Origin: a virus
Direction: 5' to 3' (one strand)
IMG/VR virus record: IMGVR_UViG_3300017593_000599
Span: 1 to 41,668 of that record
DNA: 41,668 nt
This document shows, piece after piece, positions 1 through 41,668 of this stretch. Both the position numbers and the translations under genes were made by a program. Position 1 is the stretch's first letter, and each line of letters starts with the position of its first letter. The notes under the pieces were generated by a model. It had not been told where the DNA came from and made no database searches. It saw only the letters and a list, made by a program, of their open reading frames with translations.

Positions 1-761
1 TAATAGGAGAGCCCGAGTTTGTTGACTTTGATAGTATCTCAACGAGGTATTTAGATATAGACCTACCATTTAACATACAAAGAAAGATTAAATTTTTTGC
101 GGGCAATATTCTTATTTTTTCTTGCACCCCTGGTACCGGTAAGACATACCTAGCAGTCAACCTAGTCAAGCACTTTATAGAAAAGGGCTATCAGGTTGAT
201 TATTATTCGTCAGAACCACTGAATGAATTTAAATTGAGATTGTTGCGACTTATGAATCCAAACCTCATAGACGAAACCTTATTTAGAGTGACACTTGTTG
301 ACCCATATTGCTTTAAACTCAAGGACTCTTCGTTAGACAGAATTGTAATTTGGGACTGGCTTGATTTAGCCAATCGTTATCACCTTGCTCCTTTTATAAT
401 GAGAAAACTCGTAGAAAATCACAGGCACTTACTGATCCTTTTCATGCAGGCTAAGGAAAAAGACGGCAGGCCCATTATCTACGGGCAAGAAGGATCGTAT
501 CAGCTAGCCGCTGCTGTATTTTACTTGCTATTTGATAAATACGACAAAGACCATAGATTTCCCATTCTTTATTGTCAAAAAGTTAGAAGCAGTCCATTTT
601 TCAGGCAAGGAAGTAAAATTTACCTTCAATTTGACGACAACGGCCTTATTACCCCAATCGAATGTTACTCCGATGACCAGCTCAGGCAACAATTCCTAGG
701 CATTAAAATAGAAAAGAGAAGAGGCAGAAAGAGGAGAGACCTAGATGAAATCCCATTTTAA
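1..761 (+). CDS. RecA/DnaB-like P-loop ATPase, 5' partial
   Basis: The open frame enters the window at base 3 and ends at a TAA at 759-761. No ATG, GTG or TTG lies in frame before 234, so the N-terminus is outside the window. A Walker A motif (TPGTGKT, bases 126-146) sits in a hydrophobic strand context. A Walker B-like strand (IVIWDWLDLA) falls near 343-371. The basic C-terminus (KRRGRKRR) could bind DNA. The fold is that of RecA/KaiC/DnaB-type ATPases, and in phages a gene beside a primase fragment is usually a replicative helicase or loader. It overlaps the primase-like gene by 17 bases, which implies translational coupling. The exact role (helicase, loader or recombinase) cannot be fixed without the N-terminus. 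Confidence 0.75.
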   Translation, partial: IGEPEFVDFDSISTRYLDIDLPFNIQRKIKFFAGNILIFSCTPGTGKTYLAVNLVKHFIEKGYQVDYYSSEPLNEFKLRLLRLMNPNLIDETLFRVTLVDPYCFKLKDSSLDRIVIWDWLDLANRYHLAPFIMRKLVENHRHLLILFMQAKEKDGRPIIYGQEGSYQLAAAVFYLLFDKYDKDHRFPILYCQKVRSSPFFRQGSKIYLQFDDNGLITPIECYSDDQLRQQFLGIKIEKRRGRKRRDLDEIPF

Positions 762-1302
762 GGCAATAGCTAGCTGCTTTGGTAAAGACTGGAGAGAACT
801 TGAAGAAAGGGATTTAAGAACAGCAGCAAATGTTCTTGGTTACCCGTTAAAAGAATACAAACAGGCATATGTCCACACAGTCAATAGCCCTAAAGAGCAA
901 GAGAAAAAGTCAAGGATTACCATACTAACAGAGGCAATGTACAAACACGGCTTTTTTAATGCCTACGCCTGCTACAAGCGAATAAAAGAAATACTGGCTG
1001 AGGAAGAAAGAAAGCCTAAGGCAAAACAGGTTAGATTTGACAATACCAAACTAAACGTAGAAAAGGCAAAAAGTGTGCCTATTGAGAACATAGTTAACAT
1101 ACCGCTAAAAAGGCAAGGAAAAGTATTAGTTGGCCATTGCCCTTTTCATGATGATGAGCATCCAAGTTTTGTTGTGTATCCTGAAACAAATAGTTATCAT
1201 TGCTTTGGTTGTTCCGCTCATGGCACAGTTATTGATTACGTAATGCAGATATACAATCTCAGCTTTAAAGAAGCAGTGAGGTGGTTATGCCAAAGGGCTT
1301 GA
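745..1302 (+). CDS. CHC2-type zinc-finger primase fragment
   Basis: 185 aa. The C-terminal third carries the DnaG-type zinc-binding signature: Cys132 and His135 (CPFH), then Cys153 and Cys156 (CFGC), followed by a short helix as in DnaG. This domain recognises template DNA for primer synthesis. The N-terminal 110 residues are Lys/Glu-rich and helical and are not recognised. No TOPRIM or AEP polymerase domain is present, so the protein is much shorter than DnaG or T7 gp4. It may partner with the upstream ATPase in a split primase-helicase. It overlaps the ATPase 3' end and the nuclease gene 5' end. The zinc finger is a confident call; activity as a primase is inference. Confidence 0.75.
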   Translation: MKSHFKAIASCFGKDWRELEERDLRTAANVLGYPLKEYKQAYVHTVNSPKEQEKKSRITILTEAMYKHGFFNAYACYKRIKEILAEEERKPKAKQVRFDNTKLNVEKAKSVPIENIVNIPLKRQGKVLVGHCPFHDDEHPSFVVYPETNSYHCFGCSAHGTVIDYVMQIYNLSFKEAVRWLCQRA

Positions 1303-1649
1303 GCCCAACCCAAAGGACGCTTAGGTATCTACGTCAGATGGGCTGGCATGCAGACATAGTTGAGAGGTGGCTTCCAAAGGCTGGGCCCTACGGGAAAAGG
1401 GTAGATGCATTTCACTTTATAGACATTCTTGCTATGGGAGAAAATTCAATTATAGCCGTGCAGAGTTGTGGAAGTAACTTTTCTGAGCATGATAAAAAAA
1501 TACTGCAAAGTGAATATGCTAGAGAGTGGTTAAAGGTAGGCGGTAGAATATTGCTTATAGGGTGGAGAAAGTGTGTTTACAAAAGAGGGTCTAAGCTGAA
1601 GGTCTGGAAGCCAAGGATAAAAGAGTATAAGTTGGAGGATTTTGAATGA
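1287..1649 (+). CDS. PD-(D/E)XK-like nuclease family protein
   Basis: About 120 aa. The core reads GKRVDAFHFIDILAM then IIAVQS, then WLKVGGRILLIGWRK. This resembles a widespread small phage protein that is predicted to have a Holliday-resolvase or VSR-like nuclease fold (Asp followed by a strand ending in E/Q-x-K/S). In this copy the E-x-K position reads Q-S, so catalysis is uncertain. I chose ATG 1287, five bases after GAGG (1278-1281), over GTG 1281. The 3' end overlaps the next ATG by ATGA. It lies among replication genes, which fits DNA processing. The family is recognised from pattern memory only. Confidence 0.55.
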   Translation: MPKGLSPTQRTLRYLRQMGWHADIVERWLPKAGPYGKRVDAFHFIDILAMGENSIIAVQSCGSNFSEHDKKILQSEYAREWLKVGGRILLIGWRKCVYKRGSKLKVWKPRIKEYKLEDFE

Positions 1650-2065
1650 TACCAGAAAAAACAAAGATAAAGCTAGGGGATATAAAAACTTTGAAGCGAA
1701 CTTGGACAGTCTTCCTTGTTGACCAAATACCTTCTGGGGCTTGGGGGCTTACAGATTTTTTTAGGCACTGCATTTTTATTCCTTTTTTTGATAAAGGAAA
1801 AATTGAACAAAGTAGAATTATAGGCAAACAAAGGCTTGAACAGATTATCAAACATGAGATGATTCACGCCCTCCTAGAGAGAATTCTGCCTGAGATGAAG
1901 TTAGATGACAAAAAAGGTTTGCTATGTTTGGACGATGATATAGTCGAAGGCATTTTGTTATTGTTAGAATTTTGGCCCCAAGAACAGATAGATAGAATAA
2001 CTAAAAAGGCTTGGAAGAAAATACAGGAAATTAAAAAGGAGAAAAAATGGAGAACAAGATTGTAA
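1646..2065 (+). CDS. HExxH metallopeptidase-like protein
   Basis: 139 aa. A helix carries HEMIH (His70, Glu71, His74), the zinc-binding and catalytic signature of zincin peptidases, preceded by an Arg/Lys-rich stretch and followed by an acidic helix (LDDDIVEGILLLL) that could supply a third ligand. Small phage and SprT-like proteins with this layout are usually annotated as putative metallopeptidases. The start overlaps the upstream stop (ATGA). The 3' end overlaps the M15 peptidase gene by 19 bases. Substrate is unknown, and a structural rather than peptidase role is possible. Confidence 0.5.
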   Translation: MIPEKTKIKLGDIKTLKRTWTVFLVDQIPSGAWGLTDFFRHCIFIPFFDKGKIEQSRIIGKQRLEQIIKHEMIHALLERILPEMKLDDKKGLLCLDDDIVEGILLLLEFWPQEQIDRITKKAWKKIQEIKKEKKWRTRL

Positions 2066-2430
2066 AGGAGTTTTGGGAAAGTTTGCATTACTTTAAAAGT
2101 CATGAGTTTGAATGCCCCTGCTGTGGCAAAAATGAAATGGATGAGACATTTGTGAGGATGCTAGAGATGATGCGGATTAGCCTGCGTGAGCCAATGATTA
2201 TAAGCAGTGGATACCGCTGTGAGAAACACAATAAGGAGATTGGCGGGGCACCAAATAGTGCACACCTAAGGGGACTAGCGGTTGATGTAAAGATCCCGAA
2301 CAGCGAGTACAGATACCGCTTACTAAAGCTAGCAATGTTATTTGACATCCCTAGAATCGGCATAGGCAGCAATTTTATCCACTTGGATGTGGATAGGTCT
2401 TTGCCGCATCCAAGAATTTGGGTTTATTAG
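2047..2430 (+). CDS. M15-family D,D-/L,D-peptidase (endolysin-type)
   Basis: 127 aa, the usual length for phage peptidase M15_3 proteins. Zinc ligands are visible: His73 and Asp80 in SAHLRGLAVDV, and His112 in FIHLDVD. The SSGYRC strand that precedes them is also typical. These enzymes cut peptide cross-links in peptidoglycan. The N-terminus has a CPCC pair (23-26). No signal peptide is visible, so export would need a holin or virion delivery. It is preceded by AAGGAG. It lies in the replication arm, away from the GH24 endolysin on the other strand, so the phage carries two different cell-wall enzymes. Confidence 0.85.
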   Translation: MENKIVKEFWESLHYFKSHEFECPCCGKNEMDETFVRMLEMMRISLREPMIISSGYRCEKHNKEIGGAPNSAHLRGLAVDVKIPNSEYRYRLLKLAMLFDIPRIGIGSNFIHLDVDRSLPHPRIWVY

Positions 2431-2439
2431 GAGGTGAAC

Positions 2440-2838
2440 ATGCAAGACCCAAAGCAGATAAGGCAGATATTTGAGCTGTCTCTTACTTGGGGGCACAGAG
2501 CAATAGCAAAGAAGCTGGGTCTTACTGAAAAGGCGGTAAGGAGAGTACTAGAGAAAGATTATCCTGATAGCGTTGTACCTTTAGAACTTCAGGAGAAATC
2601 AAAAGAAGCTAGGAAGAAAAGGAGATTTGCCAGCAACCATTTAGAGGCTGTTGTTAAGGCATTAAGGAAACATTTGATTAGGAAGATTTTGGAGATTAGG
2701 CAACTCAAAAAGGAAAACGAGGAATTAAAAAAAGAAATTCAAAGGCTTAGGGATATCCTAGACTTGGTTAAAACACAGCGCAGTGAAGAACCAAGTTTCT
2801 TGGATTATTCCTATGAAGATAATCAACTTTGGAGGTAG
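2440..2838 (+). CDS. HTH plus coiled-coil protein
   Basis: About 132 aa. Residues 15-40 form a helix-turn-helix (GHRAIAKKLGLTEKAVRRVL). After a basic linker, residues 80-115 form a heptad-like coiled coil with alternating Leu and Lys/Glu. The layout is that of a dimeric DNA-binding protein, either a regulator or a terminase-small-type protein. ATG 2440 follows a perfect GGAGGTG Shine-Dalgarno; the GTG at 2434 lies inside that site and is less likely. It is the penultimate gene of the left plus arm. A better small terminase candidate exists at 33571. Confidence 0.6.
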   Translation: MQDPKQIRQIFELSLTWGHRAIAKKLGLTEKAVRRVLEKDYPDSVVPLELQEKSKEARKKRRFASNHLEAVVKALRKHLIRKILEIRQLKKENEELKKEIQRLRDILDLVKTQRSEEPSFLDYSYEDNQLWR

Positions 2839-2840
2839 TT

Positions 2841-3260
2841 ATGTTTAACCACAAAGCAAATCTATTTTATGAGGCTGTGGGACTTACAGAGGAGCAGGCT
2901 ATTGATATTCTAAAAGAAATCCTTGATTTAGTGAAGAATAACAAACTAACTTTAGAATATCTTGAAAGGGCAAAAGAACTGCCAAATATTGGATTAGCTT
3001 TTGCAACTGTTCATTTCCTACAAGATACAATCCAAATCTGTGAGGAAAAACAAGAACCACCTATAATAATGCCTGATAATTCGTTGACCTTACTCATTGG
3101 ACTTTACCAACAAATAGCAGCTTTTGGAATTAAGTCTAAGGCCGTGCAATGGCTGGCTAGGTGGAATAAAGAAGCATTAGCACATCTGACTCGTGCTACT
3201 TGTCTTATAAACTATGATACTTGGGTAAAACTAGTCAAGGAGAGCAAGAACTCTGGTTAG
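2841..3260 (+). CDS. Hypothetical helical protein
   Basis: 139 aa, not recognised. It is predicted to be alpha-helical, with Leu/Ile-rich amphipathic segments and scattered Trp, and has no clear membrane segment or motif. ATG 2841 sits four bases after GGAGGT (2831-2836). It is the last gene of the left plus arm. Its last 30 bases overlap the 3' end of the opposing minus-strand gene, so the two arms meet tail to tail here. Confidence 0.6.
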   Translation: MFNHKANLFYEAVGLTEEQAIDILKEILDLVKNNKLTLEYLERAKELPNIGLAFATVHFLQDTIQICEEKQEPPIIMPDNSLTLLIGLYQQIAAFGIKSKAVQWLARWNKEALAHLTRATCLINYDTWVKLVKESKNSG

Positions 3261-3407
3261 CTGATTTTTAATCTGACTGAGTCTTTCCTCTGACCCTGTA
3301 TCTGCCCATCTGTCTATATCTTCAAGTACTCTGTGCAGCTCCTTCTGAATCTCAAAGACTAGTTGCTCGGCCTGCTCAAAAAGTCCCAGTTTTGAGGAGT
3401 CTTGCAT
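3231..3407 (-). CDS. Small coiled-coil protein, end of the virion/lysis arm
   Basis: 58 aa from ATG 3407 (AGG close upstream); a longer form from ATG 3440 (69 aa) is possible. It is acidic and helical with Leu/Ile/Val heptads (FEQAEQLVFEIQKEL) and no motif. The 5' end overlaps the endolysin 3' end and the 3' end overlaps the convergent plus-strand gene. It is the last gene of the minus arm. A lysis role is possible from position only. Confidence 0.5.
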   Translation of the reverse strand: MQDSSKLGLFEQAEQLVFEIQKELHRVLEDIDRWADTGSEERLSQIKNQLTRVLALLD

Positions 3408-3849
3408 TTTCCTTTGCCCTGTCTGGACATTGCTTGGCATACTTACTTTTTAGAAGCTCCTCCGCTGCCCTGTCCCACTCCTCCCTCTCTAGGGCCTGTA
3501 ACATCCGCCTAAAATCCAACACCCCTTTAATTCCTAAGTTAAATATCATGTCTATTATAACAAGCTGTCTAGTTTCATCAAGGTCTAGGAAAAAAGGAAT
3601 ATGCTCAATCGCTTTTCTATAAGCACGCTGGTAGTCCTTTTCAAATAAAAGGTCGGCAACCTCCCTGTCAATGCCCAAGTCCTCTATGTTGTGGCCCCAG
3701 CCAATGCAGAGTTTTCCAGTTTTGTCTTTGTAAAGGTGAAGTCTTAGCCCTTCATGCTTTTTTATGTATTCATAGGCATCCCTCTTGTGTAGTTCACCTG
3801 CATAGGCCATTGTGGCAATAAGCAGTAAGGCACACAGCAGAGTCCTCAT
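3376..3849 (-). CDS. GH24 lysozyme-type endolysin with N-terminal signal/SAR segment
   Basis: 157 aa, T4 lysozyme-like. It hydrolyses the MurNAc-GlcNAc bond of peptidoglycan. Motifs: Glu33 in HEGLRL, Asp42 in YKDKTG and the IGWGHN turn (49-54). The family pattern is E-x8-D-x5-T; here the Thr position is Cys48. Residues 4-17 are hydrophobic and end in AYA-G, so this is either a Sec signal peptide or a signal-arrest-release segment, and it contains Cys6. Such endolysins reach the periplasm without a large-hole holin. Neighbours are a Gly/Arg-rich small protein and an XhlA-like membrane protein. Enzyme family is secure; the export mode is inference. Confidence 0.9.
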   Translation of the reverse strand: MRTLLCALLLIATMAYAGELHKRDAYEYIKKHEGLRLHLYKDKTGKLCIGWGHNIEDLGIDREVADLLFEKDYQRAYRKAIEHIPFFLDLDETRQLVIIDMIFNLGIKGVLDFRRMLQALEREEWDRAAEELLKSKYAKQCPDRAKENARLLKTGTF

Positions 3850-3854
3850 TCTTG

Positions 3855-4001
3855 CTATCTAACCCTTCCTAATCCCTTGCCCTTGCCCTGTCCTCTGCCA
3901 AACCCTGGGCCTCCTTTCTTACAGGGCCCTTTATTACGATTCCTCCGTCCTCCTCCGTGAATTCCTTTGCCTCTTCCAAGCCCTCTTTTTTGTCCGTACA
4001 T
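3855..4001 (-). CDS. Gly/Arg/Lys-rich 48-aa protein
   Basis: A short frame of 48 codons starts at ATG 4001, with GGAGGG eight to ten bases upstream, and ends at TAG 3855-3857. About 40% of residues are Gly and about one third are Arg or Lys, with a single Cys (GPCKKGG). It resembles Gly-rich disordered nucleic-acid-binding tails and the small GxGRG-rich proteins of thermophiles. It fills the gap between the metallophosphoesterase and the endolysin. The good ribosome site and tight packing argue that it is real. Function unknown. Confidence 0.55.
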   Translation of the reverse strand: MYGQKRGLGRGKGIHGGGRRNRNKGPCKKGGPGFGRGQGKGKGLGRVR

Positions 4002-4016
4002 GGTATTTCCCTCCAT

Positions 4017-4796
4017 TTATACAGTTACCTTTATTCCCCATTTTTGGTCATGTGCTGACCATAGGCTTATTATAGGCGTTCCTACTGTCATGGGTGGATA
4101 CATTTTGATCATTGCGTATCTGGCTTCTGCCATATAGCAACCAGCATGTATGAGATATACATTCCTTGTGTCAAGTTTGCCAGTTCTTCTCATGTCATAG
4201 ACTACCTTTTTTTCTACTCCTACATTGTGAGTATGCCCCATAATATAAAAGTCCACATTCCAGATGTGAGACATAAGTGAGGTAATCCTGTTCCACTTTG
4301 CTCCAGCCGTCCTTCCTGAGCCATAGCCGTGGTGCAAGTAAAAGTTGAGACGCCTTAGGTGGTTGCGGTGAAGAGAAAGGATACCATAGTAGTCTAGTGT
4401 GTCAATGGAGAGGATTTCCTTAACAAGTCTAAGTGTGTCAAATCCTGTTCTTTTTTCCCATTCTTCCTCGTGGTTTCCTCTAAGCCAAACAAGTCCTTTT
4501 TCTTTTATTGGGCCAAACAGTTTTTTAATTTCTTCACCTACCAAGTTAACGACATAGTCAAGCTCATTTACCTTCATTTCCCTGCTGGCTGCCCTGCCTC
4601 TGAATCTGGGGTCAAAAGCAGTAATAAACTCAGCTACATCACCTAGGAATATCCATTTTGAGTTATCTTCTTTTGATATTTGATTAACCAAATTTAGGAA
4701 TTTTTGGCGAGAGAAGTAACGAGAGAATAGGTGTAGGTCTGAAATCACATATATCTTGCAGGGCAGGGAGTCCAAAGTCTTACTGACAACATCCAT
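4017..4796 (-). CDS. Calcineurin-like metallophosphoesterase
   Basis: 259 aa. All family blocks are visible: SDLHL (Asp20, His22), LGDVAEF (Asp53), RGNHE (107-110), HHG (155-157) and GHTH (187-190). These bind two metals and hydrolyse phosphodiesters. Phage members of this family are often of unknown substrate. It sits in the late arm between lysis and virion genes. A second member, with diverged sequence, is at 38456 on the plus strand. The family is certain; the substrate (nucleic acid, nucleotide or lipid A precursor) is not. Confidence 0.88.
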   Translation of the reverse strand: MDVVSKTLDSLPCKIYVISDLHLFSRYFSRQKFLNLVNQISKEDNSKWIFLGDVAEFITAFDPRFRGRAASREMKVNELDYVVNLVGEEIKKLFGPIKEKGLVWLRGNHEEEWEKRTGFDTLRLVKEILSIDTLDYYGILSLHRNHLRRLNFYLHHGYGSGRTAGAKWNRITSLMSHIWNVDFYIMGHTHNVGVEKKVVYDMRRTGKLDTRNVYLIHAGCYMAEARYAMIKMYPPMTVGTPIISLWSAHDQKWGIKVTV

Positions 4797-4820
4797 AAAA
4801 GGACCCCTTTGCCCTTTTTT

Positions 4821-5030
4821 CTATCTTCTCCATATCCAGTTTGTGACTACTGCTACAAAGCCTCCTATGACCCCACCAAGAAACGAACGATAGCCGTTAA
4901 ATCGGGTTTTGTTGTTAATTTCTTGCCTAAGGTTATCTATTTTTTGGTCTATTTCCTCTATTTTTTGGTTTATGTATCTGGTGTGGGTCTCTAGGAGCTC
5001 CCTTAGCATTTCTATTTCTTGGCCGTCCAT
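4821..5030 (-). CDS. XhlA-like membrane protein (putative holin accessory)
   Basis: 69 aa. Residues 1-45 form a coiled coil (INQKIEEIDQKIDNL) and residues 50-67 form one membrane segment (LGGVIGGFVAVVTNW), ending in WRR. This is the layout of the haemolysin XhlA family, which works with a holin and endolysin in Bacillus PBSX. It lies near the endolysin on the same strand. The role is inferred from architecture and context. Confidence 0.55.
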   Translation of the reverse strand: MDGQEIEMLRELLETHTRYINQKIEEIDQKIDNLRQEINNKTRFNGYRSFLGGVIGGFVAVVTNWIWRR

Positions 5031-5043
5031 AGCTTACCACTGT

Positions 5044-5298
5044 TTACTTTTTCTTTTTTCTTGCCCTAGCCCTGCGCCGTAATGTCTCCCTGCCTGCTGC
5101 TAAAGCACCCTTAAAGGCAAATGTACATCTTTTCCTTTTAAGTGGAGAATCTCCTACGCTAGATTCACAGAATTCCCTTGGTGTCATGCCATACCTAGCG
5201 GCCATTCTTGTTAATGCTCCTTTTTTAAACTTAAGTGGCTTTTGCCCTTTCTTCTTAGGCTTGATTACAACAATCTGCCCCTGCCTTTTTCTAGCCAT
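5044..5298 (-). CDS. Small basic protein
   Basis: 84 aa, strongly basic, beginning with Arg/Lys clusters and ending in RARARKKKK. The middle part (RYGMTPREFCE) is moderately conserved-looking and could be a small DNA-binding fold. It overlaps the upstream gene by eight bases, with GGAGGG before the ATG. Position among late genes suggests a virion-associated or DNA-condensing role. Not recognised. Confidence 0.5.
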   Translation of the reverse strand: MARKRQGQIVVIKPKKKGQKPLKFKKGALTRMAARYGMTPREFCESSVGDSPLKRKRCTFAFKGALAAGRETLRRRARARKKKK

Positions 5299-5503
5299 TT
5301 AAACCCTCCAAGTATGCTATCCTGATTCCTGTACTGCTTGGGTCTTCGTCTTCCTCTAGTTTTTCAAGAAGTTTTTTAATTCTAATCTTTTGAGCATGGA
5401 TAAGATAAAGTAGCTCTCTTATTTTTTTACGCATCTTTTTTATTTCTTCTTCCTGTGCTTTAATGATTGAGTTACAAATAAGTTTGCATATCCATTTTCT
5501 CAT
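5291..5503 (-). CDS. Coiled-coil hypothetical protein
   Basis: 70 aa. The N-terminus has two Cys (ICKLIC), followed by a long Lys/Glu/Leu coiled coil (residues 15-50). GGAGG precedes ATG 5503. It overlaps the basic protein downstream. A weakly hydrophobic N-terminus (MRKWICKLI) could lie on a membrane. Not recognised. Confidence 0.45.
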   Translation of the reverse strand: MRKWICKLICNSIIKAQEEEIKKMRKKIRELLYLIHAQKIRIKKLLEKLEEDEDPSSTGIRIAYLEGLNG

Positions 5504-5513
5504 AGTCTGCCTC

Positions 5514-5771
5514 CTAATATCTCATTCTCATTCCTTCTATCATTTGTGGTGTGAACTGACTAGGTATTTGAGGCACCTGTGGTATAGGCTGAGGCAACCC
5601 CATAGGTTGCTGCAAAGAAGCCAGTCCAGATAAGCTCATAATCCACTGCAAGGCCGCAGGCAATAACATTTGTCCTAACTCAGGATTATGTCTTATCCAG
5701 TCAGTAATAAGTCTTAGCTGTCTTGGGTCCATTTTAGGTTGCTGTGCCTGAGGATTAGGTAAGAACATCAT
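5514..5771 (-). CDS. Pro/Gln-rich hypothetical protein
   Basis: 85 aa. Pro/Gln-rich ends flank a short helical core (LRLITDWIRHNPELGQ). The first of two adjacent ATGs (5771) has GGAGG five bases upstream. The C-terminus (PQPIPQVPQIPSQ) looks disordered. Likely a minor virion component given its place in the late operon. It overlaps the upstream gene by four bases. Confidence 0.45.
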   Translation of the reverse strand: MMFLPNPQAQQPKMDPRQLRLITDWIRHNPELGQMLLPAALQWIMSLSGLASLQQPMGLPQPIPQVPQIPSQFTPQMIEGMRMRY

Positions 5772-5974
5772 CTTTTCCTCCTTTTTCTGTAAGGTAGTCC
5801 TTTCTCCTTTGTTTTGGCAAAATCTCTGAGTTCCCCGAGTGACATTTGTTGTGCTATTCTTTTTATTGTATTCCTAATACCAATAGGAAAATCAGACAAC
5901 CTACATTTTCCCTTTTTATAACAGTAGGCCATTCCCATTAAATGACGCTGTTTTACACTGACTGCAGGTGACAT
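5768..5974 (-). CDS. DUF3008-like small phage protein
   Basis: 68 aa. It matches from memory a small conserved phage family: an N-terminal VKQRHLMGMAYCYKKG segment, then a helix, and a C-terminal FAKTKEKGLP motif. Function in that family is unknown, though its genes usually lie with head or tail genes. It overlaps the previous gene by 22 bases. GAGGAGGTG lies about 14 bases upstream of ATG 5974, a rather long spacing. Confidence 0.6.
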   Translation of the reverse strand: MSPAVSVKQRHLMGMAYCYKKGKCRLSDFPIGIRNTIKRIAQQMSLGELRDFAKTKEKGLPYRKRRKR

Positions 5975-6108
5975 AATAGTATTCTAGACACCTCCTCGGT
6001 TTGGGATTTTATTTCAACTATTCTTAGTTTTCCCTTTGTTACTTTTGCTTTCGCCTGGATTTTATGTTCTCTGAGAGGGGGTAGCTTCACAACAATGTCA
6101 TATTCCAT
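5953..6108 (-). CDS. Small hypothetical protein
   Basis: 51 aa from ATG 6108, which overlaps the upstream stop as TAATG and has GAGG seven bases upstream. A longer frame reaching 6186 lacks these signals. The protein looks like a small beta-rich fold (YDIVVKLPPL, KGKLRIVEI). Not recognised. Confidence 0.45.
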   Translation of the reverse strand: MEYDIVVKLPPLREHKIQAKAKVTKGKLRIVEIKSQTEEVSRILLCHLQSV

Positions 6109-6311
6109 TATCCAGCCTCGGTTCTTTTCTTTTTCTGTCTTCTGTTTAGCTTTACAGGGGCAAAGTAGTGTTTCATTTGACCCCATATCTCATCTCCTTT
6201 CCTTTTGCTTCTTTTAATTGGATTTAGTTCATCCTCTTCCCTTCTCTCTGCTATAAATCTTACCTTGCCAAATTTCAATTGCTTTACCTTCTCTTTCACC
6301 CGTATCCTCAT
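6108..6311 (-). CDS. Small basic hypothetical protein
   Basis: 67 aa, very basic (many Arg/Lys), starting MRIRVKEKVKQ. The start overlaps the stop of the large virion protein (ATGA) and its stop overlaps the next start (TAATG), so translation is probably coupled. Not recognised; a DNA- or RNA-binding role would fit the charge only. Confidence 0.45.
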   Translation of the reverse strand: MRIRVKEKVKQLKFGKVRFIAERREEDELNPIKRSKRKGDEIWGQMKHYFAPVKLNRRQKKKRTEAG

Positions 6312-9300
6312 TTCTTCATCTTTCTAAACCACTCAGGGCTTTCCTTTTCCCATTGCTTGTAAACCTCGTCACAACTTTTTTCAAATTTGTCGGTTAGGTC
6401 GTCAAGCCTGTCAAGATACTTATCTTCCGTAATTTCTCCTCTTAGGGATTTCTTATCAAGTATATCTAATTCTCTCAGGTAATTCTTTTCTAGTTGTCTT
6501 AATCTCCACATTGCCCTGTCATCTGCAAGCCCCCTAGTGTACTTAAACATAAACGGCTTTGTGGTCATATACATCAGCTTGCCAACTTGTCTCCTAAATG
6601 CTTCCTCTGCTTCCTTGTCACCAATCATCCCTTCGCCTGTTATGAGCTGTGTTATCGCAAAAACTCTCTGTGCTATGTATGGCGTCATGTGCAGTGCCCA
6701 TTTTACCCATTCATGTGGGTCTTTCTTATTAGCTATATCCCAGCCGGGAACAATAGGATCTCCGTTTGGTTTTCTATTTTCTACAACTTCCCAAAGGATT
6801 TGGTGGAATGGATGTAGCTCCCATTTCATTGTATTCATAAATGTCTTTGCAGGGCTTGGTACTCCAGGCTTAACAGATTCTGCAAGTTTGTAGATGTATT
6901 TCTGGGGTAAGTTGTGTGGGCCTGAAAAGGTTAAAACAAGCTCTTTTCTGCCTTCCTTTGTATCAACTTCTCTCACATATTTCCTAGCTAGCTGGTCTGT
7001 ACGGAAGCCCATGCGGTTAAGCAGATAGTCTAGGGCTAAGACAAGGCCAACGGTTCTCACCAAGGCATCTGCATATATGGCAGTCTCTTTTGGTATTTCT
7101 CCCTTACCAGTTAACATTCGTTTAAATGTTGCCTCGGTAGCTTCTAGGGTCTTCTGTATCATCTTGCCGTAGAGCTTGGCCATTACTATTTTGTAAGTGG
7201 GAGTGAAAAAGAACTTATTAAGTTCTCTCCTGCCCACAGGGATAAATTTAAGTAACTTGGACTTTGTAGGAACCGAATTACCGTTAAATGCGACTATTCC
7301 ATTTCTTCTCACACAAACTATGTGGTTAGGCACAAAGACAGAATATATCTTACCACTGTATTCCACTTTCTCAAACTTTCTTGTATCAAGAGTTATACGT
7401 GGGGATGAGGTTTTAATTCCTATGTACCATCCTCCATTCCCGTTTATGACTCTTGGCTTTTCTTCGTATATTATACTCTTTTGAGGTTTCTTAAATATTT
7501 TATGTGACTTCCATCCTGCTTTTAAAATTAACTCTTGTAAATCATCTGCCATTTTTTCAGAAGCAGTGTAGATATAATGTAACTTTCCATTTCTAAAATA
7601 ACCATCACCCTTAGCGTAATAAAGGATAAATCTTCGGATGTCTTCTTTTGAGGCCATTTTTATGATTGAGGGAACATACTTTTGTTCTGCTTTACCAAAC
7701 TGTTTTAAATATTCATTCAGTTGCTTACAGCTACATCTCCAATAATCTTTACTTCTTCTCCAGTTTAAACCAGTCTGTCTTAGTATTTCTTCAAAATCTT
7801 GTTTTCTTTCCTTTTGCCATATTCTAACATCATAACCTCTGTTATCTATATCACCCTCTGAGAGGTAAAGCCCCATAAATGCAACAAACGCTTTAAATGG
7901 CATTTTTATATCTTTGTATTTCCATTCTTTGGGACTTTCGGCTTTCCATTCACCTGTTGCTAGCAAACTCCAGTGTTTGTTAGCTTGGCCATATAAATCT
8001 TTTGCCTCTATAAATCTAATTTTCTCTTTGTTTGTATAGTGTACAGCTGCCAATCTATGTGTAGGATTAACCAACATATCACAGACTTTTTGTTTGCACT
8101 GTATCATTTCCCCAATATAATCATACTCAAATTTTTCAATTATAGGCTGATATTCCATCTCCAATGTTCTTGGATTTAGGGTCATAACTTTTTCGCTAGG
8201 TTGTACGTCTTTAAATAATTTCCAGCCGTTTATTGTTAAAATTTCTGTCTTTTCATCATAACATGCATAGTCGCCATGCACCATGCTTGCAATAGTAGCT
8301 GCTTCTCTTGGGCTGAAACCTCTTTCCCTTAAGTACCTGTAGCTAATCTGCCTTATGAGGCCGTCCAGCATCCACGCAGTACCCCAAGAGAATCTATACA
8401 GGTCTTCCATAATTTCTGGGAATGTTTTAGCTTTACGGATACCTTTTTCTTGCTTAACAGTGTCAAAATAGTGTTCTAGCTCATCAAACAACCACTTTCC
8501 GTAGCCTTTCCTTACTCTATCTGCAAATTTGGTAAAGTCTTCAAAGGGAAGAGGAAAAGGAGTTGAGGTAAGACCCCACCTTCTTGCTTCGTACCACTCA
8601 GGTGTTCTTTTAATCATGTCCCTTATAGCTAAGGCTATGCACTTAGGAGTCTTCGGGCTTACCATAGACCCCAACATTACCCCTTGTATTGTGTCATACA
8701 TAGGAAGGATAAAGAAATTCCAGAACCAGAGCATCTTACCAGCATTCATAACCTTTTCAAAAGGAGTGGAGCGGCCAACATCTAAGAACGTCTCAAGGAA
8801 CTGCTCAAACATTGGCTCTACATAGTGGCCCTCACCTACGAGTCTTTTTAGTGTGGAATGTTCTATGGATATGTAACCTGGCTTGGCTTCTGTGGTTATA
8901 AGACCTTCCCTCTTAGCCTCGTTTATTATGTCCATCATGGCAGAGTCAAATGCCTTTCTGCGTGCATAAGAGGCAAGCAGGGAAGAAAGGTCAACGTCTT
9001 TTGGCTCTATAACGCCCTCATCAAGCAGGTTTTTGAGCGTCCATGTTTCTCTCTTTCTTCTAGTAAGCAAGTCTAAGATTTTCATTGCCCGTTTTGGATT
9101 TTCCCTTCTTATTGCCTCAAACCAGACCTGAGTTGGAAGGTGGACGAATTTTATATCTTTAGCCCTTTCAATGTTCTTATCCAGCTTCGCAAGTTCTTCT
9201 TCCCACTGTGCCATCTTCTTGGGGTCTCTGGGTTTCTGGCTTAGCAGTTGTCTTCTTTGTCTCTGTAGGTCTTCTAGCAGCCTTTCTTGAAATGGCTGTT

Positions 9301-11794
9301 TTAATATGCCTTTTTCTTCTAGCTCTTTGTAGCTTTCTTCAAAGTACTTAGCTAGGTCTTCTGTGGCCTGTTTTATCTTGGGTCTTATTTCTTCTGGTAT
9401 GTCCTCAAATGTCGGGTTCTTCTGTTCTGCCTTTAGGGCAACCTTGTAATCATATTCCTTTGGGATGTCTCTGAGTTTGGGTGCTATTTTCTCAATGTCC
9501 CTTTCCATATAGGCAGTTGACCTGCTGTAATAGTCCTTAAATAGCTTTCCTGTAGTAGGAGCATTAAGTTTTTTGAAGTGGTACTCTATGTCAAAAGGCC
9601 CATACAAGGTATCCTTAAACTTTTCTTTCCATTCCCTAGCCTTTTCCCCTACCTTTTTTATCACCTTAGGAAGCTCGGCAACGGGGATACCAGAATAGAA
9701 GGTTGTGTCTTCTGGTTCAGGGATTTCAGGCTTGGGCTTGGGTTTTTCTTCTCTTAGTGCCTCAGTGAGTACCTTCCTTAAGGCTGACTTATTTCCTATT
9801 GCAAACTCCCTTTCTAGTGATTTCACTCGTTTTCCTGTTTCATCTAGTATATCGATTCCCACAAACTTAAATCTGTCTGGACAAACCTTAATTGCTGTTT
9901 CTATTTGTCCCTTGGTAGCATTTTGTGGAATTCTCAGGTAAATATCATCTCCAACAAATCTGTAAGTAATCTTATCGGGCAGAGGTGTAAGGATAGAATG
10001 GTCATCTTCTCCTATCTCTACAATTTTTCTGTCCTTTAATATTGCACCACTCTTGTAAGCTATTTCTGGTGAAAAGCGTTGTGCTTTGTAACCAGTTTCT
10101 TCTTCAAATGTTTTGAGGACATCAGTTAACGCAGGTTTCTTTGGCTTTCCCACAGGCGGAGGCACTTTCTTGTATTTCTTTACTAGGTCTGGGTAATCTT
10201 TTAGCACTCTGTCGGGGACTGGCTCACCCCTTTTGAGAGCTTGTTCTACTGCTCCCTTATGAAACTCTATTGCACTAGCTATAGCCTTAGGAGTCGGTGT
10301 TTCAATTGCTCCTATTTCCCCAAGGTCAGCAAACCGTATTCTCTTACCAGCATCTTTGAAATAATATCCAAGGTAATCTTTTTGCGGAACCTTCCAAGTT
10401 AATCCTTGCCTTACAAAAGAATCTATTTCCCTTGCCTTACGTTCCCCAATCTTCGGAAAACCAAAGGTTTCCTTCCACTCCTTTTTTGTCATCTTCCATG
10501 GCTCTTTAGCCCTTGCCCTCTCTACCTCAACTGCTATTGCCCTTTCCTCAGTTTCCCACTTAACTGGCACTTTTTCAGGGCGTCTGACTAAGATTTCCTT
10601 TACGGCAACTTTTCTCTCGGTAGGCTCAAACTTTACCGGTACCTCTGCCTCAACTGGGATAGTTACCTTTTCTGCTGGCTCTCTTGTAATCCTTGCCCTT
10701 ACTTCTTCAGGTGCTACTATGGGCTCTGTTTCCTTAGCAGGCTCTTTAGCTGATACCTTTTTATTATAAACACGCCAGAATATACTTTCTTTCTCTTCTT
10801 CACTCAGTGGCGGCTTGCCTTTCTTCTTTCTAGTTGTTTCCTGTGCTTTTATTCTTCTATTTGTCTCTTTCACTATTTCCTTTGCAACAGGTCCCTCTAC
10901 CTTAGACAGTGCCTCTGCCCTGCTCATCTTAGGAAGGGCCAGCACTTCTTCTACAGGCGGGGCCTTGGGAGCTTCCTTAGGTTTAACTACCTCACTTGGT
11001 GTAGGTACAGGCGTTTCCTTTCCAAACCAGCCCCTGATAATATTTGCTAGGCCAAGCATAAACGGAAGCCCACTAATTGTGCTGTAAGCTAGGGTCTGTG
11101 CCGCTGGGCCACTTGGAAACCCATAGACAGGAGACCCTGGCATTTTGGTTAACTCAGGCCAAGCCTCTGCTGTCTTTTCTGCTGTCCATTCAAAGGGCTT
11201 GAGTAGGTATTCTATTCCTTTGAACAAATATCTAGTATAAGGAGACCACCTAGGCCCAAGCCAGGGTTCTGTTCTTGCCCTGTACGATCCTATAACTTGT
11301 GCGGCTCTCTCTATGGCTTCTTCTGGTGAAGTAGCTACTTTTTCTGGTAGTGGCACTCCAGTTACCCACTCATAGAGGCGTTTTATTTCAGGGGCAGGTT
11401 GTGCAGCAACCCAGCTGTGAAGCAGTGAGTGTAGGCCAAGAAGTCCTGCGTGAGCCAAGTTAAATAAGCCTAGTGGGCCTTTTACTCCAAATTCAATAGG
11501 AGCTAAGAATATATCTTCGCCTACTTGTTTTATTTTTTCCTTAAGGGGAACAACACCTTTCTTTATGGGCTCTGCCAAGACTTCAGGCGAATAAGCTCTT
11601 TCTGCAAGCCTTCCAAAGTACTCGCCTACGCCTGCAAGGGGAGCTTGTTTTTGTTTTTCCTTGCTGGCAACAGTTTCGGCTGCCATATCTATGAGTTCAT
11701 CAATAGATAACGCTTTGCTTTGCTTTGCAACAACTTCGGCAGCCTTATCTATTAACTCATCTATGGACTTTTCCTTGGCTAAACTAAATTTCAT
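6308..11794 (-). CDS. Large polyvalent-type internal virion protein interrupted by an intein
   Basis: 1828 aa precursor, about 1499 aa after removal of the 329-aa intein. The N-terminus has two copies of SIDELID-x-AAE-x-VA (residues 10-23 and 30-43). A hydrophobic stretch near residues 235-255 and long Lys/Glu/Pro linkers follow, then alpha-helical regions. The extein around the splice site (HGDYA then SVPTKS and PVGRRELNKFFF) resembles the GDY...ER...PFY block of phage large polyvalent proteins, which are packaged and injected with the genome. It follows three ejection-type genes in the late operon, which fits. No polymerase or transglycosylase motif was recognised. The virion role is inference; the intein is well supported. 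Confidence 0.75.
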   Translation of the reverse strand: MKFSLAKEKSIDELIDKAAEVVAKQSKALSIDELIDMAAETVASKEKQKQAPLAGVGEYFGRLAERAYSPEVLAEPIKKGVVPLKEKIKQVGEDIFLAPIEFGVKGPLGLFNLAHAGLLGLHSLLHSWVAAQPAPEIKRLYEWVTGVPLPEKVATSPEEAIERAAQVIGSYRARTEPWLGPRWSPYTRYLFKGIEYLLKPFEWTAEKTAEAWPELTKMPGSPVYGFPSGPAAQTLAYSTISGLPFMLGLANIIRGWFGKETPVPTPSEVVKPKEAPKAPPVEEVLALPKMSRAEALSKVEGPVAKEIVKETNRRIKAQETTRKKKGKPPLSEEEKESIFWRVYNKKVSAKEPAKETEPIVAPEEVRARITREPAEKVTIPVEAEVPVKFEPTERKVAVKEILVRRPEKVPVKWETEERAIAVEVERARAKEPWKMTKKEWKETFGFPKIGERKAREIDSFVRQGLTWKVPQKDYLGYYFKDAGKRIRFADLGEIGAIETPTPKAIASAIEFHKGAVEQALKRGEPVPDRVLKDYPDLVKKYKKVPPPVGKPKKPALTDVLKTFEEETGYKAQRFSPEIAYKSGAILKDRKIVEIGEDDHSILTPLPDKITYRFVGDDIYLRIPQNATKGQIETAIKVCPDRFKFVGIDILDETGKRVKSLEREFAIGNKSALRKVLTEALREEKPKPKPEIPEPEDTTFYSGIPVAELPKVIKKVGEKAREWKEKFKDTLYGPFDIEYHFKKLNAPTTGKLFKDYYSRSTAYMERDIEKIAPKLRDIPKEYDYKVALKAEQKNPTFEDIPEEIRPKIKQATEDLAKYFEESYKELEEKGILKQPFQERLLEDLQRQRRQLLSQKPRDPKKMAQWEEELAKLDKNIERAKDIKFVHLPTQVWFEAIRRENPKRAMKILDLLTRRKRETWTLKNLLDEGVIEPKDVDLSSLLASYARRKAFDSAMMDIINEAKREGLITTEAKPGYISIEHSTLKRLVGEGHYVEPMFEQFLETFLDVGRSTPFEKVMNAGKMLWFWNFFILPMYDTIQGVMLGSMVSPKTPKCIALAIRDMIKRTPEWYEARRWGLTSTPFPLPFEDFTKFADRVRKGYGKWLFDELEHYFDTVKQEKGIRKAKTFPEIMEDLYRFSWGTAWMLDGLIRQISYRYLRERGFSPREAATIASMVHGDYACYDEKTEILTINGWKLFKDVQPSEKVMTLNPRTLEMEYQPIIEKFEYDYIGEMIQCKQKVCDMLVNPTHRLAAVHYTNKEKIRFIEAKDLYGQANKHWSLLATGEWKAESPKEWKYKDIKMPFKAFVAFMGLYLSEGDIDNRGYDVRIWQKERKQDFEEILRQTGLNWRRSKDYWRCSCKQLNEYLKQFGKAEQKYVPSIIKMASKEDIRRFILYYAKGDGYFRNGKLHYIYTASEKMADDLQELILKAGWKSHKIFKKPQKSIIYEEKPRVINGNGGWYIGIKTSSPRITLDTRKFEKVEYSGKIYSVFVPNHIVCVRRNGIVAFNGNSVPTKSKLLKFIPVGRRELNKFFFTPTYKIVMAKLYGKMIQKTLEATEATFKRMLTGKGEIPKETAIYADALVRTVGLVLALDYLLNRMGFRTDQLARKYVREVDTKEGRKELVLTFSGPHNLPQKYIYKLAESVKPGVPSPAKTFMNTMKWELHPFHQILWEVVENRKPNGDPIVPGWDIANKKDPHEWVKWALHMTPYIAQRVFAITQLITGEGMIGDKEAEEAFRRQVGKLMYMTTKPFMFKYTRGLADDRAMWRLRQLEKNYLRELDILDKKSLRGEITEDKYLDRLDDLTDKFEKSCDEVYKQWEKESPEWFRKMKK
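7277..8263 (-). other. Intein with LAGLIDADG homing endonuclease
   Basis: 329 residues (1178-1506 of the precursor). It begins Cys-YDEKTEIL after GDYA and ends VAFNGN before Ser +1. Block A, block B (NPTHRL, His present) and block F (YSVFVPNHIVCVRRNGIVAF) are visible. Endonuclease blocks are FMGLYLSEGD and FILYYAKGDGY, with the catalytic Glu and Asp kept. Two splice residues are unusual: block B has Asn in place of the common Thr (N-P-T-H), and the residue before the last Asn is Gly and not His. The frame is intact, so splicing and homing may be active. Confidence 0.92.
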
Positions 11795-12996
11795 TTTGCT
11801 AGCTGTTGCCTAATTATGTTCATTACTTCTTGGATTTGTTCTTCTGTTGGATTGGGTATTCCTTTTCTCCTCAGTGCTTCCTTTGCTTTTTGTCTTATAC
11901 TACTATATGCTGTTCCCTCTGCACCTCCAACTGGGGGAGGCACTTTGCCCTGCTCTTGTGTTTCTTCTGCTGCACCTATGGATAGCCTAATTAAGTCTCT
12001 AAGGAAACGTACCTTTTCCTCAAAAGGCATCCTCTCAAACTTGATACTCAGAAGTCTATCCCTTAGTATTTGTATGAGAATAGAAGAAGCAACATCCTCA
12101 ACTGGTTTTCTTTTCCTTAATTGCATATATTCAGTAAGTGTCATATCCTTCGATATAAGCCCTAACTTTTTGGCTGTTTCAAATTCACGGATTATACTTG
12201 GCATTGCTTGTTTGACTGGAGCGGGTTCCTTGTACCTTATTCTCTTAGCGTTTACTTTGTCTGTGGTCTCGTCATAAGTAATTACTATCCTTCCTATTTC
12301 TTTTGTCCCAGTGTCATCCATTATGGGTGTGTTCGCTACAACCCTTTCTCTTCCACCCGCAAGTGCATCTGCTGTTGGGCCTGTTATGCCATGTTGAGCC
12401 AGTATTGCTAGTTTTTGTTGCTTGCTAAGATTTTGGCCACTTACCACTCGGTTTATTGCTTCTTTCTTTTCCTCACTTTCTCTTACTTCGTTGGCTAGTC
12501 TTATCTCTTGAGGTGTAAGTCCTCCTTCCATCATCATGTATGTCCGTTCTGTCTTGCTGAGTGGAAGCTCTCTAATCTTACGTAACGTTTCTTCTCTTCG
12601 CTTTCTTTCTTCCTCTTCCTTTCTCATTTTTTCTATCTGCTGGCCTACAGTAGCAAAGGTATTTATCACGCTGGCGTAATTTGCAGCAACCCTTGGATAT
12701 TTTCTGATAATTTCAGGCAACTTGTTTACATCCCACCCACTTGCAGCAAGCTCAGTGTAAAACTGCCGCAGTTCATTCTCTAACTGTCTTTTTTCTTGCC
12801 ATTCCCTGCCTTGCTCTATGGACTCTGCCATTTGTGACCCTATCAGGTAGCCATAGTAAGGAGCTGTTTCTCTTGTGCTGCTGCCTGCATACATTCCAGA
12901 TAAGAAGGTAGCCAAGGCTAAATCTGGGTTTTGTCCCATCCAGTTTACTGCTTGGCTTCCTATATTTTTGATGCCTTCCCAAATGTCAGCTAGCAT
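11791..12996 (-). CDS. Coiled-coil internal virion / ejection-type protein
   Basis: 401 aa. A mildly hydrophobic N-terminus (PDLALATFLSGMYAG) is followed by a long Glu/Lys/Arg helix (residues 60-190) and a C-terminal helical region. Overlaps the next gene by four bases and stands directly upstream of the large polyvalent protein. Large helical proteins at this place in podovirus operons usually form the ejectosome (compare P22 gp7/gp16/gp20 and T7 gp14-16). No sequence family recognised. Confidence 0.5.
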   Translation of the reverse strand: MLADIWEGIKNIGSQAVNWMGQNPDLALATFLSGMYAGSSTRETAPYYGYLIGSQMAESIEQGREWQEKRQLENELRQFYTELAASGWDVNKLPEIIRKYPRVAANYASVINTFATVGQQIEKMRKEEEERKRREETLRKIRELPLSKTERTYMMMEGGLTPQEIRLANEVRESEEKKEAINRVVSGQNLSKQQKLAILAQHGITGPTADALAGGRERVVANTPIMDDTGTKEIGRIVITYDETTDKVNAKRIRYKEPAPVKQAMPSIIREFETAKKLGLISKDMTLTEYMQLRKRKPVEDVASSILIQILRDRLLSIKFERMPFEEKVRFLRDLIRLSIGAAEETQEQGKVPPPVGGAEGTAYSSIRQKAKEALRRKGIPNPTEEQIQEVMNIIRQQLAK

Positions 12997-13005
12997 ATTT
13001 TCCTC

Positions 13006-14079
13006 CTAGCCCATTATGTTTCCCTGTTCTGCAAATATCCAAGGATAAGGACTCCATTCGCCGCTTGCTCCAGTTGCTCCACTTACCTCGCTACCGCCAA
13101 GGTTACCTAGTAAAGCAGCAAGCTCTTGGCTTTGTCCATATCCCCTAGCAAAATTGCCAGCTAGTGGAGCAAAAATACTTACAAATCTCTCTCCCCAGCC
13201 AGGTTCGTAGTGAGGTGGAACAGCAAGCTGATGCCTCCAGCCACCCATTGTCTGCCACATACTCTGAGCCAATTTACTTAGGTCATAGTAAGGAAGCGTC
13301 CCTATCCGTAGCAGAGCTTCAGGCTGGGTATAATAAGGAGCTAACATTGCCCTTTCCAATCCTACTCTCTGGCCTAGTGCCTCCATTGCCCCTGCAAGAG
13401 GACTCATCATACCCTGAATAGCCCTTACGGGTACATACGTTCCCATAGGTACACCGCCGAAGGAAATAGTTGGGCCTCGCACTCCTGATAGTGCTTCCAT
13501 TGCTTTTTGGTACCTTTGATACTCAGATAGGTAAGGACTTAACCTTTCTTCTGTTAGCTTAGGCAGTCTTCTGGTCAGTTCCTCAACTTCTCTAATCGTT
13601 TCCCAATACCTCTTGCTTGCTTTTTCCAGCGGCACTTCGGCTTGAACTGGCCTTACATCTTTAAATAACTTCGTAAACTCACCTTGGTCTAATTTCCTAA
13701 AACCAGTAGGGGCATAAAGTACATTTCCTTCAACTGGTTTACCCTTCCAAGTACGGCCAGGTGGCCAGTAGGTACCTATCAATCTGCCTTGTGAATTAAA
13801 GACATGAAACATGCCACCTTTTGTTGGGTCTTCAGTGCCTTCTGGAACAAGATAGACCCTTTCTCCTCTATAATTGGCTACATGGGTAGCACCAAGTCTT
13901 CTTGCAATAATGTCGCCAATTGTCTGCTCTACTAAAAGGTCAAGTAATGCCTGTTCTTCTGCACTCGGGGGGGGAGCTTTCCCCTTCTTGTATTTTCCTT
14001 TTCCCAATGCTTTTCCTAGTAAAGTCCCTGTTGCTGCCGCAGCAACGCTACTAGCAATGGGTATTGCAGCTTGTGGCAT
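13006..14079 (-). CDS. Ejection-type protein with Ala-rich membrane-active N-terminus
   Basis: 357 aa. Residues 3-25 are an Ala/Gly-rich hydrophobic segment (IPIASSVAAAATGTLLG), followed by a Lys-rich turn. Such segments occur in podovirus ejection proteins that enter the host membrane. The C-terminal half has APYYTQPEALLRIG and RGYGQSQELAALLGN, loosely like motifs in the two genes at 14527 and 15367. The GGAGG site lies before the ATG. Role inferred from layout and context. Confidence 0.5.
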   Translation of the reverse strand: MPQAAIPIASSVAAAATGTLLGKALGKGKYKKGKAPPPSAEEQALLDLLVEQTIGDIIARRLGATHVANYRGERVYLVPEGTEDPTKGGMFHVFNSQGRLIGTYWPPGRTWKGKPVEGNVLYAPTGFRKLDQGEFTKLFKDVRPVQAEVPLEKASKRYWETIREVEELTRRLPKLTEERLSPYLSEYQRYQKAMEALSGVRGPTISFGGVPMGTYVPVRAIQGMMSPLAGAMEALGQRVGLERAMLAPYYTQPEALLRIGTLPYYDLSKLAQSMWQTMGGWRHQLAVPPHYEPGWGERFVSIFAPLAGNFARGYGQSQELAALLGNLGGSEVSGATGASGEWSPYPWIFAEQGNIMG

Positions 14080-14080
14080 T

Positions 14081-14524
14081 TTATCCCTCCTGTATTAGAT
14101 ACAAATAACCTAGAAAGCGTGGTTTTAATCCTCTTTTTTGCATTAATAATCTGTGGTGCTTATTATCTGACAGTGTGGCCAAGGGTATATCTAAACCTAT
14201 TGTTCTTCTAGGCACATCATAGAAAAATTCTTTTGTCATAGGATATTTACTGTAAACATGCATTATATTAATAAATTTTTGCCCATCTACTTCCTGCAGC
14301 CTGAATATGTTAAAAGCTACTATTGCCTTTGCTTCTTCATCATACTCCACAACAAAAAAGGTAGAGGGGTCACCTAGTATAAAGTCCAACTTTTCTGCCA
14401 GCGGCTTCTGAGGCAATTCCATTTCGCTATGCCTTGCCGCCTTTTTATCATAATCAGCAAAGGCTTTTAATATTGCTTCTTTGTGGGTCTTAAGATTTTT
14501 GCTATTTATGTAAATCCTTATCAT
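14081..14524 (-). CDS. Hypothetical protein, weak acetyltransferase-like pattern
   Basis: 147 aa. The strand pattern FFVVEYDEEAKAIVAFNIF followed by INIMHVYSKYP and a C-terminal LMQKRGLKPRF helix-strand is reminiscent of GNAT folds, and small GNAT-like genes are found in phage structural clusters. The acetyl-CoA loop (Q/R-x-x-G-x-G/A) is not visible, so the call is weak. It sits between two ejection-type genes with tight spacing. Confidence 0.35.
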   Translation of the reverse strand: MIRIYINSKNLKTHKEAILKAFADYDKKAARHSEMELPQKPLAEKLDFILGDPSTFFVVEYDEEAKAIVAFNIFRLQEVDGQKFINIMHVYSKYPMTKEFFYDVPRRTIGLDIPLATLSDNKHHRLLMQKRGLKPRFLGYLYLIQEG

Positions 14525-14526
14525 AG

Positions 14527-15357
14527 CTATAACTGCATTGGCGGTAAGCCGCCAAATATATCTGTTCCTCCAAAGACATAGTTGCCCTGTAGCCCTGTAC
14601 TGGGATAAATTCTACCTAGCCCTGTGACTGTCCAAGGCAAGACGTATTGTGCAAATAACTGGTACGGTGCTAGTGGATTGGCTTCGCTTCCTCTGCCTTC
14701 TCCCCGTGAAACCTGAGCACTAACCCTAGCTTGCGGCATGAGACTTGTCATCGTCTGTAAGGCAGGCGTATAAACCTGGGCTAATCTGCCAACATTTCTT
14801 AGGTTTGCAGCAATAAGTGCTCTGTCTATTAGGTTGCTAAGTGCATCACTGTATCCCATTTGGGATATTGCCTGTAGCTGGTCAACTGGAGGTATATACT
14901 GGGGTAAACTTTGGTAGATGTTCTGTAGTATATCCATGTATTGAGATGCAGCAGGAAGCATAGCCTCAAAAAGCTGTGTCCAGTACTGTTTAGCCCACTC
15001 AGGAAGTCCAGTAAAAGCAGCAGATTGCTGCATTCTTTCCCATTCGCTGTGTGGATACACGTTAGTTGGTATATTAAAGCTACCTCCGCCTCCTCCTCCA
15101 CCTGCCAGTCCACCTTTTCCTTGATATTTCTTAGGTCTTACATCACCCAGTTGCTCTTCCAGTGCTTCTCCTGTTCCAATGATAGGCTCGCCTGTCTTTA
15201 CGTCCCTAAAGTCTTTATCACCTACGTCCATTATCGCTACTGGCTTGCCACTTGCATCATAAGCAACTAATCTCTCTGTCTTTGTAACGGGATTCTTAGT
15301 TTTTACTACCTTATAATCATATCCCCAATATTTTGCTGTTCCCAATGTTTGTGCCAT
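14527..15357 (-). CDS. Virion-associated protein A (ANPLAPYQL family)
   Basis: 276 aa. A Gly-rich linker (residues 81-92) separates an N-terminal beta-type domain from a helical region. Near the C-terminus is SEANPLAPYQL, which recurs as QANPLAPYQL at the end of the neighbouring 153-aa protein; both also share VYP and a following GLP-x-x-A segment. The two are likely diverged duplicates. The place between tail and ejection genes supports a virion role. Not otherwise recognised. Confidence 0.5.
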   Translation of the reverse strand: MAQTLGTAKYWGYDYKVVKTKNPVTKTERLVAYDASGKPVAIMDVGDKDFRDVKTGEPIIGTGEALEEQLGDVRPKKYQGKGGLAGGGGGGGSFNIPTNVYPHSEWERMQQSAAFTGLPEWAKQYWTQLFEAMLPAASQYMDILQNIYQSLPQYIPPVDQLQAISQMGYSDALSNLIDRALIAANLRNVGRLAQVYTPALQTMTSLMPQARVSAQVSRGEGRGSEANPLAPYQLFAQYVLPWTVTGLGRIYPSTGLQGNYVFGGTDIFGGLPPMQL

Positions 15358-15366
15358 AATTTCCTC

Positions 15367-15828
15367 CTAAATTAACGGTAGTAAACCTAGTAACTGCTGA
15401 GTTCTTAATTGATATGGAGCTAAAGGATTAGCTTGCAATCCCCAAGAAGTTGCTCCTCCCAGCCCTAGTTGTGTTGCATATCTGAGGATGCTATAGAGGT
15501 TACCTAGGTTGGCTAGGCTTTGTGCCCAAACACTCGGAACTCTCTGCATTATCCTAGACATAGTCTCTGGAATAAGTGAGGATGAAATAATCCCTCTTCT
15601 TGCCATATTGCCCAGTGTTCTGTTGATTGTCTCACTTAGAGTGGGCTGAAAGGCAGTTGCAAATGTAGCAGGTGACTGGAGACTTTCAAGGATGCCAACT
15701 AAGCCAGACTGAGCGAAAGATGGCAGTCCTTGGTAAGAAATCCTGAATTGTCTTTCTCTTGAACCCCTAGCTGTAAAGGGATAAACGTCAAGAGGGACAC
15801 CAAAAGGGCCTAAGTTTTGATTAGCCAT
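15367..15828 (-). CDS. Virion-associated protein B (ANPLAPYQL family)
   Basis: 153 aa, helical, with LDVYP near the N-terminus, QGLPSFAQSG at 33-42 and QANPLAPYQL near the C-terminus, all matched in the 276-aa neighbour. It lacks that protein's N-terminal domain and Gly linker. AGGAG precedes the ATG. Probably a small ejection or tail-core component; no named family recognised. Confidence 0.5.
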   Translation of the reverse strand: MANQNLGPFGVPLDVYPFTARGSRERQFRISYQGLPSFAQSGLVGILESLQSPATFATAFQPTLSETINRTLGNMARRGIISSSLIPETMSRIMQRVPSVWAQSLANLGNLYSILRYATQLGLGGATSWGLQANPLAPYQLRTQQLLGLLPLI

Positions 15829-15837
15829 TGCTTTCTC

Positions 15838-16149
15838 CTAAATATCTATTCCTTCTTTTCTCCATTTTTCTAGATACTTTTTGTAACCCGTGCTTTCTTC
15901 TGTAATATCGGGCTTACTTGAATCTTTTATGTCTTGGATTATCTTATGAAGAGCATCTAAGCTGACGGTAACCCATCCTTTTACTCTGCCGTGTTCGTCA
16001 AGGTGTTCTTCTAGTAAAACCTCATTATGCAGGTGGTTGGGAATTTCTACCTCTTGGTTATCTATGTTTTTCTTTTTTTGCCTCCACTGTGGTTTTGTTT
16101 TGTCTATGATATGTTTAGCCAGCTTTTGCTTAAGTTGTTTTTTGGTCAC
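15838..16149 (-). CDS. Hypothetical charged protein
   Basis: 103 aa, Lys-rich, with a basic N-terminal helix (KKQLKQKLAKHIID) and an acidic central strand region. No membrane segment or motif. The position between fibre-like and ejection-type genes suggests a minor virion or chaperone role, but nothing in the sequence shows it. Confidence 0.45.
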   Translation of the reverse strand: MTKKQLKQKLAKHIIDKTKPQWRQKKKNIDNQEVEIPNHLHNEVLLEEHLDEHGRVKGWVTVSLDALHKIIQDIKDSSKPDITEESTGYKKYLEKWRKEGIDI

Positions 16150-16158
16150 TGTTACCCC

Positions 16159-16902
16159 CTAAATTACAAACTTTCTTAAGACAAATGAATGCGAACTGCT
16201 ATCACTATTGTGTATCCTTGTGTTGGTAGAGAGTCCAACAAAAGTAAAGCCCATTTCGCTACAGTTAACCCATGAAGAATCTGCATCACAATAGAACTCT
16301 ACGCCAACACTAACAGAATCAGAAATTTTTGTATACAATCCATTTGCCGCTATGTTATATGCAGCACCTGCCGCTAATTGTTGGTCTGCAACTTCACTAA
16401 AGCTGCCTGGGGCTGCTCTGCTGGATATATTTGCATCTAATTTATCTAATTTAGCCGCTCTGGCACTAGTATAGTTGTCATCAAGGGTCTTGATACGTTC
16501 GTATATACTATCACCAGTAGGAGAAGTAGGAACAGCTGTATTAAGTCTATTGTGAACTTTAGTATCTACGTCATCAGGACTAGCCCTTGATGAGACGGCA
16601 GCATCAAGGTTATCTAATTTCGCTGCTCTGGTGCTAGTGTAGTTATCATCTAGAGTCTTTAATCTTTCAAATATACTGTCAGAAGTGGGGCTAGTAGGAA
16701 TAGCTTTGTTTAAACTCTCATCTACCTCCTCGTCAACTGCCGAGATAGCCTTGTCTAAGTTATCCAGTTTTGCAGCTCTAGTAGAAGTGTAGTTATCATC
16801 CAATGTTTTTAATCTTTCATAAATGCTGTCTGTGTTCGGGCTGCTAGGAATAGCTTTGTTCAGTATCCATTCTAGAATAGACCTTATGCTTTCTCTAATC
16901 AT
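16159..16902 (-). CDS. Repeat-containing tail fibre/appendage protein
   Basis: 247 aa. Three near-identical repeats of about 40 residues (15-54, 65-104, 121-161), each with SP-x-x-DSIYERLKTLDDNY, TRAAKLDNLD and AISS, spaced 50-55 residues apart. The RAAKLDNLD-x-A-x-S motif is common in phage tail fibre shafts and collar proteins. The last 80 residues form a beta-rich tip (VGVEFYCDADSSWVNC). Trimeric fibre with a C-terminal receptor or decoration domain is the likely form. Confidence 0.65.
   Translation of the reverse strand: MIRESIRSILEWILNKAIPSSPNTDSIYERLKTLDDNYTSTRAAKLDNLDKAISAVDEEVDESLNKAIPTSPTSDSIFERLKTLDDNYTSTRAAKLDNLDAAVSSRASPDDVDTKVHNRLNTAVPTSPTGDSIYERIKTLDDNYTSARAAKLDKLDANISSRAAPGSFSEVADQQLAAGAAYNIAANGLYTKISDSVSVGVEFYCDADSSWVNCSEMGFTFVGLSTNTRIHNSDSSSHSFVLRKFVI
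16166..16890 (-). repeat. Three in-gene tandem repeats in the fibre gene
   Basis: The coding repeats fall at about 16740-16860, 16590-16710 and 16420-16542 on the minus strand, spaced 150 and about 165 bases apart. DNA as well as protein is conserved (for example the gttatcatc-like and tagttgtcatc-like stretches), pointing to recent duplication. The outer limits are given loosely as the span of the repeat-bearing gene. Confidence 0.6.
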
Positions 16903-16912
16903 ACATTGCCTC

Positions 16913-17245
16913 CTAGCTCATCTTTAAGCCTGATAGATGAAAGTTAATCTTGTCTGCTATATCTACCTTAACCCTTAGCGTTTCAGGATACTTAATATTA
17001 ATGGAAAATTCCTGTGTATCCTTTGCAATTATTGTCTTTTCGTAAGCAATCCAGTCTGCACCTGTAGCGGCATCATCAGTAGCTGTGTGGGCTATACTAA
17101 ATGTATGGTCACTGCTGTCTTGGTTTACTACCCTGAGCACACCTACTACCTGCTCTCCTTCACTGGGTGCGTAGAGTTTTTGTTCATTTGTATTGGCTGG
17201 CCTTAGTGCTGCTATTCGGCCATATTCATAGTTGGTGTATGCCAT
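16913..17245 (-). CDS. Beta-sandwich tail/decoration-like protein
   Basis: 110 aa, beta-rich: VVGVLRVVNQDSSDHTFSIA then strands ending in NFHLSGLKMS. The pattern (SDHTFSIAHTATDDA) looks like small phage virion proteins that decorate tails or bind fibres. Genes on both sides are fibre-like. GGAGG before ATG 17245. No named family. Confidence 0.5.
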   Translation of the reverse strand: MAYTNYEYGRIAALRPANTNEQKLYAPSEGEQVVGVLRVVNQDSSDHTFSIAHTATDDAATGADWIAYEKTIIAKDTQEFSINIKYPETLRVKVDIADKINFHLSGLKMS

Positions 17246-17247
17246 GT

Positions 17248-17559
17248 TTATCCTCCAAAGTTAATCGTGTAAAAGTAACTAAGTTCAGGTCTGCTCACAA
17301 GTAGCCATTTCGAACTTGTGCTGTTCCACGCATACCATCTTTTATTTTCATAACAGTACTTTAATTCTCCCTCTGTGGCACCTTCTCCTAGAGAGCCCTC
17401 ATTGTCTATTAAAGAAAGGACAACGCCTCCTGTTCCATGTGTGTGGTCTTTTGCAGCCTTCTGGTCTAGTTCCTCATATACCTCATCAAAATTTTGATTT
17501 ACTTTGGTTAGCAATGCGTCTTTAACGGTATCTGTACCAAGTATTGTTTGCTTAGCCAT
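17248..17559 (-). CDS. Short tail-fibre-like protein
   Basis: 103 aa. The N-terminal helix TKVNQNFDEVYEELDQKA followed by KDHTHGTGG is typical of phage fibre proteins, as is the C-terminal WYAWNSTSSKWLLV carbohydrate-module-like pattern. Likely a tail appendage or fibre-attachment protein. It starts one base upstream of the stop of the gp10-like gene region, in the same operon. Confidence 0.55.
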   Translation of the reverse strand: MAKQTILGTDTVKDALLTKVNQNFDEVYEELDQKAAKDHTHGTGGVVLSLIDNEGSLGEGATEGELKYCYENKRWYAWNSTSSKWLLVSRPELSYFYTINFGG

Positions 17560-19629
17560 TTATGCCCCCAATATAGCTGAGATTAAATCTACCCTGTGTA
17601 ATTCCCATGTTCCAAGCCCGTCAAAATTTGTGATTTTGAACATAACCCTGTCATAGTTAAATACCTTCCACTTGCTTATTCTCCTGGCTTGCAATTGAAT
17701 TGTTGCGTCTTCTACTTCCTCATCTGCATCATAGACTGTCTCATCACCAAGTCCAGTATCAATCGAAACAGGTGTTGTAAAATGTCCATCCTTGTAGAGG
17801 TAGAAGTCAAAGCTAAATCCTTTGTTGCTGTAAAGTTCTACGCTATACCTCTTATTGTGAAACCTGTTAAGTGGCATGCCCCAATTTGTAAATCCACTTT
17901 GTATCAATATGTCAAATTTGTCTTGGTCATCAAACAGGTATTCCCTCTTTAACTCATACAGGTGTCCGTTTTTGCCACCTATGAGCATTTTGTCCAGCTT
18001 TGACTGATAACAAGTGTGAATAAACTTAAATTGATACTTCGTAAGCAACTTTGTTTCCATGTCCACTACATGGCAGTACTGTCTGTAAGACCCATCATTT
18101 GAATCATAACCTGTAAACCAAACTTGTCCTGAAATGGGATTGTAACCTAAGTAACTGTTTGCATTGATAAGGTTTGTTAAATCTATGTCGTCTGTAAGCA
18201 GTGCCCTGTCTATGTCTCCAAATTTTTCTGTAGAGAATAGGTGTACTAAACCCTCCTTGGTAAGAACTACAAGGCCATAACCAGTTGAAACAATCCCATT
18301 TTTGCTTATTGCTCCAAAATCAAATGTATTAACCACTGCAAAATTGTTATCCTCAGGATAGTTGAGCACTTTGTATATACCATTTCCCTTTATTACTATC
18401 AGGACATTGTAAAAATTCTCTGCACCTAGTATGTCTGAGCCATCCCTTGGATTGATATCTACATAGCCGCCATTTGCCGTTGAAGACCACCTGTTGTGGG
18501 CTTGCGAATCCACTGATAAGGCGTAATCAGACCAATATAGACGGCTTGGGTGGTCTGGATCACCCCAAAGGTAAAGCCTTGCTCCTCTTACCACTCCGCC
18601 CTGTGACTTAGGTCCTGCTTCGCTTTGTTGCCAATCAGCAGTAAGGTCTGTACCATTATCTGGAGCAGAAGAGCAGGTAAAGTCATAGGCACCTGTGGTG
18701 TAGTTTATGGTATTTGTACCACCTGCATCAACATCTCCAATTAAGTTGCCTTTACCATCATCTTGTATGATTTTTGTTACTCCACCTGATGTATAGTAGA
18801 TGTACAATGTGTTGGGCTCAATAGGAGTGTGGGATAAGTTTCCTGTGAAATTCTTTGTCGTACCGTCACCTGTTTCAATGACGATGTCCTCCCAAGAATC
18901 GTTTAACTTGTCATAGGTGCTTCCATCCCAGACTTTGGTTACGCCTCCGTCACAGATAATAAGTCTTCCATTAAACTCAATAAACTTGGGAGTGCCTTCT
19001 ATATCTCCAATCTCTACAGGTTTTTTATTTGAATCTAGGTAATAAAGCTTTTGGTCATTTGCTAAGATATACTGGTCTTGTGTGCTGTAATAGTAAACAG
19101 CTAGCGGAGCGGAGGTAATTTCATCAGTAAGAACAAGCCTGCCATTATTTGCTGTTAGCTGCCAGATAGTACCATCACTGTCGGGGATAATTGGGTTGGG
19201 CTTATACTCTGCCGAACTGTTGCTTGTAAGGTTTATTTGGCCATTTGTAACCTGTAGCTTCCAATAAGTATCTGCTGCTGCTACATCTTTTAGGGGATAA
19301 TAGTCAAGTACACCCCATGAAGATGAGACTTTTTCTACTCCAAGGACTCCGTTAGTAGCTATTACTTTCCAAACATCGCTAGTTGCCGTGTCGTTAAGGT
19401 AAAATTCAGTAAGATATGCTTGGGAAATTCTCTCCGTTCCATATCTGGGTTTTAATACTATCATCTTGCCTTCTTCTGTGGTTCTCAAAACAAAATCAAC
19501 ATTAAGTACATCATAAAGACCGTGTTCACCCATAGACACTGGGAAGATACGCTCAGAGTAGCCAAGAAAGAAGTTTCTAAATGAAAATACTCGCTGCCTT
19601 TCTGGTAAGTGTTTCTGAGCTTTTATCAA
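17560..19629 (-). CDS. P22 gp10-like tail hub / stabilisation protein
   Basis: 689 aa. The N-terminal RVFSFRNFFLGYSERIFP and repeated beta-strand blades (ILANDQKLYYLD, FIEFNGRLIICDGG, LVVLTKEGLVHLF) suggest a beta-propeller, as in P22 gp10 and the stabilisation proteins of P22- and epsilon15-like podoviruses. These plug the portal-adaptor channel below the head. The order relative to the adaptor gene (19626) is as expected, with a four-base overlap. Family from architecture and context. Confidence 0.65.
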   Translation of the reverse strand: MIKAQKHLPERQRVFSFRNFFLGYSERIFPVSMGEHGLYDVLNVDFVLRTTEEGKMIVLKPRYGTERISQAYLTEFYLNDTATSDVWKVIATNGVLGVEKVSSSWGVLDYYPLKDVAAADTYWKLQVTNGQINLTSNSSAEYKPNPIIPDSDGTIWQLTANNGRLVLTDEITSAPLAVYYYSTQDQYILANDQKLYYLDSNKKPVEIGDIEGTPKFIEFNGRLIICDGGVTKVWDGSTYDKLNDSWEDIVIETGDGTTKNFTGNLSHTPIEPNTLYIYYTSGGVTKIIQDDGKGNLIGDVDAGGTNTINYTTGAYDFTCSSAPDNGTDLTADWQQSEAGPKSQGGVVRGARLYLWGDPDHPSRLYWSDYALSVDSQAHNRWSSTANGGYVDINPRDGSDILGAENFYNVLIVIKGNGIYKVLNYPEDNNFAVVNTFDFGAISKNGIVSTGYGLVVLTKEGLVHLFSTEKFGDIDRALLTDDIDLTNLINANSYLGYNPISGQVWFTGYDSNDGSYRQYCHVVDMETKLLTKYQFKFIHTCYQSKLDKMLIGGKNGHLYELKREYLFDDQDKFDILIQSGFTNWGMPLNRFHNKRYSVELYSNKGFSFDFYLYKDGHFTTPVSIDTGLGDETVYDADEEVEDATIQLQARRISKWKVFNYDRVMFKITNFDGLGTWELHRVDLISAILGA

Positions 19630-20267
19630 AAGTCCCTCCTAGCTACTCTCTCAAAATACCTTTGCCTCTTTTCTATTGTTCTTACCACTAGGTCAGAAAG
19701 CCAGTTCAGCCAGCCCTGTTCAAATTGCACGTTGTACTCATCACGGTTGAGCACCCTAATACTAACAGCCTCAATTATCACTTCGTTGAATATATCGTTA
19801 AATGGAATTGGGTCGTTAGTTTTTGTAATGCTGTGTCTAGGCCAATAAGGAAGGTAAAAGTCGTAAGTTTGGTCAGGAATATCAATGAATCCTATTTTGT
19901 TATCATTGGTTACATAAAAGTATTCGGGTCTTGATTCATCAGTTGGGTTGCCATGAAGGCGAACTAAGTCATCTTTGTTAACACGGGTTACGTAGTAATA
20001 GGTATTACTTTCCTTTATCCAGCCCTTTTCAGCAGGTACCCAAAGGCTAGAAGCTAGGTCATCATATTCTTGAATTCCATCAAGTAAGATAATATTGCCT
20101 ATTGTCCTTCCCAACTCAGAGCCATATTCTATACAGACTCCTTGTATCCAGTTGCATGCTTCTTCTATCCAAGCTAAGACTTCTGCTTGGGAAGGGTCAG
20201 AATTTGAGTCTATAGTCTTCCTTGTCCTATAGCCAACCCTTGTTATGATGTCTGCCGCTGTTGCCAT
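19626..20267 (-). CDS. P22 gp4-like head-to-tail adaptor
   Basis: 213 aa. The N-terminus (TAADIITRVGYRTRK... EVLAWIEEACNWIQ) is the conserved opening of podovirus adaptor/tail accessory proteins, which ring the portal after packaging. The remainder has short beta-strands and a C-terminal helix with basic residues (RTIEKRQRYFERVARRDF). Next to the gp10-like gene, overlapping by four bases. Good family fit. Confidence 0.65.
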   Translation of the reverse strand: MATAADIITRVGYRTRKTIDSNSDPSQAEVLAWIEEACNWIQGVCIEYGSELGRTIGNIILLDGIQEYDDLASSLWVPAEKGWIKESNTYYYVTRVNKDDLVRLHGNPTDESRPEYFYVTNDNKIGFIDIPDQTYDFYLPYWPRHSITKTNDPIPFNDIFNEVIIEAVSIRVLNRDEYNVQFEQGWLNWLSDLVVRTIEKRQRYFERVARRDF

Positions 20268-20269
20268 AC

Positions 20270-20464
20270 TTATTTACCAAATACTTGGTTAAGGTATCTC
20301 TTTAATTCATTAACTGACTTGGCTATGTAAGTGTTATCCTTATTCCCGTCCCAGTAACTTACAACAAAGCCGTTTTGAGCTTTCTCTACTCGCATGCTTT
20401 TAGGAGTAGGTATTGGCGGTACACGATTTGCCTTCCTAGCACGCTTCTTAGCTTTTCTAGCCAT
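20270..20464 (-). CDS. Small basic protein before the adaptor gene
   Basis: 64 aa from ATG 20464, four bases after GGAGG; a GTG at 20467 is too close to the site. The N-terminus is very basic (RKAKKRARKANR), followed by a small beta-type unit (GFVVSYWDGNKDNTY) ending in a helix. It is the first gene after the terminator at 20480. Not recognised. Confidence 0.5.
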   Translation of the reverse strand: MARKAKKRARKANRVPPIPTPKSMRVEKAQNGFVVSYWDGNKDNTYIAKSVNELKRYLNQVFGK

Positions 20465-20479
20465 CACGCCTCCTTAACT

Positions 20480-20511
20480 AAAAAGGCCCTCCAAGGATAC
20501 TCAGAGGGCCT
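20480..20511 (-). terminator. Intrinsic terminator after the decoration gene
   Basis: Stem AGGCCCTC (20504-20511 on the minus strand) pairs with GAGGGCCT (20484-20491), 12-base loop, followed on the minus strand by TTTTT. It lies between the 151-aa gene and the adaptor-side genes. It would separate high-level head-gene transcripts from downstream tail genes. The plus-strand reading also has a short T run, so it may work in both directions. Confidence 0.7.
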
Positions 20512-20537
20512 AGTTTTTAGCCTGCAAGTCCTTTATT

Positions 20538-20993
20538 TTATTCTACATTCCTGTAAGACCAAGACTTCCTGATATACTTAACTATAATGTCAATAACTGC
20601 TGTACTTAAGTTAGCATTAGCTGTAACATCAATTGTGTCTGCTGAGCCATACCACTTACCGCCTTTCTTTCCATAAGCCTCATCGGTGCCTGCATTTTTC
20701 ATAGAGCTGTAAATAACATCTGTAGTAGAGCTGTTGATATCTATCCCATCTAGCCAGCCATCTGCATTAGACCCATCACCAACGTCTATTGTAGCAGTTG
20801 CACCCTCTGGTGTTTCTTGGTGGACAAGAACCTCTGTAACTAGGGTGTCAGCGGGGATATTTACTGCCTGTATCACGTCACCTGAACTTGCTGGCACTTT
20901 GCTAAAGTCTAACCTAACTGCTATAATTCCCATCCCCTCTTCTGGCCTAGAGGGAGCTGGAATCTTGTCAACGTAGTTTGTGATAGTTGCCAC
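20538..20993 (-). CDS. Head decoration-like protein
   Basis: 151 aa, beta-rich. The pattern GDVIQAVNIPADTLV, ATATIDVGDGSNADGW and STAVIDIIVKYIR is one I know from small structural proteins in many podoviruses and siphoviruses, often annotated as decoration or hypothetical virion protein. It is placed two genes after the capsid gene, just before a terminator, so it should be highly expressed with the capsid. Confidence 0.55.
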   Translation of the reverse strand: MATITNYVDKIPAPSRPEEGMGIIAVRLDFSKVPASSGDVIQAVNIPADTLVTEVLVHQETPEGATATIDVGDGSNADGWLDGIDINSSTTDVIYSSMKNAGTDEAYGKKGGKWYGSADTIDVTANANLSTAVIDIIVKYIRKSWSYRNVE

Positions 20994-21029
20994 TTTTAGC
21001 CTCCGCTAGATATTTTCTGCTTTCTACTC

Positions 21030-21620
21030 TTATACGTCATAGGTTACTGCACTAGCACTAATTGATGCTGGTGCATCACCTATCTGGTCTGGATGAAATG
21101 CTAAATTGTAGTATGTTGCGTTAGGAACAACAGTAGCATCGTCTAAGTCAGTTGTGCCGCCTGTAAAATCCCCTGTGCCTGTAGGATGAACCTGAACCAT
21201 TCCCACAACGGCCTTGTCAGAAGGAAGGGAAGGAAGTACCACATCGTCCGCTGCATCAGCCTCTATACCTGCTCCAATAGATGCATTACCGTCTGCATCT
21301 AGATAGAGCAAGCACTTGTTATACTTTCCATTGGAGCAATTAAAGCCAGTTAGGTCCCAACAAGGGTCACTAGCTGACTTGCTCTTAAATTCTCCGTTAA
21401 TGATGTAAGTAATAGTATTAGATGTTTTAACTTTGGTTGTTGTAGTAGCAATTCCAATCCCACCAGAGCTAAGAGCCATGTTTTTCATTGCAGTCTTCTG
21501 ATTATCAACAGCAGTCTTGAATGTTCCGTGGTCAGTCCTAAGCTCATTGCACAGGGCTTTTATAAGGTCTAGGATGGCAAAAAGACCACCCTGATCCATT
21601 CCAGTCTTACTCTGCTTCAT
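21030..21620 (-). CDS. Head fibre/decoration-like protein
   Basis: 196 aa. N-terminal helix (residues 11-45) followed by a beta-rich part with TITYIINGEFKSK and LPSLPSDKAVVGMVQV. Such sequences appear in phage head-neck regions as minor structural proteins. Near the capsid gene on the same transcript. No named family. Confidence 0.5.
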   Translation of the reverse strand: MKQSKTGMDQGGLFAILDLIKALCNELRTDHGTFKTAVDNQKTAMKNMALSSGGIGIATTTTKVKTSNTITYIINGEFKSKSASDPCWDLTGFNCSNGKYNKCLLYLDADGNASIGAGIEADAADDVVLPSLPSDKAVVGMVQVHPTGTGDFTGGTTDLDDATVVPNATYYNLAFHPDQIGDAPASISASAVTYDV

Positions 21621-21634
21621 AGCCCTCTACCTCC

Positions 21635-22120
21635 CTAGATTTCTGCTCCTGCTTCAATTATTTCTGATAGCCTTTCTTCTTCTATTTGCTCTCTGTGCTC
21701 CATCCTCCAAATATCCTTTAATATTCTGATATGCTGTTCAAATAAGTGCTTTTGTTTGATCATGAGCCGAAAGTTATCGTTCAGAGTCAAGTAGTAACCA
21801 GATTTGCTCCTAGGATGCCTGACTCTCTTAATCAGTAGCTTAGCCCTAATCTCAGGCCAAGGAACCCAAGCACAGTTAGGCTCACCGTCATAGACACGGT
21901 CAAACACGATATCGTGATTAAATCCATCTCTGCCCCTAACAGGAATAGAAAATACCTGTCCCTTGCGAAGCCTGCCTACATACTGGATAACCTCAGCTGG
22001 ATCTCTCCTCTGGATTCTGCCGTTCTTGTCTTTAATAAAGGTAATATCCTCAGGGGGCATCTCTGGCCCCCTGCTTTCTTCTTTAGCCTCTGCCATTTCC
22101 TCTTTTACTTCTTCACTCAT
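21635..22120 (-). CDS. Hypothetical protein between capsid and decoration genes
   Basis: 161 aa. An acidic disordered N-terminus (residues 1-25) precedes a domain containing GRLRKGQVFSIPVRG and a C-terminal helix rich in Glu/Arg. Similar small proteins sit after the capsid gene in epsilon15-like phages, but no motif defines its role. Confidence 0.45.
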   Translation of the reverse strand: MSEEVKEEMAEAKEESRGPEMPPEDITFIKDKNGRIQRRDPAEVIQYVGRLRKGQVFSIPVRGRDGFNHDIVFDRVYDGEPNCAWVPWPEIRAKLLIKRVRHPRSKSGYYLTLNDNFRLMIKQKHLFEQHIRILKDIWRMEHREQIEEERLSEIIEAGAEI

Positions 22121-22134
22121 GATTCCTCCTTATG

Positions 22135-23163
22135 TTATGTAATCTGGCTGCGTGCAGTCCTTACAGCGATGACGCCAAAGTCCTCGCTATTAAAAACTGT
22201 CTTAGCCACACCCCTGATGTCAGAGACTGCAAAACCAATCCCGACACCATAGGGCTTCTCATGTTCTGCCCATACGATATGGCCCCTTCCACCTGCTTTG
22301 TACTTACGGCCACCATAGGCAAGAACTGCTGCTTGAGCACCTAAGAATAAGTTAGTAGCACCGTAAACATCAGAACCAGAACCCCAGTTTGTAGCTACTG
22401 GCACATTTGGATGTGTAAAGACAAGGACGTCATCCCACATAAACTCACAGTTTCTGATTAATGGGTTATCCTCATACTGCCCACGAGGCCCTAATTCTCT
22501 CCATATCTGATTGAATTTGCTATCATTAACCCTTAGGTCATACATGCAGTGGTCGTGGATAATCATGATGTATCTGTCTTTTCCACCAATTCTTATGGGT
22601 CTTAACTTGGGGTCAGCAGTTGCACGGGCAAATGCCTTAACTTTGGAGATTAAGTCTAGTGTGAGATAATCAGTAGCAGTTAACTCGGAGGTCTGAGTAG
22701 CATTACCTGCATACTTGACTCTGTTAGTAGAAGGAGAGGTAGAAAGTGCATCAAAAATTTGTTCATCTAGGTCTTCCCTCATCCTAACCATTAACCTGTC
22801 CTTAGCTTGCTGTCTTAAGTCCATAGCAACACGACGCTCAGTCATCTCACCTTCAATGGCTACTGCAAAAGTCCTTTTGTGAATGGTTACAGAACAGCTG
22901 TAGTGAACAAGTGCAGCCTCTTTTCCAAGCACTGTATCATCATCCATAATCGGGCTCTGGTCAATTGCCATTACAAGTGGGAATGTGATTTTATCTCCAG
23001 GCTCTTTCATTAAATCTGTTAATTCTTGAATAATGTTGTTAGAAGACCTGCCAATAAAGCCGCTATTTTCAAAGAAGCTCTCTACTCTGTACTCTGTGGC
23101 AAACTCCTTTGCCCAACGCTTAACGCAAAGGGCATCATTTGTGCCAAATGCCGTCTCTGCCAT
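22135..23163 (-). CDS. Major capsid protein, N4-gp56 family
   Basis: 342 aa, the typical length. Signature stretches include ELTDLMKEPGDKITFPL near residues 47-63 and TIHKRTFAVAIEG near 93-105, then VRMREDLDEQIFDAL and a C-terminal HEKPYGVGIGFAVSDIRG. This is an HK97-fold capsid of the N4-gp56/DUF4043 type. Preceded by a scaffold-like gene. ATG 23163 has GAGGT seven bases upstream. High confidence. Confidence 0.88.
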   Translation of the reverse strand: MAETAFGTNDALCVKRWAKEFATEYRVESFFENSGFIGRSSNNIIQELTDLMKEPGDKITFPLVMAIDQSPIMDDDTVLGKEAALVHYSCSVTIHKRTFAVAIEGEMTERRVAMDLRQQAKDRLMVRMREDLDEQIFDALSTSPSTNRVKYAGNATQTSELTATDYLTLDLISKVKAFARATADPKLRPIRIGGKDRYIMIIHDHCMYDLRVNDSKFNQIWRELGPRGQYEDNPLIRNCEFMWDDVLVFTHPNVPVATNWGSGSDVYGATNLFLGAQAAVLAYGGRKYKAGGRGHIVWAEHEKPYGVGIGFAVSDIRGVAKTVFNSEDFGVIAVRTARSQIT

Positions 23164-23233
23164 GTTTACTACCTCAGTTTCAATTTCCTTTCTTCTAGCC
23201 TACTCCTTTTGGAGAGGCGAACCTCCGTACAGC

Positions 23234-24088
23234 CTATAACTCACCCATTAAGTATTTTTGGTAAATATCTGGGTTTTTCTTCTTAAACTCCCTTAGCTGT
23301 TCGTCTGACATATTGTCTATCATCTCAGCCGTGATAGTCTGGCTGGGCCCTGCTGTTCCAGACTTCACAGGCTGGTGTCCTTTTTCGGCAGTCATTCTCT
23401 TTAGTGTTTCTTCTTGAATCTGCTTTCTTAGCTTTTCAATTGCGTCCTCACTGGATAACTGCTTCATGCGTGCGTACTTGTAAAGGGTTTCCCCAGGGTC
23501 AGGAGAAGAAAGAATCATATTGGCTACCATAGGATTTGATTTAACTTCATTATAAATTTCATCCGTTACCACTTCCTTAAAATCAGGATGTGTAATCTGA
23601 GCCTTCATCTCACTATAAGCAATAGCAAGGCGGTTTAGCATATCTGCAAGCGGCTGCAACACAGGTTGAACTGCCTGAGTCTGAAGCATTAAGGCATCCT
23701 TAACTGCCTGCTTTCTTACTGCATCAGCATAAGCCCTAGCATCGTCATAAGGAAGGTTATCTGGTAGAGGTGGAAGCTGCTGAAGGTACATTTCTAAGTA
23801 GTTTTGTGGTGTCACCTGAGGCTGACTTGGAATTTGAGGTTGAGTTGGCTGAGGTTGAGGTTGCTGACTAATCTGTTGCAGTATTCTGTCTTTTTCTTGA
23901 AGCTGCTTTTCCAGAAATTCTACCTTTTCTCTGAGGGCTTTCCAGTTTCTTTCTACGTCGCTTTCTGGCTTCTCTCCCTCAAGCTCTCCACTTTCAGGTA
24001 GCAAAGACTCTTGGCCTTCTATCTGGCTTTCTTCCTCTGGGGTGGGCGAATCCCCTCCTACTGCCTCTTCTTGTGGGTCTTCTGGCAC
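23234..24088 (-). CDS. Scaffold-like protein
   Basis: 284 aa. Acidic N-terminus, a coiled-coil (residues 50-80), a Gln/Pro-rich linker (about 85-105) and a helical C-terminal half ending with DNMSDEQLREFKKK. This is the standard build and place of a capsid scaffold, directly before the capsid gene. It uses a GTG start with AGAGGA eight bases upstream; no ATG is in frame after the upstream TAG. Driven by the promoter at 24159-24187. Confidence 0.7.
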   Translation of the reverse strand: MPEDPQEEAVGGDSPTPEEESQIEGQESLLPESGELEGEKPESDVERNWKALREKVEFLEKQLQEKDRILQQISQQPQPQPTQPQIPSQPQVTPQNYLEMYLQQLPPLPDNLPYDDARAYADAVRKQAVKDALMLQTQAVQPVLQPLADMLNRLAIAYSEMKAQITHPDFKEVVTDEIYNEVKSNPMVANMILSSPDPGETLYKYARMKQLSSEDAIEKLRKQIQEETLKRMTAEKGHQPVKSGTAGPSQTITAEMIDNMSDEQLREFKKKNPDIYQKYLMGEL

Positions 24089-24158
24089 ATTGGCATCCTC
24101 TTGATTTTTCCTGTCTTCTAGCTTGGTAGGATTTCTCTTTGGTAGGCTATTTTATTAT

Positions 24159-24187
24159 GTTATAAGCTACTTTGCTTGTTTTGTCAA
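24159..24187 (-). promoter_or_regulatory. Sigma70-type promoter for scaffold and capsid
   Basis: On the minus strand: TTGACA (24182-24187), exactly 17 bases, then TATAAC (24159-24164). It overlaps the stop of the upstream 104-aa gene and gives a leader of about 60-65 bases to the GTG of the scaffold gene. Near-perfect match to consensus. Confidence 0.75.
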
Positions 24188-24498
24188 GATAACCTTCTTA
24201 TTCCTTGAGCTATGTCGTAAGTAATTGTTAGACTCAGTATTTCTATTGTCTGCTTGTGTGAATCTATTAGCTTTGTCCAGGCACCCTTCTGTTTTGCATA
24301 ATCTCTCAGTTTTATAAGTCCCTGCCAGATATCTTCTCTTTCTTCTGGTGAGATTGGTTCAGGTAGCAAAACGCTAATAACACGACCAACGATATGGCTT
24401 GTTTCTCTTCTGTTATCAACTATGCTTACTCTGCCCCTTTTTGCTATGTCTGATTTTTCTATTTCTTGCAGTAACTCTAGCGCTTCTTCTTTAGTCAT
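24184..24498 (-). CDS. Hypothetical helical protein after portal
   Basis: 104 aa, helical: N-terminal TKEEALELLQEIEKS and a C-terminal LIDSHKQTIEILSL segment. GAGGAGG before ATG 24498. It lies between portal and scaffold with the 38-aa gene; in related phages this place holds small head-assembly proteins. Not recognised. Confidence 0.5.
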   Translation of the reverse strand: MTKEEALELLQEIEKSDIAKRGRVSIVDNRRETSHIVGRVISVLLPEPISPEEREDIWQGLIKLRDYAKQKGAWTKLIDSHKQTIEILSLTITYDIAQGIRRLS

Positions 24499-24513
24499 TT
24501 TTTTCCTCCTCAG

Positions 24514-24630
24514 TTACTTTCCTATTTCCCTTACTGTTTCACTATTTTCTTGGTTAGTTGCTATGTCCTTTAGTAGATAATATTCTAGTTTGTTTGTAAC
24601 ATCAAGCTCTTCCCTTGTATATGTCCTCAT
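24514..24630 (-). CDS. Small 38-aa protein overlapping the portal stop
   Basis: ATG 24630 overlaps the portal TGA (ATGA), and the frame ends at TAA 24514-24516. Sequence is helical and charged (REELDVTNKLEYYLLKD). It fills the portal-104-aa gap in the same direction and is translationally coupled to the portal. Function unknown. Confidence 0.5.
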   Translation of the reverse strand: MRTYTREELDVTNKLEYYLLKDIATNQENSETVREIGK

Positions 24631-26459
24631 CTTCTTCCTGCCATTTGCCTTAATAATTGTGGATTTTGTTGTACTTGCTGGGCTTGCAGTTGTGTTTCTT
24701 GTTCTATTATGTTTCTAACGTCACTTGGTAAGTCTAAATAATACAAGAATGCTTTTAGCAAGCCAGGTAGTGGGAAAGTCTGCACGAGTTTCGAAAGCGT
24801 ATCTGCTATGGCTAACCTATAACTAGGTGATACAGAAACTTCTGATACAATCAAGTCAAGTTTGGCTATGGAAATATCATTTTCTATCTTGTCTATAATA
24901 AAGTTACCTTGTCTGTCTATTAATGGGATACCTTCCTCGTCTGTTTTGTATAGTTTCTTATTTATCGTTATAAGTTGTTCTGCCCCATTTGGAGCAATAA
25001 CCCTAATAGTCTTTTCATAATCAAAGAGCTGTTGAATAATCCCTATAAGACACCTGCCAAATATCTTCTGTGTAAGGCGGAAGTTATCAAAAATGTCTGC
25101 CACACCCGTGAGTACCTGCCTTTCTTTAGTAAGCAAGGCAATGCCAGCTTCTACCTTTTGTGAAGGCATCTCAGGAATAGAAATTAAATCCATATCCTTT
25201 GTGCTTATTTCTTCCATCATCAAGATGCCCTGAGGAAATGCAGGCGGGTTAACTACCTGAAACCTACCCCACTTACCACGTGAAATCTCAATGGGGAGAC
25301 CAGGATAAAGACCCTTTTCCTGCATCTTTCTCTTGGTTTCTGCCGTAAGTGCACCTTGTTCCCAGATTAGGCTGGCAAATGGAGTGTGGCTGATAATGTC
25401 TATAAGCTGTGTTCTTCTCTTGTTCTTTTCTCTTTGCGGGTCTTGGAGATTTCTTACAAGGCCATAGATATATTCTTCATCTGACCACCTAAGCCTGTAA
25501 GCACAAAACGGAATAAAGGGAAAACGCCTAGTTAATTCACCCTTGGTAAATGGAGTTGGCTTGTCGTCTAATTCAATATTACCGCAAATAGTTTTAACCC
25601 TTACTCTGGGAACAAGTCTTCTTACTTTCCTTATATGTGGTTGCTTGGATAGACTCTTTATCTCACTTGGAGACATATTTGAAGTGTCAACTATTTCATA
25701 CTTGCTAGTATCAACATAAAGCGTATATTCATCATATTCCTTGTACCAATACTCGTCTATTCTCAGTTTATCACTGGCTGAGTCGTAAAAGGGATACTTT
25801 ACAGTTTCATATTTTTCTGGCTCTTTGGTATGGATAGATTCCTTGTCTTCATAGCCAAAAGATTGAAGCATCTGGTCAATCTTTGCCCTAGGCCATAGCT
25901 TTTTTACTTTCTCCTTGGGAAGCCAAACAGAACGGAATGCATATTCTGCATCTGATTCATCGTACCTTAATGAACTAGGGTCAACACAAATGCTCCAAGG
26001 ACTTTCAACTGATATCTCAAGTTCACCATAAAGGGGGTCATTGTCATAGTTGATACTCAGTACCTTATATGCCTTGCCGCAGATAAGGCCATGCTTGAAC
26101 AACTCTCTGTCATAATACTCATTGTCAGCTTTAACAAGTATAAGTTTGGCAAGTTGGTTAAAGACATCGGCAATAACTTGGTCCGTACCTTCTACAGGCA
26201 CATACTTCAATTCAAAGCGATTGTTGACCATGTAGCCAACAATCATATCTACCTTAGATTTGATAATATTGATAGAAAAAGTGGCTCTAAGCTCTTCTTT
26301 TAGGGTCTTAAGGTCTTTCTCGTCCCACTGGAACTCACCGCCGATGTAAAACTTGTAGGCTTCTTCTCCCCATTCTAGGAGGCGCTTTTGATGCTCACGG
26401 GCTTGTTCGTACTTTTGTTGGATTTCTAAGAATTCTTTGGAGGAGAGCTTTCTAGACAA
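24627..26459 (-). CDS. P22-type portal protein
   Basis: 610 aa, a normal portal length. Recognisable stretches: INIIKSKVDMIVGYMVNNR near 63-81, FRSVWLPKEKVKKLWP near 179-194, then FIPFCAYRLRWSDEEYIYG and VRNLQDPQREKNKRR in the crown/wing region. Portals form the dodecameric channel for DNA entry. It starts with TTG at 26459; an in-frame TGA stop lies just upstream and no ATG follows in the N-terminal region. A promoter (26504-26532) lies about 37 bases before the start codon. Confidence 0.82.
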   Translation of the reverse strand: MSRKLSSKEFLEIQQKYEQAREHQKRLLEWGEEAYKFYIGGEFQWDEKDLKTLKEELRATFSINIIKSKVDMIVGYMVNNRFELKYVPVEGTDQVIADVFNQLAKLILVKADNEYYDRELFKHGLICGKAYKVLSINYDNDPLYGELEISVESPWSICVDPSSLRYDESDAEYAFRSVWLPKEKVKKLWPRAKIDQMLQSFGYEDKESIHTKEPEKYETVKYPFYDSASDKLRIDEYWYKEYDEYTLYVDTSKYEIVDTSNMSPSEIKSLSKQPHIRKVRRLVPRVRVKTICGNIELDDKPTPFTKGELTRRFPFIPFCAYRLRWSDEEYIYGLVRNLQDPQREKNKRRTQLIDIISHTPFASLIWEQGALTAETKRKMQEKGLYPGLPIEISRGKWGRFQVVNPPAFPQGILMMEEISTKDMDLISIPEMPSQKVEAGIALLTKERQVLTGVADIFDNFRLTQKIFGRCLIGIIQQLFDYEKTIRVIAPNGAEQLITINKKLYKTDEEGIPLIDRQGNFIIDKIENDISIAKLDLIVSEVSVSPSYRLAIADTLSKLVQTFPLPGLLKAFLYYLDLPSDVRNIIEQETQLQAQQVQQNPQLLRQMAGRR

Positions 26460-26503
26460 AAGCCATCATCTTCAGCCTTTTTTCTTGTTTCTATTTTGTA
26501 ATC

Positions 26504-26532
26504 AGTATAAGGCAGAAAAGAAAGAATGTCAA
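26504..26532 (-). promoter_or_regulatory. Sigma70-type promoter for portal
   Basis: Minus strand TTGACA (26527-26532), 17-base spacer, TATACT (26504-26509). Predicted start near 26497 leaves a short leader with AAGG before the portal TTG. Between the 92-aa gene and portal, in a 77-base gap that holds nothing else. Confidence 0.75.
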
Positions 26533-26536
26533 GCTA

Positions 26537-26815
26537 CTAGTGCTTATTCCTTTGTTGTTCATCTTTTATCTTGGCAATAATATAATCCCACATTTTGTCT
26601 TGCAGTCCTTTTCCTTTAAAATATCTTTCTGCTAGCTCCATAAGCCTCTTAAAGGCCAATATGTCTGATTCACGAGCAATGATTGGAAGTTCAATTGGAC
26701 GTCTGCAATAAGGACAAGCTACAGTAGTAGTTTCAAATTCTGGCTTAAGCAGGCTTAGTGCTTCTTCCATTTTATCCCAGTTTACTGAAATAATGTCTTT
26801 CTCTATGTAAATCAT
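26537..26815 (-). CDS. Small CxxC protein after TerL
   Basis: 92 aa from ATG 26815, which overlaps the TerL TGA (ATGA); GTG 26827 gives four extra residues. One zinc-knuckle-like pair (ACPYCRRPIEL) near residue 33, then a helical C-terminus. A single Cys pair suggests zinc sharing in a dimer. Not recognised. Confidence 0.5.
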   Translation of the reverse strand: MIYIEKDIISVNWDKMEEALSLLKPEFETTTVACPYCRRPIELPIIARESDILAFKRLMELAERYFKGKGLQDKMWDYIIAKIKDEQQRNKH

Positions 26816-28491
26816 ACCCCCATCCACCCATGTTTTGCTATAGGTTCTTCTTGGTACGGGTCATATTCTTGCCTTTCTTCTATTTTTTCAGATAGAGAGG
26901 GAGTAAGGTAAAGACAAATAAAGCCTATATTGTCTGCGATGTCATCCCAGCCAGTATTAGGGTCTTTCTTCCATTTTAAAGCGTTTTTAGGATCTGTTAC
27001 TAATGCACCAGAAAACAACCTATGGAAGTAATAGCAACTCTCACTTTCAACAAATCCATGAGGTTCATCTGGTTCTTCTTCATTTATCATAAGCATGGGC
27101 TTGCCCGCTATAAGCGTCCTGAGCCTTTTCTGTATAATCAGGGTCATTCTTTCTTTCTGGTTTGGCACTCCTATAGGGTCAATTCCAACTCCCTGCAAAA
27201 CCTCTACTCTGCTGGCCAGTCCTTCCCTGTCAGTAGCAGCAAAAGCAGTTTCGTCAATTAGGTCAACTACTTCTGAGGCATTAGGAAACCACTCAGCGGT
27301 CTTCATCAAAACATATTCTGCAAAAGTCTCAAGCCCTACATTCCTGCCCAGTATCAACTTAAGAAGCAAGATTCTGCCATAAGTATCTTCCTGAGCAAAG
27401 ACAACACAAGGATGACGTGCTCCCCAATCCCAAGCACGGTAAAGGATAGCCCCTGGGATATAATAAAGTTTTCTCCTATGGATAACTGGGTCGTATTCTC
27501 TGCTGAAGTGTCCCTCTCCTTGAGCAAAGTCAAATTCAATGTCTATATGAGCCGCATAATCTGACTGACTTCTTGTTTCTCTTTGTTTTCTAAGCCATTC
27601 ATTATCTCTATCTGGCCTTTCCTTTACATGGACACGGATAAGTTTGGTAAGCCGATTGTTCCTTATAAGTTCTTTATAGAAGTAGCAGTTGGGCCCTCTG
27701 TGCACCGCTGGAGTGGTAACAATAATCCTAGCTCTTGTAGCATCTGTTAGGGATTCATAGGCCGCCTTGTCATTTTCCCAATAGGCAAACTCATCTAGGA
27801 GGACAGCTCTGATACGAGTAGAGATACCTAAGCCAGAAGTAGATGCCTTGCCTGTTATTGTGCTTCCTGTTTCAGGGTTTACGAGCTTCATTACGTTGTC
27901 ATGCTTCCGTTTATCAAAGCCTTTAGGCATCATCCAACTTGGTAGGCGGTAGAGCATATAGCGAAGTTTAGGAAAAAGGGAATTCATATTGCCTGGGGTA
28001 TCTACTATATCCTCTACATAAGAAGAAATCAAAAAGTCATTAGCCCCTGGCCTAAGCCAGTAGTTAAGGAATACTCCCAATACTAAGAATGTTCCTCCTA
28101 CATCTCTGCTCTTTGCTATGCCTAGGTCGTAGGTAGTAGGGCTTTCCAATGCTTCTATGACTGCTGGCAGTACCTTTTCTCTCTGATAAGGCCAAAGGAC
28201 AAATGGACGGTGTGGGTGGTCTGGGTGGTCTTTATTGGCATAGATAAACAGGCAACAATCAAAAAAGGCTTCTGTATCCCTTAAGAAGAAGGTTTTTAGG
28301 GCAGACCTTTTTGAGGCAGGCAGTTTTGAGGCCAATTCATTTAGCTTGGCACGAAATATAAGGTTGCCTTGGTAGTCCTTAGGATAAGAATGGTCTTTGA
28401 GGGCTGATAAAATGTTTTGAGGATTGGAATAATAGTCAATAAGTTGCTTTTTTTGTTGCTCAGTTATGACATCAGGTCTTTTAGTGTCCAT
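26812..28491 (-). CDS. Terminase large subunit (TerL)
   Basis: 559 aa. ATPase: deviant Walker A KSRDVGGT (127-134), in which Lys127 may replace the missing P-loop lysine as in lambda gpA; Walker B VLLDEF with Asp233/Glu234; coupling motif IIVTTP (256-261). RNase H-like nuclease: AWDWG (Asp355), VVDLIDE (Asp410/Asp413) and a late DDIADN. It packages DNA into the head and cuts it. The N-terminus overlaps the upstream 81-aa gene. The likely small subunit is not adjacent (see 33571). Confidence 0.88.
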   Translation of the reverse strand: MDTKRPDVITEQQKKQLIDYYSNPQNILSALKDHSYPKDYQGNLIFRAKLNELASKLPASKRSALKTFFLRDTEAFFDCCLFIYANKDHPDHPHRPFVLWPYQREKVLPAVIEALESPTTYDLGIAKSRDVGGTFLVLGVFLNYWLRPGANDFLISSYVEDIVDTPGNMNSLFPKLRYMLYRLPSWMMPKGFDKRKHDNVMKLVNPETGSTITGKASTSGLGISTRIRAVLLDEFAYWENDKAAYESLTDATRARIIVTTPAVHRGPNCYFYKELIRNNRLTKLIRVHVKERPDRDNEWLRKQRETRSQSDYAAHIDIEFDFAQGEGHFSREYDPVIHRRKLYYIPGAILYRAWDWGARHPCVVFAQEDTYGRILLLKLILGRNVGLETFAEYVLMKTAEWFPNASEVVDLIDETAFAATDREGLASRVEVLQGVGIDPIGVPNQKERMTLIIQKRLRTLIAGKPMLMINEEEPDEPHGFVESESCYYFHRLFSGALVTDPKNALKWKKDPNTGWDDIADNIGFICLYLTPSLSEKIEERQEYDPYQEEPIAKHGWMGV

Positions 28492-28709
28492 ATCTTCCTT
28501 GGGTATATCTCCTTAAAGCAATCAGGACACATTTCCATTACCCTATGCATTCTTTCATCCTCTGGGTCAATCTCAAACCTGCTTTTCTCTACTAACTCGT
28601 TAAACATGTAAATAAAGTTATCCCAACTGCCTAAGAGAGATTGCATGAAAGTAATAAACCTCTGAGGAGACATAGTAATTGGGATTTGTAATTGGTACTT
28701 CTTCTTCAT
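28464..28709 (-). CDS. Small CPDC protein, first gene of the late arm
   Basis: 81 aa from ATG 28709 (MKKKYQLQIP). The frame is open 12 codons further, but the promoter -35 hexamer lies there. The C-terminal part has EMCPDCFKEIYP, a possible half zinc knuckle. The -10 box ends seven bases before the ATG, so the mRNA is probably leaderless. It overlaps the TerL start by 28 bases. Not recognised. Confidence 0.55.
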   Translation of the reverse strand: MKKKYQLQIPITMSPQRFITFMQSLLGSWDNFIYMFNELVEKSRFEIDPEDERMHRVMEMCPDCFKEIYPRKIWTLKDLMS

Positions 28710-28716
28710 AAATCCT

Positions 28717-28745
28717 AGATTAATACATTTTTTCTTGCATGTCAA
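28717..28745 (-). promoter_or_regulatory. Divergent promoter, leftward (late arm)
   Basis: Minus strand TTGACA (28740-28745), 17 bases, TAATCT (28717-28722), then AGGATTT and the ATG at 28709. A start site seven bases after the -10 would be the A of the ATG, so the transcript looks leaderless. Confidence 0.65.
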
Positions 28746-28763
28746 TTGATACCATTTGACCCC

Positions 28764-28792
28764 TTGACAGGTAGCGTTTGATATGCTATTGG
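28764..28792 (+). promoter_or_regulatory. Divergent promoter, rightward
   Basis: TTGACA (28764-28769), 17 bases, TATTGG (28787-28792; poor -10), then seven bases to ATG 28800. Same geometry as the leftward promoter. A TTGACC at 28756-28761 overlaps this region. The weak -10 suggests activation or repression by a regulator, perhaps the HTH protein encoded downstream. Confidence 0.45.
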
Positions 28793-28799
28793 TAATATA

Positions 28800-29036
28800 A
28801 TGACAGTTGAACGTAGGCTTTTTAGCAAGAGAGAAGCCGCAAAATACCTAGGTATTTCCTTTTCTACCTTACTCAGGCACATCAGGAGAGGCATAATTCC
28901 AATTGTAAAGTTGCATGGGCGTGCGCTTATAGACAAAAAAGACTTAGACAATCTTATCGAAATAAACAAGGTATCTAAGAAGCCTAAGGTAAAAGTAAAA
29001 TACCCTTATGAATACACTAGGAGTGGGCAGATATGA
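28800..29036 (+). CDS. Excisionase/MerR-type HTH DNA-binding protein
   Basis: 78 aa. Residues 8-52 are a clear winged helix of the excisionase family: LFSKREAAKYLGIS, then TLLRHIRRGIIPIVKL and ALIDKKDLD. The C-terminus is basic (KKPKVKVKYP). No integrase is visible in the window, so a role as a transcription regulator at the divergent promoter is more likely than excision. The ATG has no Shine-Dalgarno, which fits a leaderless mRNA. Confidence 0.75.
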   Translation: MTVERRLFSKREAAKYLGISFSTLLRHIRRGIIPIVKLHGRALIDKKDLDNLIEINKVSKKPKVKVKYPYEYTRSGQI

Positions 29037-30916
29037 AAAGGTTTCTTTTTGTTGTGTTAGCCCTTATCTTTTTGGCTACTAGCCTAGATGCCACAACTTG
29101 GTATTTTTGGCGTTACAGGACACATGCCACTGACTGTACGTCTCTTACAGATGGAAGGCTAGGAGATTTGTGTTATGAGGAAGATGATGGATCACTTTAT
29201 ATCTGTGATACTGAAGATGGACTATGTGATACTGCCAGTGAATGGAAATGTGTAAGTAGCTCTGGAGGCACACAAAATGTCTTTCTCTATGTATCAGATG
29301 GCACTAACACAGCCCAAGCAGACAGCCCGACTGATACACTTACTTTTGAGGCAGGCACGGGTATAAGTATAACCGTTGATGAAACCAACGATAAGGTAAC
29401 TATTGCCAGCACGGGAGGAGGCGGTGAAGGAGATATTACCGCTGTTGGTGATGCTACAAGTGGGGACGCATTTACTGCCGATGGCAGTGGTAACGTGTTA
29501 TACTTTGAAGGGGCTACGGCTGATGCCTATGAGACTATTTTACAAGGCCAAGATGTAACCTCTGACGTTACGATAAACTTGCCAGCTTCTACAGGCACAC
29601 TCGTTACCAAGGAGCAAATAGATACAGAAACAGAATTTGAGAGCCTGTTATTCTCTGTTTTTACTCCTAATGATGGTTCTCTGAGTGATGATGATCTATC
29701 CAACAATACTACTGACGATTTGCCTGAGGGTACAACAAACAAATATTGTACACTTACCAATATTCAATCTGTTTGCTCCAATGATTTTCATAACATTGGT
29801 GGAACTGATGATGACGTTCCTGATAGCGATGCGGAGGTACCTGATGACATAACTGTAAGTGGTGGAACAATATCCAATTCAGATATCACTTTAAAGTCAG
29901 GAACATCCCCCACGGCTGAAGGAAGAATTGAATGGGATAGCACCAATGACAGGATTGTTGTAGGAGATGGAACGGGGACTAAGGTTTTTTATAGTGGAGA
30001 TCCTATTTTGGAAACTGAGTTAGACACAGAGGCAGAACTAGAAAGTAAACTTACAGATGTAACTAATGTCTATACTAATAACGATGGTAGCCTAACAGAC
30101 GATGACCTAAGCGACAACTCAATAGGCGACCTGAGTGATGTTGATAAATCAGGCTGGGCAGAGGGTAAACTCTTAAAATTCAATGCCTCAGGAAATCTAG
30201 TTGTAGGCACTGACAATGTTAATGACGCTGATGCCGATGCAACCAATGAGCTGCAAAACATCTTTCAAAATATTACAGATGGTACAAATACGGCAACGGC
30301 AGATAGTACTACTGATACTTTTACCCTAGAAGCAGGGACAGGAATATCTATCACTGTAGATGCCACAAATGATAAAGCAACAATAACCAACACAGGGGAT
30401 ACGGATGCAAGTGACGACCTAACAACCTCAACATCCTTCAGTGGTGATGTCTCAGGAACATACAATAACTTACAACTAGGAAGTGGAGTAGTAACAACTA
30501 CAGAGATAGCCGATGGGACAATAGATGATGGCGATATTAGCTCCAGTGCTGATACTCGCATTGCCGCTATTGAGGTAATAATTGATGGCGGTGGAAATGC
30601 CATAACCACAGGGGTAAAGGCAGATATAGAAGTCCCCTTCAACTGCACGATTCTCCAAGCTACTGCCCTAGCAGACCAGACAGGTTCAATTCAGGTTGAT
30701 ATTTGGAAAGATACCTATGCAAATTTCCCACCTACTGATGCAGATAGCATTACAGGGAGTAACCCAGTTTCAATCTCAAGCTCAAACAAATCTCAAGATT
30801 CTACTCTTAGTGGCTGGACTACAACCATAAATGCTGGGGATATACTTAGGTTTAACGTAGATAGCTGTTCAACAATAACAAGGTGTACAATAAGCCTTAA
30901 GGTGAGGAAAGACTGA
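29033..30916 (+). CDS. Exported tail-fibre-like protein
   Basis: 627 aa. A Sec signal peptide is visible: KR, then FLFVVLALIFLATS, then LDA. The body is fibre-like: two copies of a block DGTNTA-x-ADS-x-TDT with EAGTGISITVD and TNDK (near residues 88-125 and 418-455), plus repeated GSLSDDDLS / GSLTDDDLS. The last 95 residues (EVPFNCTILQATALADQTGS... GDILRFNVDS) match the jelly-roll tip common in phage fibres. Fibre proteins normally have no signal peptide, so this may be a secreted or surface protein. It is coupled to the HTH gene (ATGA). Confidence 0.7.
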   Translation: MKRFLFVVLALIFLATSLDATTWYFWRYRTHATDCTSLTDGRLGDLCYEEDDGSLYICDTEDGLCDTASEWKCVSSSGGTQNVFLYVSDGTNTAQADSPTDTLTFEAGTGISITVDETNDKVTIASTGGGGEGDITAVGDATSGDAFTADGSGNVLYFEGATADAYETILQGQDVTSDVTINLPASTGTLVTKEQIDTETEFESLLFSVFTPNDGSLSDDDLSNNTTDDLPEGTTNKYCTLTNIQSVCSNDFHNIGGTDDDVPDSDAEVPDDITVSGGTISNSDITLKSGTSPTAEGRIEWDSTNDRIVVGDGTGTKVFYSGDPILETELDTEAELESKLTDVTNVYTNNDGSLTDDDLSDNSIGDLSDVDKSGWAEGKLLKFNASGNLVVGTDNVNDADADATNELQNIFQNITDGTNTATADSTTDTFTLEAGTGISITVDATNDKATITNTGDTDASDDLTTSTSFSGDVSGTYNNLQLGSGVVTTTEIADGTIDDGDISSSADTRIAAIEVIIDGGGNAITTGVKADIEVPFNCTILQATALADQTGSIQVDIWKDTYANFPPTDADSITGSNPVSISSSNKSQDSTLSGWTTTINAGDILRFNVDSCSTITRCTISLKVRKD

Positions 30917-31407
30917 TGAAAGTGTTACTTAGTATAATCCTAGTTTTCTCCTTATGTTTGCCTTCTTTTGCTGGATTGCAGGTATTTGCCCAATACAAGA
31001 CCAAGGAAGGAAAAGAATGGCGTGTGGATATAGAGGTTGATGATGACCAAGGAAATAGGTACCACACTGCTAGCTATTTTAAAGAAGAGCCAACACAAGA
31101 GGATATAGATAATCTCACAAAAAGGTTTATTTCCGAGCTAGAAAAACAGCTAGAACATCAGAAAAATCCTTTAAATGTGTTGCCTAGCTTGGAGGAAGTG
31201 GGGTATAGAGAACTTCTTGCCTGTATAGTCAAAAATATTAGGACTAATCCTGATATAAGTCTCTTAGATTTAAAAAAGGCGTGTTCCTCTTATTCTTATT
31301 TTGACTTAGAAAAGTTACAGCAGTTTTTAATGAAAAAGGTGAATCTAGATAGTTTTGATAAATTTAAAACATTTGTCATAAATCATAAATTTGAGGGGAT
31401 TGACTGA
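30916..31407 (+). CDS. Exported hypothetical protein
   Basis: 163 aa. Signal peptide VLLSIILVFSLCLPSFA-G, then a beta-rich segment (EWRVDIEVDDDQGNRYHTA) and a helical C-terminus with two Cys. It overlaps genes on both sides by the TGATG type, in the operon of exported proteins. Not recognised; an assembly chaperone or anchor for the fibre-like protein is one idea. Confidence 0.6.
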   Translation: MKVLLSIILVFSLCLPSFAGLQVFAQYKTKEGKEWRVDIEVDDDQGNRYHTASYFKEEPTQEDIDNLTKRFISELEKQLEHQKNPLNVLPSLEEVGYRELLACIVKNIRTNPDISLLDLKKACSSYSYFDLEKLQQFLMKKVNLDSFDKFKTFVINHKFEGID

Positions 31408-32981
31408 TGCGAAAGATACGTAGGTTGTTATTTTTACCTATTTTCTTTCTTCTTTTTGTATCCTTTGCCTTTGCTGCTCACATTTATGTTGATGTCTCCT
31501 GTACATATAACGGCGATGGAACAACTGCTAGCTGTGCCTCTAGCGACGGTGGAGCTGGTGCGTACAATAACTTGTCTGACCCCTTAGCCAATGCAACGGC
31601 AGGTGACATTATTTGGCTAAGAAGAGGCAATAGCAATATTTCTGTCTCTTCTACTCTGTCTCCTGCAAACGATGGAACAGAGAGTAACCCGATTAAACTT
31701 GTAGGCTGGCCTTATTACGAACAAGTAAGTGGCACCGTTGATGGCCCCATTAGCGGTAAAGAAAAGTTTGGATTTTATGATGCAGAGCTAACAGCAACAG
31801 ATAAAGGACATTATTGCAGTGCGGAAATAGAGTTCACATCAGGTAATAATTCTGGGTTAAAGAGGAAAATCATCTTCTATCAATATGATAGCGGCAATAG
31901 CAGAGGTGAGGTTTATGTATTTCCCGATTTGCCCAATAACATAGCCGCAGGCGATAACTACACAATAACGCTCAAGACAGAAGAATATGACAATAGACCA
32001 CAGGCTGGAATTGATGCAGGTTGGGATAACGATGATTATGTAAGGCCAGTGCTAGATGGTGGAAATGGAGATTTTAAGATATTGGATTTTACTTATGATT
32101 ATTTCTGGGCAGTTTACAATTTAGTTGTAACGAATGTGACAGACATTGGCATCTACATACCTTCATATTTGAAAAATATTATTGGATATAATTTAAGAGC
32201 AATTGCGTCCATACGTTATTATCCACTAGAATACATTGATATTTATGGATGGAATACAACCTCAGATTATGATGCAATTGATATAACTGATTGCTTTGCT
32301 TTGTTAGAGCATGTTCACTTGCAAGGCCATGAATCGGAATATGCATCGGCAATTGGGCCTGCTACAGGTGGAGTGAAGTTAAAAAATTGCAGTTTTGGGC
32401 TAGTCGTCTCTTTTAATACTGCTTTTAAAGGGCCATTTAGAATCGAAGGAGAATCTGTTAGTGTTAATGCTACTACTATAACAGATGATGTTTTCACAGC
32501 AGGCTATGTTAAGCTATCTGGTTATAATTGTGACCCCACTAAATTTCATCAATGGTATTACCAAGGAGAAATCTACAACGTAGACGAAGACGCCACAATT
32601 GATCCTCCATCTGGGGCTACAACGTATATAAAGTTTTTGCCAAACTCTCATTGCAATAGTACCTATCCCCTCAAGTTTTCCTTTAATAGGAGACAGGCAG
32701 CTTCACAGAAGACCTACACATTTAAGATTTACATTCCCAGTGACTGCACAACTCTTACTACATCAGATATTTATGCGGATGTGTGGTATTTGGATGAAAG
32801 CAGCGGCACTCATAGAAAAGAAGAAACATACAATATAAGCACTATAAATACCAATGCTTGGAATGACTTAAGCTTTTCTATTACGCCTGGACAAGAAGGG
32901 ACAGTTTATATTGATATTGTGTTCCAAAAATATGAAAGCGGTTGTTACATAGCTCTAGACCCAAAGTATAGCGTGGAATAA
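31407..32981 (+). CDS. Exported beta-helix-like protein
   Basis: 524 aa. N-terminal signal peptide (FLPIFFLLFVSFAFA-A). The first mature part, HIYVDVSCTYNGDGTT with AGDIIWLRRG and NPIKLVGWP, is the opening of right-handed beta-helix proteins of the pectate-lyase/tailspike kind. The C-terminal 100 residues form a separate beta-domain (YTFKIYIPSDCTT, GTVYIDIVF). Cys residues are many, which fits an oxidising compartment. Polysaccharide binding or cleavage is plausible; active residues were not found. Confidence 0.6.
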   Translation: MRKIRRLLFLPIFFLLFVSFAFAAHIYVDVSCTYNGDGTTASCASSDGGAGAYNNLSDPLANATAGDIIWLRRGNSNISVSSTLSPANDGTESNPIKLVGWPYYEQVSGTVDGPISGKEKFGFYDAELTATDKGHYCSAEIEFTSGNNSGLKRKIIFYQYDSGNSRGEVYVFPDLPNNIAAGDNYTITLKTEEYDNRPQAGIDAGWDNDDYVRPVLDGGNGDFKILDFTYDYFWAVYNLVVTNVTDIGIYIPSYLKNIIGYNLRAIASIRYYPLEYIDIYGWNTTSDYDAIDITDCFALLEHVHLQGHESEYASAIGPATGGVKLKNCSFGLVVSFNTAFKGPFRIEGESVSVNATTITDDVFTAGYVKLSGYNCDPTKFHQWYYQGEIYNVDEDATIDPPSGATTYIKFLPNSHCNSTYPLKFSFNRRQAASQKTYTFKIYIPSDCTTLTTSDIYADVWYLDESSGTHRKEETYNISTINTNAWNDLSFSITPGQEGTVYIDIVFQKYESGCYIALDPKYSVE

Positions 32982-32983
32982 GC

Positions 32984-33226
32984 ATGAAAAAGGTTTTAGC
33001 AGTAGTAGTTGTTTTGTTAGCCCTTTTAACTGGTGCTTGTTTTGGCGAATATGTAGAGTTTACCCTAGCTTGGGGTAATGTTGTTTATCAAGACCCAGAT
33101 ACAACTCAAGATTGGTCAACCTATTGGGGAGAGTATAAAGGATGGTGGGCTGTTGCTGCTGGCCCTGCTGCTCCTACTAAGGTGCAGGTAATAATAAGCA
33201 AAAGGTTAGAAAATGAAAAACAATAA
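32984..33226 (+). CDS. Small exported protein
   Basis: 80 aa. Signal peptide LAVVVVLLALLTGACFG; the Cys could be lipidated, but the preceding residues do not match a strict lipobox. The mature part is Trp/Tyr-rich (WSTYWGEYKGWWAV). Fourth exported gene in a row. Not recognised. Confidence 0.55.
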   Translation: MKKVLAVVVVLLALLTGACFGEYVEFTLAWGNVVYQDPDTTQDWSTYWGEYKGWWAVAAGPAAPTKVQVIISKRLENEKQ

Positions 33227-33386
33227 GCATATCATAACCCTATACCGCCTAAGCCATAGGTCTCATATTTCTGGCAAAAGGATTTACAAGAGCAAACTGG
33301 GAAGGAGATACTTTGATATCTTGGCTTACAGGCTTAAGGAATTGGAAAAATCAATTTGTGAAAGGAGACCAGCATGGGAGAAGTAA
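33213..33386 (+). CDS. Small basic 57-aa protein
   Basis: ATG 33213 overlaps the previous gene by 14 bases and has AAAGG seven bases upstream; TAA is at 33384-33386. Basic N-terminal half (LYRLSHRSHISGKRIYKSK), then a short helix (DILAYRLKELEKS). It fills an otherwise empty gap and overlaps the next gene by 13 bases. Not recognised. Confidence 0.5.
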   Translation: MKNNKHIITLYRLSHRSHISGKRIYKSKLGRRYFDILAYRLKELEKSICERRPAWEK

Positions 33387-33595
33387 TCAAGCTAAATTCT
33401 AAAAACATAGAAGCCCAGATTAATAACTTACTAGACAAGTTAATCTGGGATAGAAAAAATTTAAGCCATACAGAAATTGAAAATATAAGGAAGGAAGTAA
33501 AAGAGCTAATCAGAAAGTGGGTAGGGCTAGAAGTTGACGAATACATTAAAGAATTGGAGCGAAAGGGAATATGGCTGAAAAAGGCAAACCTGTAA
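33374..33595 (+). CDS. Helical hypothetical protein
   Basis: 73 aa, Lys/Glu/Ile-rich, wholly helical (IEAQINNLLDKLIW, IRKEVKELIRKWV). GGAG precedes the ATG. It overlaps the probable terminase small subunit by 25 bases. Could be a coiled-coil partner protein. Not recognised. Confidence 0.5.
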   Translation: MGEVIKLNSKNIEAQINNLLDKLIWDRKNLSHTEIENIRKEVKELIRKWVGLEVDEYIKELERKGIWLKKANL

Positions 33596-34158
33596 TCTCC
33601 AAAACATTGCAGAAATTGTTAAAAAAGCCTCATGTAGAGGCGGGCAGAAAGGGGCTAGAGGTTAGAAAAAAGAAGGAGCTTCAATTGCAAAGAGAGCTGA
33701 GAAAGGAAAAAATATTTAAGTATCTAGTTGAGTACCCACTTGATGAAAACGTACCTACTAGAAGGCAGGTAGCAAAGGCAACAAAACTTCCACTTTCCGC
33801 CGTAACTGACATAATGGCAGAAAAGGATTTTTGGATAGAGGTGTGCAAGGCAAGAAGGGCTAGAATAGCTGAGGTAGCTACAAAGGTGGATACAGCTCTA
33901 TTTAAGACAGCCCAGAAAGGCAAGGTAGATGCAATAAAGCTGTTTTACCAAAGGTTTGAAAACTGGACAGAACGAATAGGGATAACAAAAGAGGTAAAAA
34001 CGGATATTGATATTAGGCTTTACAATATGCAGCCAGAGGAGATAATAGAATATATTACAAAAGGAGAACTGCCTGCCTCTTGCCAAGCACTGCCCAATGA
34101 GGAGGTAATAGAGGGAGAAATTAAAGAAACAGAACAAAATGAGGCTAAGGAAGGTTAA
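33571..34158 (+). CDS. Probable terminase small subunit
   Basis: 195 aa. An N-terminal basic region leads to an HTH (TRRQVAKATKLPLSAVTDIM, residues 62-81), a helical stretch and VDTALFKTAQKGKVDAIKL then FYQRFENW (about 109-135). The A-x-x-G-x-x-x-A-I-K-L-F/Y pattern is typical of phage small terminases, which bind the pac or cos DNA. The C-terminus is acidic and disordered. It is about 5 kb from TerL and on the other strand, which is unusual. Confident in HTH; moderate in terminase role. Confidence 0.6.
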   Translation: MAEKGKPVISKTLQKLLKKPHVEAGRKGLEVRKKKELQLQRELRKEKIFKYLVEYPLDENVPTRRQVAKATKLPLSAVTDIMAEKDFWIEVCKARRARIAEVATKVDTALFKTAQKGKVDAIKLFYQRFENWTERIGITKEVKTDIDIRLYNMQPEEIIEYITKGELPASCQALPNEEVIEGEIKETEQNEAKEG

Positions 34159-34434
34159 ATGTATTATTTACAAAATGAGGACTTTACCGTTAAGAGAGAG
34201 GGAAATAGAATCGTGTTTAACTGGAAGGACATTGCAACTATAAGCTACAGCGTGGATATGGCTCAGGAGTGGTTGCTGGATTTGGTAGATACCATCAACG
34301 ATGCGGTTGCACGGAAAGAGGGAGTTCATCTACGTATAGGAATGTACACCAAATGTTCCCCTGAATTTGCTAACGATGTATTAAATGCCGTACAGGCAGC
34401 AATAGGTGACATTATTGAACAAAGGAGGCAATAA
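34159..34434 (+). CDS. Hypothetical protein
   Basis: 91 aa, with an N-terminal beta part (RIVFNWKDIATISYSVD) and two helices (WLLDLVDTIND, LNAVQAAIGDIIEQ). AAGGAAGG before ATG. It overlaps the next gene by the TAATG type. Not recognised. Confidence 0.5.
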   Translation: MYYLQNEDFTVKREGNRIVFNWKDIATISYSVDMAQEWLLDLVDTINDAVARKEGVHLRIGMYTKCSPEFANDVLNAVQAAIGDIIEQRRQ

Positions 34435-35162
34435 TGCATTGGCCAAAGATTGAGAAAAATGTAGTTAAGATGTTTATTAATGATGAGCTGTACAGCATAG
34501 AATTAGCTCCAAGAGACTTGATATGCAAAATTGCTGAGGAAAACGAGTTAAAAACAGGACTCAGGCTAGAACCTGACATAGTTGCACCTAACTCTACAGT
34601 AACAGTCAAGGGCGGCTTTCAGGCACCAAGCAAGGAAGGAAAATACAGGGCATATTTGAGCCTAGAAGGCCCCGAGAGTACATATCGCTATGAATTTGAA
34701 AATGACTTGCTAGTAACGAAGGAAGGAAACAACATAATAGACAGACATCAGATAAAAGAGATATACCGAAGTTGTTTTAGGGATACCACAGTATGTGAAA
34801 TGAACCACAACTGGGGTTTCGCAGACCAAAAATACAAGGTAGCCAATATAAAGCAGGTACAGGAAGTGGTAAAGAAAAGCAAAACCTACATGCTGAAATA
34901 CGAGGCTGAAGCACATGACTGCGATGATTACGCATACGCCCTTATGGGTTACATCCACTATGATCCTTCTGTTCCAAAATGGCAAGATACCGTTGGCCAA
35001 GCCATATTCATAACTTGGGTTATACTGGAACATCAAGGTCAGATGTACGGGCATGCTCTGCTAAGTTGCTGTGATGGCAACAATGTTTATATGATTGAGC
35101 CCCAAAATGGAAAGGTATATAATGTGCCTGATAAATTTAAGCTATACTTAATCAATGGCTAG
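34434..35162 (+). CDS. Papain-like/transglutaminase-like cysteine peptidase-type protein
   Basis: 242 aa. The C-terminal half has a Cys-His-Glu/Asn layout: Cys163 in AHDCDDYAYAL, His207 in MYGHALL and EPQNGK (221-226), as in the agglutinin C-terminal/BTLCP papain-like folds. The N-terminal half is beta-rich (STVTVKGGFQAPSKEGKY). No signal peptide, so it acts in the cytoplasm or virion. A host-takeover or peptidoglycan role is possible, but the substrate is unknown. Followed by a lipoprotein gene. Confidence 0.5.
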   Translation: MHWPKIEKNVVKMFINDELYSIELAPRDLICKIAEENELKTGLRLEPDIVAPNSTVTVKGGFQAPSKEGKYRAYLSLEGPESTYRYEFENDLLVTKEGNNIIDRHQIKEIYRSCFRDTTVCEMNHNWGFADQKYKVANIKQVQEVVKKSKTYMLKYEAEAHDCDDYAYALMGYIHYDPSVPKWQDTVGQAIFITWVILEHQGQMYGHALLSCCDGNNVYMIEPQNGKVYNVPDKFKLYLING

Positions 35163-35171
35163 GAGGAAAAA

Positions 35172-35549
35172 ATGAAGGCTAAAATAGCAGCATTGATTCT
35201 AGTTGCATTCATCCTTACTAGCTGTGCACATAATGCAGGCTTGATGAAAAACTATGATAAGTGGATGAAGCAGGCAGATGAGCTTGCTAAAGTATTGTGT
35301 GCTCATAGTGAGTTTAGCGTTTGTTTTTGGAAGTCTGCACTGGGGCCTGACATAAATAAACTGCCTCTTGAAGCTATAACTATACTTGGTGAAATAGAAA
35401 AAACAATTAAAGGCAAGACTGCCGATGAGCTTACTGATTGTGAAAAAGGCAAAATTTTAGGGTTATGGCTTAGGTTTAGTGCTATAGTCAGTGTTGATTT
35501 AATAGAAAGGGTAACGCCGTATTTAGTTAAATTTGTAGGCACTATATGA
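35172..35549 (+). CDS. Lipoprotein
   Basis: 125 aa. Signal peptide with lipobox LTSC (Cys18): the protein should be lipidated and held in a membrane. The mature part is helical with three more Cys. GGAGG before ATG 35172. Phage lipoproteins serve as superinfection-exclusion factors or outer spanins, but this one is too long for an Rz1-type spanin and not Pro-rich. Role unknown. Confidence 0.65.
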   Translation: MKAKIAALILVAFILTSCAHNAGLMKNYDKWMKQADELAKVLCAHSEFSVCFWKSALGPDINKLPLEAITILGEIEKTIKGKTADELTDCEKGKILGLWLRFSAIVSVDLIERVTPYLVKFVGTI

Positions 35550-35719
35550 GATACATAAAGGAAAAACAAGGAGACAAATGGGTAGTAAGGGTATTCTGGA
35601 CTGTCTATACGTTGCAGGGATTAGAGAAAAAAGAAGTTGAATCAATTACCTATCGTGGAGATGAAAAAGGTGCTGAGCAGGAAATAGAGCTATTAGAAGA
35701 AATTTATGGGAAGGGCTAG
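35546..35719 (+). CDS. Small 57-aa protein
   Basis: ATG 35546 overlaps the lipoprotein TGA (ATGA); TAG at 35717-35719. A beta-beta-alpha-like pattern (DKWVVRVFWTVYTLQG, then EQEIELLEEI). Coupled translation supports it as real. Not recognised. Confidence 0.5.
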   Translation: MRYIKEKQGDKWVVRVFWTVYTLQGLEKKEVESITYRGDEKGAEQEIELLEEIYGKG

Positions 35720-35776
35720 AAACTTAGGTCGTTGGCTTTGGCAATGTTTTTTCCAGCCCTTCCCCTTAAAGGCAAA

Positions 35777-35992
35777 ATGAAAGATTTACACGCAAAGATA
35801 ATTGAGGAAGAAATTGTAAAGCCACAAATTAAGAAGCAAGTTGGGTGGCTAAACAATGTAGTATTTCAATCTCCTTGGAATAGGGTGCTAGCTTTCATTA
35901 ACTGTAGCTTTGACCTCAACGAGGAAGGGCACGAAAGCGAAGACTTGGATAAATTGTCTAGCCTTTACGGAATAGAGGTAAAGACGTTTTGA
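35777..35992 (+). CDS. Small hypothetical protein
   Basis: 71 aa from ATG 35777, with AAAGG four to five bases upstream; the longer TTG-started frame at 35732 lacks a good ribosome site. The sequence is charged and helical with WLNNVVFQSPWNRVLAF in the middle. It ends overlapping the next ATG by one base. Not recognised. Confidence 0.4.
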   Translation: MKDLHAKIIEEEIVKPQIKKQVGWLNNVVFQSPWNRVLAFINCSFDLNEEGHESEDLDKLSSLYGIEVKTF

Positions 35993-36201
35993 TGAAAAGG
36001 GTTTGCCTGTACCCGATTAAGTACAGGTTTCACCACTGCGATTACAGAAGAATGCTAGCAGACGGCTTGTGGTACTGTATTTGTAGCAACGGGGAATGTA
36101 GGGAATGTATGGAGAATTTCTCTATTCCAAAAGACAAGTTAAGTAAGGCAGTACTAGAGTTGTTAAGACAAATAAACCTAGAAAATGGGAGGCTAAAATG
36201 A
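35992..36201 (+). CDS. Small Cys-rich (zinc-binding?) protein
   Basis: 69 aa. Cysteines in WYCICSNGECRECME (C-x-C-x4-C-x2-C), plus HHC upstream and an early Cys, could bind one or two zinc ions. A C-terminal helix follows. Overlaps the holin-like gene (ATGA). Not recognised; the metal site is inference. Confidence 0.5.
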   Translation: MKRVCLYPIKYRFHHCDYRRMLADGLWYCICSNGECRECMENFSIPKDKLSKAVLELLRQINLENGRLK

Positions 36202-36356
36202 AAGACTTATGGGCTGAAAACATCACCATAGCCATTTTATGTATTACAGCAATAGCCATAGTAGGGATGCAAATTAATCCAGAAATAGTGAAGGATATAG
36301 TAGGGCCTACTGTTGCTGCCATAGCTGGATTAGCTGTTGGGAGAAATATGAAATGA
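36198..36356 (+). CDS. Two-segment membrane protein, holin-like
   Basis: 52 aa. Two hydrophobic stretches, ITIAILCITAIAIVGM (9-24) and IVGPTVAAIAGLAVG (34-48), are joined by a short polar loop, with a basic C-terminus (RNMK). This size and layout matches small holins. ATG overlaps the upstream stop (ATGA) and its stop overlaps the next ATG. The place is away from the GH24 endolysin, on the other strand. Confidence 0.55.
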   Translation: MKDLWAENITIAILCITAIAIVGMQINPEIVKDIVGPTVAAIAGLAVGRNMK

Positions 36357-36538
36357 AATCAAATGAATTGCTTAAGAGAAGAGAACAACTCATGCGTAAA
36401 CTGAATAGGTTGCAATCCCATATTCAAGTAGGGATTGGATATGGATATTGGTACAACAACGACAACCTAGCAGAACTTAGAGAATGGATGCAAAAAATTA
36501 TATACAAAATGAATACAATCTTAACATGGAAAAAATAA
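36353..36538 (+). CDS. Small helical protein
   Basis: 61 aa. Basic helix (LLKRREQLMRKLNRLQSH), a Gly/Tyr turn (GIGYGYWYNND) and a second helix. Starts on the ATGA of the holin-like gene. Last gene before a hairpin at 36541. Could be a holin regulator by position only. Confidence 0.45.
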   Translation: MKSNELLKRREQLMRKLNRLQSHIQVGIGYGYWYNNDNLAELREWMQKIIYKMNTILTWKK

Positions 36539-36540
36539 AA

Positions 36541-36566
36541 TTCCTCTAGCTGGGGCCCTAGAGGAA
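36541..36566. terminator. Hairpin with 9-bp stem
   Basis: TTCCTCTAG (36541-36549) pairs perfectly with CTAGAGGAA (36558-36566), loop CTGGGGCC. On the plus strand the run after it is AATAG, with no T run. On the minus strand it is followed by TTTTATTTTT. It may block antisense transcription, or act as a weak or bidirectional terminator after the gene that ends at 36538. Confidence 0.5.
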
Positions 36567-36628
36567 AATAGTAAGAAAGGAGGTATCCCTATATATTGTA
36601 TTATCACTGGCCCCATTAGGTGTAAAAA

Positions 36629-36892
36629 ATGAAGGTAGGAAGTTTAGTAAAAACAAGGTCTTTTTTGTCAACGGGTGAAATTGGGAAAGTATTAGAAGTT
36701 ATAGATGAAAGACCAGAGCCGCAATACAAGGTACTGCTAGATAGCGGGGTAATGTATTTTTATGAGCACGAACTAGTGCCTATAACAAGCCCCAATCAAA
36801 TAAAAGAGGAGGAAGAAGAAAATGCAAGAAAAGAAAATGAAGGTAAAAAGAATCAAGGTAAAAATCAGGTTTCTGGACAGGCTGTTGGGTAG
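36629..36892 (+). CDS. KOW/SH3-like small protein
   Basis: 87 aa. Residues 1-52 look like a small SH3/KOW barrel (VGSLVKTRSFLSTGEIGKVLEVI... YKVLLDSGVMYFYEHEL). The tail (residues 58-87) is Glu/Lys-rich and disordered, and is encoded in the 71-base overlap with the RAMP-like gene. AGGTG lies six bases before ATG 36629. The barrel could bind nucleic acid. Confidence 0.5.
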   Translation: MKVGSLVKTRSFLSTGEIGKVLEVIDERPEPQYKVLLDSGVMYFYEHELVPITSPNQIKEEEEENARKENEGKKNQGKNQVSGQAVG

Positions 36893-37445
36893 TGTTCCCT
36901 CGGATAAAGAAACCTACATTAACATGATAGCCAGCAAGGCCGACCCAGAAGGCCCTAGTGTTGTTGATGAATTGGAAACATTACCTAAGGAAGAAGAAGA
37001 AAAACCAAGAAAGACATACTTCCACAAAGATGAGCAGGGCAGACCACTTATTTACAACTATGTCATCAAAGGCTTTCTTAAAACCGCCTTTGAAGCCCTG
37101 CAACTAAACGGAGCATGGAAGAAGGTACCTGCCTATAGGCATAAACTGGATCTCTTGGTGTTCGTAGAACCAAGGAGGATTATTTTGGGAGACCAAGTGG
37201 ACGGAGATTATCCTCGTGGGCTTAGGGCTAGAACTATGATGGGGCCTAGGGTTACCTTTATTACAAGTGAGTACATAGAGGCTGGGCATGAAGTAGAATT
37301 TGAAATACACTTGCTGGAAAATAAGGAAATAAAAGCTGATATGTTACGGACTTGCTTTGAGGAATTTGGGCCTTACCACGGGTTGGGTCAGTGGAGGTCT
37401 GGTGGTTGGGGCAGGTTTGAGCTGGTAGAATGGAAGGAAATGTAG
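36822..37445 (+). CDS. RAMP-like (ferredoxin-fold) phage protein
   Basis: 207 aa. The stretch GLGQWRSGGWGRFE (187-200) is the Gly-rich loop typical of RAMP proteins (Cas5/Cas6/Cas7 superfamily). Other conserved-looking blocks are LLGSVPSDKETY, YNYVIKGFLK, LLVFVEPRRI and LRARTMMGPRVTF. I recall a phage family with these blocks, of unknown role. No Cas genes are nearby. GAGGAGG lies nine bases before ATG 36822. A nucleic-acid-binding role in DNA metabolism or defence is inference. Confidence 0.55.
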   Translation: MQEKKMKVKRIKVKIRFLDRLLGSVPSDKETYINMIASKADPEGPSVVDELETLPKEEEEKPRKTYFHKDEQGRPLIYNYVIKGFLKTAFEALQLNGAWKKVPAYRHKLDLLVFVEPRRIILGDQVDGDYPRGLRARTMMGPRVTFITSEYIEAGHEVEFEIHLLENKEIKADMLRTCFEEFGPYHGLGQWRSGGWGRFELVEWKEM

Positions 37446-37692
37446 ATGCTTGGCAGGGCCGTGATTAGCGACGCAGTGGCGATGTAATTGCTGGGCATCG
37501 CATGGAGCCGCAAAGTGCTGGCATGGCGGGGAGGCGCAGACTGTTGGCAATCCTATGTGGGGATGGCATTGGCAGTGCTTGGCTAAGTGTTGAGCTGCAA
37601 ACTAACTGCATTGCGGTGATTGGCCCTGTGGGGTGTGGAAGGTAAAAGCGGAGCCAAGCGTTAAGAAGCGGAGGCTTTGGAGGCAAGGCAAA
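37446..37692. other. GC-rich island without a convincing gene (I)
   Basis: About 57% GC by line count, well above the window. The longest plus-strand frame is 47 codons (ATG 37502 to TAA 37645); it uses CCG, CGC and GCG codons that neighbouring genes avoid and has no clear Shine-Dalgarno. Minus-strand frames are open here only because GC-rich DNA has few stops. In AT-rich thermophile genomes, GC-rich intergenic DNA often marks structured RNA. No tRNA-like T-loop was seen. Confidence 0.5.
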
Positions 37693-37935
37693 ATGAAAAA
37701 GTTAGCATTAATGTTAACCTTAGCCTTCTTGCTTACAGGCATGGTCTATTACAGCGGGCAGGTAGAACCAGATGGCACATTTCACTACTACAGCAAAAAG
37801 GGTACTTATTATCACGGCCAGATTGAGCCTGACGGGACATTTCATATTCACGGCAGTGATGGCAGTTACAGGCATGGCTGGATTGAGCCAGATGGGTCAG
37901 TGCATTATTGGGAGAAAAGGCTAAGGAAAAGGTAA
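37693..37935 (+). CDS. Exported 20-residue-repeat protein
   Basis: 80 aa from ATG 37693 (AAGG four bases upstream; the frame extends further upstream but without a start signal). A signal peptide (LALMLTLAFLLTG) is followed by three repeats spaced 20 residues: GQVEPDGTFH (22-31), GQIEPDGTFH (42-51) and GWIEPDGSVH (62-71). Each should form a beta-hairpin, like MORN or other small hairpin repeats. It ends in a basic tail. It stands between the two GC-rich islands. Not a named family. Confidence 0.6.
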   Translation: MKKLALMLTLAFLLTGMVYYSGQVEPDGTFHYYSKKGTYYHGQIEPDGTFHIHGSDGSYRHGWIEPDGSVHYWEKRLRKR

Positions 37936-38264
37936 TGGCCAAGCCCAGTTTAGAATTGCAAAGGCTAACAGCACCGTAATGAAGTGCCTAGTTAAGGTGA
38001 GGTCCAGCTTAGAATTGCAAAGGCTAGAGCCTAGTTTCTGCTATGCGCCGCAGATTGGTGCGCGGCAAAGGCGATGAGGCGTATAAGAAGAGCGAGGGCT
38101 ACGGCATTGTCCTGTGAAGGAAAAGCTATCGGCAAAGCAACGCCCTGTTGGGGCTATTGGCAATGAGCTGTTTTTGCTCAGCGCCGCTGAGACCAGCCCT
38201 GGCTTGGCACAGCAACGCATAGGTAGAGCGTTGAAGAGCAAAGGGCAAAACAAAGGAGGCAATA
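37936..38264. other. GC-rich island without a convincing gene (II)
   Basis: About 55-60% GC from 38041 to 38220. It contains a 23-bp direct repeat, dyads such as CTCAGC-GCC-GCTGAG (38177-38191) and GCCGC...GCGGC near 38049. A GTG-started frame of 61 codons (38114-38299) is open but uses codons (CGC, TCG) unlike phage genes and overlaps the next gene. It could be a structured RNA, a decayed gene or foreign DNA. Confidence 0.5.
37945..38026 (+). repeat. 23-bp direct repeat, two copies
   Basis: CCAGTTTAGAATTGCAAAGG-CTA at 37945-37967 and the same with one change (CCAGC...) at 38004-38026, 59 bases apart. GCCTAGTT also follows each copy. An imperfect tandem duplication in the GC-rich island. Confidence 0.75.
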
Positions 38265-38465
38265 ATGCAAGGCAAACCTTATTTGAAAATCTTGTTTAAA
38301 CGGCAAGATGGCACAGGGGTTAAATTGATTTGGCAAAGACCAGGGGATATGATAGACATTTTTAAATTGCCTGACGATGAGCTACTTAGCTCTTACAGTC
38401 CCAATTTGTTTGAGGAGGCATTTGAAGAATTTAAAGAAAGAGTGGAGGGAAAGGTATGGGAGTAG
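38265..38465 (+). CDS. Small hypothetical protein
   Basis: 66 aa with an N-terminal beta hairpin (YLKILFKRQDGTGVKLIW) and a C-terminal acidic helix (FEEAFEEFKERVEG). AAAGGAGG lies six bases upstream of the ATG, a strong ribosome site. It overlaps the metallophosphoesterase gene by 10 bases. Not recognised. Confidence 0.5.
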   Translation: MQGKPYLKILFKRQDGTGVKLIWQRPGDMIDIFKLPDDELLSSYSPNLFEEAFEEFKERVEGKVWE

Positions 38466-39253
38466 GCGAGATACTACAACAGGCAAAGCGGGTTTACTTT
38501 AGTGACAGCCATATTCCAAGAAATAACTCTTTTTTTAGGGAGTGGCTAGGGCGGGTGCTTGATGAATCCAAGGCAAAAGTAGTAGGGCTGGGAGATGTGT
38601 TTGAGCTGGTTGAGTGTTATTTGGATGAAGTGTTGGAAAAAGGGAAAGCAGAAATTGACCTGTTAAAGGAATTGCGTAAGCAAGATAGGCTAACCTTGTT
38701 TTACGGCAATCATGATGAGGTAGCTGGGGGAACGTATATTGCGTTTGACGTAATTGGGCTTACAAGGCATTATGAGAAGGCTATGTATGAGGATTTTCTG
38801 TTGTTGCACGGGCATCAATTTGACCCTGTATGCAGATATGGGTTTATCTGGAAAGTGCTGAGTAAAATACTGCCTTGGTTTGTAACGCCAGGTAGGGCTA
38901 AATATGGGCAAAAAGAGAAGCTGTATTATAAGTCAGTTGCTAGGGTGATTATGAATGCAGTTAAGGAAAGGAAAAATATCATTATGGGACATACACACTG
39001 GGCTGGAATTGTTATGCTGGAAAGCGGGAAGAAAATAATCAACTTGGGTGATATGCTGGATAGCTGTACTTGGCTGGCTGAGGTGGGAGATAGGTTTGTG
39101 TTGATGAAGAGGTGGGAGGTAATACATGAGGTTATTCAGCTAGACAAGCATAGCAACGTGTATTTGGAGCAGTTGACAAGTGCAACTAAGGAAGCGATAA
39201 AGGGAGATAAAGACAAGGTAGAGATAGGATATGAATGCAAGGGAAAAACTTAA
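38456..39253 (+). CDS. Second calcineurin-like metallophosphoesterase (LpxH-like)
   Basis: 265 aa. Motifs: FSDSHI (Asp17, His19), LGDVFE (Asp47), YGNHDE (84-88), HGH (118-120) and MGHTH (177-181). The D-x-H...GNHD...HGHQFD arrangement is closer to LpxH-type hydrolases than the one at 4017. The substrate is unknown. It overlaps the zinc-cluster gene downstream by 23 bases. Confidence 0.87.
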   Translation: MGVGEILQQAKRVYFSDSHIPRNNSFFREWLGRVLDESKAKVVGLGDVFELVECYLDEVLEKGKAEIDLLKELRKQDRLTLFYGNHDEVAGGTYIAFDVIGLTRHYEKAMYEDFLLLHGHQFDPVCRYGFIWKVLSKILPWFVTPGRAKYGQKEKLYYKSVARVIMNAVKERKNIIMGHTHWAGIVMLESGKKIINLGDMLDSCTWLAEVGDRFVLMKRWEVIHEVIQLDKHSNVYLEQLTSATKEAIKGDKDKVEIGYECKGKT

Positions 39254-39644
39254 ATCTTTGATGGGAGCGAAGTTAAGAAGGCTCTGGCTTTTGGGTGTAA
39301 AGAATTGGCATTTGTATTATACACCTGAAGATGCAGAGGAGATAGGGAAGTGGGATGAATGGGAGGCAGAGGAAATTTGGAAAGATATTTACAGAAAAGT
39401 AGCAGATTATGTAAGTGGGCTTTCACCCGATACATGTCCTTTCTGCAACTATTATAGTTTTACCAGAGGTTATTGCAGTTGTTTTGATTGCGGGTATGGG
39501 AAAAGGCACCTTAAATGCGCAGAGGAGGATAGCGACTTTCGGCGGATTGTGCGTGATTTAGATATATTTAATTTTTTGCGTAAAATTGCTTTTTCTCATG
39601 AGTGGTATTGGGATTTAGTGGAAAGGTTGGATGAAAGAGGATAA
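39231..39644 (+). CDS. Zinc-cluster protein
   Basis: 137 aa. Cysteines in TCPFCNYY, then GYCSCFDCGYG and a later Cys give at least two C-x2-C or C-x-C pairs spaced about 12 residues, a zinc-ribbon-like cluster. The N-terminal 60 residues are helical and charged. A DNA or RNA partner is possible. Not recognised. Confidence 0.5.
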   Translation: MNAREKLKSLMGAKLRRLWLLGVKNWHLYYTPEDAEEIGKWDEWEAEEIWKDIYRKVADYVSGLSPDTCPFCNYYSFTRGYCSCFDCGYGKRHLKCAEEDSDFRRIVRDLDIFNFLRKIAFSHEWYWDLVERLDERG

Positions 39645-39795
39645 GCTAGCTTGGAATGTTAGAGGCGTCTAAGATAGGGAAAATTATGTGTAGAGGGTTT
39701 TGGGCATGTTCGCCCTGCCTCGGGGGTATGCCCCAATCCTTCTACCCCCCCTCTCTCTCTAAGCCTGTCAGGGCACCCAAAGAGGAGACAATTGC
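39645..39795. other. Intergenic stretch with hairpin and pyrimidine tract
   Basis: A GC-rich hairpin (TTGGGCAT at 39700-39707 with ATGCCCCAA at 39728-39736, one bulge) is followed by a CCCCCCC-TCTCTCTCT tract (about 39745-39760). GAGGAGA before ATG 39796 is the ribosome site of the next gene. It could be a terminator without a T run or a processing or attenuation site. No promoter was recognised. Confidence 0.4.
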
Positions 39796-40107
39796 ATGAC
39801 TAAAGTAGATAATGCAATAAATAAAATCCTAGCAGAAAATGAGTACTTCCTTATCAGAGACGGTTTTATCTTCTTTAAAATCCAGGACATAGCAAGAAAG
39901 ATACATCCACACTATTGGAAGTACAGAGATAGAATTCTAAAGGAAATACATGAATGGGCAAAGCAACATCCAACACACTCAGAGTGGACAGACAAAAAAG
40001 GAAGAAAATATAGGGTAGGATACGGGGAACAGATGCATCTTATTTATGGGTCATTTAAGGAAAAGGGGAATGCAAACATTTTGGAACTTATAAGATGGCC
40101 AAGCTAA
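39796..40107 (+). CDS. Hypothetical protein
   Basis: 103 aa, helical N-terminus (NAINKILAENEYFLIRD) followed by a basic, His-rich part (KIHPHYWKYRDRILK). It overlaps the next gene by 13 bases. No motif seen; the charge pattern might suit nucleic-acid binding. Confidence 0.5.
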   Translation: MTKVDNAINKILAENEYFLIRDGFIFFKIQDIARKIHPHYWKYRDRILKEIHEWAKQHPTHSEWTDKKGRKYRVGYGEQMHLIYGSFKEKGNANILELIRWPS

Positions 40108-40502
40108 CCTTTGGCAGCCTGCTAGACCAGATAATCAACCAAGCCTACAAAGACACACCTCAGCCTGCTAGGGAAGTAATAGGCCAACTAATCAAACATA
40201 TCCTCACAGAGGAAATAGCCAAACAAATAGACAGACGCCAAGACTACACCCATATCTTTGAGGGAGAACCACTCAAGATGTACAGGCTACTAGAGTTTAG
40301 GGAAGGCAAGTATATTGCGGTACTGACTGAGAGGCAGGCTAAGAGACTTATAGAGATGGCTGAGGTGATAAGGGTGCTGCCAAATTTTAGATGGCTTAAT
40401 CGGGGAGGTCATTGGATTTATTACAGCCTTCCCAAGGACTGGCATATCTCTTGTCTACCTAAAAGGCTTCAAGCCATAATGGACGTCATAGCTTGGAGGT
40501 AA
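40095..40502 (+). CDS. Hypothetical protein, last gene of the main plus operon
   Basis: 135 aa. Mixed helices and strands (LLDQIINQAYKDT, EVIGQLIKHILTEEIAK, KYIAVLTERQAKRLIEMAEVI). No motif. A strong terminator follows at 40506. Not recognised. Confidence 0.5.
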   Translation: MAKLTFGSLLDQIINQAYKDTPQPAREVIGQLIKHILTEEIAKQIDRRQDYTHIFEGEPLKMYRLLEFREGKYIAVLTERQAKRLIEMAEVIRVLPNFRWLNRGGHWIYYSLPKDWHISCLPKRLQAIMDVIAWR

Positions 40503-40505
40503 AAC

Positions 40506-40576
40506 AAGCCCAGGCAGGCTTTATCATAGGCTGCCCTCTTCTGCACCTGCCTGCAAGGCCTGCCTGGGCTTTCTTT
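40506..40576 (+). terminator. Intrinsic terminator with 14-bp stem
   Basis: AAGCCCAGGCAGGC (40506-40519) pairs perfectly with GCCTGCCTGGGCTT (40558-40571), 38-base loop containing a second small stem, then TCTTTAT. Ends the operon that finishes at 40502. Confidence 0.8.
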
Positions 40577-40802
40577 ATCCCTACCTCGTTAACTCACCCA
40601 GAGTTGCAGGTTAACGATACAAATTCTATTGAGGCCGAGGCAAAAATTTTAAACAGCAACAAAACCTAGGCGTGATAAAGATTTTCAAAAAGTTAGATAG
40701 TCTAAACAGTCAAAAAATATGCCAACTTGTCAAGTGTAAACAAAAAGTTGACAAATAAATCTAAACAAGTTAAAATTAGTCAAAAACACTAGGAGGTCTC
40801 AA
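40577..40802. promoter_or_regulatory. Regulatory region upstream of the YaeQ-HTH gene
   Basis: No gene. It holds the operator dyad 40735-40753, a promoter (TTGACA 40748-40753, 17 bases, TAAAAT 40771-40776) and AGGAGGT (40791-40797) before ATG 40803. Extra half-sites TCTAAAC occur at 40701 and 40760, and GTTAGA at 40692. The operator covers the -35, so binding there should repress the gene. Confidence 0.7.
40735..40753 (+). promoter_or_regulatory. Operator-like dyad, copy A
   Basis: TGTAAAC-AAAAA-GTTGACA, an imperfect dyad of two 7-base half-sites (TGTAAAC and, reversed, TGTCAAC) with a 5-base spacer. Includes the -35 of the promoter. Confidence 0.65.
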
Positions 40803-41339
40803 ATGGGCAATCACTCACATTGGAAGTATCATTTAGATGGCCACAAGCTACTTAAGTGGATCTATAACACGCAATTTAAAGACAAGTTTCCTGAAGACCA
40901 ATATGAGGTTATATTTGAGCCCGATAAGCCCGTAATAGATCGTTATATGCCTGATATCCTAATAAGAAATAAAAGCACAGGCAATATTGAGCTGTGGATC
41001 GAGGTAGGAAGCTTTAGCTATAAGAAAGGAAAAGCCATTGAAAAAGCTATTGGAGAAGACAAGCTAGTCCATATTAGTTGGAAGGATTTACCCTTTAAAG
41101 GCGAAAAGGTACAAAAACACTCATTGTGGGCAGTGAGAAGGGCCCAAGCAACCTTAGAGAAAATCAAAAAGGCCTTAGAGGAAAATGATTATGTTCAGGC
41201 TAAAGCCGCTAAGGCCTTGGGAATGACAAAAAGCCTTGTAAACTATTATGTGAGAAGGTATAGCGATTATTTTGAGGTTAAGAAAATAACAAAGCCTAAG
41301 GTAAATGAAGTGGAAATTTGGCCAAGTACAGGGGTGTAA
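40803..41339 (+). CDS. YaeQ-like (PD-(D/E)XK fold) domain fused to an HTH
   Basis: 178 aa. Residues 48-95 match the YaeQ core from memory: MPDILI, GNIELWIEVGS and KKGKAIEKA then LVHISW; YaeQ proteins have a PD-(D/E)XK nuclease-like fold (Pro50-Asp51, Glu67; the Lys of E-x-K is Gly69 here). Residues 129-152 form a Fis-type HTH (AKAAKALGMTKSLVNYYVRR). The fusion suggests a DNA-binding regulator. Operator dyads lie at its promoter and at its stop codon, so it may repress itself and the genes downstream. Confidence 0.6.
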   Translation: MGNHSHWKYHLDGHKLLKWIYNTQFKDKFPEDQYEVIFEPDKPVIDRYMPDILIRNKSTGNIELWIEVGSFSYKKGKAIEKAIGEDKLVHISWKDLPFKGEKVQKHSLWAVRRAQATLEKIKKALEENDYVQAKAAKALGMTKSLVNYYVRRYSDYFEVKKITKPKVNEVEIWPSTGV

Positions 41340-41353
41340 ACAAAGCGTTGACA
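41335..41353 (+). promoter_or_regulatory. Operator-like dyad, copy B
   Basis: TGTAAAC-AAAGC-GTTGACA; overlaps the stop codon of the YaeQ-HTH gene. Exactly 600 bases after copy A. Confidence 0.6.
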
Positions 41354-41355
41354 GG

Positions 41356-41374
41356 TGTAAACTAATAAGTGACA
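41356..41374 (+). promoter_or_regulatory. Operator-like dyad, copy C
   Basis: TGTAAAC-TAATA-AGTGACA, 21 bases after copy B, i.e. two helical turns on the same face. It lies where the -35 of the next promoter would fall. Confidence 0.6.
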
Positions 41375-41388
41375 CACAAAAAGCAAGG

Positions 41389-41394
41389 TATAAT
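41389..41394 (+). promoter_or_regulatory. TATAAT -10 box
   Basis: A perfect TATAAT, but no good -35 at 16-18 bases; TAAGTG lies there, within operator copy C. Transcription would run rightwards out of the window. The promoter may need an activator, or be controlled by the operator-binding protein. Confidence 0.45.
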
Positions 41395-41423
41395 GCGGGC
41401 TTTGGGCTGAGTAGCAAAAATGG

Positions 41424-41442
41424 CGTAAACAGAAAGGTGACA
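41424..41442 (+). promoter_or_regulatory. Operator-like dyad, copy D
   Basis: CGTAAAC-AGAAA-GGTGACA, the most diverged copy; downstream of the TATAAT. Confidence 0.5.
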
Positions 41443-41447
41443 CAGGT

Positions 41448-41479
41448 AGTCAAAATAAGGTGGGCAGTTTATTTTGACT
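41448..41479. repeat. 11-bp perfect dyad
   Basis: AGTCAAAATAA (41448-41458) and TTATTTTGACT (41469-41479), 10-base loop. AT-rich, without a T tail; could be an operator, a leader RNA hairpin or part of an origin. Confidence 0.6.
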
Positions 41480-41492
41480 AGTTAAATTTGAA

Positions 41493-41515
41493 CAGTGTCC
41501 GAAATTTGGACACTG
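41493..41515. repeat. 8-bp dyad around an AT core
   Basis: CAGTGTCC-GAAATTT-GGACACTG. A related half-site (TTTCGGACAGTG) recurs at 41561-41572. Looks like a binding site for a second protein. Confidence 0.6.
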
Positions 41516-41668
41516 AAGCTGAAAACCCTTGCTAGTTCTGCATTTTGGCAAGTGTACGATTTTCGGACAGTGCCTTAAAATCGTTCGCTTCCAGGCAGGT
41601 TAGCCGGGCTGTTCTGCCTGTCAGGCAAGGTTACCCAAGCCTTTTCTATGTATTCAAAGCCTCTCTTC
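41516..41668. other. Right-end non-coding stretch
   Basis: No start codon with a ribosome site. An inverted repeat CAGGCAG (41592-41598) / CTGCCTG (41614-41620) has AGCCGGGCT in the loop. In the frame of the ATPase gene at the left edge, the DNA is open from 41536 to the end if the ends are joined, but has no ATG. Confidence 0.4.

Follow-up and report, generated by a model that had tools for sequence, protein, structure and literature searches.

The virus record IMGVR_UViG_3300017593_000599, studied here over its whole length of 41,668 bases (the window), carries on its + strand four consecutive genes for proteins with Sec signal peptides (SPs), the first of which is a fibre-like protein. Given also that an SP and a shared four-cysteine module recur in 20 further phage contigs, export of fibre-like proteins via the host secretion machinery seems to be a trait of a group of tailed phages. 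The window phage is podovirus-like, with a P22-like portal (PF16510, 2.1e-91) and a capsid protein (Phage_capsid_3, 5.4e-42) encoded on the − strand, and the four genes diverge from this leftward late arm. Their assignment to an early-side arm, made in a sequence-only reading, agrees with the window phage, where they lie outside the late arm, but does not extend to most relatives, in which the corresponding cassette is often found within structural clusters. The four ORFs were confirmed at positions 29033-30916 (627 aa), 30916-31407 (163 aa), 31407-32981 (524 aa) and 32984-33226 (80 aa), and each start overlaps or nearly touches the stop of the gene before. The operon is probably headed by a gene for a small HTH_17/excisionase-like DNA-binding protein (28800-29036, + strand; Pfam HTH_17, 1.1e-10), the stop of which overlaps the fibre gene start. 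A promoter scan of the operon returned fewer sites than were obtained in shuffled sequences, and PADLOC gave no match to known defence proteins for any of the four products.

SP calls were based on a simple rule (a basic n-region; an uncharged h-region, 8 residues or longer, with a mean Kyte-Doolittle value of at least 2; small residues at −1/−3 or a lipobox) and on inspection by eye. The rule matched 7 of the 62 window ORFs, the four operon genes consecutively among them; the other three were an endolysin, a 125-aa lipoprotein (35172-35549) and a 100-aa ORF at 37633. In other phage loci, which provided the background, 10 of 723 ORFs (~1.4%) were matched, and four consecutive SPs are far beyond chance. 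The claim that all four proteins begin with a Sec signal peptide was thus upheld. The SP of the 627-aa protein (MKRFLFVVLALIFLATSLDA) comprises aa 1-20 (29033-29092, + strand), with cleavage predicted at ATS^LDA or LDA^TT. Those of the 163-aa protein (MKVLLSIILVFSLCLPSFA^G) and the 524-aa protein (MRKIRRLLFLPIFFLLFVSFAFA^A) comprise aa 1-19 and aa 1-23, and that of the 80-aa protein (MKKVLAVVVVLLALLTGAC) approximately aa 1-21. The first three are SPase I-type signals; the lipobox of the 80-aa protein is imperfect at best, and this poor motif may or may not denote a lipoprotein signal.

It is highly improbable that these hydrophobic N-terminal stretches are unused for export and result from chance or from wrongly chosen starts. 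Such an explanation could draw on the nature of the calls, which come from a simple rule and the eye, and on the SP-less versions of these proteins in another phage, G001 (described below). It is at odds with the occurrence of SPs four in a row and across 20 distinct contigs, and with the homology of the 524-aa protein to its G001 counterpart, which starts at the predicted cleavage point. For the first three operon genes, moreover, the ATG that opens the SP is preceded by an SD-like motif (AGGAG before the 627-aa gene), in agreement with these starts. As judged from their sequences, the operon proteins are very probably exported.

The 627-aa protein matched PHROG 35197 (2.9e-32) and the virion structural family PHROG 10330 (2.9e-20). 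Its last 127 aa (aa 501-627; 30533-30916, + strand) were modelled by AlphaFold as a fibre tip-like beta-sandwich with a pLDDT of 93.6. Among the predicted viral structures of BFVD, this domain resembled fibre-type proteins of uncultured phages at a TM of 0.94 and 53-57% identity, and matches in the PDB were weak, CBM4 and a phage tail fibre among them. The tip domain, which is the part shared with PHROG 10330/cyanophage virion structural proteins, occurs in about 80 other viral loci, mostly at 50-74% identity. As a control, we used the 74 ORFs that carry only this C-terminal domain and whose start could be read. Unlike the 627-aa protein, none of the 74 had a convincing SP, and the few matches obtained with a looser rule were not SP-like. 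A tip-type domain that is SP-less elsewhere is therefore found here on an exported protein. Whereas virion fibres are made without an export signal, all four operon proteins have one, and the 627-aa protein is the only one of them with a fibre-type domain homologous to virion fibre proteins.

A module of ~52 aa (29102-29257, + strand) comes just after the SP of the 627-aa protein, and alignments showed its residues C35, C47, C58 and C65 to be conserved. With the module alone as the query, the SP being left out, we detected it in the 20 further distinct phage contigs. The module-bearing ORFs had an SP by the rule in 17 of the 20 contigs and by inspection in the other three: L117, where the n-region is not basic; L114, where the SP resembles a signal anchor; and L118, where it lies on an upstream frame that a frameshift at a run of G would join to the ORF. 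Several relatives have their SP at an internal start codon, which leaves some freedom in these counts. Taken with the SPs of the operon, these module-bearing fibres strongly support the export of fibre-type proteins. The GC content of the module-bearing contigs ranges from 0.37 to 0.70, which suggests diverse hosts. The module directly follows the SP in about half of the members and is internal in the rest (at aa 300-700 in several), so that it serves as a marker of exported fibres without being an anchor everywhere. In L094, the SP and module are fused to a polysaccharide deacetylase (2.3e-10). No match to the module was found among 50,697 cultured-phage records, and 295 and 296 bacterial genomes from two phyla gave no convincing match, with one weak partial hit (3e-4). 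When the window N-terminus and the spike, 80-aa, L102, L103, L121 and L141 proteins were searched against cultured phages, only short repeat stretches were returned. At two loci (L095:2190-4800 and L100:1537-4936), glycosyltransferase-like and radical-SAM-like genes were noticed by eye directly upstream of exported fibre genes.

The sequence-only reading had described two of the proteins as fibre-built. That description fits the 627-aa protein, with its match to PHROG 10330 and TM of 0.94, but is only weakly supported for the 524-aa protein, for which a beta-helix-like fold had been proposed. The latter had no Pfam match; its AlphaFold model, built on a two-sequence alignment, was poor (pLDDT 44), and Foldseek returned weak tailspike matches (TM 0.17). 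In the model and by Foldseek, its C-terminal ~100 aa form a beta domain resembling lectins and carbohydrate-binding modules (CBMs). A separate protein with an SP-like head in L121 contains a Pfam beta-helix (PF13229, 1.4e-7), and its N-terminus resembles that of the 524-aa protein at 21 of 48 positions, a similarity that is not significant alone. Weakly, then, sequence and model point to a spike- or beta-helix-like protein. A scan of genomes with it yielded no relatives. The 163-aa protein was assigned to no family.

Counterparts of the last three operon genes were found in G001 (IMGVR_UViG_3300005099_000065, 79.7 kb, on which loci L002, L087 and L090 lie), another phage, whose portal is Mu-type and whose capsid belongs to PHROG 1005. 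A search of relatives for an SP-less form of the operon had been proposed as a check, and the outcome was positive: some kilobases downstream of the gene for its major capsid protein, G001 holds SP-less homologues of the 163-, 524- and 80-aa genes, with gene order preserved and one extra 90-aa ORF between them. The 163-aa protein is 33% identical to L002:4237-4701; the alignment of the 524-aa protein with L002:4992-6539 begins at residue 25, just past the predicted cleavage site; and the mature part of the 80-aa protein matches the SP-less N-terminus of a 397-aa protein (L002:6548-7741, E 3e-10). Because the G001 homologues lack SPs, these must have been gained or lost on all three genes, a pattern that would fit selection on export. 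The SP-less 524-aa homologue (G001:C1:8996-10543) has an in-frame TGA at codon 11, where the window protein has Cys. This copy may reflect decay or an assembly error; selenocysteine is not supported, as a SECIS hairpin was no better than in shuffles (z −0.04). Also on G001 are genes for an exported 365-aa protein that contains CXXCH haem motifs (L090:10105-11202; Paired_CXXCH, 2e-5), possibly a phage-borne multihaem cytochrome, and for a signal-bearing protein of ~190 aa with a dockerin-like C-terminal DxDxD segment (L087:7476-8066), the latter gene sitting between one for a beta-helix protein of 708-732 aa and the SP-less operon.

Runs of exported genes are not peculiar to the window. L127 has four in succession (691, 219, 1008 and 280 aa), and at least two each are present in L115, L116, L118, L122, L125 and L126. 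In L103, a fibre, a 260-aa and a 382-aa protein, all with SPs, directly follow terminase- and portal-like genes, and the order of fibre, small and larger protein parallels that of the window. The position of the cassette varies: after the portal (L101, L103), between tail completion and tail tube genes (L094, L119/L120), after tape-measure or distal tail genes (L108, L122), and on the + arm in the window, as expected of cargo. Fibre-like genes without SPs coexist with it, in the window as small late-arm genes (16159-17559, − strand; fibre nature judged by eye from the translations) and in G302 and G309 at tail-module ends. Within the same contigs, fibre-like proteins with an SP contained 3.0% Cys (n = 18) and those without 1.0% (n = 29; p = 8e-5), in a comparison that leaves out the module-bearing ORFs and is not independent of phylogeny or GC. 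Cys-rich exported fibres are predicted by folding in an oxidising compartment. A 1171-aa protein at a tail-tip position (L142:9481-12996, − strand) also has an SP-like start, MYKIRRIIFLLLLFMFFFVPEAHA.

We tentatively favour, at rather less than even confidence, a moron-like cassette of exported adhesins that acts in or on the host envelope. The four proteins would be made with cleavable Sec signals and cross the inner membrane, the cleavage and final location being those predicted from the signals. Disulfides would form in the oxidising compartment via the four-Cys module after the SP, and the fibre tip and the spike- or lectin-like domains would bind the surface glycans or receptors on which such phages rely, and which in some relatives may also be chemically trimmed. 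Masking of receptors could then block superinfecting phage and keep progeny off the debris of lysed cells. This envelope reading follows from the varied positions of the cassette and its coexistence with SP-less fibres, and it agrees with the four SPs in a row, the presence of an SP, by rule or by inspection, in 20/20 module contigs against a convincing one in 0/74 controls, the runs of exported genes, the Cys content and the deacetylase fusion in L094. Coating of the host surface, receptor decoy and exclusion of other phages, all put forward from the sequence, are possible functions of the operon. Export for a non-lytic release, proposed alongside them, is no longer attractive: nothing was found in its favour, and the phage has its own lysozyme-type endolysin with an SP by the rule (3376-3849, − strand; PF00959, 3.1e-11; PHROG 7 endolysin, 1.1e-18). 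No element for outer-membrane export or surface anchoring was seen in the large exported proteins, so in a diderm host they may stay in the periplasm until lysis. Two points count against an envelope cassette: in many relatives it lies in structural (late) clusters, like virion genes, and known exclusion proteins are small while the exported fibres here reach 1,000-1,700 aa.

The location in structural clusters is shared ground with the main competing explanation, which is possible and ranks second: the proteins are virion fibres that pass into the periplasm, where they fold and form disulfides, and that join virions during or after lysis by their conserved N-terminal module. The tip domain, 50-74% identical to SP-less phage proteins, speaks for this, as do a conserved N-terminal module with a variable remainder, the arrangement of fibre anchors, and the position of the SP-less G001 homologues near the major capsid gene. 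However, tailed phages assemble in the cytoplasm, the cassette has no conserved genomic position, fibre-like genes of the ordinary SP-less kind are present alongside it, and the internal module of several members argues that it is not always an N-terminal anchor. The broader proposition that this group of tailed phages routes some virion fibres through host Sec, with periplasmic folding and disulfides, and fits them outside the cytoplasm, is doubtful; if true, it would amount to a new way of assembling tailed phages. Third, and unlikely, the cassette would be cargo of use to the infected or lysogenic host, an exported adhesin, matrix or polysaccharide-modifying protein with no anti-phage role. 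The SP-bearing deacetylase in L094 and beta-helix protein in L121, the lectin/CBM-like C-terminal domain of the 524-aa protein and the HTH_17/excisionase-like gene at the head of the operon are in keeping with such cargo, but no integrase was seen among the window ORFs searched, and the lack of a convincing module match in the 591 bacterial genomes from two phyla is a weak negative. An envelope-acting cassette thus remains our preference.

Tailed phages are not known to export the fibres that they assemble in the cytoplasm, and no report of exported tail fibres was found in the open-access literature. PblA and PblB of Streptococcus phage SM1 are tail-type proteins that reach the bacterial surface, where they serve as adhesins; they are not known to have an SP, whereas Sec signals recur in the exported fibres described here. 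The nearest known kinds are exported exclusion lipoproteins and SP endolysins, and there is a real chance that the operon represents something more. T5 Llp, a precedent for an exported receptor block, is encoded beside the receptor-binding gene, blocks the receptor and prevents nonproductive adsorption to lysed fragments (PMC9586334). Like the operon products, Llp and Cor are phage-encoded and exported, and both are encoded next to receptor-binding genes. They are, however, small lipoproteins with a lipobox and without fibre domains, a description that the operon proteins do not fit, being large fibre- or spike-type, mostly SPase I-type proteins in multi-gene runs. Signal-peptide and SAR endolysins (fOg44 Lys44 and others) show that phages can send a late protein through host Sec (PMC6116005); they are lysis enzymes and not fibres, and the window phage has such a lysozyme too. 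Annotation pipelines label genes of the present kind as tail fibres and use them for host-range prediction. If the products are exported and are not virion parts, such prediction from them is wrong; if they are virion parts, they are made by an unknown route. In both cases, they point to something that uncultured phages repeatedly do at the host envelope, unseen in the cultured-phage collection searched, and the SP with its four-Cys module is a sequence handle for finding a model phage.

Several further features of the window were recorded. A scan of genome contigs with the endolysin, intended for host identification, gave two distant matches only. Within a 1828-aa ORF (6308-11794, − strand), positions ~7360-8263 are likely to encode an intein with a LAGLIDADG endonuclease region, starting with CYDEKTEILTINGWKLF and ending at RRNGIVAFNGN|S; the insert matched PF14528 (2.7e-4) and PHROG thymidylate-synthase/ribonucleotide-reductase families. 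On the right arm, outside the four-gene operon, the exported 125-aa protein (+ strand) has an LTSC lipobox, and the exported protein of ~80-100 aa at 37633-37935 (+ strand) contains GxxxPDGTxHY repeats. Between these two genes, a 207-aa protein (36822-37445, + strand) weakly matched type IV Cas7 (Csf2; E 6.4e-5) in its C-terminal part and is possibly a RAMP-like protein in a phage.
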